A stretch of DNA of 64,000 nucleotides from Lachnospiraceae bacterium. GTDB taxonomy: Bacteria; Bacillota; Clostridia; Lachnospirales; Lachnospiraceae. Shown in pieces: positions 1 through 64,000 of the stretch; within the stretch, counting starts at the first letter, position 1, and each line of letters opens with the position of its first letter. The position numbers and the translations under genes are program-made. The stretch spans positions 1 through 64,000 of the forward strand of contig JAEEGQ010000105.1 of the NCBI GenBank assembly GCA_016280395.1, in the 5' to 3' direction. Under the pieces are notes generated by a model that was not told the origin of the DNA, made no database searches, and saw only the letters and a program-made list of their open reading frames with translations.

Positions 1-324
1 TCATGCAGAACAGAGTATAATACTTGCTCTTTTGCTCCCTGTTCTGAGAACAGAATATGTCCGACTGTGAAGTGCTGTAAGGGGAAGGGCATAGACGGTT
101 GTTATGCATGTGATGATTTGGAAACCTGTGAAAAAGGGATCTATATTCCTTCAAATGACGGTGCGAATGCAGCCAAAGCACAGGCTCTGTATATCAGGAA
201 GCATGGAAAAAAGGAATTCCTAAAGATGCATGACAGACTGCATGAAAAGTATGATTTTCAGAAAACCCAGGAGATCCTCGGACAAGATTACAAAGAGGGG
301 TCGAGAATTCTGGAGGAAGTATAA
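1..324 (+). CDS. DUF3795-like Cys-rich protein, 5' truncated by window edge
   Basis: The reading frame is open from base 1 to the TAA at 322-324, so the N-terminus lies outside the window. The visible 107 residues carry many cysteines: CRTEYNTC, CSENRICPTVKCC, GCYACDDLETCEKG. The C-X-C-X2-L-X2-C pattern followed by a charged helical tail resembles the small cysteine-rich DUF3795 proteins of Firmicutes, which are predicted metal or Fe-S binding and have no settled function. An internal ATG at 67 is in frame but is probably not the true start, because conserved cysteines lie upstream of it. The next gene starts 81 bp downstream, so common transcription is possible but not shown. The family call rests on the motif pattern only. 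Confidence 0.6.
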   Translation, partial: SCRTEYNTCSFAPCSENRICPTVKCCKGKGIDGCYACDDLETCEKGIYIPSNDGANAAKAQALYIRKHGKKEFLKMHDRLHEKYDFQKTQEILGQDYKEGSRILEEV

Positions 325-405
325 AGTATTAGCATTATGACCGCATATTCCGGCGAATCAGATTTAAATTCCGCATTGATTATGATGCTGAAGACGGTGG
401 CAGAA

Positions 406-1122
406 ATGTATAAAGTATATCTTGTGGATGATGACAATATCATATTGGAGGAGTTAGAAAGCCGTGTTCCATGGATGGAAAACGGGTTCGAGGTCATAGG
501 ACGCTGCACCGATCCGGTGAAAGCGATAGAGGAAGTGGATAGCCTCATTCCTGATGTCTGTATCTGTGACCTCAGAATGCCGGAGATGGACGGCAATGAG
601 ATGATCAGGAGGATCAAAGAAAAGGGACTCGTCTGTGAATTTGTTATGCTTTCCGCATATGATGAATATGACGATGTGCGGACATTTTTTAAGCAGTCCG
701 GATATGACTATATTTTAAAGCCTATTAATGATGAAGAGATCCGAATGCTCCTTGAAAAACTCTATGTGAAGGTCAGTGCAAGACTTCCGGAGGAGGGTTT
801 GCAAATTGTTACGCAGAATTCGACTTTTAATGATCTCGTGGCCTATATAAATGAGCATTTTACAGAAAGACTTTGTTTGGAACAGATCGCGGATAAGTTT
901 GGTTTCAGTAAAAACTATATCTGCCAGTTGTTTAAGAACCACTTTGACACCACATTCAGTATCTATATCACGAAAAAAAGAATGATCCGGGCTAAGGAAA
1001 TGTTAACGGATAAGACATTATCCGTAAAAGAGATTGCATACGACTTAGGTTATGCTGATTACCATCATTTCTACAGGACCTTCAAAAACTATTATGGATA
1101 CTCCCCGAAGGAAACTCGATAG
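406..1122 (+). CDS. YesN-type response regulator (CheY receiver + AraC HTH)
   Basis: Cytoplasmic two-component response regulator of 238 residues. The receiver domain (about 1-120) begins MYKVYLVDDDN, with the acidic pocket at Asp7-Asp9, the probable phospho-acceptor Asp55 (CDLRMPEMDG) and the Lys of YILKPIND. Two AraC-type helix-turn-helix units follow (about 145-238), including KEIAYDLGYADYHHFYRTFK. The in-frame ATG at 337 would add 23 residues that do not belong to a receiver fold, so the ATG at 406 is preferred. The gene leads a tight run with two solute-binding lipoproteins and a LytS-type kinase (3654-5174), which is almost certainly its partner. By family precedent it would activate a sugar or other uptake operon; the target is not visible here. 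Confidence 0.85.
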   Translation: MYKVYLVDDDNIILEELESRVPWMENGFEVIGRCTDPVKAIEEVDSLIPDVCICDLRMPEMDGNEMIRRIKEKGLVCEFVMLSAYDEYDDVRTFFKQSGYDYILKPINDEEIRMLLEKLYVKVSARLPEEGLQIVTQNSTFNDLVAYINEHFTERLCLEQIADKFGFSKNYICQLFKNHFDTTFSIYITKKRMIRAKEMLTDKTLSVKEIAYDLGYADYHHFYRTFKNYYGYSPKETR

Positions 1123-1129
1123 ACAGGAT

Positions 1130-2545
1130 ATGAGAAAAAGAAAACAAATACCGACTTTAACATGGATCATAAGCATATTGTGTCTGTTTGGTTTATGCCT
1201 AAACGGCTGCACCCCGAAAGAAGGCAGAGAAAAACTCTCAGTTGCCATTCCGGAGTCCGCACATATTCAGGACCTCGGGAATAATTACTATATTAATTGG
1301 CTTCAGGAGCAAACGGGTTACGATCTTGATATTATGATCATCAGACAGAGTAGCGGCACAGGGATCCTTGATGCTCTCTTTTCGTCCGATGCCGATATCG
1401 ACATAGTAATGTTCGGAGAGGACTTTAAGATCACGCAGGAGGAACTCTCGGAATATGTATCCTCCGGTGACATTTACGTAAGTGGCGAAAGGTCATATTA
1501 CGAAAATACCGGCAGTTCAAAAAACTCAGGCCCCGGCCAAATATTATGGATCAATTACAACTGGTTGAAAGCCCTTTCTTTGCCCATTCCCGAAAATACA
1601 GAAGAGCTTAAAGCGGTTCTCACGGCATTTAAGGAGATGGATCCAAACGGAAACGGGATAAAAGATGAGATTCCCATGGCAGGTTCTTATGAGGAATACT
1701 CGCTTTCACCTGCGGAATTCCTTTTAAACTCCTTTATTTATAATGATCCGTATCATTCAAGATACGGAATCAATGAAGATGTAAACATTCTTTATGCGAC
1801 TACGGACGAATTCAGAGCCGGGATAGATTATTGTCACGAATTATATGAAGAAGGTCTCTTGGATGATAGCATATGGGATGGAAATCTCAAACAACTAATG
1901 GAAATGTGCAACAGCAATCAGGATATCGTAGGTGCCTTTACGACCTCATCCATATCCGATGTAATCTACCAGGGCAATCCCGAGATCCTGGCAAGATATA
2001 TCCACGTTCCGCCGATAGAAGGCCCATGTGGAGAAAAGAACACACTATACGTGCAGAAAGAACCTGAAATAGGAGCATTCATAACAAAAAGAAGCAATAA
2101 AAAAGAGCAGGCGGAAAGATTGCTTTCTCTTATGCTGACTCCGGAAGCATCTCTGATCGCAAGATATGGAGAAGAAGGGGTTGACTGGACTTATTCCGAC
2201 GGAAGCGATGTCAGCGTATATGGTGGTGTTTCAACCATCACTACCGTCAATTATATTTGGGACACCTCTCAAAATAAGCACTTGAACGGGATAGGCCCAA
2301 TGAACGTGCCGGAGGAATACCTTGAGGGAGTCACCTGGAATGGTGTAAATTCAGACTTTGAATATATTAATGGACGGGCATATATGAGTTATGAGGACGA
2401 TCTGCCCAAAGTCCGAGAGGTTCATCTGTATGATGATAAACTGTCTGATTACATGGATGCCGCGCTGGAAGAATTTATCCGCGGTAAAAAGGATATAGGG
2501 AGTGATAAGGAATGGGCAAGATATCTGGAAGGATTGCCGCGTTGA
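1130..2545 (+). CDS. Extracellular solute-binding lipoprotein
   Basis: Predicted lipoprotein of 471 residues: a basic N-terminus (MRKRK), a hydrophobic segment and a lipobox-like L-N-G-C at about residues 24-27. The body has the look of the carbohydrate-type solute-binding family 1 proteins common in Lachnospiraceae, with a calcium-loop-like DPNGNGIKDEIP segment and the typical C-terminal ITKRSNKKEQAERLLSLM stretch. The ATG at 1130 lies 7 nt after the regulator stop codon; an upstream in-frame ATG at 1052 would overlap the regulator by 71 nt and add a non-signal sequence. No permease or ATPase gene accompanies it, and the operon ends in a histidine kinase. A sensing role, presenting ligand to the kinase, is therefore at least as likely as transport. 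Ligand unknown. Confidence 0.7.
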   Translation: MRKRKQIPTLTWIISILCLFGLCLNGCTPKEGREKLSVAIPESAHIQDLGNNYYINWLQEQTGYDLDIMIIRQSSGTGILDALFSSDADIDIVMFGEDFKITQEELSEYVSSGDIYVSGERSYYENTGSSKNSGPGQILWINYNWLKALSLPIPENTEELKAVLTAFKEMDPNGNGIKDEIPMAGSYEEYSLSPAEFLLNSFIYNDPYHSRYGINEDVNILYATTDEFRAGIDYCHELYEEGLLDDSIWDGNLKQLMEMCNSNQDIVGAFTTSSISDVIYQGNPEILARYIHVPPIEGPCGEKNTLYVQKEPEIGAFITKRSNKKEQAERLLSLMLTPEASLIARYGEEGVDWTYSDGSDVSVYGGVSTITTVNYIWDTSQNKHLNGIGPMNVPEEYLEGVTWNGVNSDFEYINGRAYMSYEDDLPKVREVHLYDDKLSDYMDAALEEFIRGKKDIGSDKEWARYLEGLPR

Positions 2546-3654
2546 TATTCATTATGGTTTTTGCCTTGAGCGGATGCGCAAATCCAAGTGGCAACGAGAC
2601 AGAAAAGAAAACAGTCATAATAGATAACAGCACACCGGAAGAATTATATGAGAGAGCGCTAAAAGAAGATACTTTGGTAGTCTATACCGTATCAACCAGA
2701 GTAGTTGATACCAAGGAAGCCTTTGAAAAGACGTATCCCGGTCTTTTTGTCGAAGTGAGGGATCTTAGAAGTCCCAATCTGATCGAAGAGGTGGAAAAAG
2801 GAAGCGGGAGAGGTACACCTGTCTGTGATGTTGTGCTCTGTAATGACAACAGTGGAGAATTTAAGACACGCCTTATTGATACGGGGATTGTGATACCTTT
2901 TCTGCCGGAGGATATCGGGAGTCGGATGAAAGAGGATGCTGCGGACGGAATGGTATCTTTCCTGAATGAAGCAGAGATCCTTTTTTACAGCACAAAAGTG
3001 TATTCGGAGTGTCCGATAGAAAACATCTGGGAGTTAACAGAGGAGAAGTACAAAGGCAGGATTTATTTGCCAAATCCCCTAAGAAGCTTCTCTACGTATG
3101 CGTTTTGCGCATCATCCCTTGATCACATAGGTGAATTTGAAGATGCATACGAAGTATACGCAGGGGATAAACTTGAAATCGAAGGAACAGAGAACGCAGC
3201 TGAGTATTTTTGGAAAAAAGTATCGAAAAATATCATATTTACCAACAGTTCGGATGAGGTCACAGAGGCTTTGAATGATGGCAAAGCTGATTTTGGATGG
3301 TGTGTTTCAAGCAAACTTCGTCTTGCAGGTGTTGGATACAGTCTTGCTCCGGTTTATAAGCTTACGCCCTTTTCCGGGTGCCGCACATCCTATGCGGTGA
3401 TGATGACAAAGGAGTGTAAAAATGTGAATTCCGCGAAGCTGTTCATTCGATTCCTATTAGGAGAAAAGGACGGCCAGGGAGCAGGGCTAAAGCCGTTTTG
3501 CACAGCGGGAACATGGTCTGTCAGAGGAGATGTCCCGGATGGCAATGATGTTCCGCTTTCCGCCATCGATCTGATCGCTCCCGATCAGCAGAAACTGATT
3601 GATGACAAAGAAAAGAGCGTTGCGTTCTGGACGGATATTTTGAAAGGTAACTGA
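2512..3654 (+). CDS. AfuA-like solute-binding lipoprotein
   Basis: A 380-residue lipoprotein with lipobox L-S-G-C (about residues 19-22). The body resembles iron/2-aminoethylphosphonate/thiamine-type binding proteins: LVVYTVSTRVVDTKEAFEKTYPG near the mature N-terminus and FTNSSDEVTEALNDGKADFGW later match the usual strand and hinge regions. Its ATG lies 34 nt inside the upstream lipoprotein gene, with AAGGA just upstream, so translation is coupled. Its stop overlaps the kinase ATG by 1 nt. Family precedent includes PgtC, an AfuA-like protein that works in signalling with the PgtB kinase partner, and XylFII, a binding protein that works with a LytS kinase. A sensor accessory role is inferred from the missing permease genes. 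The ligand cannot be told from sequence. Confidence 0.75.
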   Translation: MGKISGRIAALIFIMVFALSGCANPSGNETEKKTVIIDNSTPEELYERALKEDTLVVYTVSTRVVDTKEAFEKTYPGLFVEVRDLRSPNLIEEVEKGSGRGTPVCDVVLCNDNSGEFKTRLIDTGIVIPFLPEDIGSRMKEDAADGMVSFLNEAEILFYSTKVYSECPIENIWELTEEKYKGRIYLPNPLRSFSTYAFCASSLDHIGEFEDAYEVYAGDKLEIEGTENAAEYFWKKVSKNIIFTNSSDEVTEALNDGKADFGWCVSSKLRLAGVGYSLAPVYKLTPFSGCRTSYAVMMTKECKNVNSAKLFIRFLLGEKDGQGAGLKPFCTAGTWSVRGDVPDGNDVPLSAIDLIAPDQQKLIDDKEKSVAFWTDILKGN

Positions 3655-5174
3655 TGAAGAAAGGGCAGATACTCAAAAACTTCATAATGGCCATAAGCGC
3701 ATTAGGGATCATCCTCGTACTTATCTGGGTTTTCTTTTATGTACTGACCAGATCTGTGATAGACAGGAATCTGGCAGAACAGACAAGGTCATCTTCCGAA
3801 GCGATCCTGTACGGTATAGAGGAAGAACTTCTCATGATGGAAAACAGTGCATTTGAGCTTGCCTGCAATGAAGATATCATCCATATGCTGAAAAGTATGG
3901 ATACTTACTCCTTTTACAGGACAGGTGCAGGCCTCTCTGAAGAAAAGAGCAGTATTTCGGGATATATTCAGGGAAGTGAAAATGTGGTCGTGTTTGATGA
4001 AAACGGACGCTTCTTCAGACTTCGCGGAAGTGTAGATAATACGGCCTTAAACAGGGCGTTTCATTTGATTAACGGGAAAACCGGCGGAGTCATAGGCATC
4101 AGTGCAGGCGATCAGAATTACATAGGTACCTATGAGGCTGTAAAAGAGGAGCAGAAATCCCTGGGGTATACAGTGCTGTTATCAGAAGAGGTAAAGATCG
4201 AAAAGATGCTTAAGACCTATAACCAGTCGGAGGATATAGGTGTGATACTTTATTCCGGTGACAGGATATTATGTTCTGATAAGATTCTTGATCATGCTTC
4301 TTTGGACATGATCAGGGAGAAAGCCTCATTAGTCTATGAAAAGGAAGTGGGACTTTCAGGATTCGGATTACTTCTCTATTCACACGGAACAGGACTTGCA
4401 GGTGTGACTTCCTATTTCAGGGTCGCACTTCCGGCCACGATCCTTATTCTGGTATTCGCAATCATTTTTTTTGCATTGTATGTAAAAAACAGAATGGTGG
4501 AGCCTATTGAGCTGGTCAGAGAAAGAACGGAAAAGTATCTGCTAAAAAAGCAGATAAATGCTCACTTTACCGTGAATACACTGAATGTGATCAGAGCATT
4601 GGTCTACAAAGGCGACAAGCAGGAAGCTTCCGATACCTGCGATGAGCTTGCGAGGCTGCTTCGCTATGCTAATGCAGGGGAGGATATGATCCGGTTATCC
4701 GAGGAATTCTATACTTTGGAACAGTATCTGAAGATTATGTGCACCAGATATCAGGGAATGATTGATATCGAAATGGACGATGATGAATTCTATGAGGAGA
4801 TCCATGTTCCAAGGATGCTTTTGCAGCCTATTGTAGAGAATGCGGTTAATCACGGTCTTGCCGGCAGAAAAGGTAAAATATGCATATCTGCACGGGCCAC
4901 CGGGGAGGACCTTTTCATAAAGATCTCGGATAACGGGAAAGGTATGAGCAAGGAGGAACTCTCAGAGGTCAAAAGAACAATTTTCGATGCGGATAACATA
5001 GAGATCAATGAACCCAAAGAACTTCGCCATATTTCTCTTCAGAATATCGAAAGAAGAATAAAGACAGAGTGCGGTGATAAATACGGAATAGATATAGAGT
5101 CCGAGCCGGGTAAGGGAACCGAAGTGACCGTTCATCTGCCGGTGGTGAAAAGGGAATCAGAAACGCATACATAG
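3654..5174 (+). CDS. LytS-type sensor histidine kinase
   Basis: Membrane sensor kinase of 506 residues. TM1 is at about 9-32, an extracytoplasmic sensor domain at about 33-255, and TM2 at about 258-280. A short cytoplasmic linker leads to the His_kinase domain with the probable phospho-acceptor His304 in QINAHFTVNTLNVI; the usual consensus is QINPHFLYNTLN, so P, L and Y are replaced here. HATPase N box: LQPIVENAVNHGL; G box: ISDNGKGMS and a late EPGKGTEV. The ATG overlaps the preceding stop (ATGA). Together with the AraC-type regulator at 406-1122 it forms a complete two-component system with two lipoprotein binding proteins between them. It would act at the membrane, sensing ligand-loaded binding protein; this is inference from arrangement. 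Confidence 0.85.
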   Translation: MKKGQILKNFIMAISALGIILVLIWVFFYVLTRSVIDRNLAEQTRSSSEAILYGIEEELLMMENSAFELACNEDIIHMLKSMDTYSFYRTGAGLSEEKSSISGYIQGSENVVVFDENGRFFRLRGSVDNTALNRAFHLINGKTGGVIGISAGDQNYIGTYEAVKEEQKSLGYTVLLSEEVKIEKMLKTYNQSEDIGVILYSGDRILCSDKILDHASLDMIREKASLVYEKEVGLSGFGLLLYSHGTGLAGVTSYFRVALPATILILVFAIIFFALYVKNRMVEPIELVRERTEKYLLKKQINAHFTVNTLNVIRALVYKGDKQEASDTCDELARLLRYANAGEDMIRLSEEFYTLEQYLKIMCTRYQGMIDIEMDDDEFYEEIHVPRMLLQPIVENAVNHGLAGRKGKICISARATGEDLFIKISDNGKGMSKEELSEVKRTIFDADNIEINEPKELRHISLQNIERRIKTECGDKYGIDIESEPGKGTEVTVHLPVVKRESETHT

Positions 5175-5182
5175 AAATGATG

Positions 5183-5222
5183 TTTACAAACACTAAATAG
5201 TAGGTTTAATAGTGTTTGTAAA
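5183..5222. repeat. Perfect 13-bp inverted repeat downstream of the kinase gene
   Basis: TTTACAAACACTA at 5183-5195 is exactly complemented by TAGTGTTTGTAAA at 5210-5222, with a 14-nt loop. The hairpin starts 8 nt after the kinase stop. No clean T-run follows (TATTATTTTG), so it could be a weak bidirectional terminator or an mRNA-stabilising 3' hairpin. Confidence 0.7.
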
Positions 5223-5287
5223 TATTATTTTGCTGGATTTTCATAGGATTAAGTATGTAGGTTATTCCCGATAACCGGATCTATGTT

Positions 5288-5317
5288 AAGCGAGGCGGAG
5301 CATACCGCCTCGCTTTT
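5288..5317 (+). terminator. Intrinsic terminator of the sensory operon
   Basis: AAGCGAGGCGG at 5288-5298 pairs with CCGCCTCGCTT at 5305-5315 around loop AGCATA, running into TTTT. GC-rich stem plus T-run is a standard rho-independent terminator. The rest of 5175-5478 holds no gene; a possible extended -10 (TGGTATGAT) lies at 5411-5419 before the next gene. Confidence 0.8.
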
Positions 5318-5478
5318 GCGTAAGGCGCACGGCAAACAAAACCTGCACAGGGGATCATGGCAAGAACAGTATCAAGTTCTTATCTTTTGATAGAGTTTTG
5401 TATGATGATGTGGTATGATAAACAAAGATCGTGAACATTGGTAATTTAGGAAAACGGTTGAAATAATGGGGGAGTAAC

Positions 5479-6309
5479 ATGAAGCCTGTGATCGATAAAA
5501 TATGTGCGATATTCCGTCGCTGTTATCCGCAGTTTGGAATGAGCGCAGAAACTTTTGAAAAACTTATGATACATCCGGACGCTCATATCATCACTTTTCC
5601 TGATGACCGGGATCCGGCAGGGTTTGCCATAACCGAAGGCCCGGCCGTAAGCTTGATATGTGTTGACCCGGCACAAAGGCATCAGGGGATTGGAACACAT
5701 CTTTTGGCAGAGGCAGAGAAGACGATAGCAGGCCGGGGGTTTGAAAAGGCATATACCGGCGGTGTATCCTCAGGATTTCTTATAGGTGCGGATAAGGATA
5801 CCGCGGTTTTTTTCGAAAAGAACGGGTATCTGGCTGTCGGAGGATGTGACGAAATGCTTCTTGAGCTTGATAAGTTCTGCTTTGATGAAAGCATGTTCCG
5901 CGGACATGTCTACGCAGATTACGGCTGGTATGACGGCGATGCCGAAAAGATCAAAAAAGCCGTTGCAGAAGTTGACGAAAGCTGGATACAGTATTTTGAC
6001 GGCAGCAGCCCGATATATGCTGCGACTGTCGGCGGTGAGATCGCAAGCTTTTGTCTTGTAAACACCGATGTTTCCAATTATCTTACGGATGCATTCGGGC
6101 GTGTGGGAATGCCGGGATGCGTCGGGACCGTGCCTAAATTCAGGAATCGCGGGATAGCTCTGGAAATGGTCGCAAGAGCAACTCAGTATCTGAAGGACAG
6201 CGGAATGGATATTTCGTTCATATTTTTCACGGGAGTCTCGGATTGGTACAAAAAGCTCGGATATAAGATCTTTATGACCGAGCTGTTTATGGAAAAGCAG
6301 CTTGTTTAG
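5479..6309 (+). CDS. GNAT acetyltransferase with two GNAT-like halves
   Basis: A 276-residue cytoplasmic protein with two acetyl-CoA-binding signatures. The first half has SLICVDPAQRHQGIGTHLL (about 58-76), the classical Q/R-x-x-G-x-G/A pyrophosphate loop. The second half has CVGTVPKFRNRGIALEMV (about 214-231), followed by the usual GVSDWYKKLGYKIF end of a GNAT fold. Tandem GNAT proteins of this size occur in Firmicutes and acetylate small molecules or protein N-termini; the substrate cannot be predicted. A GGGGGAG ribosome site precedes the ATG by a few bases. The gene stands alone after a terminator, and the following lipoprotein starts 48 bp downstream and may be cotranscribed. Confidence 0.85.
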   Translation: MKPVIDKICAIFRRCYPQFGMSAETFEKLMIHPDAHIITFPDDRDPAGFAITEGPAVSLICVDPAQRHQGIGTHLLAEAEKTIAGRGFEKAYTGGVSSGFLIGADKDTAVFFEKNGYLAVGGCDEMLLELDKFCFDESMFRGHVYADYGWYDGDAEKIKKAVAEVDESWIQYFDGSSPIYAATVGGEIASFCLVNTDVSNYLTDAFGRVGMPGCVGTVPKFRNRGIALEMVARATQYLKDSGMDISFIFFTGVSDWYKKLGYKIFMTELFMEKQLV

Positions 6310-6357
6310 GCAAGACGAAACCGGAATATGACAGAAGGAGAAATAGGAGGTTAAACA

Positions 6358-8187
6358 ATGAAATTCAGGACAACAGCGATCATATTGCCGGTCGTTTTCT
6401 GTATACTGATTACAGCCTGCGCAAACGGACACGGGACAGGTGACATATCCGGCACACCAGGCGAAACTGTAACCCTGTCGCCAACGGCAGGAGCGACAGA
6501 AACACCTACACCGACCCCGACTTCAACACCAACACCGACTTCAACATCAACACCTACACCTACACCGAGCCCGACACCCACGCCGACTTCTACGCCTACA
6601 CCAACCCTTGCTCTGTCAGAGATCTTTGAAAACAGCAGAGAACTTCATGAAGCCATAAGACCAAAAACAGCTGCAGCGTCCGAAGGGACCGGGCCCGATT
6701 ATTCCAAGACGGATATTACAGAGCAAAAATACGGACTATTCCGTAAAGAGGTGCTTAAAGTATCCGAAGCAGGCAACGGATCGTATGTATACCTGATCAT
6801 TTCGGGACTGAAGGATGAGACAGTCTGTGAAAAGATCAATAACAGGCTGAAGGATACCGCACGGATAATGTCAGATCGCGGGTTCATCCCGAACGCACCG
6901 GGAATACTTTTGGAAGTGAAGGAAAAAGGTCTCCCGGTATTTGACTGCCTGTTTTACGAAACCTATGTTTCTCATGGAATATTATCTGTTATAATATCCG
7001 GCCATTGGATATTGAGATGGGAACAGGGCGAGAGGATACTTGAGGAAAATGTCTGCCTGAATTTTGATCTTGTGACAGGAGAGGAACTGGCATTGTCTGA
7101 CATTTTCCCGAAAGGCTTTGATTATATCGGGTATCTGGAAGGGAAATATGACCATAACTACTATTACTGGTATAAAATTGATTATGAAGGAAATCCCTAT
7201 TCTATAGGTGATAAATATGATGAGACGCTGGAGTATGACGGCGGCAGGCTTCAAAAGCTGACCGGAAACGAACAGTTTACGGTATTTGACACAGGCATCA
7301 AGATATATGGCATTAATCGATTTGATGCTGCATATATTGTACCGGACAGGGATCCCGGGCATGAGCTGTCTGCTGATACAAAATACTTCGTTACCTGGCT
7401 TGATCAGGAGTACATTTTAGGATATTTTCCAATGGAGAGCGATCCGGTGAAAATCGGAAGCTTCGGTTTCACTCCGTATGGTTCCGATGAAGTTACCGTT
7501 AATGTTTACAGCGGAGAGCCACAGGAAAAAGGCGAACAGGCTGCTTTTTGGGAAAAGAACATGAGCGACGGGAAGATCCTTGAATATGCAAAGCAATGGG
7601 CCAAAACATGGGAAAACGGTTCGCTCCCGTATAAGAAAATCGATCTGTATTGCTGTGTTGCCACCCTGTATCCGGAAGAACACTTTGTCATAACATGGTC
7701 GGCATACGGCTGGTATAACGGTTCCGAATATCGCATACAGGATTGGAATATGAAAGTTCCGACTTTTGTTCACAACGGAAAACCGCTTTCAACGGAAGAA
7801 ATATTTGATGTTTCATATGAAAAACTGTTTGCCGAAATGTTCACGGGGCTTAAGATCGGACAGGATATCCTTACGAAAGAGGAAGCCGAAAAGGCTGCAA
7901 AGGCGCTCAGCCCTTATGTTGCCGGATTTCTTTATGAGCCCGGTGACGACAATGTTACGGACGGGGAGTGGCACTGGGATAACTGGCTGTTCCGCTGGAA
8001 AACGGGAGTGAAAGCTGCACCGGGCAGACCTTCTGTTTTGTATACCGACAGTCTTACAGAGCTTAAGGAATCGCTTCCGAAGGCTTTATGGGAGGATCTT
8101 ACAGGCCAAAAAGAATACCGGATACAGCTTTCCGATCCTTATGTCATCCTGAAACATCTGAACATGTATAACGGATACGATTTTTAA
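6358..8187 (+). CDS. Large lipoprotein with Thr-Pro linker, DUF3298-like region
   Basis: A 609-residue predicted lipoprotein: hydrophobic signal segment and lipobox I-T-A-C (about 17-20). A low-complexity Thr-Pro linker (about 46-83) holds the globular part away from the membrane. The globular part starts around 84 and contains VSHGILSVIISGHWILRWE followed by NFDLVTGEELALSDIFPKGFDY. This is the arrangement of secreted DUF4163/DUF3298-type domains, in which a beta-rich segment precedes a phrase like FNFD..TG..l.L.DlF. The remaining part is rich in Trp and Tyr and has no recognisable motif. Function unknown; an envelope or sensor role is plausible. AGGAGG-like ribosome site at about 6346-6352. 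Confidence 0.7.
   Translation: MKFRTTAIILPVVFCILITACANGHGTGDISGTPGETVTLSPTAGATETPTPTPTSTPTPTSTSTPTPTPSPTPTPTSTPTPTLALSEIFENSRELHEAIRPKTAAASEGTGPDYSKTDITEQKYGLFRKEVLKVSEAGNGSYVYLIISGLKDETVCEKINNRLKDTARIMSDRGFIPNAPGILLEVKEKGLPVFDCLFYETYVSHGILSVIISGHWILRWEQGERILEENVCLNFDLVTGEELALSDIFPKGFDYIGYLEGKYDHNYYYWYKIDYEGNPYSIGDKYDETLEYDGGRLQKLTGNEQFTVFDTGIKIYGINRFDAAYIVPDRDPGHELSADTKYFVTWLDQEYILGYFPMESDPVKIGSFGFTPYGSDEVTVNVYSGEPQEKGEQAAFWEKNMSDGKILEYAKQWAKTWENGSLPYKKIDLYCCVATLYPEEHFVITWSAYGWYNGSEYRIQDWNMKVPTFVHNGKPLSTEEIFDVSYEKLFAEMFTGLKIGQDILTKEEAEKAAKALSPYVAGFLYEPGDDNVTDGEWHWDNWLFRWKTGVKAAPGRPSVLYTDSLTELKESLPKALWEDLTGQKEYRIQLSDPYVILKHLNMYNGYDF
6497..6606 (+). repeat. Thr-Pro-coding simple-sequence tract
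   Basis: A run of ACACC/ACTCC/ACGCC-type units codes for a (T/S)-P-T-P linker in the lipoprotein at 6358-8187. The unit is 6-12 bp and imperfect. Such tracts may change length by slippage without shifting frame. A second, independent tract lies at 33760-33850 in another lipoprotein. Confidence 0.85.
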
Positions 8188-8235
8188 GCGGCTTTCTGTC
8201 CGGAAAGTACTTTGAGCGGTAAAGGGAGAAATCGC

Positions 8236-8427
8236 ATGAGCATTGTAAATCTTACACTCTCCGATTACTCGGGCCGTAAAAACTATGATGTCGACTACAG
8301 GCTGAAGACAAAGAGCGGCGAATGGCGGTGGTTCCACGCAATAGGAAGGCTGCTCAGGCGTGAAAACGGTGTACCGCTGTCCTATGTCGGTATGTTCGTT
8401 GATATAACAGATCAGAAAAGAGGGTAA
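8236..8427 (+). pseudogene. PAS-domain remnant
   Basis: A 63-residue reading frame beginning at ATG 8236, behind GGGAG at 8224-8228. The sequence YDVDYRLKTKSGEWRWFH...VGMFVDITDQKRG is the second half of a PAS_3-type fold, the part that normally precedes a GGDEF or kinase domain. The first half of the PAS fold and any output domain are missing. An in-frame TTG at 8212 exists but adds nothing PAS-like. The stop lies 1 nt before the ATG of the AlkD-like gene, so its translation could couple to that gene. Most likely it is the leftover of a deleted signalling gene; a small stand-alone PAS protein cannot be excluded. Confidence 0.55.
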
Positions 8428-8428
8428 G

Positions 8429-9100
8429 ATGACAGCAACAGACAGACTTGCAGCCTGCGGGAACCCTGATTTTGTGGAGTTTCAGAGCAAGCTCGTTCCG
8501 AACATCCCCAAAGACACTATCCTTGGCGTAAAGACTCCGGATATGAGAAGGATCGCAAAGGAACTCAATGGTACCGCTGAAGCGGAAGAGTTCCTGAAGC
8601 ACCTGCCGCACGTGTATTACGAAGAAAACCTGCTCCATTTCTTTCTGATATCCATGATAAAGGATTTTGACGAGTGCGTGAAGGCAGTCGAGGCTTTCCT
8701 GCCTTTTGTGGACTGCTGGCCGGTAAGTGATCAGGCAACTCCGCGCGTCTTTACAAAAAATCACGGCAAACTCCTCCCGTACATAAAGAAATGGATAGGC
8801 TCGGAGCACGTTTATACTGCAAGATTCGGGATCCGCATGCTGATGAGCGAATTTCTCGGAAGTGATTTTCTGCCGGAATACCCTGAATGGGTGGCAAAAG
8901 TTACCGGGGAGGATTATTACATCAAAATGATGGTTGCCTGGTATTTTGCGACAGCACTTGCAAAACAGTATGATGCGTGCGTCTGCTATATAGAGGAACG
9001 GAGACTCGATCCTTGGACACACAAAAAAACGATACAAAAGGCCTGCGAGAGCTTCAGGGTCTCTGAAGAACATAAAGAGTACCTGAAACAGTTCCGGTAG
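8429..9100 (+). CDS. DNA alkylation repair protein, AlkD-like
   Basis: A 223-residue all-helical HEAT-like repeat protein of the AlkC/AlkD family. These DNA glycosylases excise N3- and N7-alkylated purines without base flipping. Family-typical phrases visible are NIPKDTILGVKTPDMRRIAKEL (about 24-45), HVYYEENLLHFFLIS, FVDCWPVSDQ (about 90-99), HVYTARFGIRMLMSEFL, and DYYIKMMVAWYFATAL (about 163-178) with RLDPWTHKKTIQKACES near the end. Length is normal for the small clostridial members. The gene begins 1 nt after the PAS remnant, with AGAGGG as ribosome site. No terminator follows; the next promoter starts 15 bp downstream. Confidence 0.88.
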   Translation: MTATDRLAACGNPDFVEFQSKLVPNIPKDTILGVKTPDMRRIAKELNGTAEAEEFLKHLPHVYYEENLLHFFLISMIKDFDECVKAVEAFLPFVDCWPVSDQATPRVFTKNHGKLLPYIKKWIGSEHVYTARFGIRMLMSEFLGSDFLPEYPEWVAKVTGEDYYIKMMVAWYFATALAKQYDACVCYIEERRLDPWTHKKTIQKACESFRVSEEHKEYLKQFR

Positions 9101-9114
9101 GGATAAAAAAGTTG

Positions 9115-9142
9115 TTGACAAAGAACGATTATATGATAATAT
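9115..9142 (+). promoter_or_regulatory. Sigma-A promoter of the flavodoxin/metal operon
   Basis: TTGACA at 9115-9120 and TAATAT at 9137-9142 with a 16-bp spacer. An operator-like palindrome starts 4 bp after the -10, at the expected transcription start, which points to repression by promoter occlusion. Confidence 0.75.
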
Positions 9143-9145
9143 ATT

Positions 9146-9163
9146 AGTTAGCAGTCGCTAACT
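9146..9163. promoter_or_regulatory. Operator-like palindrome, copy 1 (GTTAG-N6-CTAAC)
   Basis: AGTTAGC at 9146-9152 and GCTAACT at 9157-9163 are perfect inverted arms around AGTC. The half site GTTAG/CTAAC is like that of DtxR/IdeR-family metalloregulators, but the core between half sites is 6 bp rather than about 1 bp. An overlapping 8-bp inverted repeat, GCAGTCGC (9151-9158) with GCGACTGC (9174-9181), could form a leader hairpin. Confidence 0.7.
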
Positions 9164-9196
9164 GCTATGGTTTGCGACTGCTTATCCCGGACAGAT

Positions 9197-9214
9197 AGTT
9201 AGTATTTACTAACT
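9197..9214. promoter_or_regulatory. Operator-like palindrome, copy 2
   Basis: AGTTAGT at 9197-9203 and ACTAACT at 9208-9214 flank ATTT. Same arms and geometry as copies at 9146-9163 and 12658-12675. It lies in the 5' leader, 7 bp before the GGAG ribosome site of the next gene. Confidence 0.7.
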
Positions 9215-9232
9215 CACTGCGGAGTATTTATC

Positions 9233-9481
9233 GTGAGGAAACAGCATGCTCCGCCGTCAGATGTCGAATGCTTTATGAAAGATCCGTGTAACGGAGTCAA
9301 ATGCTGCGGCTGCTGGAAAGCTTATTCGGATCCGGAAGAGGCTGCCGCAAGGTTTGTAAGATATAAAAAGTGTACGGAAATGTTCAGCAAAATGAATAAA
9401 CAAGGGAAAACACTGGCTCAGCTCGCGGTCACTACCGGCAAAAAGCGGAGCCGGATGAATAAACAGGAGGTACTGGCATGA
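9233..9481 (+). CDS. Small Cys-containing protein, first gene of metal operon
   Basis: An 82-residue protein starting at GTG 9233, with GGAG at 9221-9224 giving an 8-nt spacing. It has four Cys in the first 25 residues (DVECFMKDPCNGVKCCGCW, about 10-28), a possible metal or Fe-S site, followed by a basic helical tail. No family is recognised with certainty. The stop overlaps the flavodoxin ATG (ATGA at 9478-9481), so the two are translationally coupled. The position directly behind the tandem operators suggests it belongs to a metal-limitation response, perhaps as a small metal-handling partner of the flavodoxin or the downstream metal proteins. Function is unknown. Confidence 0.7.
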   Translation: MRKQHAPPSDVECFMKDPCNGVKCCGCWKAYSDPEEAAARFVRYKKCTEMFSKMNKQGKTLAQLAVTTGKKRSRMNKQEVLA

Positions 9482-9900
9482 GTAAAGTTGCAATAGTATT
9501 CTGGAGCGGAACCGGGAATACGGAAGCAATGGCTGCTGCGGTTGAAGCAGGAGCAAAAGAAAAAGGTTTAGAGGTGTCTGTTTTCGGACCCGGCAATTTC
9601 TCGGAATCAATGGTCGGGGAATTTGATGGGATCGCATTCGGATGTCCTGCAATGGGTGCGGAGGTCCTTGAAGAATCGGAGTTCGAGCCGATGTTCGCAG
9701 GGCTTGAAAGCTCGCTTTCCGGCAAAAGGATCGCTCTTTTCGGATCCTACGGCTGGGGAGACGGACAGTGGATGCGTGACTGGGAAGCAAGATGTGAGGT
9801 TGCGGGTGCGCAGCTCGTCTGCGAAAGCGTTATAGCAAATGACACGCCGGGCGACGAGGAACTTGAAGCCTGCAAAAATCTCGGAGCGTCCCTCGCGTGA
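9478..9900 (+). CDS. Flavodoxin, short chain
   Basis: A 140-residue short-chain flavodoxin, an FMN electron carrier that replaces ferredoxin when iron is scarce. The phosphate-binding loop VFWSGTGNTEAMA (about 7-19) is canonical. FMN-side loops CPAMGAEVLEESEFEPMF (about 56-73) and SYGWGDGQWM (about 90-99) are intact, and the length is standard. The start overlaps the stop of the small Cys protein. Because flavodoxin is the textbook iron-starvation substitute for ferredoxin, its place behind two GTTAG-N6-CTAAC palindromes is the best hint that the operator answers to iron. A weak terminator-like hairpin follows at 9946-9967. Confidence 0.95.
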   Translation: MSKVAIVFWSGTGNTEAMAAAVEAGAKEKGLEVSVFGPGNFSESMVGEFDGIAFGCPAMGAEVLEESEFEPMFAGLESSLSGKRIALFGSYGWGDGQWMRDWEARCEVAGAQLVCESVIANDTPGDEELEACKNLGASLA

Positions 9901-9945
9901 GTACATTGCCCGGATTCGATAATGCAGGGCAGCGCGGACAGGCGG

Positions 9946-9967
9946 AAAGGGCCGTAAGGCTCTTTTT
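9946..9967 (+). terminator. Weak intra-operon terminator or attenuator
   Basis: AAAGGGCC at 9946-9953 pairs with GGCTCTTT (9958-9965) around GTAA, with one G-U pair, and runs into TTTTTGCTTTT. It would leave more flavodoxin mRNA than downstream metal-ATPase mRNA if partly effective. Confidence 0.5.
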
Positions 9968-9991
9968 GCTTTTGTAAAGGAGAGGACAAAG

Positions 9992-10243
9992 ATGTACAAA
10001 ACGGTAATAAAGATCGACGGCATGATGTGCGGGATGTGCGAAGCACACGTTAATGATGCCATAAGAAAAGCCTTCCCTGATGCAAAGAAGGTTTCAAGCT
10101 CGCACACAAAAGGCGAGAGCAGTTTTCTTTCGGAAACGGAACCTGACGGTTCGTATCTGAAGGAGACAATAGATAAGACAGGATATACCGTTACATCCGT
10201 AAAAACGGCAACCTACAGTAAAAAGCTTTTCGGCTTGTTTTAG
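9992..10243 (+). CDS. Heavy-metal-associated (HMA) domain protein
   Basis: An 83-residue cytoplasmic protein with a single HMA fold, start supported by AAAGGAGAGG upstream. The metal loop is GMMCGMCEAHV (about 10-20), matching GMxCxxC, so a soft or transition metal is bound by the two Cys. The sequence after about residue 70 is a short basic-hydrophobic tail (SKKLFGLF) unlike a free CopZ-type chaperone, perhaps for docking at the membrane. Two genes downstream lies a P1B ATPase whose own N-terminal HMA-like region lacks Cys-x-x-Cys; this protein may supply the missing metal-binding domain in trans. Which metal it carries cannot be read from sequence. Confidence 0.9.
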   Translation: MYKTVIKIDGMMCGMCEAHVNDAIRKAFPDAKKVSSSHTKGESSFLSETEPDGSYLKETIDKTGYTVTSVKTATYSKKLFGLF

Positions 10244-10258
10244 AAAGGAGATATCAAC

Positions 10259-10510
10259 ATGAAATTTAAAGGGATCGGATTATTCGCACTCGGAACACTG
10301 TTCGGACTTGAAGGCATCAAGCTGCTTTCGTCAAAGGATGCAAAGAAGCTTTATTCTCATTGTACGGCAGGCGTGCTCAGGGCCAAAGACTGCATACTCG
10401 ACCAGGTGACCGCACTGCGTGAAAACTGCGGTGATATTTACGAAGAGGCAAAGAGTATAAACGAAGAGAGAGCGAAGAAAGCGGAAGAAGCAGAGATTGG
10501 TGAGGACTGA
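10259..10510 (+). CDS. Small membrane-anchored protein (DUF6110-like)
   Basis: An 83-residue protein with a ribosome site AAAGGAG at 10243-10249. The N-terminus MKFKGIGLFALGTLFGLEGIKLL is one hydrophobic helix. After it come SSKDAKKLYSHCTAGVLRAKDCILDQ and an acidic, charged helix ending EERAKKAEEAEIGED. It resembles the small DUF6110 proteins found beside HMA proteins and P1B ATPases in clostridia; that assignment is from memory of the pattern. The single membrane helix plus long charged helix suggests a membrane-bound accessory of the ATPase encoded 37 bp downstream. No enzymatic motif is present. Confidence 0.7.
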   Translation: MKFKGIGLFALGTLFGLEGIKLLSSKDAKKLYSHCTAGVLRAKDCILDQVTALRENCGDIYEEAKSINEERAKKAEEAEIGED

Positions 10511-10547
10511 ATACGCGTCCGAAAAACAGTGAAAGAAGCCGGTAAAA

Positions 10548-12626
10548 ATGAAATTTACTATTAAACACGAGATAAAGAACCGCATGAGGATCCATCTTCC
10601 GATGAAGCGGATGAGCTTTCGGGAGGCGGATACACTCGACTATTACCTGAAGGGAATAGATGGGATCACCGGGGTAAAGGTATATGAGCGCACTGCTGAT
10701 GCAGTGGTTGCGTTTGAGTGCGACAGGGCACATGTGATCGGGGCGTTAAGGAGTTTTTCCTTTGATGCCGTGCAGGTGCCGGAGAGAGTCTTTGAATGCT
10801 CGGGCAGGGAACTGTCGGCACAGTATTACGACAAGCTCGTGACGTCGGTGATCCTGCACTACGGCAAGAGGCTCATAATACCTTTTGACCTGCGCAGGAT
10901 ATGGGTGCTGCTTAAAACGGTAAAGTATGTGTGGCGCGGATTAAAGACGCTTAAAAACAGGCAGCTACAGGTCGAACTGCTTGATGCGGCTGCAATAACC
11001 GCAGCAGTCTGCACTAAGGACTATAATACCGCATCATCGGTGATGTTCCTGCTCAAGATAGGCGATATCCTCGAGAAATGGACTCATAAGCGCTCGGTGG
11101 ATGACCTTGCAAGACGGATGTCCCTGAACATCGATAAAGTCTGGGTAGTAACGGATGACGGAGAAATCCTTAAAGAATCATCGGCGGTAGAATGCGGTGA
11201 CAGTGTTGTTGTACGGATGGGCAATATGATCCCGTTTGACGGTGAGGTGGCCGGTGGTGAAGCCATGGTAAACCAGGCGTCTATGACGGGGGAGTCGGCA
11301 GCGGTAAGGAAGTGCGCCGGCTCAAGTGTATTTGCCGGTACCGTTGTAGAGGAAGGCGAGCTTACGGTCAGGGTTACACAGACCGGTGGCTGCGGCCGTT
11401 TTGACAAGATCGTGAAGATGATCGAGGAAACGGAAAAGCTCAAATCGTCCCTCGAAAGCAAGGCGGAGCGCCTTGCAGACAGGCTTGTGCCATATACGCT
11501 GCTCGCTTCGGGACTGACATGGGCCTTCAGCAGGAACATTACCAAAGCCGTATCGGTGCTCATGGTGGATTATTCCTGCGCATTGAAGATGGCAATGCCT
11601 ATCTCTGTCCTTTCGGCGATCAAAGAAGCTTCGGGTTACGACATAACCGTAAAGGGCGGGAAATTCCTTGAGGCTGTTGCGGGGGCGGATACGATAGTCC
11701 TTGACAAGACAGGAACGCTTACAAAAGCCTGTCCTACCGTGGTGAAGACAGTCTCTTTCTGTGATGAGACGGAAGATGAACTGCTCCGCCAGGCTGCATG
11801 TCTTGAAGAACATTTTCCGCATTCAGTTGCAAGGGCGGTTGTTGATGCGGCTTTTTCCAAGGGGCTGCTGCACGAGGAGCTCCATACAAGCGTGGAATAT
11901 ATAGTTGCGCACGGCATAGTATCCGGTATAGAAGGAGAAAGGGCCGTCATCGGCAGCTATCATTTTGTGTTTGAAGATGAATGTGCCGTTATACCGGAAG
12001 GAAAGGAAGAGCTGTTCAAAACGCTGCCGGATGAGTATTCACACCTGTATTTCGCAAAGAACGGAAAGCTTGCGGCCGTCATCCTTATCGAAGACCCCAT
12101 GCGGGAAGAGGCCCGGACGGTTGTGGAAGAACTGAAAAAGCTCGGTCTTGAACATATCGTGATGATGACCGGTGACAGCGAACGAACGGCAAAAAAGACG
12201 GCTGCACAGGCCGGCATAACGGAATATCATGCAGAAGTGCTTCCCGAAGAAAAGGCGGGATATATCGAGAGAGCCAAAGCAGAGGGCCACAAAGTGATAA
12301 TGGTCGGTGACGGTATAAACGATTCACCGGCACTGTCGGCTTCGGACGCAGGCATAGCGATAAGCGAAGGAGCCGAGATCGCAAGACAGATAGCGGATAT
12401 CACTATCAGCTCGTCTGACCTTCGAAGTCTCGTTACGCTCCGTAGGATCAGCACACTGCTCATGAAACGGATACGCTTCAATTACAGGACCATCGTAATG
12501 TTCAACACGGCACTGATAGCTTTGGGGGTTGCCGGCCTGCTGCCACCGGCACCTTTGGCCATGCTGCATAACGGTTCGACCGTTACGCTGGGCCTTTTGA
12601 GCATGACAGATCTTTTGAAGGAATAA
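10548..12626 (+). CDS. P1B-type metal-transporting ATPase with non-standard metal motif
   Basis: A 692-residue inner-membrane P-type ATPase that moves a metal ion at the cost of ATP. Intact signatures: actuator TGES (247-250), phosphorylation site DKTGTLT (Asp386), nucleotide-domain His in EEHFPHSVARAVV, and hinge GDGINDSPAL (587-596). Two things are odd. The intramembrane Cys-Pro-x motif of classical P1B pumps is replaced by Y-S-C-A-L-K (342-347), keeping one Cys and no Pro. The N-terminal 70 residues look like a decayed HMA domain without Cys-x-x-Cys. The HMA protein at 9992-10243 may compensate. Related clostridial pumps share the S-C-A-L-K pattern as far as known; the metal is unclear, with iron or manganese possible given the flavodoxin operon context. 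Confidence 0.88.
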   Translation: MKFTIKHEIKNRMRIHLPMKRMSFREADTLDYYLKGIDGITGVKVYERTADAVVAFECDRAHVIGALRSFSFDAVQVPERVFECSGRELSAQYYDKLVTSVILHYGKRLIIPFDLRRIWVLLKTVKYVWRGLKTLKNRQLQVELLDAAAITAAVCTKDYNTASSVMFLLKIGDILEKWTHKRSVDDLARRMSLNIDKVWVVTDDGEILKESSAVECGDSVVVRMGNMIPFDGEVAGGEAMVNQASMTGESAAVRKCAGSSVFAGTVVEEGELTVRVTQTGGCGRFDKIVKMIEETEKLKSSLESKAERLADRLVPYTLLASGLTWAFSRNITKAVSVLMVDYSCALKMAMPISVLSAIKEASGYDITVKGGKFLEAVAGADTIVLDKTGTLTKACPTVVKTVSFCDETEDELLRQAACLEEHFPHSVARAVVDAAFSKGLLHEELHTSVEYIVAHGIVSGIEGERAVIGSYHFVFEDECAVIPEGKEELFKTLPDEYSHLYFAKNGKLAAVILIEDPMREEARTVVEELKKLGLEHIVMMTGDSERTAKKTAAQAGITEYHAEVLPEEKAGYIERAKAEGHKVIMVGDGINDSPALSASDAGIAISEGAEIARQIADITISSSDLRSLVTLRRISTLLMKRIRFNYRTIVMFNTALIALGVAGLLPPAPLAMLHNGSTVTLGLLSMTDLLKE

Positions 12627-12657
12627 AAAACGTGTAAGGCGTAAAAATAAATACATA

Positions 12658-12675
12658 GGTTAGTAAAAACTAACC
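12658..12675. promoter_or_regulatory. Operator-like palindrome, copy 3
   Basis: GGTTAGT at 12658-12664 and ACTAACC at 12669-12675 around AAAA, 16 bp before the ATG of the ECF S-component gene. Same GTTAG-N6-CTAAC layout as the two copies before the flavodoxin operon. It lies next to the GGGGAGG ribosome site, so a bound repressor would block the start of this operon. Confidence 0.72.
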
Positions 12676-12690
12676 AAAGGGGAGGAATAT

Positions 12691-13275
12691 ATGAAAACCA
12701 AATTTGAGATCAAGGATCTTATCACCGTAGGCATATTTACTGCGCTTTACTTTGTTGTCACGTTTATTGTTGCCTGCATCGGATTCATACCGATCTTTAT
12801 GGCATTTATGCCGCTCATCGGACCGATCTTTGCCGGTATACCGCTCATGCTGTATTTCTCAAAGGTCAAGCATTTCGGCATGGTGACTGTCACCGGCATT
12901 ATTATCGCGATACTTATGTTCATTACCGGACATCCTTATCCGATCTTTATTTTCTGCATAGGGGCTGCTCTTATCACGGAATTTGTTTTGCGCGCGGGAA
13001 AGTATTCGAGTATAAAGCACTGTGTCATCGGCTCCGCAACCTTCAGCTTATGGCTGCTCGGTATGGTCATCGCCTTTTTCTTCGGCTTCAGGGAGGCTTA
13101 TTTTGCAAGTCTTGTAGATGGATACGGACAGGAATATGTTGATAAGATGCAGTCCTATACTCCCACCTGGATGTTCTTTGCAATGATCCTCATGTGCCTT
13201 GTCGGCGGAACGATAGGAGGCCTTCTCGGTGCGAGAGTCCTTAAAAAACACTTCAAAAAAGCAGGTATGATCTGA
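12691..13275 (+). CDS. MptD/Trep_Strep-type ECF transporter S component
   Basis: A 194-residue integral membrane protein with five or six hydrophobic segments and the GHPYPIFIFCIGAALITE loop seen in MptD-type proteins. S components bind the substrate of energy-coupling-factor (ECF) importers. GGGGAGG at 12679-12685 sets the start. The stop overlaps the next ATG by 1 nt, and the downstream genes give the T and A components, so a complete ECF importer is encoded. An operator of the metal-regulon type lies directly upstream. MptD-type S proteins are associated with metal or metal-chelate uptake and with exporter-fold ABC pairs; the exact substrate is not known. Confidence 0.85.
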   Translation: MKTKFEIKDLITVGIFTALYFVVTFIVACIGFIPIFMAFMPLIGPIFAGIPLMLYFSKVKHFGMVTVTGIIIAILMFITGHPYPIFIFCIGAALITEFVLRAGKYSSIKHCVIGSATFSLWLLGMVIAFFFGFREAYFASLVDGYGQEYVDKMQSYTPTWMFFAMILMCLVGGTIGGLLGARVLKKHFKKAGMI

Positions 13276-13994
13276 TGGAGACCGGATCACGGACAGCTGC
13301 CGGAAAGGAAATGCTAAAGCTCGATCCGAGGACCAAGCTGGCGATCCTTATCACAGTCGGTATCATCATGATGAGCGGCAAGCTTACGGGTATCGAATAT
13401 ATCCTGCGTCTGATCTGCACGTGCGTGCCTTTTCTTCTCCTGATTTCCGTAAAACTTTACAAAACGGCTGTAATATCTGCGCTTATCCTGTTCGCAACGG
13501 TCCTGTGCGAAGGTTTCGTTATACCGAACACGAAAGGTATACTGAATCTTATGATAATGATCATCTGCGGTGTTATATCGAGATTTGGTCCGGGTTACAT
13601 TTGCGGCTGGTATGTAGTGAGATCGACTTCGGTCAGCGAGTTCGTTACGGTAATGGAGAGGATGCATTTTCCGAATATCATAACGATCCCGATGTCTGTT
13701 ATGTTCAGATATTTCCCCACACTTAAAGAGGAATACCTCTCTATCCGTGATGCCATGAAGATGCGCGAGATAGGGCAGAGCATTAAAAATCCCTTTACAT
13801 ATATCGAGTACATTCTCGTTCCGATCATGATGTCAACATCCCAGATAGCAAATGATCTCTCCGCGGCATCATTAACAAAGGGGCTTGGAGCGGGCAGGAA
13901 AAGAACGCATATATGCAGCATCGGCATGACTTGTATCGATTATATCCTGATAGCTGCGATGGCAGCCATGCTTGTCATATTCTTTGTTTTCTGA
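13275..13994 (+). CDS. ECF transporter T component (CbiQ-like)
   Basis: A 239-residue transmembrane coupling subunit of the EcfT/CbiQ family. The N-terminus has LDPRTKLAILITVGIIMMSG, typical of the family. The C-terminal cytoplasmic part carries the coupling helices in SIRDAMKMREIG and LSAASLTKGLGAGRKRTH, near the conserved A-R-G positions that grip the ATPases; here they read KMREIG and TKGLGA, so the second Arg is replaced. The start overlaps the S-component stop by 1 nt, and the ATPase gene starts 4 nt after its stop. It connects the S component to the fused A subunit in the membrane. Confidence 0.88.
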   Translation: METGSRTAAGKEMLKLDPRTKLAILITVGIIMMSGKLTGIEYILRLICTCVPFLLLISVKLYKTAVISALILFATVLCEGFVIPNTKGILNLMIMIICGVISRFGPGYICGWYVVRSTSVSEFVTVMERMHFPNIITIPMSVMFRYFPTLKEEYLSIRDAMKMREIGQSIKNPFTYIEYILVPIMMSTSQIANDLSAASLTKGLGAGRKRTHICSIGMTCIDYILIAAMAAMLVIFFVF

Positions 13995-13997
13995 GGT

Positions 13998-15524
13998 ATG
14001 TACATGATAGAGTTTTCCAATGTGACATTTAGTTATGAAGCGGTGCGCCGGGACGGGGAAAATGAGGAAGCAGCAGGTGTAAAGGACCTGAACATCACTG
14101 TGAAAGACGGAGAGTTCCTTGTGCTCACGGGAGGCTCGGGCTGCGGAAAAACAACAGTGATACGGCTTATCAACGGGCTGATCCCGGCCTACTATAACGG
14201 CGAAATGACCGGAACCGTTACTCTTGGCGGCAGAAATATAAGAGACATGTCCATTTATGACATATCCGGTCAGGTGGGAAGTGTGTTCCAAAACCCGAGA
14301 TCCCAGTTTTTTAACGTTAATACAACGGATGAGATGGCATTTGCCGCGGAAAACCGGTGTCTGGATCCGGATGAGATAAAAAGAACGATAAAAAGCACCG
14401 CTGTTTCCATGAGGATCGAAGATCTGCTTGACCGGAACATCTTTGAACTTTCGGGCGGCGAAAAACAGATGGTTGCATGCGCCGGAATAAATGTGCTGTC
14501 ACCGGAGATCATAGTTCTTGACGAGCCATCTTCCAACCTGGATCATCAGGCTATAAAAAAACTTGCCGGGATATTAAGGAGCTGGAAGGAACAGGGCAAA
14601 ACGATCATCATAGCAGAACACAGGCTTTTTTATCTTAAGGATCTTGCAGACCGGATGCTTGTCATGGAAGGCGGGAGAGTCACAGCGGAGTTTGGCGCCG
14701 ATAAGATCCCGGAGCTGTCTTATGAAAGATGCGAAGAGCTGGGGTTAAGACCTTTTGTGCTCAAAGAGATCCCTTTTATGCGTAAGGATGAAAAAAAGGT
14801 TTGCGGGAGTATTGAACTTAAGGATTTTAATTTCACGTATAAAGACAAAATGCATTCGATCAGCATACCGGAGCTGGAGATACCCGAGGGAAGCATCACA
14901 GCCGTCATAGGAAACAACGGGGCGGGAAAAAGCACGCTTGTTCGGAACATCTGCGGGCTAGAGAAAAGATGCAAAGGGATCATGAGGTTCAGGGGCAAAA
15001 GCCTGAAACCTAAGGGAAGGCTGCATAACTGTTATATGATCATGCAGGATGTAAACCACCAGCTTTTTACCGAGAGTGTACTTGATGAGGTGATGCTGAG
15101 CATGACGGATAAGAGCCTTGGCGAAGATGAAAAGGCTAAAAAGGCTATGGACATTCTCATTGAACTGGGACTTGATGCAGTAGCGGAAATGCATCCGATG
15201 GCACTTTCCGGCGGGCAGAAGCAGAGAACTGCAATAGCCTCGGGGCTTGCTTCCGAAAAAGAGATTATCATCTTTGATGAACCGACAAGCGGGCTGGACC
15301 TGCATCATATGAAGCTGGTCGCCGATCAGATGAAAAGACTTAAGGAGACCGGAAAGACGGTCTTTATCGTAACACACGATTATGAATTCATTCTAAGATG
15401 CTGTGACCGTATAATCCGTGTGGATAAAGGGATGATCGGGGATGAGTACGACCTGAACGAAAAAACAGTCGGGAAGCTGCTTGATTTCATGAATATAAAC
15501 GATGGAGGGAATGAAAATGTTTAA
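13998..15524 (+). CDS. ECF transporter A component, two fused ATPase domains
   Basis: A 508-residue protein with two ABC ATPase domains in one chain, instead of separate EcfA1 and EcfA2. Domain 1: Walker A GGSGCGKTT (about 45-53), signature LSGGEKQM, Walker B IIVLDEPSS. Domain 2: Walker A GNNGAGKST (about 302-310), signature LSGGQKQR, Walker B IIIFDEPTS, switch His in VTHDYEF. It powers the S/T pair in the same operon. ATGs at 13998 and 14004 are both possible; the difference is two residues. The end overlaps the beginning of the next ABC gene. Confidence 0.92.
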   Translation: MYMIEFSNVTFSYEAVRRDGENEEAAGVKDLNITVKDGEFLVLTGGSGCGKTTVIRLINGLIPAYYNGEMTGTVTLGGRNIRDMSIYDISGQVGSVFQNPRSQFFNVNTTDEMAFAAENRCLDPDEIKRTIKSTAVSMRIEDLLDRNIFELSGGEKQMVACAGINVLSPEIIVLDEPSSNLDHQAIKKLAGILRSWKEQGKTIIIAEHRLFYLKDLADRMLVMEGGRVTAEFGADKIPELSYERCEELGLRPFVLKEIPFMRKDEKKVCGSIELKDFNFTYKDKMHSISIPELEIPEGSITAVIGNNGAGKSTLVRNICGLEKRCKGIMRFRGKSLKPKGRLHNCYMIMQDVNHQLFTESVLDEVMLSMTDKSLGEDEKAKKAMDILIELGLDAVAEMHPMALSGGQKQRTAIASGLASEKEIIIFDEPTSGLDLHHMKLVADQMKRLKETGKTVFIVTHDYEFILRCCDRIIRVDKGMIGDEYDLNEKTVGKLLDFMNINDGGNENV

Positions 15525-17250
15525 AAAAGTGGCTCCATATATAGGCGGGTATAAAAAATATACCGTATGGGCCGCCGTTATGATGTCTCTTGGCATCATA
15601 GCGAGTGTTGTACCGTATTATTTTGTGTATCAGATCATTGCTCCGCTGATACGCAAAGAGGCTTTGGATGCATCCTTTATCCTGGTGCGTGTACTGGGTG
15701 TGGCCGTGTGTGAAGTTATTTATTCTTTCAGCTATGTGCAGGGACTTACGTTTTCCCATATAAGCGCGTATAACACACTGAAAAACCTGAGAGTATCGCT
15801 GCAGGGGAAACTGGAAAAACAGCCGCTCGGGAATATCAGGGAGCTTGGCACGGGCCGTATAAAAAAGATATTCTCGGATGACATCGATCAGATAGAGCTG
15901 CTCCTTGCCCACGCAATACCGGAGGGAATAGCAAATACCGCGATCCCGGCTGTCATAATAGTGCTCATGTTCATCACAGACTGGCGTCTCGGGCTGTTGT
16001 CACTTGTTCCCCTCGTTATCGGAATGTTCGCAATGAGCATGATGATGAAAGCGGGATTCGAGAAAATGAACGCCTATTATGAGTCGGCAGCAAAGATGAA
16101 CAACACCATCATCGAGTATGTAAACGGCATGGAGGTCGTTAAAGTATTCAACAAAGACGGAGATTCCTACAAGCGTTTCGGTAAGGTGGTGAGGAGTTAT
16201 CGCGATTTTACGATAGCCTGGTACAAGGTTTGCTGGCCGTGGATGGCGATCTATACGAGCGTTCTCCCGTGTCTTGTGCTCCTGATGCTGCCTTTTGGCT
16301 CCATGATGGTGCTTGACGGCACGATAGCGCTCGAGAAGATGGTGCTGGTATTCTGCATGTCCTTCGCAGTGGGGCCTTCTGTGCTTAAGGCATTAAACTT
16401 TGCCGGCAAGTTTCCGCAGCTTGACTATAAGATATCAGAGCTTGAAAAGCTTATGGATCACCCGCCGCTTAAAGAGGGAACCTCGGGCTTTAAGGGCAGT
16501 GACCGGAATGTCGAATTTAAAAATGTTCATTTTGCGTATGAGGATAAAGAAGTGCTGCACGGAGTGGATCTGTCGCTTAAGCAGGGGACAACGACAGCCC
16601 TGGTGGGCGAATCCGGAAGCGGAAAGTCGACTCTTGCAAGGCTCCTGGTACATTATTACGACATTTCCGAAGGCAATATAACTATCGGGGGACAGGATAT
16701 AACAGATATGTCGCTTGAAGCCTTAAATGAGCAGGTGGCATATGTTTCCCAGGAACAGTTCCTGTTCAATACAACGCTTTATGATAATATCCTTATCGGA
16801 AAACCAGGCGCGACCCGTGAAGAGGTACTTGACGCAGCAAACAGAGCCCAGTGCAGCGAATTCCTTGAAAGATTCCCGGAAGGTATCGAAACACAGGCCG
16901 GAGACGGCGGCAAACAGCTTTCGGGAGGGGAACGGCAGAGGATATCGCTTGCAAGAGCGATCCTTAAAAATGCCCCCATAATCGTGCTCGATGAGGCAAC
17001 TGCATTTATGGATCCGGAAAATGAGGAAAAGATGAACGCTGCCATAGACGAGATCATTAAAGATAAGACGGTGCTTGTCATTGCACACAGGCTTTCGACG
17101 ATAAAGAATGCGGATAAGATCTGTGTGATGAAGGAAGGCGGCTGTATCGCTTCCGGAACTCACGAAAAACTGCTTAAAGAATGTGACGAATACAGGAAGC
17201 TGTGGGATGCATCGGTTTCCGCAAGCACATGGAAGATCAAGGAGGCTTAA
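15517..17250 (+). CDS. Exporter-fold ABC half transporter (subunit 1)
   Basis: A 577-residue membrane-ATPase fusion. Six helices occupy about 15-290; the ATPase half has Walker A GESGSGKST, signature LSGGERQR, Walker B IIVLDEATA and the H-loop IAHRLST. The ATG at 15517 is chosen because GGAGGG at 15503-15508 sits at the right distance; ATG 15502 would be inside that site. It overlaps the ECF ATPase end by 8 nt. Together with the next gene it makes a heterodimer. Exporter-fold pairs next to iron-regulated genes can be siderophore importers (YbtPQ in Yersinia, IrtAB in mycobacteria), and the metal-type operator upstream fits that reading. A drug exporter is the alternative. Confidence 0.88.
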   Translation: MFKKVAPYIGGYKKYTVWAAVMMSLGIIASVVPYYFVYQIIAPLIRKEALDASFILVRVLGVAVCEVIYSFSYVQGLTFSHISAYNTLKNLRVSLQGKLEKQPLGNIRELGTGRIKKIFSDDIDQIELLLAHAIPEGIANTAIPAVIIVLMFITDWRLGLLSLVPLVIGMFAMSMMMKAGFEKMNAYYESAAKMNNTIIEYVNGMEVVKVFNKDGDSYKRFGKVVRSYRDFTIAWYKVCWPWMAIYTSVLPCLVLLMLPFGSMMVLDGTIALEKMVLVFCMSFAVGPSVLKALNFAGKFPQLDYKISELEKLMDHPPLKEGTSGFKGSDRNVEFKNVHFAYEDKEVLHGVDLSLKQGTTTALVGESGSGKSTLARLLVHYYDISEGNITIGGQDITDMSLEALNEQVAYVSQEQFLFNTTLYDNILIGKPGATREEVLDAANRAQCSEFLERFPEGIETQAGDGGKQLSGGERQRISLARAILKNAPIIVLDEATAFMDPENEEKMNAAIDEIIKDKTVLVIAHRLSTIKNADKICVMKEGGCIASGTHEKLLKECDEYRKLWDASVSASTWKIKEA

Positions 17251-17254
17251 GGTT

Positions 17255-18985
17255 ATGCTGAAGATAATGCACAGGATCATAGAGATGACGGGAAAGTATA
17301 AGTGGCGCATCAGGTCCTCGTATATAACAGCCTTCCTGAAGGGAGTTATGATGAAGATACCGCTTGTACTGTGCTTTCTCTGTATAAGCCGGTTTATGCG
17401 GGGGAAGATGGACACGACAGGATGTATCGTCTTTGGCGTTATCGCCCTTGCCTCCGTTTTGCTCGAAGCGGTGTTTGAGCATATTTCAAATGTACTGCAG
17501 TCAGCAACCGGTTACATGGTGTTTGCAGACATGAGATTAAGGCTCGGAGATCATCTCAGAAAGCTTCCGATGGGGTATTTTACCGAAGGGAATATAGGAA
17601 AAGTAAGCTCGGTGCTTGCCACAGACATGATCTTTATTGAAGAAAACTGTATGGGCGTCATGTCGGAGCTCGTTACTTTCATCATTTCGCAGGCGCTCAT
17701 GACTGGCATGATGTTTGTCATGGATATAAGGCTCGGCCTTCTTTCACTGCTTATCGTATCGGTTTTTATACTGATCGGAAATCTGATGCTGAAGACCACA
17801 CTTAAACACTCTGTGATAAAACAGGAGGACTGTGAGTCGCTTACGGAAGAAGTGCTTGATTTTGCTGAAGGCATCGGAATAATCAAGTCCTACAACATGC
17901 TCGGGGAAAGATCCGGGAAACTGAGGGATGAATTCGAAAAGAGCTGCAGGGAAAGCATCGATTTCGAAGTGGCTTACGGACCGTGGGCAAGAGCGCTTTA
18001 TCTGACTTTCGGCATAGGCACCGCGCTTATGCTGGCGCTGTGCGCATTTCTCTTTAAGACGGGCCGGATATCCGACGAATACATGGTAGGTATGGCACTG
18101 TTCCTTTTCGACATGTTTGTTTCGATCAAGAGCTATTACGGACAGATGGCCAGACTTACGGTAACGGATGCCAGCCTTAACAGGATAGAAGAGGTGTTTA
18201 ACGCAGAGGAGCTTAAGGATGACGGACAGCAGAAGTTTGATACGGCCGGCAGCGGATCCGGCACGGCAGAGATAGTTTATGACAATGTAAGCTTTGCTTA
18301 TACGGATAAAGAGGTACTGAAAAATGTGTCCTTTGAAGTAAAACAGGGGGAGATGACCGCACTGGTGGGGCCTTCCGGAGGCGGAAAATCCACGATAGCA
18401 TCACTTCTTGCACGGTTCTGGGATATTAAGAACGGGCGTATCCTCATAAAAGGCAAAAACATAAAGGAAGTACCGCTTGGAAGTCTTATGGATCAGATCA
18501 GCATGGTGTTCCAGAGAATCTATCTGTTTCAGGACACGGTGTATAACAATATTGCGATCGGACGCCCGGATGCAACAAGGGCAGAGGTTGAAAATGCAGC
18601 AAAAAAGGCGCGATGCTACGATTTTATCATGCAGCTTCCAAACGGGTTTGATACTGTGATAGGAGAAGGAGGCGCATCGCTTTCGGGCGGTGAGCAGCAG
18701 AGGATCTCCATTGCAAGATGTATCCTGAAGGACGCGCCCATTGTCGTACTTGACGAAGCAACTGCAAGTGTTGATGCGGATAATGAAAGGGCGATCCAGG
18801 AAGCTATCTCGGAGCTTTGCAGGGATAAGACGCTTCTTGTTATCGCACACAGATTAAAGACCATAAAGGATGCGGATCAGATACTTGTTGTTTCTGACGG
18901 AAAGATAACGGAGCGCGGGGATCACTCATCGCTTATGGAACAGAACGGAATGTATGCGCATATGGTATCGCTGCAGGCATCCTGA
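17255..18985 (+). CDS. Exporter-fold ABC half transporter (subunit 2)
   Basis: A 576-residue partner of the preceding half transporter. AGGAGG at 17240-17245 sets ATG 17255; the in-frame ATG 17183 lies inside the upstream gene. Membrane helices are at about 20-300. The ATPase half has Walker A GPSGGGKST, signature LSGGEQQR, Walker B IVVLDEATASVDADN and IAHRLKT. Both half transporters therefore keep full ATPase sites. The operon ends in a strong terminator at 19027-19057. S, T, A, A plus two half transporters under one metal-type operator suggests joint uptake and processing of a metal chelate; this is inference. Confidence 0.88.
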   Translation: MLKIMHRIIEMTGKYKWRIRSSYITAFLKGVMMKIPLVLCFLCISRFMRGKMDTTGCIVFGVIALASVLLEAVFEHISNVLQSATGYMVFADMRLRLGDHLRKLPMGYFTEGNIGKVSSVLATDMIFIEENCMGVMSELVTFIISQALMTGMMFVMDIRLGLLSLLIVSVFILIGNLMLKTTLKHSVIKQEDCESLTEEVLDFAEGIGIIKSYNMLGERSGKLRDEFEKSCRESIDFEVAYGPWARALYLTFGIGTALMLALCAFLFKTGRISDEYMVGMALFLFDMFVSIKSYYGQMARLTVTDASLNRIEEVFNAEELKDDGQQKFDTAGSGSGTAEIVYDNVSFAYTDKEVLKNVSFEVKQGEMTALVGPSGGGKSTIASLLARFWDIKNGRILIKGKNIKEVPLGSLMDQISMVFQRIYLFQDTVYNNIAIGRPDATRAEVENAAKKARCYDFIMQLPNGFDTVIGEGGASLSGGEQQRISIARCILKDAPIVVLDEATASVDADNERAIQEAISELCRDKTLLVIAHRLKTIKDADQILVVSDGKITERGDHSSLMEQNGMYAHMVSLQAS

Positions 18986-19026
18986 AGTCCTGTGTCAAAA
19001 GTAAAAAAATCCATATTGTTTTTTAG

Positions 19027-19057
19027 TCTCCCGCAGAAACATGCGGGAGATTTTTTT
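19027..19057 (+). terminator. Strong intrinsic terminator of the ECF/ABC operon
   Basis: TCTCCCGCA at 19027-19035, loop GAAACA, TGCGGGAGA at 19042-19050, then seven T. It closes the operon 42 bp after the last stop. Confidence 0.92.
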
Positions 19058-19100
19058 GCCGTGTCGTACATTATGCCCTGTGCAATTGTCTTTTCTCGTC

Positions 19101-19132
19101 ATTCCGCGCTGTTCCGCATAATTTCGCGGAAT
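19101..19132. repeat. Imperfect nested palindrome upstream of the zinc-operon promoter
   Basis: ATTCCGCG (19101-19108) pairs with CGCGGAAT (19125-19132), and TTCCGC (19112-19117) with GCGGAA (19126-19131). The two forms are mutually exclusive. It lies 14 bp upstream of the -35 and has no T-run. In 18986-19315 no gene is seen; the stretch holds a terminator, this palindrome, a promoter and a structured leader. Confidence 0.45.
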
Positions 19133-19145
19133 TATTATTTTCCTG

Positions 19146-19174
19146 TTGACAGGTAATACTCATCGGATTATAAT
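19146..19174 (+). promoter_or_regulatory. Consensus sigma-A promoter of the zinc operon
   Basis: TTGACA at 19146-19151 and TATAAT at 19169-19174, exact consensus hexamers with a 17-bp spacer. It gives a leader of about 135 nt before the fur-family gene, which carries two large inverted repeats. So strong a promoter implies a repressor. Confidence 0.9.
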
Positions 19175-19216
19175 GATTTGCGATTGTGTTGCAAAACTTT
19201 TATGAGGGTAATAGAA

Positions 19217-19238
19217 GTTTGAAAGTAAACTTTCAAAC
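19217..19238. promoter_or_regulatory. Perfect 22-bp palindrome in the fur/zur leader
   Basis: GTTTGAAAGT at 19217-19226 and ACTTTCAAAC at 19229-19238 around AA. Perfect 10-bp arms, about 35 bp after the likely transcription start. It may be the autoregulatory operator of the Fur-like protein or a leader hairpin; it does not match the usual Fur or Zur box closely. Confidence 0.6.
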
Positions 19239-19241
19239 AGC

Positions 19242-19273
19242 GCATTTGTGCTGCGTAATCCTCGCACAAATGC
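19242..19273. repeat. Second leader inverted repeat
   Basis: GCATTTGTGC at 19242-19251 and GCACAAATGC at 19264-19273, perfect 10-bp arms with a 12-nt loop. It starts 3 bp after the 22-bp palindrome and ends about 40 nt before the start codon. No T-run follows. Confidence 0.65.
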
Positions 19274-19315
19274 AACCATTAGCTGCTCGCTGCACTCGCA
19301 GCATGGAGGTTAAAG

Positions 19316-19723
19316 ATGAAAACGGAATATAACACAAGGCCGAGGAATGCCATCATAGAGTATCTGCGTGAAAATGCCGACACCCGCTTTACCGCGCGTG
19401 ATATCCTGAAGGCTTTGAATGCCCGCGGTGAGGATCTTGACAGGTCGACCGTATATCGCAATATCGAACGGCTGTGTAACGAAGGAAAACTGGTCAGATA
19501 CAGGGAAAACGACATAAATGCAACCTGTTACCAGTACTCCGAGGAGCACGGTTCCTGTCATGAACATACGCACGCGCAGTGCTCGGACTGCGGAAAGATA
19601 TTTCATCTTGACAATGAGATACTTGACGAAGCCGCAAAGAAGATGAAAGAAGATTACGGAATAGAGATAGATTATGGAAAGACAGTCATTATGTGCAAAT
19701 GTGACGAGTGCAAAAGCAAATAA
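19316..19723 (+). CDS. Fur-family metalloregulator, Zur-like
   Basis: A 135-residue Fur-family repressor. The N-terminal winged helix has ARDILKALNARGEDLDRSTVYRNIERL (about 27-53). The dimerisation half has GSCHEHTHAQCSDCGKIFHLD (about 79-99) with the first Cys pair C-x-x-C and several His, and CKCDEC near the end (about 126-131) as the second pair; these form the structural zinc site. The next genes are znuA, znuC and znuB, so control of zinc uptake (Zur) is the likely job, but Fur or PerR cannot be ruled out. GGAGG at 19305-19309 precedes the ATG. The leader has a 22-bp perfect palindrome consistent with self-regulation. Confidence 0.85.
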   Translation: MKTEYNTRPRNAIIEYLRENADTRFTARDILKALNARGEDLDRSTVYRNIERLCNEGKLVRYRENDINATCYQYSEEHGSCHEHTHAQCSDCGKIFHLDNEILDEAAKKMKEDYGIEIDYGKTVIMCKCDECKSK

Positions 19724-19739
19724 GGGCAGGCGCGGGACT

Positions 19740-20021
19740 GTGCGTTTCGTTTCGGGCATTATCGCTGTGATGATGCTTTCCTTTGTGCTGCTTGTTTCTG
19801 CTTTTGTCGCTTTTGAGGCTCATCATGACTGCGAAGGCGAAGACTGTCCGATATGCGCGTGTATTGAACAATGCAGGGCCATCCTGCGTATGGCGGCAAA
19901 AACAGGGGGAAAGCAGGTAAGCTTCATGATACCTGTTGCCGTGTTCCTTGCGGTAAACGTGTATGTGAGCATGGCCCGCTCCGATTCGCTTGTTTCCAGA
20001 AAAGTAAGGCTTGACGATTGA
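19740..20021 (+). CDS. Small Cys/His membrane protein of the zinc operon
   Basis: A 93-residue protein, probably starting at GTG 19740, 16 bp after the regulator stop; an in-frame ATG at 19674 inside the regulator is the alternative. Two hydrophobic helices (about 5-24 and about 58-75) flank an extracytoplasmic loop with AHHDCEGEDCPICACIEQC. This loop has two His, acidic residues and five Cys, an obvious metal or disulfide site. No characterised family is recognised, although similar small proteins next to clostridial zinc operons are known to me by pattern only. The place between the Zur-like gene and znuA suggests a zinc-handling or sensing role at the membrane. Confidence 0.65.
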   Translation: MRFVSGIIAVMMLSFVLLVSAFVAFEAHHDCEGEDCPICACIEQCRAILRMAAKTGGKQVSFMIPVAVFLAVNVYVSMARSDSLVSRKVRLDD

Positions 20022-20025
20022 AGAT

Positions 20026-20098
20026 CTCCGATAATGGGCGGATCATGCCCGGGAGGGAGTGGATATCCCTGTTTTAATAAGAGATCAGATTATCGGAG
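20026..20098 (+). promoter_or_regulatory. Structured znuA leader that masks the ribosome site
   Basis: CTCCGATAAT at 20026-20035 is exactly complementary to ATTATCGGAG at 20089-20098, which covers the GGAGG (20095-20099) of znuA. Two inner hairpins fit in the loop: GGGC/GCCC at 20036-20050 and one around GGGAG...ATCCC (about 20054-20069). The fold would hide the ribosome site; opening it would allow translation. Confidence 0.5.
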
Positions 20099-20107
20099 GT
20101 TATTATC

Positions 20108-21130
20108 ATGAAAAAAATAATTATGTTCTTTATGCTTGCTGTTTTAACGGCGGGCTGTTTTGCCGGATGCGCAAACGGAAAACCGAAAGACGACGGCAGG
20201 CTTCGTATTGTAACTACGATCTTCCCGGAATACGACTGGGTGATGAATGTACTTGGCGACAAAAAAGAAAATGCCGAGGTCACAATGCTCCTTGACAGGG
20301 GAGTTGACCTTCACAGCTATCAGCCTTCTGCGGAGGATATCTTAAAGATATCCGTATGCGATCTTTTCATCTATGTGGGCGGAGAATCCGACGGATGGGT
20401 GGACGATGCCTTAAAGGAGGCAACAAACAAGGATATGGTCGTCATCAACCTGCTTGAAGTACTTGGTGATGCCGTCAAGGAAGAAGAAGCAGTGGAGGGA
20501 ATGCAGGCCGGAGAGCATGAACATGAGCATGCACATGAGGATGACCATGATCATGACGAACATGAACATGAGCACGGGGAGGAAGAAAAGGAGTACGACG
20601 AGCATGTTTGGCTGTCGCTTGGCAACGCCGCTGCGCTTACAAAGAAGATATCCGAAGCGCTTTCCCGTATAGATTCCGCCAATGCCGAGGTTTATAAGAA
20701 GAATGCTTTGGCATATGTTGCAAAGCTTGAAGAACTTGACGGAAAATATGCCGAAGTTGTTTCAAGATCAGCACTGAAGACAGTTCTGTTTGCAGACCGT
20801 TTCCCTTTCAGATATCTTACGGATGATTACGGATTGTCGTATTATGCGGCATTTTTGGGATGTTCGGCGGAGACCGAGGCAAGCTTCGAGACGGTTGCGT
20901 TCCTTGCGGGAAAGGCAGACGAGCTTTCACTGCGCGTTGTGCTTACCATTGAAGGAAAAGATCACAGGATCGCGGAAACGGTAGTAAAGAATACAAAGAA
21001 CAAGGATCAGCAGATACTTGTCATGGATTCCCTGCAGTCTGTAACAGCAGAGGATATTAAAAACGGGACCACATATCTTGCGGTCATGGAAAAGAACCTC
21101 GGCGTTCTTGAAAAAGCACTTACGAAATGA
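20108..21130 (+). CDS. znuA: Zinc ABC transporter substrate-binding lipoprotein
   Basis: A 340-residue cluster 9 (A-1 family) binding protein for Zn2+, anchored outside by a lipobox F-A-G-C (about 18-21). The acidic His-rich loop at about 133-160 (EHEHEHAHEDDHDHDEH pattern) is the mark of zinc-specific ZnuA/AdcA proteins; manganese-type homologues lack it. Metal ligands expected in HSYQPSAED, DEHVWLSLGNA and the late Asp/Glu are visible. The gene sits behind a Zur-like regulator and before the matching ATPase and permease. Its ribosome site lies in a 10-bp stem (20026-20098), so translation may be regulated. A small hairpin follows at 21144-21172. Confidence 0.93.
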   Translation: MKKIIMFFMLAVLTAGCFAGCANGKPKDDGRLRIVTTIFPEYDWVMNVLGDKKENAEVTMLLDRGVDLHSYQPSAEDILKISVCDLFIYVGGESDGWVDDALKEATNKDMVVINLLEVLGDAVKEEEAVEGMQAGEHEHEHAHEDDHDHDEHEHEHGEEEKEYDEHVWLSLGNAAALTKKISEALSRIDSANAEVYKKNALAYVAKLEELDGKYAEVVSRSALKTVLFADRFPFRYLTDDYGLSYYAAFLGCSAETEASFETVAFLAGKADELSLRVVLTIEGKDHRIAETVVKNTKNKDQQILVMDSLQSVTAEDIKNGTTYLAVMEKNLGVLEKALTK

Positions 21131-21143
21131 GTTTGAAACGATG

Positions 21144-21172
21144 CTTATTGATAAGCCCGGCGAGTCAATAAG
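21144..21172 (+). repeat. Hairpin between znuA and znuC
   Basis: CTTATTGA at 21144-21151 pairs with TCAATAAG at 21165-21172, loop 13 nt. No T-run follows. It may protect the 3' end of the znuA part of the mRNA and so raise binding-protein level over ATPase and permease. Confidence 0.5.
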
Positions 21173-21190
21173 AGAGTTGGAGGAAGTAAA

Positions 21191-21910
21191 ATGGCTTACA
21201 TCACGGTAACGGATCTGTCCCTTGGGTACGAGTCGCATGTGATCGTCAAAAATCTTGATTTTTCGGTGAATAAAGGCGATTATCTCTGCATCGTGGGCGA
21301 GAACGGCTCAGGAAAGACCACACTTATGAAAACACTGCTGCATCTGCGCGAACCCATGAGCGGGCAGATCGTGACCGGTGATGGGCTTAAAAGAAACGAG
21401 ATCGGCTATCTGCCTCAGCAGACCGAGGTACAGAAGGACTTCCCGGCATCCGTATATGAGATAGTGCTTTCGGGATGTCAGGGACGTTTGGGCCTGCGTC
21501 CTTTTTACAGCAGCGAAGAAAAGAAGCTTGCCCGCGAAAACATGGAACGAATGGGCATAGCCGGCCTCGAAAAGCGTTCGTACAGGACGCTTTCGGGCGG
21601 TCAGCAGCAGAGAGTCCTGCTTGCAAGAGCGCTCTGCGCTACAAGAAAGGTATTGCTGCTTGACGAACCCGTTGCGGGGCTTGATCCGGTCGTTACTATG
21701 CAGATGTATGATCTGATAGAAGAGCTTAACAGAGAGGGGATCACGATCATAATGATCTCTCATGATATCGAGGCAGCCGCAAAATACGCAAGCCATATCC
21801 TGCATATAGGTGACAAGATATTCTTCGGTACAAGGAAAGAGTACCTTGAAGGCGAGATGGGAAGGCTCTTCGCAAATAAACGGGAAGGCGGTGAAAGAAA
21901 CAATGGATAA
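21191..21910 (+). CDS. znuC: Zinc ABC transporter ATP-binding protein
   Basis: A 239-residue cytoplasmic ATPase. Walker A GENGSGKTTL (about 37-46), Q-loop YLPQQTEVQ, signature LSGGQQQRVLLARAL, Walker B VLLLDEPVAG and switch His MISHD are all present. Sequence style is that of metal (Mn/Zn) family transporters. GGAGG at 21179-21183 precedes the ATG. Its end overlaps the permease start by 8 nt. It powers ZnuB for import of zinc delivered by ZnuA. Confidence 0.93.
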   Translation: MAYITVTDLSLGYESHVIVKNLDFSVNKGDYLCIVGENGSGKTTLMKTLLHLREPMSGQIVTGDGLKRNEIGYLPQQTEVQKDFPASVYEIVLSGCQGRLGLRPFYSSEEKKLARENMERMGIAGLEKRSYRTLSGGQQQRVLLARALCATRKVLLLDEPVAGLDPVVTMQMYDLIEELNREGITIIMISHDIEAAAKYASHILHIGDKIFFGTRKEYLEGEMGRLFANKREGGERNNG

Positions 21911-22745
21911 GCTGTTTTTATACCTGCAGTTTCCCTTTGTGAGATATGCGCTTATCGTGGGAGTGCTGATCGCGCTCTGTTCGTCACTTTTGGGCGTTAC
22001 GCTTGTCTTAAAGCGGTTTTCCTATATCGGCGACGGTCTTTCACATGTGGCTTTTGGCGCGATGGCGATAGCATCCGTGCTTAATTTCACCAATGAGATG
22101 GTGCTGATCCTGCCAATAACCGTGCTGTGTGCCGTGCTGCTTCTCAGGACCGGGAAGAATGCAAAGATAAAGGGAGATGCGGCGATAGCCATGATATCTG
22201 TGGGGGCGCTGGCCTTCGGTTATCTGCTCATGAATATATTCTCCACATCTTCAAACCTGACAGGAGACGTGTGCTCCACACTGTTTGGGTCAACATCGAT
22301 ACTTACGCTTACAAAAGAAGAAGTATGGCTGTGTATCGTGCTCTCGGTGACAGTGCTGCTGATATTCGTATTGTTTTACAACAAGATCTTTGCGGTGACC
22401 TTTGACGAGGACTTCTCAAATGCGACCGGAACAAGGGCAAATGCCTATAACCTCATGCTTGCTGTAGTCATAGCAGTGATAATAGTCCTTGCCATGAACC
22501 TTGTGGGATCGCTCCTGATATCCGCGCTGGTGATTTTCCCCGCATTATCTGCAATGAGACTTTTCAACAATTTCAAGTCGGTCACGGTATTTTCGGCGAT
22601 CTTCTCCGTGATCTGCGCATTCCTTGGCATAGTGATCTCCATCCTTGCGGGAACACCTGTGGGTTCGACCATCGTTGCGGTTGATGTTGCGGGCTTCATT
22701 ATCTGCTGCGCTGCAGGAATGATAACGGGAGGTGCGGCAAGATGA
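21903..22745 (+). CDS. znuB: Zinc ABC transporter permease
   Basis: A 280-residue membrane protein of the ABC-3 metal permease family with about eight helices. The ATG at 21903 is chosen over the longer in-frame ATG at 21810 because MDKLFLYLQFPFVRYALIVG is the normal family N-terminus. Family phrases: KRFSYIGDGLSHVAFGAMA (about 37-55) and MNLVGSLLISALVIFPALSAM near residue 200. The stop overlaps the next gene ATG (ATGA at 22742-22745). It completes the zinc importer. Confidence 0.93.
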   Translation: MDKLFLYLQFPFVRYALIVGVLIALCSSLLGVTLVLKRFSYIGDGLSHVAFGAMAIASVLNFTNEMVLILPITVLCAVLLLRTGKNAKIKGDAAIAMISVGALAFGYLLMNIFSTSSNLTGDVCSTLFGSTSILTLTKEEVWLCIVLSVTVLLIFVLFYNKIFAVTFDEDFSNATGTRANAYNLMLAVVIAVIIVLAMNLVGSLLISALVIFPALSAMRLFNNFKSVTVFSAIFSVICAFLGIVISILAGTPVGSTIVAVDVAGFIICCAAGMITGGAAR

Positions 22746-23350
22746 AGATGAAGAAAACTGCCTTTGCGCTGCTGATCGTTCTTGTGATATCGGCTTTTGC
22801 CGGCTGCGGAAACGGTGCAGGCGCAAAAAAGATAACAAATCCGTCCGGCAGTGTGAAAGATGTACTCGAACAGGGGATGGCAAATACCACACCGACCGTA
22901 ACACCCGACGAACAAAAGCAGGACGGACCAACTCCCACCGCTGCCAATGAAGGAGACCACGGAGACAAAAACAATGATAACGGGCAAGAAAACGGATCCG
23001 GCAAAATAGACATAGATCTGACCGTGATGTCGGCAACTATGATCTATTCCGAGGTTTATAACATGATGGTCTCTCCCGAAAGTTATATGGGGAAGGTCAT
23101 AAAAATGTGCGGGACCTACGTGGCGCCTGTCGATGACAGCACGGGAAAGACGATCCATGCATGCCTTATCTCAGATGCGACCGCATGCTGCTCGCAGGGC
23201 ATGGAATTCGAGCTTGCCGGGAAAGCCGCTTATCCCGAATACGGCAGCGAGATATGCGTATACGGGACCTTTGATCTTTATAAGGAAGGAGAGTACTTGT
23301 ACTGCATCCTAAAAAACTCAGAACTGGTTTCCGCAACAAGTCCGGAATAA
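22742..23350 (+). CDS. Lipoprotein with DUF1980/TIGR03943-like C-terminus
   Basis: A 202-residue lipoprotein (lipobox F-A-G-C, about 18-21). A polar, disordered stretch up to about 90 precedes a compact domain with KVIKMCGTYVAPVDD, HACLISDATACCSQGMEFEL and ICVYGTFDLYKEGEYLYC. That pattern resembles the C-terminal part of TIGR03943/DUF1980 proteins, which include the zinc-regulated YcgQ of Bacillus subtilis. Five Cys in the domain may bind metal. It is translationally coupled to znuB and is the last gene before a terminator, so it belongs to the zinc operon. A role in periplasm-side zinc handling is inferred; no enzymatic motif is visible. Confidence 0.7.
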   Translation: MKMKKTAFALLIVLVISAFAGCGNGAGAKKITNPSGSVKDVLEQGMANTTPTVTPDEQKQDGPTPTAANEGDHGDKNNDNGQENGSGKIDIDLTVMSATMIYSEVYNMMVSPESYMGKVIKMCGTYVAPVDDSTGKTIHACLISDATACCSQGMEFELAGKAAYPEYGSEICVYGTFDLYKEGEYLYCILKNSELVSATSPE

Positions 23351-23380
23351 GACCGGACAAGGCTTATGCGAAAAAAACAG

Positions 23381-23412
23381 AAGACCGGACAGGAATGCCT
23401 GCCCGGTCTTTT
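23381..23412 (+). terminator. Terminator of the zinc operon
   Basis: AAGACCGGACAGG at 23381-23393 pairs with CCTGCCCGGTCTT at 23398-23410 around AATG, with one mismatched pair, and continues into TTTT. A partial repeat of the left arm (AAGACCGGACAAGG) lies upstream at 23349-23362. Confidence 0.88.
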
Positions 23413-23501
23413 ACTGTTGATGTGTCAAGGCAGTGTATTGTAATATTTCCTCCGTCGTGCTAAAATACAATAAATGCGGTCTGCAAAGGGGAATATATGA
23501 A

Positions 23502-25460
23502 ATGAATGCTGATAAGATAACCCAAATATACGAAAAACCCGGCAATACACTGCTTGGCATGAACGGCGGCTGTCCGGAAAGCCCGGACGGTAAGAAGCTT
23601 GTTTATGCCTACAAGGCGGATCTTTCGGCACCGGAGACGAGCATCATGCTCTGCAACAGTGACCTCACCGGCCACAGGGAGGTCTTTAAGGTAAATTGCG
23701 GGAACCACAACGGTCCTTCAGCATCCTTTATCGACAACAGTCTTATCGTGTTTAGGGACGGGGAAAACGGGCACCCGGTGTTTCGCATCCTTGACACTGA
23801 TACAGGTGAGGTCAGATACAAGATCGTCGCAAAGGAGAGCCATTGCGCGGAGAACGGGATGTATCCGTTTTCGCTTTCAGCTGACATGATGGGCCTAAAT
23901 CCCGACTATCCCGAGATAGACAGGCCCGGTATCTATATTCTTGACGTGCATAAGGGCACGATACGGTGCGTTGTTGAAGCAAAGGAGATAGAAAAGCTTG
24001 TTACCGACGCCGGGTACACGGCTGATGAACGTACGGCTTCGGTCAGCCATGTGCAGCTTAACCCTTCGGCAACCGCAGTCATGATGCGGATAGGCGTACC
24101 TGAATGCCCTGTGTTTGGCGCGCTCGGCTGCGTGGACCTTGATACGGGGAAAACACACCTTATCCCGGACAAGCCCGTGCACCAGCTTTGGTTTGACGAC
24201 GATACTTACATGGCCACAAGACAGTTCTGTAACTATGCTGACGGCAATAAACATATTGAGATGGAGACAAGTTACCTTGCCCGCTTTACTAAGGACGGTG
24301 AGGAACTTGAGGTCCTTGGCGGGATAGCCAACCATATGGACGGAAGCCCCGACCGCTCCATGTTTGCGGGAGACCGCTGTTATCCGGGTTTTTCGACGGA
24401 TGTGTATCTGTACAGGCGGGGCGACAAAAAGCCTGTCGCAACTTTTGAGATGCCGCAGAACGAGGATACCGTCTGGAAGAAGAAGGTACATGCGAACCCT
24501 TCGTTCTCGCGCGACGGAAAACGCCTGTATTTCAACAGGATACGGGAGGACGGCGGATGCGATGCGGTGTTTGCAGATATCGAAAAGTATGCGCAAAAGA
24601 GAAAGGCCGGTCTTGTTATGGAGGGCGGTGCGATGCGCGGCATGTTCACCTGCGGTGTTATAGATGTGCTGCTTGAGAATAAGATCGTGTTTGACTGTGC
24701 CGTGGGTGTTTCCGCAGGTGCCACTTTTGGCCTGAATTATGTTTCAAGACAGCACGGAAGACCGTTGCGTTACAATAAAAAATACTGTAACGACAAGCGT
24801 TATGCGAGCATCCGCTCGCTCATTACCACGGGCGATATCTACAATGCGAAATTCTGCTATGACACACTGCCGTTTGAGCTCGACAAATGGGATATTGACG
24901 CGTTTTACGATAATCCCATGGATTTTTACTGTGTAGCGACTGATGTAAAGACCGGTAAGGCAGTTTATCACAAATGTTGCAACAAAGATTCGACTCCGGA
25001 AGGTGAGGATATCAAATGGATCCGGGCTTCGGCATCTATGCCGCTTGTATCACGGCCTGTCGAGATAAAAGGCAGGCGGTACCTTGACGGCGGAATGTCG
25101 GATTCGATACCGTTAAGATTCATGGAACGCAAGGAATGTGACAGGATCCTTGTTATCGAGACGCGTGAGGCAGACTATGTAAAGGAACCGGCAAAGCACC
25201 GGCTCCTGACAAAACTGCTTCTCATGAAATATCCCAAAATGGCAAAGGTCCTTGCAAAGCGACACATCATGTACAATAAAGAAAAGAGATATGTCGCAAA
25301 GCGGGAGAAAGAGGGGAAAGTCTTTGTTATAAGGCCTGAAGCTCCGCTGAACATCGGCGCTACCGAAAAGAACCCCGATGAGCTGCAAAGAGTATATGAT
25401 CTCGGGAGAAAAGCAGCGCTTGAAAACCTTGACAGGCTGAAGGGGTATCTTGGAATGTGA
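23502..25460 (+). CDS. Propeller-like domain fused to patatin-like phospholipase
   Basis: A 652-residue protein with no signal peptide, so probably cytoplasmic. The ATG at 23502 follows AAGGGGA (23486-23492); an upstream in-frame ATG (23433) is less likely. Residues about 1-365 are rich in strand-turn motifs (SPDGKKLVYAYKA, SFSRDGKRLYFNR), like PD40/oligogalacturonate-lyase-type beta propellers. Residues about 368-652 form a patatin-like lipase: oxyanion loop GGAMRG (375-380), nucleophile Ser404 in GVSAGA, and the dyad Asp529 in DGGMSD. Patatins of the YjjU type usually have only the catalytic part, about 280-300 residues. The propeller could bind a partner or carbohydrate. The gene stands between two promoters and is likely monocistronic. 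Confidence 0.82.
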   Translation: MNADKITQIYEKPGNTLLGMNGGCPESPDGKKLVYAYKADLSAPETSIMLCNSDLTGHREVFKVNCGNHNGPSASFIDNSLIVFRDGENGHPVFRILDTDTGEVRYKIVAKESHCAENGMYPFSLSADMMGLNPDYPEIDRPGIYILDVHKGTIRCVVEAKEIEKLVTDAGYTADERTASVSHVQLNPSATAVMMRIGVPECPVFGALGCVDLDTGKTHLIPDKPVHQLWFDDDTYMATRQFCNYADGNKHIEMETSYLARFTKDGEELEVLGGIANHMDGSPDRSMFAGDRCYPGFSTDVYLYRRGDKKPVATFEMPQNEDTVWKKKVHANPSFSRDGKRLYFNRIREDGGCDAVFADIEKYAQKRKAGLVMEGGAMRGMFTCGVIDVLLENKIVFDCAVGVSAGATFGLNYVSRQHGRPLRYNKKYCNDKRYASIRSLITTGDIYNAKFCYDTLPFELDKWDIDAFYDNPMDFYCVATDVKTGKAVYHKCCNKDSTPEGEDIKWIRASASMPLVSRPVEIKGRRYLDGGMSDSIPLRFMERKECDRILVIETREADYVKEPAKHRLLTKLLLMKYPKMAKVLAKRHIMYNKEKRYVAKREKEGKVFVIRPEAPLNIGATEKNPDELQRVYDLGRKAALENLDRLKGYLGM

Positions 25461-25516
25461 TCTTAACAAAGGCACAGGGTTCAGACTAAGTTTTTTTTCA
25501 AAGCAGAAAAAAACTG

Positions 25517-25545
25517 TTGTAAACTCTAAACCACTATGTTATAAT
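25517..25545 (+). promoter_or_regulatory. secG promoter
   Basis: TTGTAA at 25517-25522 and TATAAT at 25540-25545 with a 17-bp spacer, 30 bp upstream of the secG start. Confidence 0.8.
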
Positions 25546-25575
25546 GAACTTCGCATTTTAGGAGGAATTGAGAAA

Positions 25576-25824
25576 ATGGCAGCATTAAAGACAGTTTTAA
25601 CGATACTTTATATTTTGATTTGTCTGGCACTTATTGTGGTTGTTCTTATGCAGGAAAGCAAGGCAGAAGGTCTTTCCGGAGCGCTTACCGGTGGTAATTC
25701 ACAGACCTACTGGGGCAAGAACAAAGGCCGTTCGGTTGAAGGTACACTCCAGAAGCTGACTGTTCTTTTTGGAACGCTTTTTGTAGTACTTTCGGTCGTT
25801 CTTCAGCTTAAATTCTGGCCTTGA
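25576..25824 (+). CDS. secG: Protein translocase subunit SecG
   Basis: An 82-residue SecG, the small accessory subunit of the SecYEG channel. Two membrane helices (about 4-24 and 55-77) flank the conserved MQESKAEGLSGALTGG segment. AGGAGG at 25560-25565 precedes the ATG; a longer frame upstream includes the promoter and is not real. A terminator follows. The arrangement secG-rnr-smpB-ssrA is a common Firmicute order. Confidence 0.95.
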   Translation: MAALKTVLTILYILICLALIVVVLMQESKAEGLSGALTGGNSQTYWGKNKGRSVEGTLQKLTVLFGTLFVVLSVVLQLKFWP

Positions 25825-25839
25825 TCACAACAGCTTTTT

Positions 25840-25874
25840 ACAGCTCTGTCGGACGACAGGGCTGTTATTTTTTT
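25840..25874 (+). terminator. secG terminator
   Basis: ACAGCTCTGTC at 25840-25850 pairs with GACAGGGCTGT at 25855-25865, with one G-U pair, and is followed by TATTTTTTT. A dispersed repeat begins at its T-run. Confidence 0.85.
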
Positions 25875-25930
25875 GTGCGATAAGCGAATGCCCTCGGCAG
25901 CAAGCTCGCTTGCGCGTCGAGGACTTAGCG
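25868..25930 (+). repeat. Terminator-linked dispersed repeat, copy A
   Basis: After the secG terminator T-run comes GTGCGATAAGCGAATGCCCT (25875-25894), shared exactly with 29456-29475. It continues into a stem: CCTCG (25892-25896), inner hairpin GCAAGC-TC-GCTTGC, CGAGG. The inner stem is conserved in the second copy and the outer stem shows partial compensation. Confidence 0.7.
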
Positions 25931-26019
25931 GATACCATTTGCACAAACCTGCCTCGCCCGGGTTAACGCCTGCCGTCATCCCGGGTTACGGGCCTGTTTA
26001 GGAAAGGGAATGTTCGGTC

Positions 26020-28158
26020 ATGGGTTTTGAAGACAGAAAAGAGATGATAAAAAGCTTCTTTGAGAGCGCGGAATACGTACCGATGAAGTTCAAGGAGCTT
26101 GCAGGGATACTGCAGGTTCCGAAAGCTGAACGGGACGAGCTTCTGACTATTGTCAACGCGCTTGTTGAAGAAGGGGTCGTAAAGGCCGATTCCGCCGGAC
26201 GTTATGTGAGGGATGGGGCCAACATAAAACAGGGCACTTTCCAGGGCACTCTGAAGGGCTTCGGTTTTGTGCTCATACCGGGCGAGGATGATGTGTTTAT
26301 TCCCGGGGACTATGTCTGCGGCGCGAGAGATAAGGATACCGTAGAAGTTGAGATCACGGGAGATCCGACACCAAAGCCCGGAAAACGCCGCGAAGGGCGG
26401 ATACGCAAAATAATCGAACGCGGTGCGGATACCCTTGTGGGTGTATTTATCGCCAAGGGCGACGGTTCGGGATATATAGAGCCTGACAACAGGAAGTTCG
26501 GGAGCAGGGTGCTTATCAGCAGGACCCGCACAAAGGGCGCCGTCACGGGGCACAAAGTAGTTGTGAAGATCACGGATTACGGTGACGGTGTGGATAACGC
26601 AAAGGGAATAGTAACCGAAATACTCGGCCATGTTGACGATCCGGGTGTCGATATAATGTCCGTCATTCGCGGAAACGGCATTCCGGTAGAGTTTCCGCCT
26701 GCCGTAAAGCAGCTTGTTGAAAAGATCTCGGGTGAGGTAACTCCCGAGGATCTTACGGGGCGTGACGATTACAGGAACCTGCTCACAGTGACCATAGACG
26801 GCGAGGATGCTAAGGACCTTGATGACGCGGTGACAATAGAACGTCTTGAAAACGGCTTCAGGCTGGGAGTGCATATTGCGGATGTTTCGAACTATGTCCG
26901 CGAGGGTTCCGTGCTTGACGAGGAAGCAAAGGCAAGAGGCACAAGCGTTTATCTTATCGACCGCGTTATTCCCATGCTCCCGCATGAGCTCTCCAACGGC
27001 ATATGCTCGCTTAATGCAGGCAGTGACAGGCTTACGCTTTCGTGTGTCATGGATATAGACGGGTCCGGCGTTATAACTGCCCACAAGATCAGTGAATCGG
27101 TGATAAACGTGGACAGGCGCATGTCCTATACAAAAGTTTTTGAGATCCTTGACAATGTGGAAAAGGGCGTTGAGAACACGGAAGAGATCGCGGAATACGG
27201 CGAAAAGTATATCGAGATGTTTAAGGATATGCTCGAACTGTCCGATATCATCAGGGAGCGCCGCAAACGCAGGGGATCGCTCGATTTCGATTTTCCGGAA
27301 AGCTATATAAAACTTGATGAATACGGCAATCCTACGGAGATCGGGCCTTTTGAGCGCAACCGCGCCCACATGATCATAGAGGATTTCATGCTTGCCGCAA
27401 ACGAGACCGTTGCCGAGGAATATTACTGGCTTGAGGCGCCGTTTGTTTATCGTTCCCATGAGGAGCCGGACAATGACAAGATCAGGAAGCTGGTGACTTT
27501 CCTTAAGAACTACGGCTACAATATACACATTTCGGGCGACGAGATACATCCGAAGGAGATACAGATGCTCCTTGCAAAGATCGAGGGTTCGGAAGAGGAA
27601 ACACTGATCAGCCGCCTTACGCTCCGCTCCATGAAACAGGCAAATTATACAACAGAATGCAAGGGACATTTTGGCCTTGCTGCAAAGTATTACTGCCACT
27701 TCACATCACCGATCCGCAGATATCCGGATCTTCAGATACACAGGATTATCAAGGAAAACCTCCGTGCGGGGCTCACTCCGAAGCGGATAGAGCATTATAA
27801 TGCCATACTGCCGGATATCGCAATGCGCTCTTCAAAGCTTGAACGCAGGGCAGACGAAGCCGAGCGGGAAGCTGAGAAAATGAAGAAGGCAAGATACATG
27901 TTCGGCTTCATAGGCGAGACTTTCGAGGGGATCATCAGCGGTGTGACGAATTTCGGTATATATGTGGAACTGCCGAATACCATTGAAGGCATGATAAGGC
28001 TGATGGATCTGAATGACGACTTTTACGAGTATGATGAAGAGAATTTCAGGGTCGTGGGCGAGCACACGCATAAGGAGTTCAAGCTCGGAAGAAAGATAAA
28101 GGTGCTTGTGAGCTCAGTCGATGAGATAGTGCACACGATAGATTTCCTGCCGGCGTGA
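26020..28158 (+). CDS. rnr: Ribonuclease R
   Basis: A 712-residue 3'-5' exoribonuclease that degrades structured RNA and works with tmRNA-SmpB on stalled messages. N-terminal winged helix (about 1-70), cold-shock domains, RNB catalytic domain with DGEDAKDLDDAVTIE (about 260-274) carrying the metal-binding Asp residues, the NETVAEEYYWLEAPFVYRSHE region, HFTSPIRRYPDLQIHR, and a C-terminal S1 domain (GETFEGIISGVTNFGIYVELPN). A GGAAAGGG ribosome site lies upstream of ATG 26020. Length is normal, although the Lys-rich tail of some homologues is missing. It lies just upstream of smpB, in line with their joint function. Confidence 0.96.
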   Translation: MGFEDRKEMIKSFFESAEYVPMKFKELAGILQVPKAERDELLTIVNALVEEGVVKADSAGRYVRDGANIKQGTFQGTLKGFGFVLIPGEDDVFIPGDYVCGARDKDTVEVEITGDPTPKPGKRREGRIRKIIERGADTLVGVFIAKGDGSGYIEPDNRKFGSRVLISRTRTKGAVTGHKVVVKITDYGDGVDNAKGIVTEILGHVDDPGVDIMSVIRGNGIPVEFPPAVKQLVEKISGEVTPEDLTGRDDYRNLLTVTIDGEDAKDLDDAVTIERLENGFRLGVHIADVSNYVREGSVLDEEAKARGTSVYLIDRVIPMLPHELSNGICSLNAGSDRLTLSCVMDIDGSGVITAHKISESVINVDRRMSYTKVFEILDNVEKGVENTEEIAEYGEKYIEMFKDMLELSDIIRERRKRRGSLDFDFPESYIKLDEYGNPTEIGPFERNRAHMIIEDFMLAANETVAEEYYWLEAPFVYRSHEEPDNDKIRKLVTFLKNYGYNIHISGDEIHPKEIQMLLAKIEGSEEETLISRLTLRSMKQANYTTECKGHFGLAAKYYCHFTSPIRRYPDLQIHRIIKENLRAGLTPKRIEHYNAILPDIAMRSSKLERRADEAEREAEKMKKARYMFGFIGETFEGIISGVTNFGIYVELPNTIEGMIRLMDLNDDFYEYDEENFRVVGEHTHKEFKLGRKIKVLVSSVDEIVHTIDFLPA

Positions 28159-28209
28159 GTCTTTACCGTATGCAGCCGGCTTGGGGCACACTTGCAGTTT
28201 GCAGGAAAA

Positions 28210-28240
28210 TGAGTAACCGGGAAACGACCCAGCTTACTCA
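28210..28240. repeat. 31-nt hairpin repeat, copy 1
   Basis: Terminal arms TGAGTAA (28210-28216) and TTACTCA (28234-28240) enclose a conserved core with GAAACGACCC. Directly followed, without gap, by copy 2. See copies at 28241-28271 and 28888-28918. Confidence 0.75.
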
Positions 28241-28271
28241 TGAGTAACCGGAAAACGCCCCAGCTTACTCA
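28241..28271. repeat. 31-nt hairpin repeat, copy 2
   Basis: Arms TGAGTAA and TTACTCA as in copy 1, with core CCGGAAAACGCCCCAGC. Differs from copy 1 at three core positions. It abuts copy 1 and ends 13 bp before the smpB promoter. Confidence 0.75.
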
Positions 28272-28283
28272 ACCAGTGGTTAA

Positions 28284-28312
28284 TTGAAAACAGCGGAAAA
28301 AGGCTGTATAAT
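28284..28312 (+). promoter_or_regulatory. smpB promoter
   Basis: TTGAAA at 28284-28289 and TATAAT at 28307-28312 with a 17-bp spacer. It leaves a leader of about 100 nt before smpB. Confidence 0.82.
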
Positions 28313-28419
28313 ATACATATCATTTAAGAAAATGCCGGGCATACTCCGGTAAGATGAACAGATCATTTGGAAAAGGAACAGGAGGAAAACGTCCGGGATA
28401 CCGCTCGTTTACATAAGAA

Positions 28420-28887
28420 ATGGCAAAAGACAGCATCAAACTTATTGCCAATAACAAAAAGGCGTACCACGAGTACTTTATCGAGGAAAAATACGAAGCC
28501 GGGATAAGCCTTGCGGGAACGGAGGTAAAATCGATCCGCCAGGGCAAGTGCAGCATCAAGGAAGCGTATGTCGCGATTGAGCACGGAGAGGTGTTCATCC
28601 ACGGTATGCACATTTCGCCTTATGAAAAGGGCAATATCTTCAACAAGGATCCGTTAAGGTCACGAAAGCTCCTGATGCACGGGTACGAGATAAACAAGCT
28701 TATAGGGAAGATAAAGGAGAAAGGCTATACACTGGCACCTTTGCAGGTATATCTCAAAGGGAGTCTCGTGAAACTGGAGATAGGTCTTGCACGCGGTAAA
28801 AAGCTGTACGACAAGCGCGAGGATATCCAGAAAAAAGACCTGCGCCGCGAGACCGAAAGAGAATTTAAGGTCAGGAATCTTCACTGA
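28420..28887 (+). CDS. smpB: SsrA-binding protein SmpB
   Basis: A 155-residue tmRNA-binding protein needed for trans-translation. Family phrases: [36 protein letters not shown] near the N-terminus, [12 protein letters not shown], and the basic tail [25 protein letters not shown] that reaches into the decoding centre. The start is fixed at ATG 28420 because an in-frame TAA lies at 28414-28416. There is no strong ribosome site close to it; a GGAGG occurs 35 nt upstream inside a small open frame (28354-28416). The tmRNA gene follows 180 bp downstream with its own promoter. A 31-nt hairpin repeat starts directly after the stop. Confidence 0.96.
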
Positions 28888-28918
28888 TGAGTCAGCGAGA
28901 AACGACCCCAGTGACTCA
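28888..28918. repeat. 31-nt hairpin repeat, copy 3
   Basis: Starts at the base after the smpB stop. Arms TGAGTCA (28888-28894) and TGACTCA (28912-28918): compared with copies 1 and 2 the sixth base pair has changed from A-T to C-G on both sides, so pairing is kept. The core GAGAAACGACCCC is conserved. Confidence 0.75.
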
Positions 28919-28940
28919 TTAATCATTCAAAAGCTATGTG

Positions 28941-28969
28941 TTGACAAAGCTCAAACAAAAACTTATAAT
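28941..28969 (+). promoter_or_regulatory. ssrA: ssrA promoter
   Basis: TTGACA at 28941-28946 and TATAAT at 28964-28969, exact consensus with a 17-bp spacer. About 95 nt of 5' leader is then removed to give mature tmRNA. Confidence 0.88.
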
Positions 28970-29067
28970 TAAATTATGGTATACGCGGTTTTTGTAAAGA
29001 AATCAGCATTAAGCCGCTTAGTATACAAAGTGAAACATTGTTCAAGTCAATTCGTCTGAAAAAACCA

Positions 29068-29410
29068 GGGGTTGTACTGGTTTCGACGGGGGTTTTGAAG
29101 TTGAGGAAGCCATCCGTGGCCCTGCACCACGTAAAAAGCGGGAATTAAATATAAACGCAGACGAAAATTACGCGTTCGCTGCCTAACCGGCAGCTGTCGG
29201 CCTTAGGGTTTCCGTCCCTTAAGTAACCGGCATCGACCAGACGGAGAACTTTGCGGCTTAAGCTTTGCGGCCGTAAAAGATTTATGAAGCTACCGGGGCA
29301 TTGAGCCTGCTTATCGGCGCCTTGGACCGGGAATTCCAAAAGATAAGCTGTGATGGGAGATGCTTCAATGGATGGGCTTCCGGACAGGGGTTCGATTCCC
29401 CTCAGCTCCA
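29068..29410 (+). ncRNA. ssrA: Transfer-messenger RNA
   Basis: Rescues stalled ribosomes and tags the nascent peptide for proteolysis. The 5' end GGGGTTGTACTGG-TTTCGACGGG and the 3' end GGTTCGATTCCCCTCAGCTCCA are the tRNA-like half: GGGGTTG pairs with CAGCTCC (one G-U in the middle), and the T-loop GGTTCGATTCC is canonical. The reading frame inside codes for (N)ADENYAFAA followed by TAA (29154-29186). CCA is not encoded after the discriminator A at 29410, so it must be added by enzyme. smpB lies upstream. Length of about 343 nt is normal for a one-piece bacterial tmRNA. Own promoter upstream and strong terminator downstream. Confidence 0.95.
29157..29186 (+). other. tmRNA proteolysis-tag reading frame
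   Basis: Codons GCA GAC GAA AAT TAC GCG TTC GCT GCC TAA give ADENYAFAA, ending in the Ala-Ala degradation signal for ClpXP-type proteases. AAC before GCA could be the first tag codon; the resume codon cannot be fixed by eye. Confidence 0.88.
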
Positions 29411-29427
29411 CTCGGGATTTGCCCGTT

Positions 29428-29455
29428 GCTCCTGCTTTATGCAGGAGCTTTTTTT
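29428..29455 (+). terminator. ssrA terminator
   Basis: GCTCCTGC (29428-29435), loop TTTAT, GCAGGAGC (29441-29448), followed by seven T. The T-run is also the first part of dispersed repeat copy B. Confidence 0.93.
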
Positions 29456-29510
29456 GTGCGATAAGCGAATGCCCTTGACGCAAGCTTGCTTGCTGGACGA
29501 GGGCTGAGTG
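29449..29510 (+). repeat. Terminator-linked dispersed repeat, copy B
   Basis: GTGCGATAAGCGAATGCCCT at 29456-29475 equals 25875-25894. The following part folds as CCCTTG ... CGAGGG with the inner hairpin GCAAGC-TT-GCTTGC. As in copy A, it begins in the T-run of a terminator. Confidence 0.7.
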
Positions 29511-29564
29511 AACGGTCATGTGACTGACTGTGTGATCGGGCAAGCCGACCCAGCTCGATATCCG

Positions 29565-29593
29565 TTGACTTAAAAAGTCTTAAGATATATAAT
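29565..29593 (+). promoter_or_regulatory. Promoter of the cyclophilin lipoprotein
   Basis: TTGACT at 29565-29570 and TATAAT at 29588-29593, 17-bp spacer, 32 bp before the start codon. Confidence 0.82.
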
Positions 29594-29624
29594 CACTATG
29601 AGAAAGTGTAAGAGAGAGACGTTT

Positions 29625-30413
29625 ATGAAAAAGTTATATTTGCTTGTTTTAACATTAGTTGCTGCTGTAATGCTCGCAGGATGCGCCAATATCCTGAAAA
29701 AAGATCCTTCGGAGCCCGGGGCCCTGCCGGCTCTCGGGGATGAGCCCACACAGTCTTCAAAGGCCCAGCAATATTACCAGTTTGCCGCACCCGGGGAGGG
29801 CGATACGATAGCAGAGATAGTCGTAGAAGGCTACGGCTCGATGTTTATTAAGCTTTTTCCCGAGAAGGCTCCAAAGGCTGTGGAGAATTTTGTGAAGCAT
29901 TCCAAAGACGGGTATTATGACGGCGTCAAATTCCATCGTATCATAGCCGACTTTATGATACAGGGCGGCGACCCGAAGGGTACCGGAACCGGAGGGGAAA
30001 GTATCTACGGCGGTGCGTTCGAGGACGAATTCTCACCTGATCTTGAGCCTTTCCGCGGAGCGCTCTGCATGGCTAATGCGGGAAGAAATACAAACAGGAG
30101 CCAGTTCTTTATAGTCCAGGAGAGTGCCGCAAAGGTCGAAGAGATCAAAAAGTACGTGGAATACAAAGGGAAAACCCTGAAGGATTATTTTAAGACAGGG
30201 TACGATACGGATCTTTCGGACGATCAGATAGACAGGTTCCTGACTTACGGGGGAGCCCCTTGGCTTTCGGGACATCATACGGTGTTCGGCCAGCTCTACA
30301 AAGGCTTTGAAATCTTAGATGCCATCAGCAGGGTGGATACGAATACGAAAAATGTACCGCTCAAGGATGTGGTGATAAAGACCATAAAGATCACCGTTTA
30401 CGGCAAAGAGTAA
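29625..30413 (+). CDS. Cyclophilin-type peptidyl-prolyl isomerase lipoprotein
   Basis: A 262-residue lipoprotein with lipobox L-A-G-C (about 17-20) and a cyclophilin domain from about 65 to the end. Catalytic-region phrases: KFHRIIADFMIQGGDPKGTGTGGESIYG (about 104-131), with the active-site Arg in FHRI, LCMANAGRNTNRSQFFI (about 144-160) and HTVFGQLYKGFEILDAI. A 30-residue insertion (EEIKKYVEYKGKTLKDYFKTGYDT) separates the last parts. It would fold exported proteins on the outer face of the membrane. The ATG at 29625 starts a proper signal peptide, preferred over ATG 29598. The own promoter lies upstream; the next gene follows after 46 bp. Confidence 0.92.
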   Translation: MKKLYLLVLTLVAAVMLAGCANILKKDPSEPGALPALGDEPTQSSKAQQYYQFAAPGEGDTIAEIVVEGYGSMFIKLFPEKAPKAVENFVKHSKDGYYDGVKFHRIIADFMIQGGDPKGTGTGGESIYGGAFEDEFSPDLEPFRGALCMANAGRNTNRSQFFIVQESAAKVEEIKKYVEYKGKTLKDYFKTGYDTDLSDDQIDRFLTYGGAPWLSGHHTVFGQLYKGFEILDAISRVDTNTKNVPLKDVVIKTIKITVYGKE

Positions 30414-30459
30414 GGAACTACGGCATGCAGGCTGCCTTTTTAAGCCTCGGGAGGTTAAT

Positions 30460-31107
30460 GTGAAATATACGGTTGGCGATTATACTTTTGATGATGAAGC
30501 TACAGCCGAAAAGGCGCGCAAAGAGGCGGAGACCATAAGCTACATCAGGAGCCGCACGGACTTTACCAAGCCCGAGAACGCACAAAAGATAATAAACACC
30601 ATACGGAACAACAACATGTTCGAGACAAGGCTCGGGCTTGATTTTGTTGAGAAACTTGAGCGCTTTGTGAATGGCGGCGATGATGCTTCGCTCGATCTTA
30701 CAAGCGGTATCCAGGAGCCTGTCATCAACAGGAACGGAGACGGACAGGAGGCGGAAGGCGGTCATTACGAGGGCTTTACCCCGGAGGAAGAGGAAAAACT
30801 GCGTGAAGAGGTTCGCCGCAGGACCAAGCATCTTAAGGAAACGGCGGAAGAACGGGTCGCAAAGATAAAGAGCGACTACAACGCAAAGGCGAGGAACCTG
30901 TTTATCGTTATCGGAGCTATGGGCTTCATGATCGTTGCCCTTTTACTCCTGACTTTCCTTGGAGACAGATCGCCGTTTTATAACGCGGAACAGGCATTTG
31001 TCGACAAGTACGCGGAATGGCAGGAAGAGCTGGATGCAAAAGAACAGCGTCTTGTCCAGTGGGAAGATGAGCTTAAAGAACGTGAAAAAAAGCTGAACGA
31101 CAAGTAG
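30460..31107 (+). CDS. Single-pass membrane protein with coiled coil, unknown
   Basis: A 215-residue protein beginning at GTG 30460 behind GGGAGG (30449-30454). The N-terminal cytoplasmic part (about 1-145) includes TFDDEATAEKARKEAETISYIRSRTDF and an acidic helix. One membrane helix is at about 148-168 (LFIVIGAMGFMIVALLLLTFL), and a charged coiled coil follows (EWQEELDAKEQRLVQWEDELKE). No known catalytic motif. Similar proteins seem common near cyclophilin lipoproteins in related genomes, but I cannot name a family. It may be the last gene of the cyclophilin transcription unit. Confidence 0.75.
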   Translation: MKYTVGDYTFDDEATAEKARKEAETISYIRSRTDFTKPENAQKIINTIRNNNMFETRLGLDFVEKLERFVNGGDDASLDLTSGIQEPVINRNGDGQEAEGGHYEGFTPEEEEKLREEVRRRTKHLKETAEERVAKIKSDYNAKARNLFIVIGAMGFMIVALLLLTFLGDRSPFYNAEQAFVDKYAEWQEELDAKEQRLVQWEDELKEREKKLNDK

Positions 31108-31206
31108 TTCTCAGTTTTTTCACAAAGTTGTTATAAAATCTGTTTTACAGGATAAAAAAACGGAATATTTGTATCCTGATTTTGAAAGAGATTTTTGGAG
31201 GGTATG

Positions 31207-31890
31207 ATGGATCAGCTGAAGATACTTGTGGTAGATGATGAAAGCCGCATGAGAAAACTGGTGCGGGACTTTCTTGTTAAGAGCAATTATGATGTCGTTG
31301 AGGCAGAGAACGGTGAGCAGGCTGTTGATATATTCTTTTCAACAAAGGATATCGCACTCATCATTCTTGATGTTATGATGCCGAAGCTTGACGGATGGGG
31401 TGTCTGCAAGGAGATAAGGGCTTATTCGAAGGTGCCCATCATCATGCTGACTGCAAAAAGCGAGGAAAGCGACGAGCTTATGGGATTTGGGCTCGGTGTT
31501 GACGATTATGTTGCAAAACCCTTCAGTCCCAAGGTTCTTGTGGCAAAGGTAGAAGCGATATTAAGGCGTACAAACGGCCAGAGCGACGAGACCATCGAGA
31601 TCGGCGGGATCACTCTTGACAATACCGCTCACGAAATACGCATCGACGGGACTCCCGTTGACTTAAGCCTCAAGGAATTTGAGCTTTTGTCGTACTTTAT
31701 CAAGAACAAGGGGATAGCGCTCTCGCGTGAAAAGATCCTCAACAATGTATGGAACTACGATTATTTCGGGGATGCCCGGACCATCGATACGCATGTTAAA
31801 AAGCTGCGCAGCAAGATGGGGCAAAAGGGCGATTACATAAAGACTATCTGGGGCATGGGATATAAATTCGAGATCGATTCCGAAAAGTAA
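31207..31890 (+). CDS. OmpR-family response regulator
   Basis: A 227-residue regulator. Receiver domain (about 1-118): VDDESRMRK, phospho-acceptor Asp in LIILDVMMPKLDG (about residue 52), Thr in IIMLTAKSE and Lys in YVAKPFSP. The winged-helix DNA-binding domain (about 128-227) ends with TIDTHVKKLRSKMG and TIWGMGYKFE, as in the PhoB/VanR group. GGAGG at 31197-31201 fits ATG 31207 (ATG 31204 is also possible). The kinase gene follows after 12 bp. Regulators of this group bind tandem direct repeats with 11-bp spacing; such repeats occur at 39624-39651 in this window. Confidence 0.93.
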   Translation: MDQLKILVVDDESRMRKLVRDFLVKSNYDVVEAENGEQAVDIFFSTKDIALIILDVMMPKLDGWGVCKEIRAYSKVPIIMLTAKSEESDELMGFGLGVDDYVAKPFSPKVLVAKVEAILRRTNGQSDETIEIGGITLDNTAHEIRIDGTPVDLSLKEFELLSYFIKNKGIALSREKILNNVWNYDYFGDARTIDTHVKKLRSKMGQKGDYIKTIWGMGYKFEIDSEK

Positions 31891-31902
31891 CGAGGTTATG
31901 GC

Positions 31903-33480
31903 TTGAAGACTTCACTGCGCCAAAAGTTAATAATCTTTATCTCGCTTATAGTGATAGGCACGATCCTGCTCTGCGTCCTGTTAAACACTGCTTTTCTCGA
32001 GCGCTACTATACGGACAACAAGAAAAAGACACTTCGAGAGATGTACGGCAGGATAGACCGTGAAATCAAGGAAGTGACCGGGAATGCGCTTTCCGACGAA
32101 CAGAAGGAGCTCCTTGACAAGGCAGAGCTCAGCAGCAACGTAAAGATATATATGTTCAGGAACATAGAGCAGGTAACGGATTTTGGGACGATGTATTTTA
32201 CATACTTTGCGTTCCCGCAGAAGGCCTCGATCTCGGACCGTGAACGGGATGAGATGGATACAAAGGACGTAAACCGTGATATCATGCGTGTTGTCGAGTC
32301 CTATGCGTATTACATGTTTCCGAGACAGAACGGCAAGATACAGGATGTCAAAGTCCTTGAAAGCACAGATGAATACAGCATCATGTCACAGCATGATACT
32401 ATGCTTGAGTCTGATTTCATAGATATCTTCGGCGAGCTTGACTGCGGATACATCTGTCTTGTGCGCGTTGCGGTGGAGAGTATCGGCGAAGCGGCGGATA
32501 TAGCCAACAGATTCCTGTATATCACGGGACTTTTCATGGTGTGCATCGCAATTGTCATAACATCCCTGATAAGCCGCATGATCACAAAGCCCATAACAGA
32601 GCTTTCGAATATCGCGAAACGCATGTCAAATCTTGAATTTGATGTAAAATACAATGTTGTGTCCTGCGATGAGATAGGGGATCTCGGGAACAGCATGAAC
32701 AGCCTCTCAAGCACTCTCGAAAAGACGATCTCCGAGCTTAAGAGCGCAAATATCAAGCTTTTGTCTGATATCGAACGAAAAGAAGAGATCGACAGGATGC
32801 GTACCGAGTTCATCTCAAACGTCACCCATGAGCTCAAGACCCCGATAGCGCTTATCCAGGGTTATGCGGAAGGCTTAAAGGACTGTGTCAACGACGATCA
32901 GGAAAACCGCGATTTTTACTGCGACGTCATCACGGATGAAGCGGTGAAGATGAACAAGATGGTAAAGAACCTGCTTTCTCTTTCTAAGATCGAATCCGGC
33001 GGCATGCCGCTTGAGATCGAACGGTTCAACATCAACGACATCGTGCGGTCGGTACTTGAGTCGACGGATATCCTGTTTAAGAAAAACAATGTGCGTCTTG
33101 AATTTGACGGAAGCGCCTGCTGCTGTGTCTGGGCGGACGAGTACATGACGGAAGAGGTCATCACCAATTATGTGAGCAATGCTCTCAACCATGTTGACGG
33201 TGAAAAGGTCATCCGTATCACGACAGAAAAGGACGGAGATACCGTACGTCTCAGTGTATTCAATACCGGAGAACGTATCCCGGAGGAAGATATCGATAAT
33301 ATCTGGGTCAAATTCTTTAAGGTAGACAAGGCCAGGACGCGTGAATACGGCGGGACGGGCATAGGGCTTTCGATCGTAAAGGCCATAATGGATGCCCATC
33401 ACAGGCCTTACGGCGTTATAAACCACGAGGACGGCGTTGAATTCTGGGCTGAATTTGACGGTTCCGGCGGTGCGTGTTGA
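31903..33480 (+). CDS. Sensor histidine kinase, HAMP type
   Basis: A 525-residue membrane kinase, start TTG 31903 with GAGG at 31892-31895; the nearby ATG at 31898 stops at once. TM1 at about 8-30, extracytoplasmic sensor at about 31-200, TM2 at about 203-225, HAMP to about 280, dimerisation helix with His309 in FISNVTHELKTPIALIQGYAEGL, and ATPase domain with the N box (EEVITNYVSNALNHV), G1 FNTGERIPEEDI and G2 REYGGTGIGLSIVKAIM. It is the partner of the regulator encoded just upstream. The pattern is that of Firmicute cell-envelope sensors, but the signal is unknown. Confidence 0.92.
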   Translation: MKTSLRQKLIIFISLIVIGTILLCVLLNTAFLERYYTDNKKKTLREMYGRIDREIKEVTGNALSDEQKELLDKAELSSNVKIYMFRNIEQVTDFGTMYFTYFAFPQKASISDRERDEMDTKDVNRDIMRVVESYAYYMFPRQNGKIQDVKVLESTDEYSIMSQHDTMLESDFIDIFGELDCGYICLVRVAVESIGEAADIANRFLYITGLFMVCIAIVITSLISRMITKPITELSNIAKRMSNLEFDVKYNVVSCDEIGDLGNSMNSLSSTLEKTISELKSANIKLLSDIERKEEIDRMRTEFISNVTHELKTPIALIQGYAEGLKDCVNDDQENRDFYCDVITDEAVKMNKMVKNLLSLSKIESGGMPLEIERFNINDIVRSVLESTDILFKKNNVRLEFDGSACCCVWADEYMTEEVITNYVSNALNHVDGEKVIRITTEKDGDTVRLSVFNTGERIPEEDIDNIWVKFFKVDKARTREYGGTGIGLSIVKAIMDAHHRPYGVINHEDGVEFWAEFDGSGGAC

Positions 33481-33528
33481 AAAATCATCTTTGAAAAGCA
33501 AAAACTTTTCAAAAAATATAAAGATATT

Positions 33529-33557
33529 TTGACAAATTGCCGAAATAATACTAAACT
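33529..33557 (+). promoter_or_regulatory. Promoter of the Thr-Pro lipoprotein gene
   Basis: TTGACA at 33529-33534 and TAAACT at 33552-33557, spacer 17 bp. An inverted repeat TTGAAAAG/CTTTTCAA lies just upstream at 33491-33512. Confidence 0.65.
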
Positions 33558-33590
33558 GTATTTGTATGATAATGTGAACGGGAGCGAGCC

Positions 33591-34304
33591 TTGAAAAAAA
33601 CACTGATAGCTGTTTTGGTGCTTGTGGCCGTATCGCTGTCGGGGTGCCTGCAATATCCCGAACTGACTGAAGAGCAGGAAGACCAGATAGCGCAGTATGC
33701 GGCGGGAGTGCTGTTAAAACACGATAAACTGTATATGGAAAAGCTGGTTACCGCGACTCCGACGCCGGAGGCAACGCCTACGCCCACACCGACGCCGAGC
33801 CCGACCGCGACTCCGACACCCACTCCGGGTCCGACGGGAGAGCCGGAGCCTACAAAGGGAGGAAGCGGTAAAGGCAACGAGAAGGCCCTGGCCGAGCTTA
33901 AGGAAGTCATAGGCGTTGACGGGATAGAGCTTACATATGAAGGCTATGAGATATACGAGAGCTATAAAGCCGACGATTATGTCAGCATAGAGCCTTCTTC
34001 CCACGACAAACTCCTGATGATCATAAAGATGGGTGTCCACAATAAGACGGATGCGCCCATTACCCTTAAGCTTGCGGACAAAAACCTTGAATACAGGCTT
34101 TACGAGGATGCGGGGAGCGACAAATATCTTGTCCCGAAATGGTCGGTACTCCTTAATGATTTCACTACTCTCGATACCGTCATAGAAGCCGGAAAAACCT
34201 TTGATTCCGTGCTGGTCTTTGAAGTCGAGAGGGCAATGAACCCTGAGAATCTCAACCTTTTTATAATCCAGGGTGATAAAACGGTAATAGTTGTGTTAAA
34301 ATAA
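33591..34304 (+). CDS. Thr-Pro linker lipoprotein, DUF4352-like
   Basis: A 237-residue lipoprotein starting at TTG 33591, with GGGAGCGAG before it. Lipobox L-S-G-C is at about 16-19. A Thr-Pro linker (about 55-86) separates the anchor from a beta-rich domain with DKLLMIIKMGVHNKTDAPITLKL and FDSVLVFEVERAMNPENLNLFI. This is the pattern of telokin/DUF4352-type immunoglobulin-like domains on Firmicute envelope proteins. Function unknown. It follows the kinase gene but has its own promoter. Confidence 0.75.
   Translation: MKKTLIAVLVLVAVSLSGCLQYPELTEEQEDQIAQYAAGVLLKHDKLYMEKLVTATPTPEATPTPTPTPSPTATPTPTPGPTGEPEPTKGGSGKGNEKALAELKEVIGVDGIELTYEGYEIYESYKADDYVSIEPSSHDKLLMIIKMGVHNKTDAPITLKLADKNLEYRLYEDAGSDKYLVPKWSVLLNDFTTLDTVIEAGKTFDSVLVFEVERAMNPENLNLFIIQGDKTVIVVLK
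33760..33850 (+). repeat. Thr-Pro-coding simple-sequence tract
   Basis: Imperfect repeats of ACTCC/ACGCC/ACACC code for the TPTP-type linker of the lipoprotein at 33591-34304, a second example of the linker seen at 6497-6606. Confidence 0.85.
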
Positions 34305-34350
34305 ACAAGTAACAGAATTAAAATACTGATGTGACAGGATGGAGGAACTT

Positions 34351-35274
34351 ATGGACACAAACATTTTGCTTGAGAGCGGAACCAACGAGCTGGAGATTCT
34401 CGAATTTGCTGTAGGCAACAACCATTACGGTATCAACGTTGCAAAAGTACGGGAGATCCTTCCGTACAAATTACCAACCCCTGTGCCTAACACGCATCCC
34501 TGTGTTGAAGGTATCTTCATGCCCCGCGGCGAGATCATCACGATAGTCAATCTTGCAAAGAGCCTCGGCATGGATCTTCCATCGGTTGAAGGTCAGGATA
34601 TGTACATCATAACGAACTTCAACAAGCTGAACGTCGGTTTTCATGTGCAGAGAGTACTCGGTATCCAGCGTCTTTTCTGGACACAGATCAGTAAGCCCGA
34701 CGCTACCATAAGCGGAAGCGGAGAAGGCGTTGCAACAGGTATCGTTAAGTTCGATGACAGACTTCTTGTAATACTCGACTTCGAGAAGATCATCGCCGAC
34801 ATAAGCCCCGAGACCGGTCTTCGCGTCTCGCAGCTCGAGACCATCGGCGCAAGAGACAGGATCAATTATCCTATCCTTATTGCCGAGGATTCGCAGCTTC
34901 TTGAGAAGATGATCGTGGATTCCCTTAACAAAGCCGGCTATGTCAATGTCATCAAGACCGAGAACGGACAGGAAGCATGGGATACCCTTTGCGAGATCAA
35001 GGCAAGCGGCAATATCCTTGATAAAGTCCGTCTTGTTGTTACCGATATCGAAATGCCCCAGATGGACGGCCACCGTCTTACGAAGCTTATCAAGACAGAT
35101 AACGAACTGAAGCAGCTTCCCGTTATCATCTTCTCGTCACTCATCAATGCGGAGTCACAGAAGAAGGGCGAATCGGTAGGCGCAGACTTCCAGCTTACAA
35201 AGCCCGAGATCGGACAGCTTGTTGATGCCATCGACAGACTTATCATAAAGAGTGAGAACGAAAGCGCCGAATAA
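34351..35274 (+). CDS. cheV: Chemotaxis protein CheV (CheW + receiver)
   Basis: A 307-residue chemotaxis coupling protein. The CheW-like part (about 8-160) has EFAVGNNHYGINVAKVREILPY and FMPRGEIITIVNLAKSLGM. The receiver (about 172-300) has AEDSQLLEKM, the phospho-acceptor Asp232 in VVTDIEMPQMDGHRL and the Lys of QLTKPEIG. GGAGG at 34341-34345 fits ATG 34351; ATG 34339 lies too close to it. It couples chemoreceptors to CheA and adapts by phosphorylation. No other chemotaxis or flagellar gene is in the window, so the organism is presumably motile with the main cluster elsewhere. Confidence 0.92.
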   Translation: MDTNILLESGTNELEILEFAVGNNHYGINVAKVREILPYKLPTPVPNTHPCVEGIFMPRGEIITIVNLAKSLGMDLPSVEGQDMYIITNFNKLNVGFHVQRVLGIQRLFWTQISKPDATISGSGEGVATGIVKFDDRLLVILDFEKIIADISPETGLRVSQLETIGARDRINYPILIAEDSQLLEKMIVDSLNKAGYVNVIKTENGQEAWDTLCEIKASGNILDKVRLVVTDIEMPQMDGHRLTKLIKTDNELKQLPVIIFSSLINAESQKKGESVGADFQLTKPEIGQLVDAIDRLIIKSENESAE

Positions 35275-35324
35275 GTTTTCTGTTCTTAAGGGTGAAAGCC
35301 CAATAAATGTGGTGCGGAGAGAGC

Positions 35325-37457
35325 ATGGCAACCTGTAAGAAATGCGGCAAGACAATCGAAGACGGGTTAGATTACTGCATGGAATGCAGCTCAAAGAAAG
35401 AAGCAGACGAGTCATATCTTGACAGTCTGCTTAGTTCTGTTTCCAACAATACGGAACCTGCGGTAAAGAAACCGCGCGTGCAGACCACAGCGATGCCGGT
35501 AATGCCTAAGTTCCTCGCCAAAAAGAAGATCAAAGCAGAGAATTACAACATCCTTTCAGACAAGGATGATGACGAATTCCTTGATAACCTGTTTGATTCC
35601 GACGATATCCCGGATTTCCCGGTTGATGTTGCCGCTTTTGATTCCGAGTTCTCAATGTCACAGGGCGAAGGTTCGGATGATGAGGAGGAACTTGTTCCGT
35701 CTCCGGAATCCCGGGCGGGATACAGCAGCAGTGATGACGAGATGGAAATGCTGCTCGGAACGCAGGCTGCAGGTATCGTAAGAAATACCGCAGAGGCAGA
35801 GGATGATCCGGAAGCCGGTTATTCGGGAGAAGATGCCGGGGCGGCCGAAGAAAACGGGGAAGAGGCCTTTAACGGTGTTGAGATGGCGAGTCTTGACATG
35901 CCGGACACCGGAATGTCCGAAGAAGACAGCCTTCTTGCCGACCTTCTCGATTCAGTCGGCGAAGACACGGAGCGCGAAGCACCCGCTGACGATCCCATCG
36001 AAGCTCTTAACGAAGCCTTTGCGATGGCAGGGGAAAGTACGGAAGATCCGGGCGAAAATATTGATTTCTTCAGCACTAACGCTACTCAGGAAGAAATAGA
36101 GAATGCAAAGAACATTCCGGAGCCTGAAAGCGAAAACGGTTCACGGGATGAAGGCAAAGGTCCGGATGAAAGCCTTGCAGATCTTGGCATTGACATACTT
36201 GACGAGTCAAATGCCCTTAATCTCACTCCTGAAGACGCGGAAGATCTCGGAATCGAGATAGTGGATGAAAACAATGTTTCAGGCCTTGCAAAAGAACAGG
36301 AACCCGAACAGGAACCTGAACTCATACCTGCCGAGATACCCGGAGAAGAAGCAAATACACAGAGAAGATCCAAGGTAAAGCTTGTCGATGACGGTGATGC
36401 ATCGGGCGGAGATGAGGATATTCTTGAATTCTGGAATCAGATCAACGGTGATGCTCCGGATGGAGCACCTTCCGCAAATGTTGTTCAGGAGAGGCCCATG
36501 TCGCCGGAAGAACAGGCGGAGCAGGATGAGCTTGCGGCTCTGCTCTCGGGTCTTCCCGGAGTGGACGAAGGCGTTGATACAGAAGGCGTAGGCGAGGTTG
36601 AAGCGCCTGTTGAAGAAAAGCCCAAGAAGAAGAAAAAAGGTTTCTTTGCAAAAATCTTTGGAAATGTCAAGGAAGAACTGACAGAGGAACAGCTTGAAGC
36701 CAAAAAACAGGCTGCCCTTGACAAGCTTGACCGTGACGAGGCAAAAGCAGAACAGGACAAGGTCGATAAGGAAGAAGCAAAGAAAGCCAAGGCAGAGGCT
36801 GCAGCAGAGGCCAAAAAGGCAAAAGCTGAGGCTGCGGAAGCCGCAAAGAAGAAAAAAGAAGAAGACAAGAAGCTCAAAGCCGATAAAAAGGCTGCCCTTC
36901 GAAAAGCTCTCGTTGAAGAGATCGAAGAAAACGAAGGAAAGATCAATAAAGTCGGAGCTTCGCTTGTATTCCTTGTTTTCGCGGCAGCGCTTGCGTTCGT
37001 GGCGATCGGTACCAGCATTTACACCTACAGGATCGCAATCGAGCGTGCCCAAAAGGATTTTGACGACGACAAGTACGAAGAAGCCTATAATGACATCTAT
37101 GGTATTGATGTTAAGGAAGAGGACCAGACTCTTTATGACCAGATCATGGTCGTAAATTATGTGAATACCCAGCTTCTTGCGTACCTGAGATATTCGGGGC
37201 TTGATATGGACAACGAGGCTTTAGACTCGCTCCTTAAAGGCCTCAAACGTTACGAAAAGTACATTTATTACGCTGCGGAGCTTGAAGTTGCCGAGGATTT
37301 CAATTTCCTGAAGGGCGAGATACTTCAGGCACTTGAGACAAGGTTCAACCTGAGCGAGACCGACGCGTATAATATAATCAACAGCGAATCCCAGGAACTT
37401 TACGCAAAAGCCGTCAGGGAGGTTGTTGAAAAAAATCCGAGAGTTGATGGAGAATAA
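35325..37457 (+). CDS. Zinc-ribbon, acidic/coiled-coil single-pass membrane protein
   Basis: A 710-residue protein beginning at ATG 35325 (GGAGAG upstream). Residues 4-21 form a small zinc ribbon with C4-x2-C7 and C18-x2-C21. Residues about 25-420 are acidic and low in complexity, probably disordered, with blocks such as EDAEDLGIEIVDENN. Residues about 430-530 are Lys/Ala/Glu rich (KKKKKGFFAKIFGNVKEEL, then AKAEAA-type units), a long helix. One membrane helix is at about 542-566, and about 145 residues outside end in a helical repeat-like domain. No family recognised. The end is 1 nt from the hisH start. It could link a cytoplasmic partner to the membrane; a chemotaxis link with CheV upstream is speculative. 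Confidence 0.8.
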   Translation: MATCKKCGKTIEDGLDYCMECSSKKEADESYLDSLLSSVSNNTEPAVKKPRVQTTAMPVMPKFLAKKKIKAENYNILSDKDDDEFLDNLFDSDDIPDFPVDVAAFDSEFSMSQGEGSDDEEELVPSPESRAGYSSSDDEMEMLLGTQAAGIVRNTAEAEDDPEAGYSGEDAGAAEENGEEAFNGVEMASLDMPDTGMSEEDSLLADLLDSVGEDTEREAPADDPIEALNEAFAMAGESTEDPGENIDFFSTNATQEEIENAKNIPEPESENGSRDEGKGPDESLADLGIDILDESNALNLTPEDAEDLGIEIVDENNVSGLAKEQEPEQEPELIPAEIPGEEANTQRRSKVKLVDDGDASGGDEDILEFWNQINGDAPDGAPSANVVQERPMSPEEQAEQDELAALLSGLPGVDEGVDTEGVGEVEAPVEEKPKKKKKGFFAKIFGNVKEELTEEQLEAKKQAALDKLDRDEAKAEQDKVDKEEAKKAKAEAAAEAKKAKAEAAEAAKKKKEEDKKLKADKKAALRKALVEEIEENEGKINKVGASLVFLVFAAALAFVAIGTSIYTYRIAIERAQKDFDDDKYEEAYNDIYGIDVKEEDQTLYDQIMVVNYVNTQLLAYLRYSGLDMDNEALDSLLKGLKRYEKYIYYAAELEVAEDFNFLKGEILQALETRFNLSETDAYNIINSESQELYAKAVREVVEKNPRVDGE

Positions 37458-37458
37458 G

Positions 37459-38064
37459 ATGATAGCGATCATCGATTATGATGCAGGGAACCTCTGCAGC
37501 GTTGTGAACGCCTTTGAGCATCTTGGTGTGAAGACCGTCGTAACACGCGACAAAGACGAGATACTCAGTGCAAAGAAGGTTATCCTTCCTGGTGTCGGGG
37601 CGTTTGGGGACGCAATGGAAAACTTAAACCGGTTTGGACTGACGGATGTTGTTAAGGAAACGGCTTTCGGAGGAAAGCCGTTTCTTGGTATATGTCTCGG
37701 GATGCAGCTTTTATTTGAGGGGAGCGAGGAAACGCCCGGAGTCAAAGGCCTTTCGATCCTTAAAGGAAAGATACTCCGCATCCCTGCATCAACAGGCTTA
37801 AAGATCCCGCATATGGGATGGAATTCCCTTGAAACCTGCGGAAAAGCCACTCTTTTTGAGGGGACGGGCAGTGATCCGTTCGTCTATTTTGTGCATTCGT
37901 ATTATCTTAAGGCTGAGGATGAAGGGGATGTCGCGGCCTGTACGGAATATGGCGTAAAGATCCATGCGTCTGTAGAACACGGCAATATCTTCGGATGCCA
38001 GTTCCACCCCGAAAAAAGCGGAAAGACCGGCTTAAAGATACTTGAGAACTTTGCAGCACTCTGA
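37459..38064 (+). CDS. hisH: Imidazole glycerol phosphate synthase, glutaminase subunit
   Basis: A 201-residue class I glutamine amidotransferase that feeds ammonia to HisF in histidine synthesis. N-terminus MIAIIDYDAGNLCSV, nucleophile Cys79 in GICLGMQLLFEGS, and the His/Glu pair in CQFHPEKSG near residue 180 are intact. The ATG at 37459 is 1 nt after the upstream stop, with GGAGA as ribosome site. hisF follows after 18 bp. The rest of the his genes are not in the window. Confidence 0.95.
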   Translation: MIAIIDYDAGNLCSVVNAFEHLGVKTVVTRDKDEILSAKKVILPGVGAFGDAMENLNRFGLTDVVKETAFGGKPFLGICLGMQLLFEGSEETPGVKGLSILKGKILRIPASTGLKIPHMGWNSLETCGKATLFEGTGSDPFVYFVHSYYLKAEDEGDVAACTEYGVKIHASVEHGNIFGCQFHPEKSGKTGLKILENFAAL

Positions 38065-38082
38065 ACATAAAAGAGGTCGATC

Positions 38083-38844
38083 ATGTATACAAAGAGGATA
38101 ATTCCCTGTCTTGACGTAAAAGACGGACGGGTTGTAAAAGGAACGCAGTTCCTTGACTTAAAGGATGCCGGAGATCCCGTGGATGTCGGGGCCTACTACA
38201 GTGAAAACGGTGCCGATGAGCTCACGTTTCTTGACATAACAGCTTCAAGCGATGCCAGGGAGACGACAGTGGATATGGTAAGACGCGTTGCAGAGCGCGT
38301 TTTTATCCCGTTTACTGTAGGCGGCGGCATAAGGACCACGGATGATTTCAAGAAGATACTGCGCGCAGGTGCCGACAAGGTGGCCGTCAACAGTGCCGCG
38401 ATCATGAATCCGCAGCTTATTTCGGATGCCGCGCTCAAGTTCGGAAGCCAGTGCGTAGTTGTTGCGATAGATGCAAAACGGCGCGCGGACGGCAAGAGCT
38501 GGACGGTATATAAAAACGGCGGAAGAGTCGATATGGGGCTTGATGCCGTGGAATGGGCGATAAAAGCCGCAGAACTCGGAGCGGGCGAGCTTCTTGTCAC
38601 GAGTATGGATTGTGACGGAACAAAGAACGGTTACGATCTTGAGCTTACGGCACGGATCTCGGAAAATGTGGGAATACCGGTGATCGCTTCGGGAGGAGCC
38701 GGTACGTTGGAGCATTTTTATGATGCGTTTACAAAGGGCAAGGCAGATGCCGTGCTTGCAGCATCACTGTTCCACTACAGGGAACTTGAGATCGGTGAAT
38801 TAAAGAAATATCTTAAAGATAAAGGAATTCCGGTCAGGATCTGA
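38083..38844 (+). CDS. hisF: Imidazole glycerol phosphate synthase, cyclase subunit
   Basis: A 253-residue TIM barrel that closes the imidazole ring in histidine synthesis and releases AICAR for purine synthesis. Catalytic Asp11 in [13 protein letters not shown] and the second Asp in [11 protein letters not shown] (about 130) are both present. Phosphate-binding loops: [27 protein letters not shown] before ATG 38083 serves as ribosome site. It forms the HisHF heterodimer with the preceding product. Confidence 0.96.
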
Positions 38845-38924
38845 CCGAATCCGGCTTTGTTGTGCGCCGGACCGGATGCTTGGAAGTATGTCCGGACGGA
38901 ATTCGGGTTTTCCGGAGGTTAGTT

Positions 38925-39596
38925 ATGGGTGCGATCACAGGAGACTGGCTAAAGGCGCTTGAGGGCGAGTTCAGGAAAGATTATTACAGAAAACTGTATG
39001 AGTTCGTAAAGAACGAATATTCCCGTGTGGCGGTGTATCCGCGCTCGGAGGACATATTCAATGCGCTGCATTACACACCTCTCGGGAACGTAAAGGCCGT
39101 AATACTCGGGCAGGATCCGTACCATGAGCCGGGACAGGCCCACGGGCTGTGCTTTTCGGTGCAGAAGGGAACGGCGATACCGCCATCCCTTGTAAATATC
39201 TATAAAGAGCTTAAAAGCGATCTCGGGATAGAACCGCCGCATCACGGCTGCCTTGAATCCTGGGCAAAACAGGGTGTGCTGCTCCTTAACACGATCCTGA
39301 CCGTTGAGGAGCATAAACCCATGTCACATGCGAAAAAGGGCTGGGAACAGTTTACCGACGCTGTGATAACGGCTGTGGACCAAAAGCCCGGGCCTGTTGT
39401 ATTCCTGCTATTTGGACGACCGGCCCAGGAGAAGAAGGCGCTGCTTCATAATCCGGCGCACTTCATCATCGAGACTCCTCATCCGAGCCCGCTTTCGGCA
39501 AGCAGAGGCTTTTTCGGGAGCAGGCCCTTCAGCCGTGCCAATGAATATCTGAGAAATGCAGGGGCGGGAGAGATCGACTGGCGTATCCCGGAGTGA
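38925..39596 (+). CDS. ung: Uracil-DNA glycosylase, family 1
   Basis: A 223-residue enzyme that removes uracil from DNA. The water-activating Asp64 in GQDPYHEPGQAHGLCFSV and the His186 in HPSPLSASRGFFGSRPFS correspond to the catalytic pair of E. coli Ung (64 and 187). GGAGG at 38915-38919 fixes ATG 38925; the upstream frame is only a leader. The 80-nt gap after hisF contains imperfect inverted repeats (CCGAATCCG near 38847, CGGAATTCGG near 38897). Probably transcribed together with hisHF. Confidence 0.96.
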   Translation: MGAITGDWLKALEGEFRKDYYRKLYEFVKNEYSRVAVYPRSEDIFNALHYTPLGNVKAVILGQDPYHEPGQAHGLCFSVQKGTAIPPSLVNIYKELKSDLGIEPPHHGCLESWAKQGVLLLNTILTVEEHKPMSHAKKGWEQFTDAVITAVDQKPGPVVFLLFGRPAQEKKALLHNPAHFIIETPHPSPLSASRGFFGSRPFSRANEYLRNAGAGEIDWRIPE

Positions 39597-39623
39597 CATT
39601 TACGACGGTTTTTGATAGTTTCA

Positions 39624-39678
39624 TGCAATTTTAATGTAATTCTAATGCAAACCGGAAGAAAAGGTGCTATTATATAAT
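39624..39678 (+). promoter_or_regulatory. Activator-type promoter with three TGYAAW repeats
   Basis: TGCAAT (39624-39629), TGTAAT (39635-39640) and TGCAAA (39646-39651) stand 11 bp apart, followed 21 bp later by TATAAT at 39673-39678. There is no good -35. Tandem hexamers with 11-bp spacing are typical of PhoB/WalR-type regulators binding on one face of the DNA. Confidence 0.6.
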
Positions 39679-39781
39679 CGTTCCAAAGGGACAAAGAACA
39701 TACGACCGTTGAAAAGAAAGCCGGCGGGTCTGTATACGGACTTAAAGCAGACAGCCGGAAGAAACATAGGAGGTAATGATC

Positions 39782-40174
39782 ATGGCAGTAAAACAGAGCA
39801 TTGGCGATAAGATCGCCGAAAAGGTACTTGACGGTGTTGAAAGCGTAAAGAATTTCGCAAACGGCGGATACAAAGAGACCGGGAAAAACATCTCGGAAGG
39901 TGCAAAGAATGTCGGCAGCACTATAGCTGAAGGCGCAAAGAAGGCCGGCACCGTGATCGTTGATGTGGCTAAGAAGACCGGTGATTTCTGCGTAGAGAAG
40001 ATCTTCGGAAGAGAAGGCGAGACACTCGAAGAAACAAAAGCAAGGATCAAACGCAGAGAGTTCGGCATCAAAGAAGAGGGCGACGGCGAGATAATCATCG
40101 ATGAAGCAGCAGATGAAGACGCAGAAACTTCCGCAGAAGAAAAGGATGACGATCCTTCGGGTGACGAATTCTGA
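39782..40174 (+). CDS. LEA-like amphipathic helix protein
   Basis: A 130-residue hydrophilic protein. AGGAGG at 39768-39773 fits ATG 39782 (8 nt) better than ATG 39776. Residues about 15-75 contain loose 11-residue units such as SEGAKNVGSTI and AEGAKKAGTVI, which form an amphipathic helix as in LEA-like or YtxH-type stress proteins. The tail from about 100 is very acidic (DEAADEDAETSAEEKDDDPSG). No enzymatic motif. The activator-type promoter upstream suggests control by a two-component regulator, perhaps in envelope or phosphate stress. Function unknown. Confidence 0.75.
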   Translation: MAVKQSIGDKIAEKVLDGVESVKNFANGGYKETGKNISEGAKNVGSTIAEGAKKAGTVIVDVAKKTGDFCVEKIFGREGETLEETKARIKRREFGIKEEGDGEIIIDEAADEDAETSAEEKDDDPSGDEF

Positions 40175-40201
40175 AAGACCGCAGAATAAGCGGTGTTAAG
40201 A

Positions 40202-40220
40202 CCGGCTGTTAGGCAGCCGG
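40202..40220 (+). other. Small GC-rich hairpin
   Basis: CCGGCTG (40202-40208) and CAGCCGG (40214-40220) with loop TTAGG. No T-run; 3' hairpin of the preceding gene, upstream of the true terminator. Confidence 0.6.
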
Positions 40221-40241
40221 ACAGAATAATACAGTGCTTTG

Positions 40242-40276
40242 GACCCTGTCGCTATCAGGCGGCAGGGTCTTATATG
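40242..40276 (+). terminator. Terminator before the iron/polyamine-type ABC operon
   Basis: GACCCTGTCGC (40242-40252) pairs with GCGGCAGGGTC (40259-40269), with one G-U, then TTATATGTTT. The T-run is interrupted but the stem is strong. Confidence 0.75.
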
Positions 40277-40307
40277 TTTAAAATGCACATGAAATAAAAA
40301 AAACTGC

Positions 40308-40336
40308 TTGCCTTTTTGTACACATTGTACTACAAT
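40308..40336 (+). promoter_or_regulatory. Promoter of the ABC operon with palindrome in the spacer
   Basis: TTGCCT at 40308-40313 and TACAAT at 40331-40336, 17-bp spacer. Between them lies the palindrome GTACA-CAT-TGTAC (40318-40330), a possible operator that would block RNA polymerase when occupied. Confidence 0.65.
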
Positions 40337-40380
40337 AAACAAAAGCGAAAGCTTTAACAATTTTTTAACAGGAGGAGAAT

Positions 40381-41583
40381 ATGAAGAAAGTTTTATCAGT
40401 ACTTTTGATCCTTTGCCTTGCGCTTTCAATCTGCGCATGCGGTAAGAAGGAACAGAAGGCAGACATGAGCTACACTATCCGCATCTACTCGAACTCGAAC
40501 TCGACAGAGCGTACAACGTGGCTCATCAACGAAGCCAAGAAAGCAGGCTTCACCATCAGCATCGATGATAACTCGGTTATCTCAGGTGACACCGCAGCCA
40601 TCCAGGCAGCAAACGAGAAGAAGGACGGCGACCTCATCTTCGGTCTCAACGAGACAAGATGGAGCCAGCTCATCAAGGGTGAGTATGAGAACATCAAGAT
40701 CATGGACTGGACACCTTCGTGGTCCGGCAAAGTAGGCGAGTATGTTTACACAGGCAAAGCTTACGGTCTTGTTATACAGAACGTTCTTATGCTTTACCGT
40801 ACAGACGATCTCGGTACCAACGGCAAGACGCTTTCCTTCGAGCACTGGTCGGATATCGTTAACTGCGGTTACAAGTGGTATCGTCAGGGCAAGGTAGGCG
40901 GAACTACAAATGCAAACATCAACTCCGCTATGCTTTTCCCTTATGTTGATCCGAAGTCCCCTGCAGGCGGAATCTCCGTTGAAGGCTGGAAGACACTTTG
41001 GAAATACTGCGCAAACGGTACCTTCACAGGCGACAGCTACGGTTTCGATCCCCTTAACAAGGGCGATGTAGCAGTAGGAACATTCTATTCGTCATCACTT
41101 TACGGCAAGATCGATGCAGCCGCAGACGGCAGCTCGAAGCCTCTCAAGGGTACAACAAATCCTGAGAACTGGGCACTGGTTGATATCAAAGACGGCACCT
41201 ATTATATCGCAGAGTATATCGGTATCGTTGACAAGGCCGGCCGTACAGCGGAGCAGACAGAAGCTGTTAAGAAGTTCGCAGAGTGGTTTGGATCCGCAGA
41301 GATCCAGGCTAAATGGGGCGAAGAATTCGACTCCTATCCCTGCAACAAGGATGCATCAGCAAAGCTTTATCCTAACGGCGCTCCTGCAATCTACACGATC
41401 AAGAACTTCGCTCTTCAGAAGGTTGACGGAAATACGACATACGCAGAATATGTCGGCGCACACAGTGCAATCTGGACAAACATCATGACAAACCTCGGCT
41501 TCTACTGGGCAGACCAGTCAGCAGCTCCGAGCGAACCCGACTGGGACAATGTTAACTGGTCAGAAATGACTCAGAAGAAGTAA
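40381..41583 (+). CDS. AfuA/FbpA-like ABC transporter binding lipoprotein
   Basis: A 400-residue binding protein with lipobox I-C-A-C (about 17-20). It resembles the iron(III)/spermidine-putrescine family: YTIRIYSNSNSTERTTWLINEAKKAGFTISI at the mature N-terminus and WSDIVNCGYKWYRQGKVG later. GGAGGAG lies just before the ATG, and codon use is strongly biased to optimal codons, so expression is probably high. A GC-rich terminator at 41645-41678 separates it from the ATPase gene, the usual way to make more binding protein than transporter. Together with 41789-44724 it forms a whole importer; the substrate may be ferric iron, a polyamine or a phosphonate. Confidence 0.88.
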   Translation: MKKVLSVLLILCLALSICACGKKEQKADMSYTIRIYSNSNSTERTTWLINEAKKAGFTISIDDNSVISGDTAAIQAANEKKDGDLIFGLNETRWSQLIKGEYENIKIMDWTPSWSGKVGEYVYTGKAYGLVIQNVLMLYRTDDLGTNGKTLSFEHWSDIVNCGYKWYRQGKVGGTTNANINSAMLFPYVDPKSPAGGISVEGWKTLWKYCANGTFTGDSYGFDPLNKGDVAVGTFYSSSLYGKIDAAADGSSKPLKGTTNPENWALVDIKDGTYYIAEYIGIVDKAGRTAEQTEAVKKFAEWFGSAEIQAKWGEEFDSYPCNKDASAKLYPNGAPAIYTIKNFALQKVDGNTTYAEYVGAHSAIWTNIMTNLGFYWADQSAAPSEPDWDNVNWSEMTQKK

Positions 41584-41644
41584 TACGGGAGCTGCCGCAA
41601 TACGGCATTTCCGGGAATCCTGAAACACTGAACCAGCGTTTCTT

Positions 41645-41678
41645 AATCCCGCCCCGGAAACGGGGCGGGATTCTTTTT
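41645..41678 (+). terminator. Strong terminator inside the ABC operon
   Basis: AATCCCGCCCCG (41645-41656), loop GAAA, CGGGGCGGGATT (41661-41672), then CTTTTT. Partial readthrough would supply the downstream ATPase and permease genes, for which no clear promoter is seen. Confidence 0.92.
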
Positions 41679-41788
41679 AACAAGCGGGAAAGGGCATAAA
41701 TTGCGACTCTTTGTCCGCATAATACAGGAAAGGAACAGGGACCGGTTTTCGATACATCAAACGAAAACGACCGCCCTTATGGAACGAT

Positions 41789-42819
<1,031 letters not shown>

Positions 42820-42823
<4 letters not shown>

Positions 42824-44724
42824 AATATTCCTTAAAGAATCCAAAGCCGCTCGATCCGTCGCTGGTGCTCAAGATCATCGGCGGTCTTGCCTTTGCGTAT
42901 CTGTTTTTCGGGTTTATGCTCATGCCGTGCCTTAACACGCTCACGAGCATTTTCACGACAAAGGACGCCAACGGCAATGCGGATCCCTTTGCGGTGATCA
43001 GGTTTTTCCTCGCAGGAAACATGAAAAACTACGTTCTTAATTCCCTGAAGCTGGCTTTGTGCCTCGTTGTCACGGTAAACGTAGTCGGTGTTTCAATAGT
43101 GCTCTTAACAGAGTACTTTGATATCAAGGGCGCGAAGATATTAAGAGTCGGCTACATGACGACACTTATCTACTCGGGCGTTGCGCTTGTTACAGGCTAC
43201 ATGTTCCTTTATGCCAACGACGGTATCCTTACGAGCGCGCTGCAGCAGGCTTTCCCGAACCTTAATCCCAACTGGTTTTCGGGATTTAATGCGGTCCTTT
43301 TCACGATGACCTTCGCATGTACGTCTAACCACATGCTCTTCTTAAGAAATGCGATCCGCGGTATCGACTATAACACCGTTGAAGCTGCAAGAAACATGGG
43401 CGCAAAGCCGTTTACGGTCCTGTTCAAAGTCGTTTTCCCGACGCTCCTTCCCACCATGTTCTCGCTTACGGTCATGACCTTCATCACCGGTCTTTGCGCA
43501 ATGAGTGCCCCCACACTTTTGGGCTATGACTCGATCAACCCTGAGATCGTCCGCCTTGCAGGTTCATCAACGGCAGACGAAAGCTTCCCTCAGGCAAGAG
43601 CTGCGCTCCTCAGCATCATGCTCGCGCTGTTCACGATCATACTGCTCACGATACTCAGCTCTTATGAGAGAAAAGGCCATTATCTGTCGGTTTCAAAGAC
43701 AAAAGCAAAGCTCCAGAAACAGAAGATCACCAACCCGGTGGTAAATGTACTTGCGCATATCTACGCATACGTGCTGTTTATCATCTACATGACTCCCGTA
43801 GTCATGATCATAATCTTCTCGTTCCAGACATACGGTGCGATCCGCAAGAAGACACTTGACATCAAGAACTGGACCTTTGTAAACTTCTTTGGCAAAGAGG
43901 ATTATTCATATCTTACAAGCCGCGGTGATTACAAGATCCGTGAAGGCTCCATATCGGGCGTTTTCTCGAATGACGACACGCTCGGCGGTATCCAGACAAG
44001 CTTTGTGCTTTCCGTTGTGGCGGCTGCCATTGCATGCATTATCGTGGTCATCGCCTGCAACTACATCTTTAAGCACAGAAAGACCGGAACAGTGCTTGAA
44101 TATGCACTTTTATTCCCCTGGCTGCTGCCGACGATCCTGATCTGTTATTCGTATCGTGTATTCTTTAATAATGACGTCTGGTACGTTTTCGGACAGAACC
44201 TTTACTACGAGCGGCGAGTCCGAATACTGATAATACTGGCATATACCGTCGTCAAGCTGCCGTTCTCGCTGCGTATGATAAAAGCTGCGTTCTACACGAT
44301 AGATTCGGAGCTTGAAGACGCCGCGAAGAACCTGGGAGAAAGCCCGATAGGCACGTTCCTTAAGGTTAAGCTCCCGATCATCCTTCCAAGCGTTCTTGCG
44401 GTATTTGCCCTCAACTTTAATGCACTCTTCACCGAGTACGATATGTCAGCAACCTTTGCAAGCTCACATGCAAAGAGCTACGCAATGATAATGCAGGCAA
44501 TGACTGCCGAGGAAGGCCTGTACGGATACAACGTCAACGCTTCCGGACGACGGTGCGCTTCCACGGTATTCATCATGATCGTTTCGGGCCTTGTGCTGTA
44601 CCTCGTTTACGGTGTCGGCTCAAGAGATCTTAGCGAGCGGCTCGAGGCAAAGAAGAAACGAAAAGCCTTTTTTGACAGGATATTCAGGAAGAAACAAGAA
44701 GAACCGTCCGAAAAAGCAGCTTAG
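42820..44724 (+). CDS. Fused two-domain ABC permease (FbpB-like)
   Basis: A 634-residue membrane protein with about 12 helices: two binding-protein-dependent permease domains in one chain. Each domain has the EAA-type coupling loop: EAARNMGAKPFTVLFKVVFPTLLP (about 188-211) and DAAKNLGESPIGTFLKVKLPIILP (about 504-527). The fused form is known in iron(III) permeases (FbpB/SfuB group). The start overlaps the ATPase stop. The Lys/Arg-rich tail (LEAKKKRKAFFDRIFRKK) is cytoplasmic. A terminator follows at 44741-44771. Confidence 0.92.
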
Positions 44725-44740
44725 CAAAATGTGATCTGAA

Positions 44741-44771
44741 GAGCCATGTAATTGGAGTTACATGGCTCTTT
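44741..44771 (+). terminator. Terminator of the ABC operon
   Basis: GAGCCATGTAA (44741-44751) pairs with TTACATGGCTC (44758-44768), then TTTGTG. Perfect 11-bp stem with a short T-run. Confidence 0.82.
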
Positions 44772-44790
44772 GTGATATGGAGGAAACAAT

Positions 44791-45474
44791 ATGGCTAATG
44801 AGAGCGGAACTTGGATAATGCGGGGGATACCGTGGAATTCAAAGGGATGCCTGCACAGTGCGGAGGATGCGATGGATTTTATAGAAAAGACAGGCTTTCT
44901 GCCTCTTTTCAAGAATGAGATACCAGGCTTCTCAGTAGAAGAGCACACAGCTTCGGATTACTGGTGGTCCGGGGATGCAAAGCGCGATCCATGGGAATGG
45001 CGCGAACAGATCGCAAGGAGCGGCAGAGTGTGCTACGGCAAGTTTTTCGACAGGAAAGCCGGATTTATCTCTAAGGAATGGCTGCCGGTCTTTGCTAATT
45101 ACCGCAGGGACGGGTATGATTTTGATGCCCGTTTCGAGGACGGATATGCTTCGCTTCGTGAAAAGAAGATAATGGATCTGTTTGATTCCAACGAGCTGTT
45201 TTCAAATGCCGTCAGGCATCTTGCAGGGTTTGGAAAGGACGGTGAGAAGGGATTCGAAGGTACGATCACGGCCCTTCAGATGCAGCTCTACCTTTGCGTC
45301 CGGGACTTCAGGCAGAGAACAAACAAAAAAGGCGAGCCTTACGGCTGGCCTGTAGCCGTTTATACAACGCCTGAGCACCTTTTCGGCAAAAAGCTGATAA
45401 CTTCCGGGTACAGGGAGGAGCCTGTAAAGTCGGGAGACAAAATAAAAAAGCGCATAAAAGAGCTTTGGGGATAG
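44791..45474 (+). CDS. AlkZ-related protein
   Basis: A 227-residue soluble protein. Phrases SAEDAMDFIEKTGFLPLFKNEIPGFSVEEHT (about 23-53), YWWSGDAKRDPWEWREQIARSGRVCYGKFF and GFISKEWLPVFANYRRDGYDFDAR match a conserved clostridial family often called AlkZ-related, from a distant likeness to the winged-helix DNA glycosylase AlkZ/YcaQ. The naming is from memory of the pattern, and the catalytic Q-x-Q motif of AlkZ is not seen. GGAGG at 44779-44783 before the ATG. It ends at a bidirectional terminator facing the minus-strand gene. Confidence 0.7.
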   Translation: MANESGTWIMRGIPWNSKGCLHSAEDAMDFIEKTGFLPLFKNEIPGFSVEEHTASDYWWSGDAKRDPWEWREQIARSGRVCYGKFFDRKAGFISKEWLPVFANYRRDGYDFDARFEDGYASLREKKIMDLFDSNELFSNAVRHLAGFGKDGEKGFEGTITALQMQLYLCVRDFRQRTNKKGEPYGWPVAVYTTPEHLFGKKLITSGYREEPVKSGDKIKKRIKELWG

Positions 45475-45480
45475 AATAAT

Positions 45481-45525
45481 AAAAAAGCCGGTGTTTCCGC
45501 AGATACTGCGGGGCACCGGCTTTTC
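45481..45525. terminator. Bidirectional terminator between convergent genes
   Basis: AAAAAAGCCGGTG (45481-45493) and CACCGGCTTTT (45514-45524) enclose an inner CCGCA...TGCGG hairpin. The A-run on the left and T-run on the right let it work for both strands. Confidence 0.85.
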
Positions 45526-45588
45526 TTCGGCTGTCAGGTTGAATCCGCTGCTTTTTCGGTTCTGAATATCAGACCACAGCTTTTTAGG

Positions 45589-48500
45589 TTATGAATTTGA
45601 TGCTACGGCCTTTTTTGCAGCCGAAAGCATAAGCTTGATCCTGTTCAGCTGGTTAACTTCGCTGGCGCCGGGATCGTAGTCTACGGCTACAATATTGCAG
45701 CCCGGATAGCGGCGGCGAAGCTCTTTTATGACACCTTTTCCGACGATATGGTTAGGCAGGCAGGCGAAGGGCTGGGCGCAGATAATGCCGTTGACTCCGG
45801 ACTTTAACAGCTCAACCATCTCGCCTGTAAGGAACCAGCCTTCACCCGTCTGGTTGCCGATGGATACTATCGGAGAAGCGTACTCCGCAAGCTCTGTGAT
45901 ATGCGGAACAGGAGTGAAACGCCTGCTTTCCGAAAGCGCCGTATTCATTTCTTTACGCATGAAGTCGATGGCTTTTATGGCTGCCCGGCCTATGAATGCG
46001 TCTTTTCCGGGCTTTCCGAGGTATCTGTGCTTGTAGCCGTCGTCTAAGAAACCGTAGCTGAAGAAGTCCAAAAGATCGGGGACCACGGCTTCGGCGCCTT
46101 CTGCTTCAAGCAGATCGACAACGTGATTGTTGGCAGCCGGCAGAAATTTAACGAGGATCTCGCCGACTACGCCTACGCGGGGCTTTTTAACGGTTTCATC
46201 AAGCTCTATGGTATCGAAATCACGGATGATCTCTTTAATATTTTTCTTAAAGGCAGAAATACTGCCTTTTTGCAGCTGTTCGATGCAGCGGTCTTCCCAT
46301 TCTTGATGAAGCCTGTTTACGGAGCCTTTGACTTTTTCGTAAGGCCTTGTGCGGTAAACGACACGCATGAACAGATCTCCGTAGATGAGCGCCTCAACGG
46401 CCTTTATAAGGATGCCGGCAGTAGGCTTAAAGCCCGGGTTTTTCTCTAAACCCTTGGTGCTGAGCGAGACCACGGGAATGTGGCCCATTCCTGCCTTTGC
46501 AAGCGCCCTGCGGATAAAACCTATATAATTTGTGGCACGGCATCCGCCTCCGGTCTGGGTTATGAGGACAGATGTCCTCTCAAGGTCATATTTGCCTGAA
46601 AGCAGCGCATCCATAAGCTGCCCCACAACTATGAGCGACGGGAAGCATGCGTCGTTGTTGACATATTTAAGGCCCGTGTCGATGGCACGCCTGTTATCAT
46701 TTGGCAGTACAACAAGGTTGTATCCGCCGCTTTTAAGCACGGATTCAACCATCCTGAAGTGGATGGGGGACATCTGCGGACAGATTATGGTGTGGTCCTT
46801 TCGCATTTCTTTTGTGAAGATGACGCGGCTGTGCACGGGAGAGTGCACGGGAGCCTCGTACTTCTTTTCGCGCCGGTCACGGACCGCGGAAAGCAGGGAA
46901 CGGATGCGGATCTTAACGGCACCGAGATTGCTTATCTCGTCGATCTTCAGTACCGTGTAGATCCTGCCTGCGGCAGAGAGAATGTCATTCACGCCGTCTG
47001 TCGTAACGGCATCGAGGCCGCAGCCGAAGGAATTGAGCTGGACAAGCTCAAGGTTTTTCTGTTTTGCAACAAAGGAAGCCGCAGCATACAGGCGTGAATG
47101 GTACATCCACTGGTCAACGACTATCATGGGGCGCTCAACGGTGCCAAGATGCGAGATGCTGTCTTCTGTCAGCACTGCCGCGCCGTAGGAATTGATGAGC
47201 TCGGGGATACCGTGGTTGATCTCCGGATCGATGTGATATGGCCTCCCTGCGAGCACAATGCCCGTTTTGCCGGTTCTTTGCAGGAAGTGCAGTGTTTCTT
47301 CGCCTTTTGCCTTAACGTCGTTCCTGGCCCGTTCAAGCTCTCTCCAGGCCATAAGCGAAGCGTTCCGGATCTCGTGGTCCGGGATCCCTTGTTCTTTGAA
47401 GATCTCCACAAGCCGTTTTGAAGCAATGGCCTCACTTTCAAAGGAAATGAACGGATCCATGTATGTGATGGAGGGATCGCGAAGCTCCTCCATGTTATTC
47501 CTGATGTTTTCGCCGTAAGAGGTCACGATGGGGCAATTATAGTGATTTCCGGTGTTTTTGATCTCTTTCCGCTCATAAGGGATGCAGGGGTAGAAGATGA
47601 ACTTTACACCGTGGTCTGCAAGCCAGCGGATATGCCCGTGTACAAGCTTTGCGGGATAGCATTCGGATTCGCTTGGTATGGATTCGATGCCGAGCTCGTA
47701 GATCTTATGTGAGGAAAGAGGCGAAAGCACAACCCTGTATTTGAGGCATGTAAAGAACGTGTGCCAGAAGGGGTAGTTTTCGTACATGTTCAGAACACGG
47801 GGAAGCCCGACTATACCGCGTTTTGCATCTGCTTCGGAAAGCGGCTTGTAATCAAAGACCCGGTTAAGCTTGTATTCAAACAGGTTCGGAAGGTTTTCTT
47901 TGTTCTTTTCCTTGCCGAGACCGCGTTCACAGCGGTTTCCAGACACGAACTGCCTGCCGCCGGTGAATTTGTTGATTGTCAGGAGACAGTTGTTCGTACA
48001 GCCCTTGCAGCGCGTCATGGAGGTCTCAAAGCGGAGCTCAGACAGATCCTTTTCGGAGATGAGCGTCGGTTCCTCCCCGTGATAATGCTTCCTTGCGACA
48101 AGAGCAGCGCCGAACGCACCCATGATGCCGGCAATATCAGGCCTTACGGCAGGCTTGCCGGAAACCTTTTCAAAGGCGCGCAGAACAGCGTCATTGTAGA
48201 AGGTTCCGCCCTGAACGACTACGTTTTTACCAAGATCGTTGGGGTCTGTGACCTTGATGACCTTAAAAAGCGCATTTTTGATGACAGAGTAGGCAAGACC
48301 TGCGGAAATATCCGAAACATCCGCGCCTTCCTTCTGCGCCTGCTTAACTTTTGAATTCATGAAAACGGTGCATCGCGTGCCGAGATCCACGGGGTTTTTT
48401 GCAAACAGCGCGATGTCTGCAAAGTCGGAAACCTCGTAATTAAGCGACTTTGCAAAGGTCTCTATAAATGACCCGCAGCCTGAGGAGCAGGCTTCGTTAA

Positions 48501-49887
48501 GCTGTACACTGTCTATGGTCTTGTTTTTAATGCGGATGCACTTCATATCCTGTCCGCCGATGTCCAAGATGCAGTCCACATCCGGATCGAAGAAGGAGGC
48601 TGCATTGTAATGGGCAATGGTCTCAACCTCGCCTTCTTCAAGCATCAGCGCGGATTTTATAAGCTGTTCGCCATATCCTGTGGCACAGGAACGGACAATC
48701 TTTGCGCCGGGAGGGAGCAGCGAATATATCTCTTTCAGTGAGCGTATGGCAGTCTTTAACGGGCTTCCGCTGTTGTTACTGTAGAAAGAGTAGAGCAGGG
48801 AACCGTCCTCACTTATGAGAGCCGTTTTTGTTGTGGTCGAACCTGCGTCGATACCAAGAAAACAGCGCCCCGAGTAGCTTTCGAGAGGAAAACGGCCGAC
48901 ATTGCTCAGACTGTGTTTGGCCTTGAAATCGCAGTATTCTTCTTCGTTTGAGAAAAGAGGCTCCATACGGTTAACTTCAAAGGACATCTCAATCCCGGAC
49001 TCTAATGTCCGGACAAGATCCGAAAGACCGGAAACACCCGGGATATCCACGTCTGCGGGAACGCCGGCTTCCTTTGACTCTCTGTCCTCTAAAAAGGCTG
49101 CAAAGGTTTCGCCTGCGCTCATGGCAGAGCCGATGGCGGCAAAAAGATGCGAATTTTCCGGAGCGACCGTGGTCTCCGGAGTAAGCTTCAAAGTACGAAC
49201 AAAGGCTGCTTTAAGCTCTGTAAGGAAGTGAAGCGGACCTCCGAGGAAAGCAACATTGCCCCTGATGGGCTTTCCGCAGGCAAGACCGGAGATCGTCTGG
49301 TTTACCACGGCCTGGAAGATCGAAGCCGCAAGGTCCTGCTTTGTTGCACCTTCATTGATAAGGGGCTGGATATCCGTCTTCGCAAAAACGCCGCATCTTG
49401 CGGCAATAGGGTAGATAACACGGTAGTCTTTTGCATATTCGTTTAGCCCTGCCGCATCCGTGTGCAGAAGGGTTGCCATCTGGTCGATAAAAGAGCCTGT
49501 GCCGCCGGCACAGATGCCGTTCATGCGTTCCTCTAAGCCGCCTGTGAAGTAGATGATCTTGGCGTCCTCGCCGCCGAGCTCTATGGCAACATCAGTCCCG
49601 GGAGCATAGTGTTCAAGGGCCTTTGCGACCGCAACAACCTCCTGGACAAAGGGAATATCAAGATGCTTTGCGAGTGTCAGACCGCCGGAACCGGTGATGC
49701 TTGCACAAAGACTGAGGTTTCCGAACATATCAAGGGCTTTTTTTAGAAGAGAAGCAAGCGTTGTCTGAATGTTTGCATAGTGCCTTTCGTAGTCGGAAAA
49801 AAGAAGGTTCCCCGATCCGTCAAGGATGACGGCTTTAACGGTCGTGGAGCCGATATCTATACCTAATCTGCAGCAGTTTTCTGTCAT
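45589..49887 (-). CDS. 2-hydroxyacyl-CoA dehydratase activase-like protein, giant form
   Basis: A 1432-residue protein. The first ASKHA ATPase domain begins [17 protein letters not shown] (about 7-23) with the cluster Cys in [11 protein letters not shown]; the second begins near 340 with [13 protein letters not shown] and has [12 protein letters not shown] four-Cys stretch (RCKGCTNNC near 623, then RCERG) follows, then a DUF2229-like region (about 690-910) and a C-terminal part like the dehydratase D component ([25 protein letters not shown]). The activases of 2-hydroxyglutaryl-CoA dehydratase are about 260 residues and use ATP to push one electron onto the dehydratase. The giant form fuses activase and target-like parts; its reaction is unknown. 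Start ATG 49887 has AAAGGAAA upstream. Confidence 0.9.
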
Positions 49888-49920
49888 ACTTGTGTTTCCT
49901 TTAGCAAAAAAATCAAAAAT

Positions 49921-49949
49921 ATTATAAAACAATGAGGTATTTTATGCAA
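49921..49949 (-). promoter_or_regulatory. Promoter of the activase-like gene
   Basis: On the minus strand: TTGCAT (49949-49944) and TATAAT (49926-49921), 17-bp spacer, about 35 nt before the start codon. The -10 is exact, the -35 weak. Confidence 0.55.
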
Positions 49950-49975
49950 TCTTATCTTTTGCGGATCATTCGGAC

Positions 49976-50004
49976 TTGACCATACAAGCTGTATTGATTA
50001 TACT
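49976..50004 (+). promoter_or_regulatory. Promoter of the PIN-PhoH gene
   Basis: TTGACC at 49976-49981 and TATACT at 49999-50004, 17-bp spacer. It shows that the in-frame TTG at 49976 cannot be the gene start and supports TTG 50078. Confidence 0.8.
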
Positions 50005-50077
50005 TGTGATCAGGGGCAAGATGTTGTGTTTTGCTGCTCCTGAAAAAGTACATATTGCGGAAGTGGAGGTATCTGTC

Positions 50078-51490
50078 TTGTCGGAAACCAAAAAAATCTA
50101 CGTACTTGACACCAACATTCTTCTTCAGAATGCAAACGCGATCCTGGGATTTGCGGATAACGAAGTCGTTATCACGGCAACCACGCTCCAGGAGCTGGAC
50201 AGCTTAAAGACTGCCCCCGGCGAGACCGGTTACAGGGCAAGAGAAGCTATCCGCGCCATTTCACGCCTGTCCGAATACGGAGATTTCCTGACCGGGATCC
50301 CCGTCAACTGTTCGGAAGGTGAAAGCGGCCTGTTCAGGATCGAACCAAACGGTACAAAGACATCCCTGCTCCCGAACGGCTTTTCACTCGATAAAGCCGA
50401 CAACCGCATCATCAACTCCTCCCTTACCATCAAAAAAGAATCGGAAAGACCGGTATTTCTTATCACGAATGATGTTTCCATGCGTGTGAACGCATCTATC
50501 TGCGGGCTGGATGTACAAGGGTACAGAAACGATCAGATTGAGCGGGAAGACAGTTACAACGGTCGATCAGTGGTACAGGTATCGCCTTCTGTTATGCAAA
50601 AGCTCTACCGGACAGTTAACGCAGGCTATAAAACGCTTATCAATTTCAATGAGATATCCCCCGAAAAGCTGAAAGTAACGCCCGAACTTAACGAGTATGT
50701 CACCTTTGTCTCGGGCACAGAGCTGTTCCTCGCGCGTTATGTGGGACATGAACTCGAGACCGGATGCGAGGTTGAGGACGCAGCCTTCTTTGCGGCAGTG
50801 AGAAAGGATATGTCACCAATGGGGATAACGCCCCGCAACAGCGCGCAGAGGATGGCGCTTGACGCACTCCTTGCCCCGCCTGAAGATGTCCCGCTCGTTA
50901 TCTTAAAGGGTGCGGCTGGCACGGCAAAAACCTTTCTGTCGCTTGCTGCCGGTCTGCAGTGGACTCTTGGCAAGAAATACGACAAGATGATGATAACCCG
51001 CACCAACACGCTTTCCGATGCGGATATAGGTTTTCTTCCCGGCACCTTAGAGGAAAAGATGGGCCCTCTCGTAGCACCTTTTATGGATAACCTTGAGTCC
51101 ATAATACGCAGCAGCGGCGAAGAGAGCGACCAGATAAAGCTTCAGATCGAAGACTTCTTTGAGACCGGTATCATAGAGATATGTTCTGTTGCATATATGC
51201 GCGGGCGTTCCCTTACCCACACCTTCCTGATAATAGACGAGGCGCAGAATGCAACGGTCGGACAGATACTCGAGATAGTCACACGCGCGGGAGAAGGCAC
51301 AAAGGTCGTTCTTTGCGGCGACCCGGACCAGATCGACAATCCGCGTCTTGACCGTCTTAACAACGGACTTGCCTTTGCTTCGGAGCGAATGAAGGGATCA
51401 AAGCTCTGCGCACAGATAACCTTCACCCAGGATGAGACCGTGAGGAGCAAGCTTGCCGCGGAAGGAGCCGTAAGGCTTACACAGCGCTGA
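50078..51490 (+). CDS. PIN domain-PhoH ATPase (PhoH2/YlaK type)
   Basis: A 470-residue protein starting at TTG 50078, with GGAGG at 50065-50069 and a fitting promoter upstream. Residues about 1-150 are a PIN nuclease domain: YVLDTNILLQNANAIL with the first acidic ligand, and later acidic positions in DKADNRIINSSL and LITNDVSMRVNA. Residues about 250-470 are PhoH-like ATPase: Walker A GAAGTAKT (278-285) and Walker B FLIIDEAQNATVGQ. PhoH2 proteins are described as RNA helicase/RNase fusions. The family is common in Firmicutes, so this could be housekeeping. The deaminase-like gene starts 57 bp downstream with no terminator between, so the two are probably cotranscribed. Confidence 0.9.
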   Translation: MSETKKIYVLDTNILLQNANAILGFADNEVVITATTLQELDSLKTAPGETGYRAREAIRAISRLSEYGDFLTGIPVNCSEGESGLFRIEPNGTKTSLLPNGFSLDKADNRIINSSLTIKKESERPVFLITNDVSMRVNASICGLDVQGYRNDQIEREDSYNGRSVVQVSPSVMQKLYRTVNAGYKTLINFNEISPEKLKVTPELNEYVTFVSGTELFLARYVGHELETGCEVEDAAFFAAVRKDMSPMGITPRNSAQRMALDALLAPPEDVPLVILKGAAGTAKTFLSLAAGLQWTLGKKYDKMMITRTNTLSDADIGFLPGTLEEKMGPLVAPFMDNLESIIRSSGEESDQIKLQIEDFFETGIIEICSVAYMRGRSLTHTFLIIDEAQNATVGQILEIVTRAGEGTKVVLCGDPDQIDNPRLDRLNNGLAFASERMKGSKLCAQITFTQDETVRSKLAAEGAVRLTQR

Positions 51491-51547
51491 CGGATATCGC
51501 CGTTATGTACGGAATGATGAGTTTTATCCAACGAAATGGGGATTTAT

Positions 51548-53983
51548 ATGACTTACTTTACCTACTTTTTTCTGGACAAAGAGAAGGACATTATTGTTAA
51601 TCTTTACAAGGACCTTGAGAAGCTCTCCTTTGAGCTTGAGACCCCGAACCACCACTCGGGGAACCTTATCCGGAACCTTGCGAAGCTTTGCGGGCTGCCG
51701 CTTAGCACAAAGGAAAACGGGATGCTCGTGATCCGCGGTGAGGTGCCATGCTTTGTGGACGGGAGTAACAGCGAGGTCTATGTTTTTATGCTCGGAAACA
51801 TGAAAGCAGCGGAAGTTTATCCGGACGGGACCGTCAAACAGGAAGCTTTTATTCCCGCGATCTCCAAAACGCTGATGTCCCAGACGAGAGATTACAGCCT
51901 GGAGCTCGGAAAGACCATATTCAGGTCTTATATCCCAAAAGAACTTAAGTTCCGATCGGATCTGCATACCCACATGAACGGCAACCTTGCACCGGATGTG
52001 ATGATAGCCCTTGGAATACGGCACCAGATAAGGTATCCCCTGTATTACGTGAAAAAACTGGGGCTAAAGCTCAGTGCGCTTCAGGAAAGCGTTGTCCTCC
52101 AGCAGCGTGAGAAGGTCGCAAAACAGTTTGTAAACTCGGGGCTTGCCGGGAAATACCTTGCCCGCAAGATTGACGACGAGACCTTTATTAATTTCGCGGA
52201 CCTGATCTTAAATAACCTCGACAATGCCGAGGAAAACATAGTAAAGATCAGGGGATCCCTGTCCGTGCTAAAAGACGGTCAGGCTGTTTTTACAAACCTT
52301 GAAAAGGTGTACCTTTACAGGTATGTTTTCGCAAAAGGCCGTGAAAGCGAGGAAAAGACAGAGATACACAGCGTTTCGGCTATCCCTGACGAGGACGTAA
52401 AGAAAACCCTTGAACGGATGTTAAGAGACTCTGAAACTAAGGAATACCGCGACAATACCATCTTCCAGGACAAGCTTCTCTGGATAGCAAGGGGCTACAA
52501 GGCCCAGGGGATAAGCTATGTCGAGATAGCGGATACAACGCTTGTGAAGAAGTATGAGTCCGTAAAGATGCTGACGGAAGTGCACGAGATAATGCCAAAG
52601 ATCTACAGGGAAACGGGCGTGATGATCAGGTTCCTCGCAGCCATCAGGCGTATCCCACTCACGATCGTTAAAGACAGGATAACACCGTCGGACTATATAA
52701 CAAAAAACCTTGAAGTGCTAAAGGCTGTGGCTGTCGACCCTTATGTTTCGGGTTGCGACTTTGTGGGCGAGGAGATAACGGATATCATCACGCTCAAGCC
52801 TGTTTTTAAGGAGATCGCAAAGATAGCGGCGGAGGACCCCACCTTCGTTATCCGCATTCATGCGGGCGAAAACGACAGCACAAAGGATAACATAGCCCAC
52901 AGTATAGAGTGCGTGAAGGACGGGCTAACAAAGGGGCAGAAGATGCCTCTTGTCCGGCTCGGACATGGGCTTTATACTTATGGATTCAGATCTGAAAAAG
53001 GCAGAAAGGTGCTGAAAGAACTTAAGGAGAACAATATCGTCCTTGAGTTCCAGATTACATCAAATGTGCGCCTCAACAACCTGAATTCCCTGGAAGGCCA
53101 CCCGCTGAAGGCGTATCTTCGAAACGGCATCGCCTGTGTGCAGGGTACGGACGGTGCGGCGATGTACGGCACAAGCCCTATTGATGAGCAGCTTACGCTG
53201 ATGAACCTGCTTGACCTCTCGTATGATGACCTGAAAAAGATGAAAGATGCGGAAAGTGCCGTGATCGAACAGGGACAGGAGGCTTATTCACAAAAGAAAT
53301 ACCGCCTGAAAAAGCTGCAGGGGGACCGTGATCTTGAGGAATTCCTGCTTTCAAGGATGACGCCTGCGGATTCTGCGGTAACGCTGAAGGGCGTGAAAAA
53401 ACTGGATGCCGAATTTGAACTTAAGGACATGATAGAGGAACTGCCCTGGGATCTTACGCCGGTTATCGTGATGGGCGGAAGCTTCAATACCGACAAACGC
53501 ACTACAAAGGTGACGGCAGAGGGCACAGAACAGCTGGACAGGCTTATGGAAAGCCTTGATCCGTCCGAGGTATGCTTTGTGATAGGTCATAAGATCGCGG
53601 GCTATGAGAAGCATATTGTCGAGAATAATTCCAAGGGTTTCAGGATATTTGCCGTTGTGCCTTCGCTTATCACAAAACAGGAGAAGAAAAGGCTGACGGA
53701 TGCAAAAGTTGCTGTCAGGGTTTCGACGGAGAGCGAAGGCACCGGGATTTACAAGAGTTTTAATTACGAGATCTTCGAGCGAAGACCGTCGGTTGTCATA
53801 GCCTTTGACGGAAACTCCGCCGCCGCGAATATGATCCAGGAGGCAAAGAACGGGAAAGGCAAAGCAAAGATCCTTGTATACAGGCACACCAAAGCGCTTC
53901 GGGAGAAGGCCGGATCCCTTGAAGGATATGTAAGCTTTTTTGACAGCGAAAACCCTTTGGCAACGGTATTGATGGGTCTTTAA
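51548..53983 (+). CDS. Adenosine-deaminase-like protein with putative SLOG-like C-terminal domain
   Basis: An 811-residue soluble protein; ATG 51548 fits GGGGA at 51538-51542. Residues about 1-130 are an unassigned domain. The deaminase part runs from about 138: metal ligands H140-x-H142 (DLHTHMNG), H438 and the proton-transfer E441 (IRIHAGE), H473 (LGHGL) and Asp535 (QGTDGAAMYGT). The usual Asp-Asp pair of adenosine deaminases is Asp-Gly here. H140 to Asp535 is about 115 residues longer than normal, pointing to an insertion near 180-300. Residues about 620-811 look Rossmannoid (VIVMGGSFNTDKRTT, CFVIGHKIAGYEKHI), perhaps a SLOG-type nucleotide-binding fold. Possible roles are purine salvage or a nucleotide-based defence effector. 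Confidence 0.75.
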   Translation: MTYFTYFFLDKEKDIIVNLYKDLEKLSFELETPNHHSGNLIRNLAKLCGLPLSTKENGMLVIRGEVPCFVDGSNSEVYVFMLGNMKAAEVYPDGTVKQEAFIPAISKTLMSQTRDYSLELGKTIFRSYIPKELKFRSDLHTHMNGNLAPDVMIALGIRHQIRYPLYYVKKLGLKLSALQESVVLQQREKVAKQFVNSGLAGKYLARKIDDETFINFADLILNNLDNAEENIVKIRGSLSVLKDGQAVFTNLEKVYLYRYVFAKGRESEEKTEIHSVSAIPDEDVKKTLERMLRDSETKEYRDNTIFQDKLLWIARGYKAQGISYVEIADTTLVKKYESVKMLTEVHEIMPKIYRETGVMIRFLAAIRRIPLTIVKDRITPSDYITKNLEVLKAVAVDPYVSGCDFVGEEITDIITLKPVFKEIAKIAAEDPTFVIRIHAGENDSTKDNIAHSIECVKDGLTKGQKMPLVRLGHGLYTYGFRSEKGRKVLKELKENNIVLEFQITSNVRLNNLNSLEGHPLKAYLRNGIACVQGTDGAAMYGTSPIDEQLTLMNLLDLSYDDLKKMKDAESAVIEQGQEAYSQKKYRLKKLQGDRDLEEFLLSRMTPADSAVTLKGVKKLDAEFELKDMIEELPWDLTPVIVMGGSFNTDKRTTKVTAEGTEQLDRLMESLDPSEVCFVIGHKIAGYEKHIVENNSKGFRIFAVVPSLITKQEKKRLTDAKVAVRVSTESEGTGIYKSFNYEIFERRPSVVIAFDGNSAAANMIQEAKNGKGKAKILVYRHTKALREKAGSLEGYVSFFDSENPLATVLMGL

Positions 53984-54020
53984 CGGGTTTGCAAGTTGGC
54001 TTTTAACGGGTTTGCAAGTT
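53979..54020 (+). repeat. Tandem copy of a terminator arm
   Basis: TTTAACGGGTTTGCAAGTT occurs at 53979-53997 and again at 54002-54020. The first copy contains the TAA stop of the deaminase-like gene. The second is the left arm of the terminator at 54005-54043, so either copy could pair with the same right arm. Confidence 0.8.
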
Positions 54021-54043
54021 TTCTTGTAAACCCGTTAGTTTTA
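54005..54043 (+). terminator. Terminator after the deaminase-like gene
   Basis: AACGGGTTTGCAAG (54005-54018), loop TTTT, CTTGTAAACCCGTT (54023-54036), one G-U pair, then AGTTTTA. A possible promoter for pyrK overlaps it (TTGTAA 54025-54030, TACAAT 54047-54052, 16-bp spacer). Confidence 0.82.
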
Positions 54044-54094
54044 TGTTACAATAATCAGATAGATGGTTTTGATCCTGTATTCGAGGAGATTCGC

Positions 54095-54865
54095 ATGAAT
54101 ATAATCAGACAGAGAATGACTGTAGTTTCAAACGACTGCTTACAGCCGGGGATCTTCAGTATGTGGCTTAAGAACCGCGCCATTACTGAGCTTGCAAAGC
54201 CCGGTCAGTTTATTGATTTTTATCTTAAAGATCCGAGCCGCCTTTTGCCGCGTCCCATCAGCATTTGCGAGATAGACAGGGAAAACGACAGGGTACGCAT
54301 AGTATTCCGTGTTGCGGGGGCAGGAACGGACGAGATAGCGCATCTTGATCCGGGTGATACCATAGAGGCTGTGGGGCCTCTTGGAAACGGATACAAGCCG
54401 CAAAACGACGGGGCAGTGCTGCTGGTGGGCGGCGGAATAGGGATCCCTCCGCTCCTTGAGCTTGCAAAACAACTGAAATGCAAAAAGACTGTAGTTCTCG
54501 GGTACAGGGACGAAAACACTTTCCTTGCCGACGAATTCAGACAATATGCCGATGTTCTGATAGCGACCGAGGACGGGAGTGTCGGTACAAAGGGTTTTGT
54601 AACGGATTGCATAGAGCAGAATGATGTTGAAGCAAATTACGTATACAGCTGCGGCCCGATGCCCATGCTAAAAAATGTTGCAAAGATGGCGCAGGAAGCC
54701 GGGATACCGGCTTACGTCTCCCTTGAGGAACGCATGGCCTGCGGTATCGGAGCCTGCCTCGGGTGCATTGTCAAAACAAAGGAAAAGGATTCCCACACCA
54801 ACGTCAAAAATGCGAGGATATGCACGGAAGGCCCTGTATTTCTTGCGGATACGCTCGACTGGTAA
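54095..54865 (+). CDS. pyrK: Dihydroorotate dehydrogenase electron-transfer subunit
   Basis: A 256-residue FAD and [2Fe-2S] protein that takes electrons from the PyrD flavin to NAD+. FAD-binding RLLPRPISICEID, nucleotide-binding VLLVGGGIGIPPLLELAK, and the cluster Cys in MACGIGACLGCIVK plus a later Cys in NARICTEGPVF are all present. GAGGAG before ATG 54095; the longer frame upstream covers the terminator. Followed by pyrD and pyrE, so this is the late part of pyrimidine synthesis. A stem at 54892-54917 lies between pyrK and pyrD. Confidence 0.95.
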   Translation: MNIIRQRMTVVSNDCLQPGIFSMWLKNRAITELAKPGQFIDFYLKDPSRLLPRPISICEIDRENDRVRIVFRVAGAGTDEIAHLDPGDTIEAVGPLGNGYKPQNDGAVLLVGGGIGIPPLLELAKQLKCKKTVVLGYRDENTFLADEFRQYADVLIATEDGSVGTKGFVTDCIEQNDVEANYVYSCGPMPMLKNVAKMAQEAGIPAYVSLEERMACGIGACLGCIVKTKEKDSHTNVKNARICTEGPVFLADTLDW

Positions 54866-54891
54866 GACAAAGAACAGTTTACGGACCGGTT

Positions 54892-54917
54892 AACGCGAAA
54901 GCAGTTTTTCGCGTTTT
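54892..54917 (+). terminator. Weak terminator-like stem between pyrK and pyrD
   Basis: AACGCGAAA (54892-54900) pairs with TTTCGCGTT (54907-54915), loop GCAGTT, then TTATC. The T-run is short; it may be a processing or attenuation site inside the pyr operon. Confidence 0.4.
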
Positions 54918-54935
54918 ATCGTGATCGGAGGATAG

Positions 54936-55838
54936 ATGAACACAGAAGTAAGCATTGCGGGGATAACCTTCAAAAACCCGGTAATGACAGCATCCGGGAC
55001 CTTCGGTTCCGGAATGGAATATGGAGAATTTATAGATCTCTCCGCTCTTGGGGGAGTTGTAACAAAAGGCGTTTCTGCAACGCCATGGGAGGGAAATCCC
55101 ACACCCCGTGTCTGCGAGACTCCTTCGGGCATGCTTAATGCCATCGGACTCCAGAACCCCGGGGCAGAACTTTTTATAAAGCGCGACCTGCCATTTCTTC
55201 GCCAGTATGATACAAGGGTGATCGTGAACGTTTGCGGCCACACGGAAGAAGAGTATGTTGACGCCATAGAGCTTCTTAACGACACTTCTGCCGATATGTT
55301 CGAGATAAACATTTCCTGTCCTAACGTAAAAGAGGGAGGTATAGCCTTTGGAACCAACGCAAAGTCGGTGGAGAGTATCACAAAGCGCCTTAAGGCAGTC
55401 AGCAAAAAGCCTGTGATCATGAAACTATCGCCTAACGTCACGGATATCGCGGAGATGGCACGGGCAGCGGAAAGCGGCGGAGCAGACGCAGTTTCGCTGA
55501 TCAACACCCTTATGGGCATGAAGATCGATATAGAAAAACGCAAGCCTTTCCTTGCAAACAGGACCGGCGGCCTTTCGGGCCCTGCAATCCGGCCTGTGGC
55601 GGTAAATATGGTCTACAGGACGGCAAAGGCTGTGAAGATCCCTGTTATCGGAATGGGCGGTATCACAAGCGGAGAGGACGCTTTAGAGTTCCTGATGGCC
55701 GGCGCCACCTGCGTTTGCGTGGGCACGGCGAACTTCCGCGAACCATACAGCACCATCCGGACTGTTGTGGGGATCGAAAAATATATGCGTAATCATGAGA
55801 TCGAAGATATCCACGAACTGATCGGGTGCGTGGATTGA
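54936..55838 (+). CDS. pyrD: Dihydroorotate dehydrogenase, class 1B catalytic subunit
   Basis: A 300-residue FMN enzyme of the class 1B type, which needs PyrK and NAD+. FMN and substrate phrases: NPVMTASGTFGSGMEYGEF, TPRVCETPSGMLNAIGLQNPG, the catalytic Cys in ISCPNVKEGG (about residue 128), SLINTLMGMKID, and GMGGITSGEDALEF at the phosphate site. GGAGG before ATG 54936. pyrE follows 15 bp downstream. The NAD-linked class suits an anaerobe. Confidence 0.96.
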   Translation: MNTEVSIAGITFKNPVMTASGTFGSGMEYGEFIDLSALGGVVTKGVSATPWEGNPTPRVCETPSGMLNAIGLQNPGAELFIKRDLPFLRQYDTRVIVNVCGHTEEEYVDAIELLNDTSADMFEINISCPNVKEGGIAFGTNAKSVESITKRLKAVSKKPVIMKLSPNVTDIAEMARAAESGGADAVSLINTLMGMKIDIEKRKPFLANRTGGLSGPAIRPVAVNMVYRTAKAVKIPVIGMGGITSGEDALEFLMAGATCVCVGTANFREPYSTIRTVVGIEKYMRNHEIEDIHELIGCVD

Positions 55839-55853
55839 CGAAAGGAAAGACAA

Positions 55854-56528
55854 ATGGAACAGTATAAGCAGGAATTTATTGAATTCATGGTGGATTCGGA
55901 TGTCTTAAAGTTTGGCGAATTCACCTTAAAGAGCGGCAGAAAATCCCCTTTCTTCATGAACGCGGGGGCATATGTTACCGGCGCGCAGCTCGCAAGACTC
56001 GGAGAATACTACGCAAAGGCCATCCACGAGCACTACGGTGACGATTTCGACGTTTTGTTCGGACCGGCCTATAAAGGCATACCTTTAAGCGTAGCCACCG
56101 TTATCGCCTATTCTAAGCTCTTTGGCAAGGAGATCAGATATTGCTCGAACCGCAAGGAAGAAAAAGATCACGGCGACACGGGAATCCTGCTCGGCAGCAA
56201 GCTTAAAGACGGGGACAGGGTAGTGATCATAGAAGATGTCACAACCTCCGGAAAGTCCATTGAAGAGACCTTCCCCATACTCAAAGCGCAGGCAAACGTT
56301 GAGATAAAAGGCCTTATGGTATCTTTGAACCGCGGGGAGCGCGGCAAGGGCGAGAAATGTGCTCTCGACGAGATCACGGAAACCTACGGATTCCCTGCAA
56401 ATGCCATTGTTTCCATGAAAGAAGTTGTTGAATATTTGCACAATAAGTCTTATAATGGCAGAGTGGTGATAGATGACCGGATCAAAGCCGCAATAGACGG
56501 GTATTACAGGGAATACGGCGCAAAATAA
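55854..56528 (+). CDS. pyrE: Orotate phosphoribosyltransferase
   Basis: A 224-residue type I phosphoribosyltransferase making OMP from orotate and PRPP. The PRPP loop is VVIIEDVTTSGKSIEET (about 123-139), the flexible loop NRKEEKDHGDTG and the substrate loop FTLKSGRKSPFFMNAG. Last gene of the pyrKDE run; terminator-like hairpin behind it. AAAGGAAAG before the ATG. Confidence 0.95.
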   Translation: MEQYKQEFIEFMVDSDVLKFGEFTLKSGRKSPFFMNAGAYVTGAQLARLGEYYAKAIHEHYGDDFDVLFGPAYKGIPLSVATVIAYSKLFGKEIRYCSNRKEEKDHGDTGILLGSKLKDGDRVVIIEDVTTSGKSIEETFPILKAQANVEIKGLMVSLNRGERGKGEKCALDEITETYGFPANAIVSMKEVVEYLHNKSYNGRVVIDDRIKAAIDGYYREYGAK

Positions 56529-56540
56529 GGTCTTAAGACC
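56529..56540. repeat. 12-bp perfect palindrome after pyrE
   Basis: GGTCTTAAGACC starts directly after the pyrE stop codon. Self-complementary without loop; could be a protein site or part of the terminator region. Confidence 0.4.
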
Positions 56541-56544
56541 GCAT

Positions 56545-56565
56545 GGCAGGGCAACCTGTCTTTTT
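56545..56565 (+). terminator. pyrE terminator
   Basis: GGCAGG (56545-56550), loop GCAA, CCTGTC (56555-56560), one G-U, followed by TTTTT. Short but well formed. Confidence 0.65.
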
Positions 56566-56621
56566 ACGCGTTACGGGAGTATGTGAGGAGCTGCTTTTTG
56601 GCGGCACAGAGAGGAAACAGG

Positions 56622-57788
56622 ATGAAAGATAAACTATTTGCTGAATTTACGAAGGTTTTCGGAAGCACGGAGGGAGCGGGATTTTTCTTTGCACCCGGAC
56701 GCGTGAACCTTATAGGTGAGCATACAGACTACAACGGCGGGCATGTTTTCCCGTGCGCTCTTACGATCGGGACATACGGCGTTGCAAGAAAAAGAAGCGA
56801 CAAAAAGCTTCGCTTTTACTCGGTCAACTTTGAACAGATCGGCATTATTGAGGCAGATCTTGATTCGATAAAATACGACAAGGAGCAGAACTGGGCCAAC
56901 TATCCCCTTGGTGTGTTAAAGACCTGCTTGGGATTGGGCTACAAGGCAGATTGCGGCCTCGAGCTCCTGCTTTTCGGAAATATCCCGAATTCTTCGGGGC
57001 TTTCCTCTTCGGCTTCCGTCGAGGTGCTTACCTGCTTTATCGCAAAGACGCTCTACGGCTGGGATATCGATAATATCTTAAATGCAAAGATCGGCCAGAA
57101 GGCAGAAAATGAGTTCATCGGCGTAAACTGCGGCATCATGGACCAGTTCGCGATAGCAATGGGCAAAAAAGACCACGCGATCTTCCTTGATACGGCAGAT
57201 CTGAGCTATGAGTACGCTCCGGTAGTGCTTGAGGGCATGAAGCTCGTTGTTGCATGCAGCAACAAGAAGCGCGGTCTCGGAGATTCGAAGTATAATGAAC
57301 GCAGGAGCCAGTGTGAAGAGGCTCTCCGCCGCGTCAACGGGCATGAAAAGGTCGAATCCTGGGGATCGATCAGCGGTGAGAAGTTCGAGACCTTGCGTAA
57401 ATACATCAATGATGAAGTGCTCGAGCGCAGGGCAAAGCATGCCGTTTACGAGAACGAGCGCACCGTTAAGGCGGTTGCCGCACTTAAGGCAAACGACATC
57501 AAGCTCTTCGGCGAGCTTATGAACGCTTCGCATGTTTCGCTCCGTGACGATTACGAAGTTACGGGCATTGAGCTTGACACCCTTGTGGAAACCTCATGGA
57601 AGCAGGAAGGATGTGTCGGATCCCGCATGACAGGCGCAGGCTTCGGAGGATGTACCGTAAGCATTGTTAAGGATGAGTGTGTAGACAGCTTTATAAAGAA
57701 CGTATCGGAGGCATACCTTGCAAAGATCGGTTATAAAGCGGATTTTTATGTATTAAGCATCGGAGACGGTCCCGAAAGACTTGACTGA
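56622..57788 (+). CDS. galK: Galactokinase
   Basis: A 388-residue GHMP kinase that phosphorylates galactose at C1 in the Leloir pathway. Galactose signature GRVNLIGEHTDYNGGHVFP (about 27-45), ATP motif IPNSSGLSSSASVEVL (about 123-138), catalytic Asp in NCGIMDQFAIAMGK and the GHMP C-motif MTGAGFGGCTVSIV are intact. ATG 56622 follows GAGAGGAAACAGG; an earlier in-frame ATG (56583) adds a non-conserved tail. No galT or galE lies nearby, so the rest of the pathway must be elsewhere. Confidence 0.96.
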   Translation: MKDKLFAEFTKVFGSTEGAGFFFAPGRVNLIGEHTDYNGGHVFPCALTIGTYGVARKRSDKKLRFYSVNFEQIGIIEADLDSIKYDKEQNWANYPLGVLKTCLGLGYKADCGLELLLFGNIPNSSGLSSSASVEVLTCFIAKTLYGWDIDNILNAKIGQKAENEFIGVNCGIMDQFAIAMGKKDHAIFLDTADLSYEYAPVVLEGMKLVVACSNKKRGLGDSKYNERRSQCEEALRRVNGHEKVESWGSISGEKFETLRKYINDEVLERRAKHAVYENERTVKAVAALKANDIKLFGELMNASHVSLRDDYEVTGIELDTLVETSWKQEGCVGSRMTGAGFGGCTVSIVKDECVDSFIKNVSEAYLAKIGYKADFYVLSIGDGPERLD

Positions 57789-57796
57789 GAGGTTTT

Positions 57797-58438
57797 ATGG
57801 ACGATTACGAAGTAAGAAACACAACACGGGAAAACGATGTCACGGCCGGAAGCGGTACAGCATCGGTAAATGAAGGCCTGGGAAACGGAAAAAAGCAGAA
57901 AAAACCCATGACCAGAAAGCAGATCATCAAAGAGATCTTAAGCTACGCCTTCTATATCGGCCTTGCGGTATGCATTGCGCTTTTATGGCGTACCTTTGTG
58001 CTGATGAAGGTGGAGGTCATCTCGGGCTCCATGGAGAATACCATGAAAAAAGGCGACAGGCTCATGGTATCGAAGCTTCCCTACATTTTCGGTTCGGTGC
58101 AGAGGGGAGATATCATCGTGTTCCATTATCCGGATGACGAGAGCCAGACCTATGTAAAACGCGTGATCGGGCTTCCGGGTGACGAAGTGGATATCTCCGA
58201 AGGAAAGGTAAGGGTGAACGGTGTCCTTTTGTATGAGGACTATCTCGGTTCGACCGATACAAAGAGCTTTGGCCCGTTCCATGTCCCGTCGGGGTGCTAT
58301 TTTGTAATGGGTGACAACAGGAGCAATTCCCACGATTCAAGGTATTGGGAACATAAATATGTGATGGAGAGTCAAGTTGTCGGAAAAGCATTGTTCAAAT
58401 ACAAACCCAAGATCGAAAGGCTGTATAAGGACAAGTAA
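57797..58438 (+). CDS. lepB: Signal peptidase I
   Basis: A 213-residue type I signal peptidase with a disordered N-terminal tail (about 1-45), one membrane helix (about 50-72) and the Ser-Lys catalytic dyad: Ser78 in SGSMENTM and Lys121 in YVKRVIGLPGD. The GDNRSNSHDSRYW box near the end is complete. It removes signal peptides on the outer face of the membrane. It starts 8 nt after galK, and its last 62 nt overlap the start of the SpoIID-like gene in another frame. Confidence 0.96.
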   Translation: MDDYEVRNTTRENDVTAGSGTASVNEGLGNGKKQKKPMTRKQIIKEILSYAFYIGLAVCIALLWRTFVLMKVEVISGSMENTMKKGDRLMVSKLPYIFGSVQRGDIIVFHYPDDESQTYVKRVIGLPGDEVDISEGKVRVNGVLLYEDYLGSTDTKSFGPFHVPSGCYFVMGDNRSNSHDSRYWEHKYVMESQVVGKALFKYKPKIERLYKDK

Positions 58439-60014
58439 ACGCCTTGTGGCAGTCGCTGCGGTGTTTGCCTGCATTCTGGTCTTTGCAAGTCCGGTGAGGC
58501 TGTCGGCATTCGTTACGGAACTAAGGATAGGCCTTGCTCAGCTTTACTCACAGTGTGAGGAGATCACCGTAAATAACAAAAGTCTGTCTGTCGGATATTG
58601 TGTGAACGGAGTTTATACCGAGGAGGCTGTGATAAGCAGCCCGGACGGTTTTAAGTTCACACCGGCTACGGGCTTTTTTTGCGTATGTAACAGCGAATTC
58701 ACCGCGTATGCTGACGCAAAGCGGGAAGCGGACAGGATAAGGAGCAATGGCACAGATGCGTACCCTTGCGCGATCCATAAAGGGACCTGGCTTATCTATG
58801 TCGGAGGCGGGACGCGCGAAGGCGCGGAGGCTGCAAGAAATATCGCAGTAACCGCATCGGGACTCGGATTTGACACTCTGACAGGTGACAACGGTAACAG
58901 AGTCCTTGTAAAGGGCACCGATACGGTACTGATGTTTGACGCCGGTGTGACCGGGATCTATCCGCAGCTTGTGCCTTTACAGGAGGGCAGCGGGATACCG
59001 AACATAGACCTTGGGTCAAGAAAATACAGGGGCAGGATGGAGATAGGGCGGTTTGGACGCCCCGGAGTCTCCGCAGTAAACATAGTTGAGCTCGAACAGT
59101 ATCTGTACGGTGTTGTAAGCTGTGAAATGCCGGGATTCTGGCCGGCAGAGGCCCTTAAGGCCCAGGCAGTGTGTGCAAGGAGCTATGCGTTGAGCAGGCT
59201 TGAAGAAGCGGGCGCATATTCACTGCTTTCCCCTTATCAGATGGATGACACCACCAATTATCAGGTATATGGCGGATATGGCCTCGAAAATGATGCTTCC
59301 GTCTTTGCAGTACAGTCGACAAGAGGCCTTACCGTAAAAAAGAACGGCAAGACAATAGCGGCATTCTTCTTTTCGACGAGCGGCGGCGCCACAGAGAATG
59401 TAATGGATGTCTGGGGATTTGACGCAAGCTACCTCCATTCGGTACCGGATATCTACGAGACCGAACCCGAAGCGCTCCCTTGGGTCATGACAATGACAAA
59501 GACAAGGATAAAGGCGCTCTTAAACGGCTCGGGGATATATATAGGGGATGTTAAAGAAGTCTATCCGACAAGTATTTCCGCAACGGGAAGAATCAACAGG
59601 CTCACTGTAACCGGAACGCAGGGGAATATAGTGCTCGGCACCGACAGGATCAGGAATATCCTCGGGCTTCCGAGCACAAAGTTCACGGTGGTTGCGCCGG
59701 GGGATATCCCCGATACGGTATCCGTAAAATCCAATGAAGGACAGACAACTTTAAGGATAAGCGAGAGTTATGTCCTCACAGGATCAGGAAGTATCGGGCA
59801 GATGCCGGATGCCCAGCAGTATATAGTCCTTAGCGCGGATAATCTTAAGAATTTCTGCAAGGACGCGCCGGCAGCGGGCTCCTACACTTTTGCGGGCATG
59901 GGCTGGGGACATGGCGTCGGATTAAGCCAGTCCGGGGCAAAAGGTATGGCAAATGCGGGGTATAACTACAGACAGATCATAGAATATTATTATACAGGAT
60001 GCAAAGTGCAATGA
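58377..60014 (+). CDS. SpoIID/LytB-domain protein
   Basis: A 545-residue secreted protein. TTG 58377 with GGAG at 58366-58369 gives a basic, hydrophobic signal peptide ([27 protein letters not shown]). Around 100-150 lies a SPOR-like segment ([20 protein letters not shown]). The SpoIID domain (about 215-540) has the catalytic-region phrases [27 protein letters not shown] and [19 protein letters not shown], and it ends [18 protein letters not shown]. Such proteins are lytic transglycosylases acting on peptidoglycan, in sporulation or cell-wall turnover. No other sporulation gene is visible, so a non-sporulation role is possible. It overlaps lepB by 62 nt and queA by 4 nt. Confidence 0.88.
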
Positions 60015-61075
60015 GAAAACAGGATTTTTATTACGATCTTCCAAAAGAGCTTATAGCGCAGGATCCGCTTAAGGAGCGGTCTGCTTCGAGGCTCCTTGTT
60101 ATGGATAAAACGACGGGAGAACGGGAACACAGGGTCTTCAGCGATATAATCGATTATCTTTACCCCGGCGACTGTCTTGTCATAAACGATACAAAGGTTA
60201 TCCCAGCAAGGCTCTACGGCGAGAAGATACACGAGCAGGAAGGGCCCGGAGCGCGTATTGAGGTCCTGCTCTTAAAACGCCTTTCGGACAAGACCTTTGA
60301 GACCCTTGTAAAGCCCGGAAAACGCGCAGGCGTCGGAACGAAGATAAGTTTCGGCGGGCTTATGACCGGTATGGTAAAAGAGATAGGCGAAGAAGGAAAC
60401 AGGATAATCGAGTTTGAGTACGACGGTATTTTTGAAGAGATACTCGATAAGCTTGGCGAAATGCCGCTTCCGCCGTACATCACACACAAGCTTGAAGACA
60501 GGAACCGCTATCAGACGGTATACGCGGTAAATGACGGCTCGGCTGCCGCACCGACGGCGGGGCTTCACTTTACGAAGGAGCTTCTTGAAAGGATAGAGCA
60601 GAAGGGCATAAAGATCGCAAGGGTAACGCTCCATGTGGGACTTGGAACCTTCAGGCCGGTCAAGGAGGACAATATCCTTGACCACCACATGCATACGGAG
60701 CATTATGAGGTGAAGAAGGAGGCCGCTGACCTGATCAATGCCGCAAAGGCAGCGGGGAAGCGCGTCATCTGCGTCGGTACGACAAGCTGCAGGACAGTTG
60801 AGAGCGCGGCGGATGAGAACGGCTTTATACGCCCGTGCAGCGCGGATACGGGGATATTTATCTACCCCGGCTACAGGTTCAAAGTGCTCGATGCCCTGAT
60901 CACCAATTTCCATCTTCCCGAATCGACGCTGATAATGCTTGTATCGGCGCTTGCGGGCCGTGAGAATGTGCTTGCGGCGTATGAAGAGGCGGTAAAAATG
61001 AAGTACCGGTTCTTCTCCTTTGGAGATGCGATGTTCATTACAGACAATATCCATCCCGAAAACACGAAAGGATAA
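60011..61075 (+). CDS. queA: tRNA preQ1 ribosyltransferase-isomerase QueA
   Basis: A 354-residue enzyme that uses S-adenosylmethionine to convert preQ1 in tRNA to epoxyqueuosine. Family phrases: [25 protein letters not shown] at the N-terminus, [37 protein letters not shown] and [18 protein letters not shown] 60011 overlaps the SpoIID-like stop; ATG 59999 is also possible. The U32 gene starts 2 nt after its stop. Other queuosine genes are not in the window. Confidence 0.96.
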
Positions 61076-61077
61076 AG

Positions 61078-63567
61078 ATGAGTTTACCTGAATTGCTTGC
61101 ACCTGCGGGCTCTGTGGATTGCCTTATCGCTGCGGCAAATGCCGGCGCGGATGCCGTCTATATGGGCGGAACGAGATTCGGAGCAAGGGCTTATGCCGAC
61201 AACCCGGAAACGGCGGAGTATCTTAAGGCTGTTGACAGGCTGCATCTGAAGAACAAAAAAATATACCTTACCGTAAATACACTGTTAAAAGACAGGGAGC
61301 TTGAAGAGCTTGACGATTATCTTAAGCCTTTCTACGAGTGCGGCATTGATGGCGTGATCGTGCAGGATGTGGGTGTTGTTAAGCACATCGGAGAGAGATT
61401 TAAGGGACTTCCGATACATCTTTCGACGCAGATGACGCTTAATACCGCAGAGGCGGCGGAAACTGTCCGGGCACTTGCGGGAGAGTCGCTTATAACACGC
61501 GTAGTACCGTCAAGGGAGTTAAGCCTTGAAGAGATAAAGGCATTCCGCGCGGGAACGGACCTTGAGCTTGAATGCTTTATCCACGGAGCGCTCTGTTACT
61601 GCTATTCCGGGCAGTGCTTCATGAGCAGCATGTTCGGGGGGCGCAGCGGAAACCGCGGGAAGTGTGCCCAGCCCTGCCGTCTCGAGTACGAGATGAACGG
61701 GAAAAAGCTGCATTACTTAAGCCCTAAGGATATCTGTACCGCAGAGATACTGCCGGATCTTATAGAAGCCGGCATCGATTCCTTCAAGATCGAAGGAAGG
61801 ATGAAAGGTGCGGGATACGTGGCCGGCGTGACCGAGGGCTACAGGCGGATCCTCAATAAATATGAGGAACTGGGCAAAAACGAATACAGGGAATTCGTTA
61901 AGAAGGATCCGGCTTTTGTTGAAGATATCATCCTCAGGATGCAGGACCTTTACAACAGGGGCGGATTTGCCCACGGTTTCTACGACTGTGCGGGCGGCGC
62001 GTCGCTTATGACTCCGGAACGCTCAAACCATAGCGGCGTAAAGGTCGGTACCGTAGAGAGCGTACGCGGCATAAACATGGGCATAAGGCTTTCAAGGGAC
62101 GTTAATCCGCAGGATATCTTAGAGATAAGGGACGGCGGAAAGATGCTGTACGACTATACTCTTGGAAACGGCGAATCCGCAGGGAATGTCCTTTATTCGA
62201 ATTTCAAGTCCGGAAGCGGTGTTGCGCCCGGTAATGATGTTTACAGGACAAGGAATAACCTGCTTCTCAAACAGCTTGAAGAGGATTACCTGAAGACAGA
62301 CAGAAAGGTCAGGATAAAAGGGCATTTTGTTTTCAAGACCGGGGAACCCATGGTACTGACCCTTACGTGCAGGGGGACATCGGTGAGTGTTACCGGACCC
62401 GTGGCAGAGGCTGCAAAGACGAGCGCCATGACGGACGAGACACTTATCGACAAGCTTTCGAAGACGGGAGACACGCCTTTTGAATTCAAGAAGCTTTCCG
62501 TAGATAATGACGGAGCAGGCTTTGCGCCTGTAAGCGTGTTGAACGGCTTAAGGCGCGAAGGACTTTTGAAGCTTGAGGAAGAGGTGATCAAAACACACAG
62601 GAGAGTGTGGAAGCCCGAAAGCTTCGACGAAGACATTCCTGAAGAACAGGATGCCGATAAAACGGATGCCGGGGAAATCCAAGGACTTAAGGAGTTTGCA
62701 CAGCAAGAAAACAAAGGCGTCGCCGAAAAAGGAAGGACACGGGTGCAGGTGCTTGTTTCCACCGCAGCCCAGCTTGATGCGGCAGCGGCCTCTAAGGCTG
62801 ACGACATCTTTATCGACATCACGGATATCTCGATAGAAAGCATCAACGATATGTGCGATACCCTGCTTGAGGCGGATAAGCGCATTTTCCTCGCACTTCC
62901 GAGGATCTTAAGGAAGGACGGCGTTGAAAAACTCTCAAAGTTTGAAGGAGTCTTAAGAAATCCTGCAGTGACGGGATATCTTTTAAGGAATCTCGACGCA
63001 TATCTCATGATAGCAGATATTGCGGCAAGGGACGGCAAGGAGATAATCTTTGACTACAACCTTTATGTGTTCAACAAAGAGGCAAAGGAGTTTTACGGCT
63101 TTGGCGCAAGCGGGCTTACGGCACCGATAGAGCTTTCCGGAGAGGAATGGAAGGAGCTTGGTGTTTCAGAACTTACACTGCCTGTTTACGGGAGGCTGCC
63201 GCTGATGGTGACCGCCCACTGCCAGAACAGGATAGCGGGAAGGTGCCTGAAGAACGCAACCGATGGCAGGGACCGAGCGCCTATGATCCTGAAGGACAGG
63301 ATGCAAAAGGAAATGCCGGTGCTTTCGCACTGTGCATACTGCTTTACAACGATCCACAACTCGGATACTTACACGCTTGCGGGGATGCTCGAAGAGGTGC
63401 GGAAGATGGAGCCGAAGGCTGTACGCCTTGATCTTACCGTTGAGAGCGGAAAGGAGACGGCTGACGCCCTTAAGGCTTTTGAGGATGAATGGTTCGAAGA
63501 GAGGCTGCCGGGTAAGGAATTCCTTTACCGGAAGACCTGCGGCGCGTACAGGCGCGGTACCGAATAA
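61078..63567 (+). CDS. U32 family peptidase with DUF3656-like region
   Basis: An 829-residue protein. The N-terminal barrel (about 1-330) has LLAPAGSVDCLIAAANAGADAVYMGG and the U32 signature ECFIHGALCYCYSGQCFMSS (about 161-180) with the Cys cluster (GKCAQPCRLEYE). The central part fits the DUF3656 region found in longer members, and the last part (about 720-829) holds four Cys in AHCQNRIAGRCLKN and SHCAYCFTT. Related proteins (RlhA, TrhP) hydroxylate 23S rRNA or tRNA with prephenate and are not true proteases, so RNA modification is the more likely role. It is tightly coupled to queA, another tRNA modification gene. Confidence 0.92.
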   Translation: MSLPELLAPAGSVDCLIAAANAGADAVYMGGTRFGARAYADNPETAEYLKAVDRLHLKNKKIYLTVNTLLKDRELEELDDYLKPFYECGIDGVIVQDVGVVKHIGERFKGLPIHLSTQMTLNTAEAAETVRALAGESLITRVVPSRELSLEEIKAFRAGTDLELECFIHGALCYCYSGQCFMSSMFGGRSGNRGKCAQPCRLEYEMNGKKLHYLSPKDICTAEILPDLIEAGIDSFKIEGRMKGAGYVAGVTEGYRRILNKYEELGKNEYREFVKKDPAFVEDIILRMQDLYNRGGFAHGFYDCAGGASLMTPERSNHSGVKVGTVESVRGINMGIRLSRDVNPQDILEIRDGGKMLYDYTLGNGESAGNVLYSNFKSGSGVAPGNDVYRTRNNLLLKQLEEDYLKTDRKVRIKGHFVFKTGEPMVLTLTCRGTSVSVTGPVAEAAKTSAMTDETLIDKLSKTGDTPFEFKKLSVDNDGAGFAPVSVLNGLRREGLLKLEEEVIKTHRRVWKPESFDEDIPEEQDADKTDAGEIQGLKEFAQQENKGVAEKGRTRVQVLVSTAAQLDAAAASKADDIFIDITDISIESINDMCDTLLEADKRIFLALPRILRKDGVEKLSKFEGVLRNPAVTGYLLRNLDAYLMIADIAARDGKEIIFDYNLYVFNKEAKEFYGFGASGLTAPIELSGEEWKELGVSELTLPVYGRLPLMVTAHCQNRIAGRCLKNATDGRDRAPMILKDRMQKEMPVLSHCAYCFTTIHNSDTYTLAGMLEEVRKMEPKAVRLDLTVESGKETADALKAFEDEWFEERLPGKEFLYRKTCGAYRRGTE

Positions 63568-63625
63568 ATGCGCCTTTTACAAGACATTAAAGAGTGGGAA
63601 ATAACAAAAACCGGAGGAACGATTA

Positions 63626-64000
63626 ATGTTCGATGAAAGAGCAAAGGCCATCGAAAGCCTTACAAACTACGAGATATTAAAAAACGAAGATCTTACGGAT
63701 GCTTCAAGCCGCGGTATGCTGCTCCGCCACAAGAAGAGCGGTGCGCATGTCGCGCTTGTCATGAATGACGATAACAACAAGACCTTTTCGATAGGCTTCC
63801 GTACACCTGTCGAGGACAGCACAGGTGTGCCGCACATCATAGAGCACAGTGTGCTTTGCGGTTCCGATAAGTATCCCGTAAAGGACCCTTTCCAGGAGCT
63901 TGTGAAGGGCTCTCTCAACACCTTCCTTAACGCCATGACTTACGGCGACAGGACCATCTATCCGGTCGCAAGCTGCAATGACAAGGATTTCAAGAACCTG
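63626..64000 (+). CDS. M16C-type metallopeptidase, 3' truncated by window edge
   Basis: GGAGG at 63613-63617 and ATG 63626 start an open frame of 125 codons that runs off the window. The zinc site HIIEHSVLCGS (H-x-x-E-H, about residues 71-81) is that of inverzincin peptidases, and YPVKDPFQELVKGSLNTFLNAMTYGDRT is typical of the presequence-protease (PreP/Cym1, M16C) group, whose full length is near 970 residues. It would degrade peptides in the cytoplasm. The start lies 58 bp after the U32 gene. Confidence 0.92.
   Translation, partial: MFDERAKAIESLTNYEILKNEDLTDASSRGMLLRHKKSGAHVALVMNDDNNKTFSIGFRTPVEDSTGVPHIIEHSVLCGSDKYPVKDPFQELVKGSLNTFLNAMTYGDRTIYPVASCNDKDFKNL

Follow-up and report, generated by a model that had tools for sequence, protein, structure and literature searches.

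Why would a bacterium hold a beta-propeller and a patatin lipase in one polypeptide? The question is raised by a gene of a gut or rumen Lachnospiraceae bacterium, found in a 64,000-nucleotide stretch of contig JAEEGQ010000105.1 (hereafter, the window). The answer that we consider best, with a probability of roughly one half, is that an intracellular propeller similar to the oligogalacturonate lyases of family PL22, binding and probably cleaving uronides, is tethered to a patatin acyl hydrolase and that the two activities are coupled.

Domain layout of the fused gene

The features are as follows (window coordinates, strand, description, basis).

23381..23410, no strand assigned, strong 13-pair hairpin separating the fused gene from its upstream neighbor, probably a terminator (pattern match)
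23438..23466, + strand, promoter-like site TTGTAA-17-TAAAAT before the fused gene (pattern match)
23502..25460, + strand, fused gene for a PL22-like beta-propeller and a YjjU-type patatin, 652 aa (ORF; in-frame counterpart in L003, 84% identical)
23502..24593, + strand, predicted propeller domain (residues 1-364), a relative of oligogalacturonate lyase (PL22) (AlphaFold pTM 0.87; Foldseek best 3pe7, 3c5m; hhalign against the PL22 profile)
24048..24497, + strand, span of the conserved pocket residues H183, H227, H278, H330 and N332 (all three MAFFT strategies)
24594..24602, + strand, junction, residues 365-367, QKR (alignment with free-standing proteins)
24603..25457, + strand, predicted patatin acyl-hydrolase domain with DUF6363, residues 368-652 (Pfam; motif positions)
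24711-24713, + strand, Ser404 codon (motif position)
25086-25088, + strand, Asp529 codon (motif position)
25517..25545, + strand, promoter-like site TTGTAA-17-TATAAT, extended TG, for downstream secG-rnr (pattern match)

The reading frame opens with an ATG at 23502, the same start as in the fused protein of L003, and its stop codon ends at 25460. Its second half carries the Pfam domains Patatin (residues 371-539, E 5e-20) and DUF6363 (577-650, E 1e-22), with the motifs GGAMRG (375-380), GVSAG (402-406, with Ser404) and LDGG (528-531, with Asp529). The patatin elements that a first-pass annotation of this DNA had picked out, GGAMRG, GVSAGA and DGGMSD, lie at 375-380, 402-407 and 529-534. Like YjjU-type patatins (PF01734 plus DUF6363), the protein has the full catalytic motifs (a Gly-rich oxyanion loop, G-x-S-x-G and D-G-G) and a C-terminal DUF6363, and its identity to free-standing Pseudobutyrivibrio copies reaches about 75%; unlike them, the fused protein has an N-terminal propeller. 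The second half is predicted to be a YjjU-type patatin, with Ser404 and Asp529 as the conserved residues of an acyl hydrolase. Such patatins are widespread, and to our knowledge they have no known physiological role.

The protein is probably cytosolic, since no obvious signal peptide was seen by eye. In the alignment, the junction takes up about three residues between the end of the free-standing propeller and the start of the free-standing patatin. The full-length model had a pTM of 0.60, at which the placement of the halves relative to each other is not firm.

Occurrence of the fusion

A genome collection with one genome per species (84,980 species) was scanned, and the reading frames of the 61 relatives returned were sorted. 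One further fusion was found, in a Lachnospiraceae assembly from yak rumen (L003, the same record as G003). It is 84% identical, in frame, has the same junction and is directly followed by secG and rnr, as in the window; its host is a second species of the window organism's genus. Each of the other loci encodes just one of the two, propeller or patatin; only at L059 are both present, as neighboring genes. Candidate propeller remnants upstream of the L008 and L049 patatins, and a candidate patatin after the L023 propeller, were rejected as tblastn extensions through stops or chance. Within the genus, the fusion is present in the window's own genome and in G003 and was not seen in the remaining searched genomes, which are 80-88% complete. 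Among Lachnospiraceae, two of about 250 genomes carried it when searched with the whole protein and two of 397 when searched with the propeller profile, the two samples overlapping.

Two proteins that were once separate have been genuinely fused in this gene. The first-pass annotation had proposed the fusion from the sequence, and the ORF, the Pfam domains, the propeller model and the in-frame L003 counterpart all agree on it. The same architecture, which that annotation had suggested looking for elsewhere, occurs in L003 with the shared secG and rnr, and its remark that YjjU-like patatins normally lack such a domain is borne out by the sorted relatives and the Lachnospiraceae searches. It had also raised the joining of two genes by a sequencing or assembly error, and both carrier genomes are indeed fragmented assemblies, probably metagenome-assembled; this is practically refuted because two diverged species have the same junction, reading frame and downstream genes. 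No description of the fusion or of the propeller family was found in a limited library of the literature: both domains are of known kinds, but neither the family of the propeller nor its pairing with a patatin seems to have been described in the literature searched.

Fold and kinship of the propeller

For the first half, Pfam and NCBIfam gave no family except PD40, which matched one propeller blade (332-354, E 2e-7). The AlphaFold model of residues 1-364, built on 19 relatives, was an all-beta propeller (pLDDT 87.6, pTM 0.87) with seven blades, counted by hand in the strand list, in line with the first-pass suggestion of a beta-propeller. Against solved structures, Foldseek placed the oligogalacturonate lyases 3pe7 and 3c5m at ranks 1-3 (E 5e-12 to 5e-11, TM 0.68/0.66), and the other propellers among the matches listed had a TMq of at most 0.58. 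They were also the best propeller matches in the full-length structure search, ranked after PlpD and CapV. PL24, PL25 and PL42 are propeller lyases of uronides as well, using paired histidines, and PL42 has been described as seven-bladed (PMC10951650). Unlike PL22, these families were not among the Foldseek matches listed for the propeller.

A profile search of PDB sequences with the propeller gave no match, and only the fold search found relatives there. Comparison of the propeller family with a PL22 profile in hhalign scored 97.5% (E 5e-12), against at most 7.3% in controls with shuffled or reversed columns, and 84.9% (E 6e-6) against three true oligogalacturonate lyases only. The shallow propeller family gave nothing against one PL22 protein; the signal came after sequences were added on both sides. 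The propeller profile also reached L101, which Pfam places in PL22 (E 7e-15) and which forms a sequence bridge. PF14583, the Pfam family of PL22, was not matched by the fused protein or by 19 propellers at E<=1, and the distant member L079 reached only E 0.035. Blades 1-3 align poorly with PL22, so that clear homology is confined to the propeller's second half, where the two are collinear. Together, the model and the profiles suggest a seven-bladed family that has no name as yet and is akin to the oligogalacturonate lyases of PL22.

Two further proteins of about 400 aa (L104, L105) are weak matches to the propeller profile, propeller-like and without a Pfam family. A relative nearer to PL22 (L142:524-2547) lies beside what appears by eye to be a rhamnogalacturonan acetylesterase.

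Pocket residues and selection

Under all three MAFFT strategies, H183, H227, H278, H330 and N332 of the fused protein fall on H192, H242, H287, H353 and H355 of PL22 (numbering recovered from the 3pe7 sequence). His242, His287, Gln350, His353, His355 and Arg217, which we take to be the PL22 active site with its metal ligands, are only partly retained: His242, His287 and His353 are kept, His355 is replaced by Asn332, Gln350 is not kept, and Arg217 falls on Arg196 in one of the three alignments and is unmatched in the other two. The chemistry and metal use of the propeller may therefore differ or be lost, and the domain should not be filed as PL22. PL22 itself is an intracellular single-domain enzyme that completes the breakdown of pectin fragments; it has the probable location in common with the fused protein, which differs in carrying a patatin.

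Among 17 unfused relatives, 128 positions are invariant; the window copy keeps 126 of them (the changes are L197I and I259L) and every pocket histidine, and the L003 copy departs at eight. Between the two fused copies, dN/dS was about 0.07 for the propeller and about 0.05 for the patatin, where dS is near saturation (about 0.05-0.08 over both halves). Given this low dN/dS and the retained invariant positions and pocket histidines, decay of either half is unlikely. Separately, the propeller half had diverged less from L003 at synonymous sites than the patatin half had, most of all over the first 60 codons; this contrast was not significant at four-fold sites (p 0.09).

The replaced pocket residues could fit a propeller that serves as a non-catalytic sensor or docking module, binding a uronide or a protein and switching or aiming a patatin that acts on membrane lipid. 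Patatins elsewhere are ligand-gated, and CapV and CapE are among the structural matches of the patatin half. However, conserved positions extend over the full propeller, His-rich pocket included, as they would in an enzyme, and free-standing copies with no patatin nearby show the same pattern; we regard this role as rather unlikely. The first-pass idea that the propeller aims the lipase at a polysaccharide, protein or membrane signal holds in so far as a polysaccharide signal is possible; generic aiming is too vague for a PL22-related domain with a conserved ring of histidines that also occurs free-standing, in some genomes by pectin genes.

Genomic setting and unfused relatives

The fused gene lies among housekeeping genes (znuABC, secG, rnr, smpB), with a cyclophilin and a two-component system also nearby. 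The upstream hairpin and the promoter-like site before secG suggest that it is probably transcribed alone, although these are pattern matches only and the promoter-like sites (4 found, 3.0 expected in shuffles) were no more frequent than chance. Elsewhere in the window, a 716-residue protein (35307-37457) had no Pfam match, and an 815-residue protein (51536-53983) had an adenosine-deaminase match only at residues 322-570, the rest being without a Pfam family.

The window genome encodes a pectinesterase and two KduI, has several matches to PL11 and at least four strong ones to unsaturated uronyl hydrolases, and is therefore equipped to use the products of a uronide lyase; no canonical PL22 (PF14583) was found in it. 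In L003, the fused gene has a GH30-type glycosidase upstream of it.

In other Clostridia, the propeller is a free-standing protein of about 360 aa. A pectinesterase or rhamnogalacturonan lyase adjoins it in four genomes: a pectinesterase is directly downstream in L026, a PL11 rhamnogalacturonan lyase is directly upstream in L036, and homologues of that lyase are beside it in L099 and L100. These PL11 neighbors may go back to a single inherited arrangement. The neighbors of most unfused copies are unrelated genes (DAHP synthase with prephenate dehydratase, DegV, ABC transporters). The gene after the closest unfused propeller (L004:4308-6827, 77%) lies within 10 bases of it and encodes a GDSL-type lipase/acylhydrolase whose start resembles that of a lipoprotein. 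Free-standing patatins occur in tandem with the zinc-transport genes znuABC (L039:4992-8421) or about 1 kb from them (L070); in the window, znuABC likewise lies upstream of the fusion.

At the unrelated locus L059 (4998-7089), the gene immediately after a free-standing PL22-like propeller encodes a patatin, and no other YjjU-type patatin was found in that genome. In a 71-sequence tree, the two fused patatins grouped together (100/98) as sister to the Pseudobutyrivibrio patatins, and the L059 patatin was far from them, in another lineage; propeller and patatin thus came together twice, once fused and once as neighbors. One neighbor pair among about 25 loci would arise by accident a few percent of the time by our rough estimate, and is suggestive only.

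The L059 arrangement also bears on whether the halves work independently, the stop between two neighboring genes having been lost and the fusion kept as harmless. Such a neighboring-gene state does exist there, the junction is no more than about three residues long, and within the samples covered the fusion was seen in a single genus. Against this, the fusion has persisted while two species diverged to near saturation at synonymous sites, purifying selection acts on both domains, and propeller and patatin came together twice, in different patatin lineages; mere linkage seems to us improbable but not negligible.

An anti-phage role, which the first-pass annotation had floated by analogy with CapV and CapE of CBASS, is very unlikely: only the patatin fold is shared, CapV and CapE have no propeller and need a CBASS partner gene, no nucleotidyltransferase, cyclic-nucleotide synthase or other CBASS or defense-type partner was found near the fused gene, and the fused protein had no match in PADLOC or in the viral contigs searched.

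A possible role in uronide metabolism

In the coupled uronide-handling protein that we favor, the propeller would bind, and probably cleave, short pectin-derived uronic-acid oligomers inside the cell, in its His-lined central pocket. The fusion would set the acyl hydrolase beside this domain, where it might remove ester groups from the oligomer at the same site, or lipid hydrolysis might be tied to uronide supply. The replaced PL22 residues, the poor alignment of blades 1-3, the unrelated neighbors of most unfused copies and the housekeeping setting of the fused gene count against this reading.

A more specific version is tentative, and we think it rather unlikely: the protein could be a bifunctional enzyme in which a new family of propeller lyases, with a changed metal site of two His and one Asn, acts together with a patatin that de-esterifies pectic oligomers or links membrane lipid turnover to uronide supply. 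If that were true, a patatin would be part of carbohydrate breakdown. An uncharacterised propeller family gains a concrete, testable relation to pectin-oligomer lyases and a natural connection to YjjU-type patatins; should the halves cooperate, knowing what one acts on would point to the substrate of the other.
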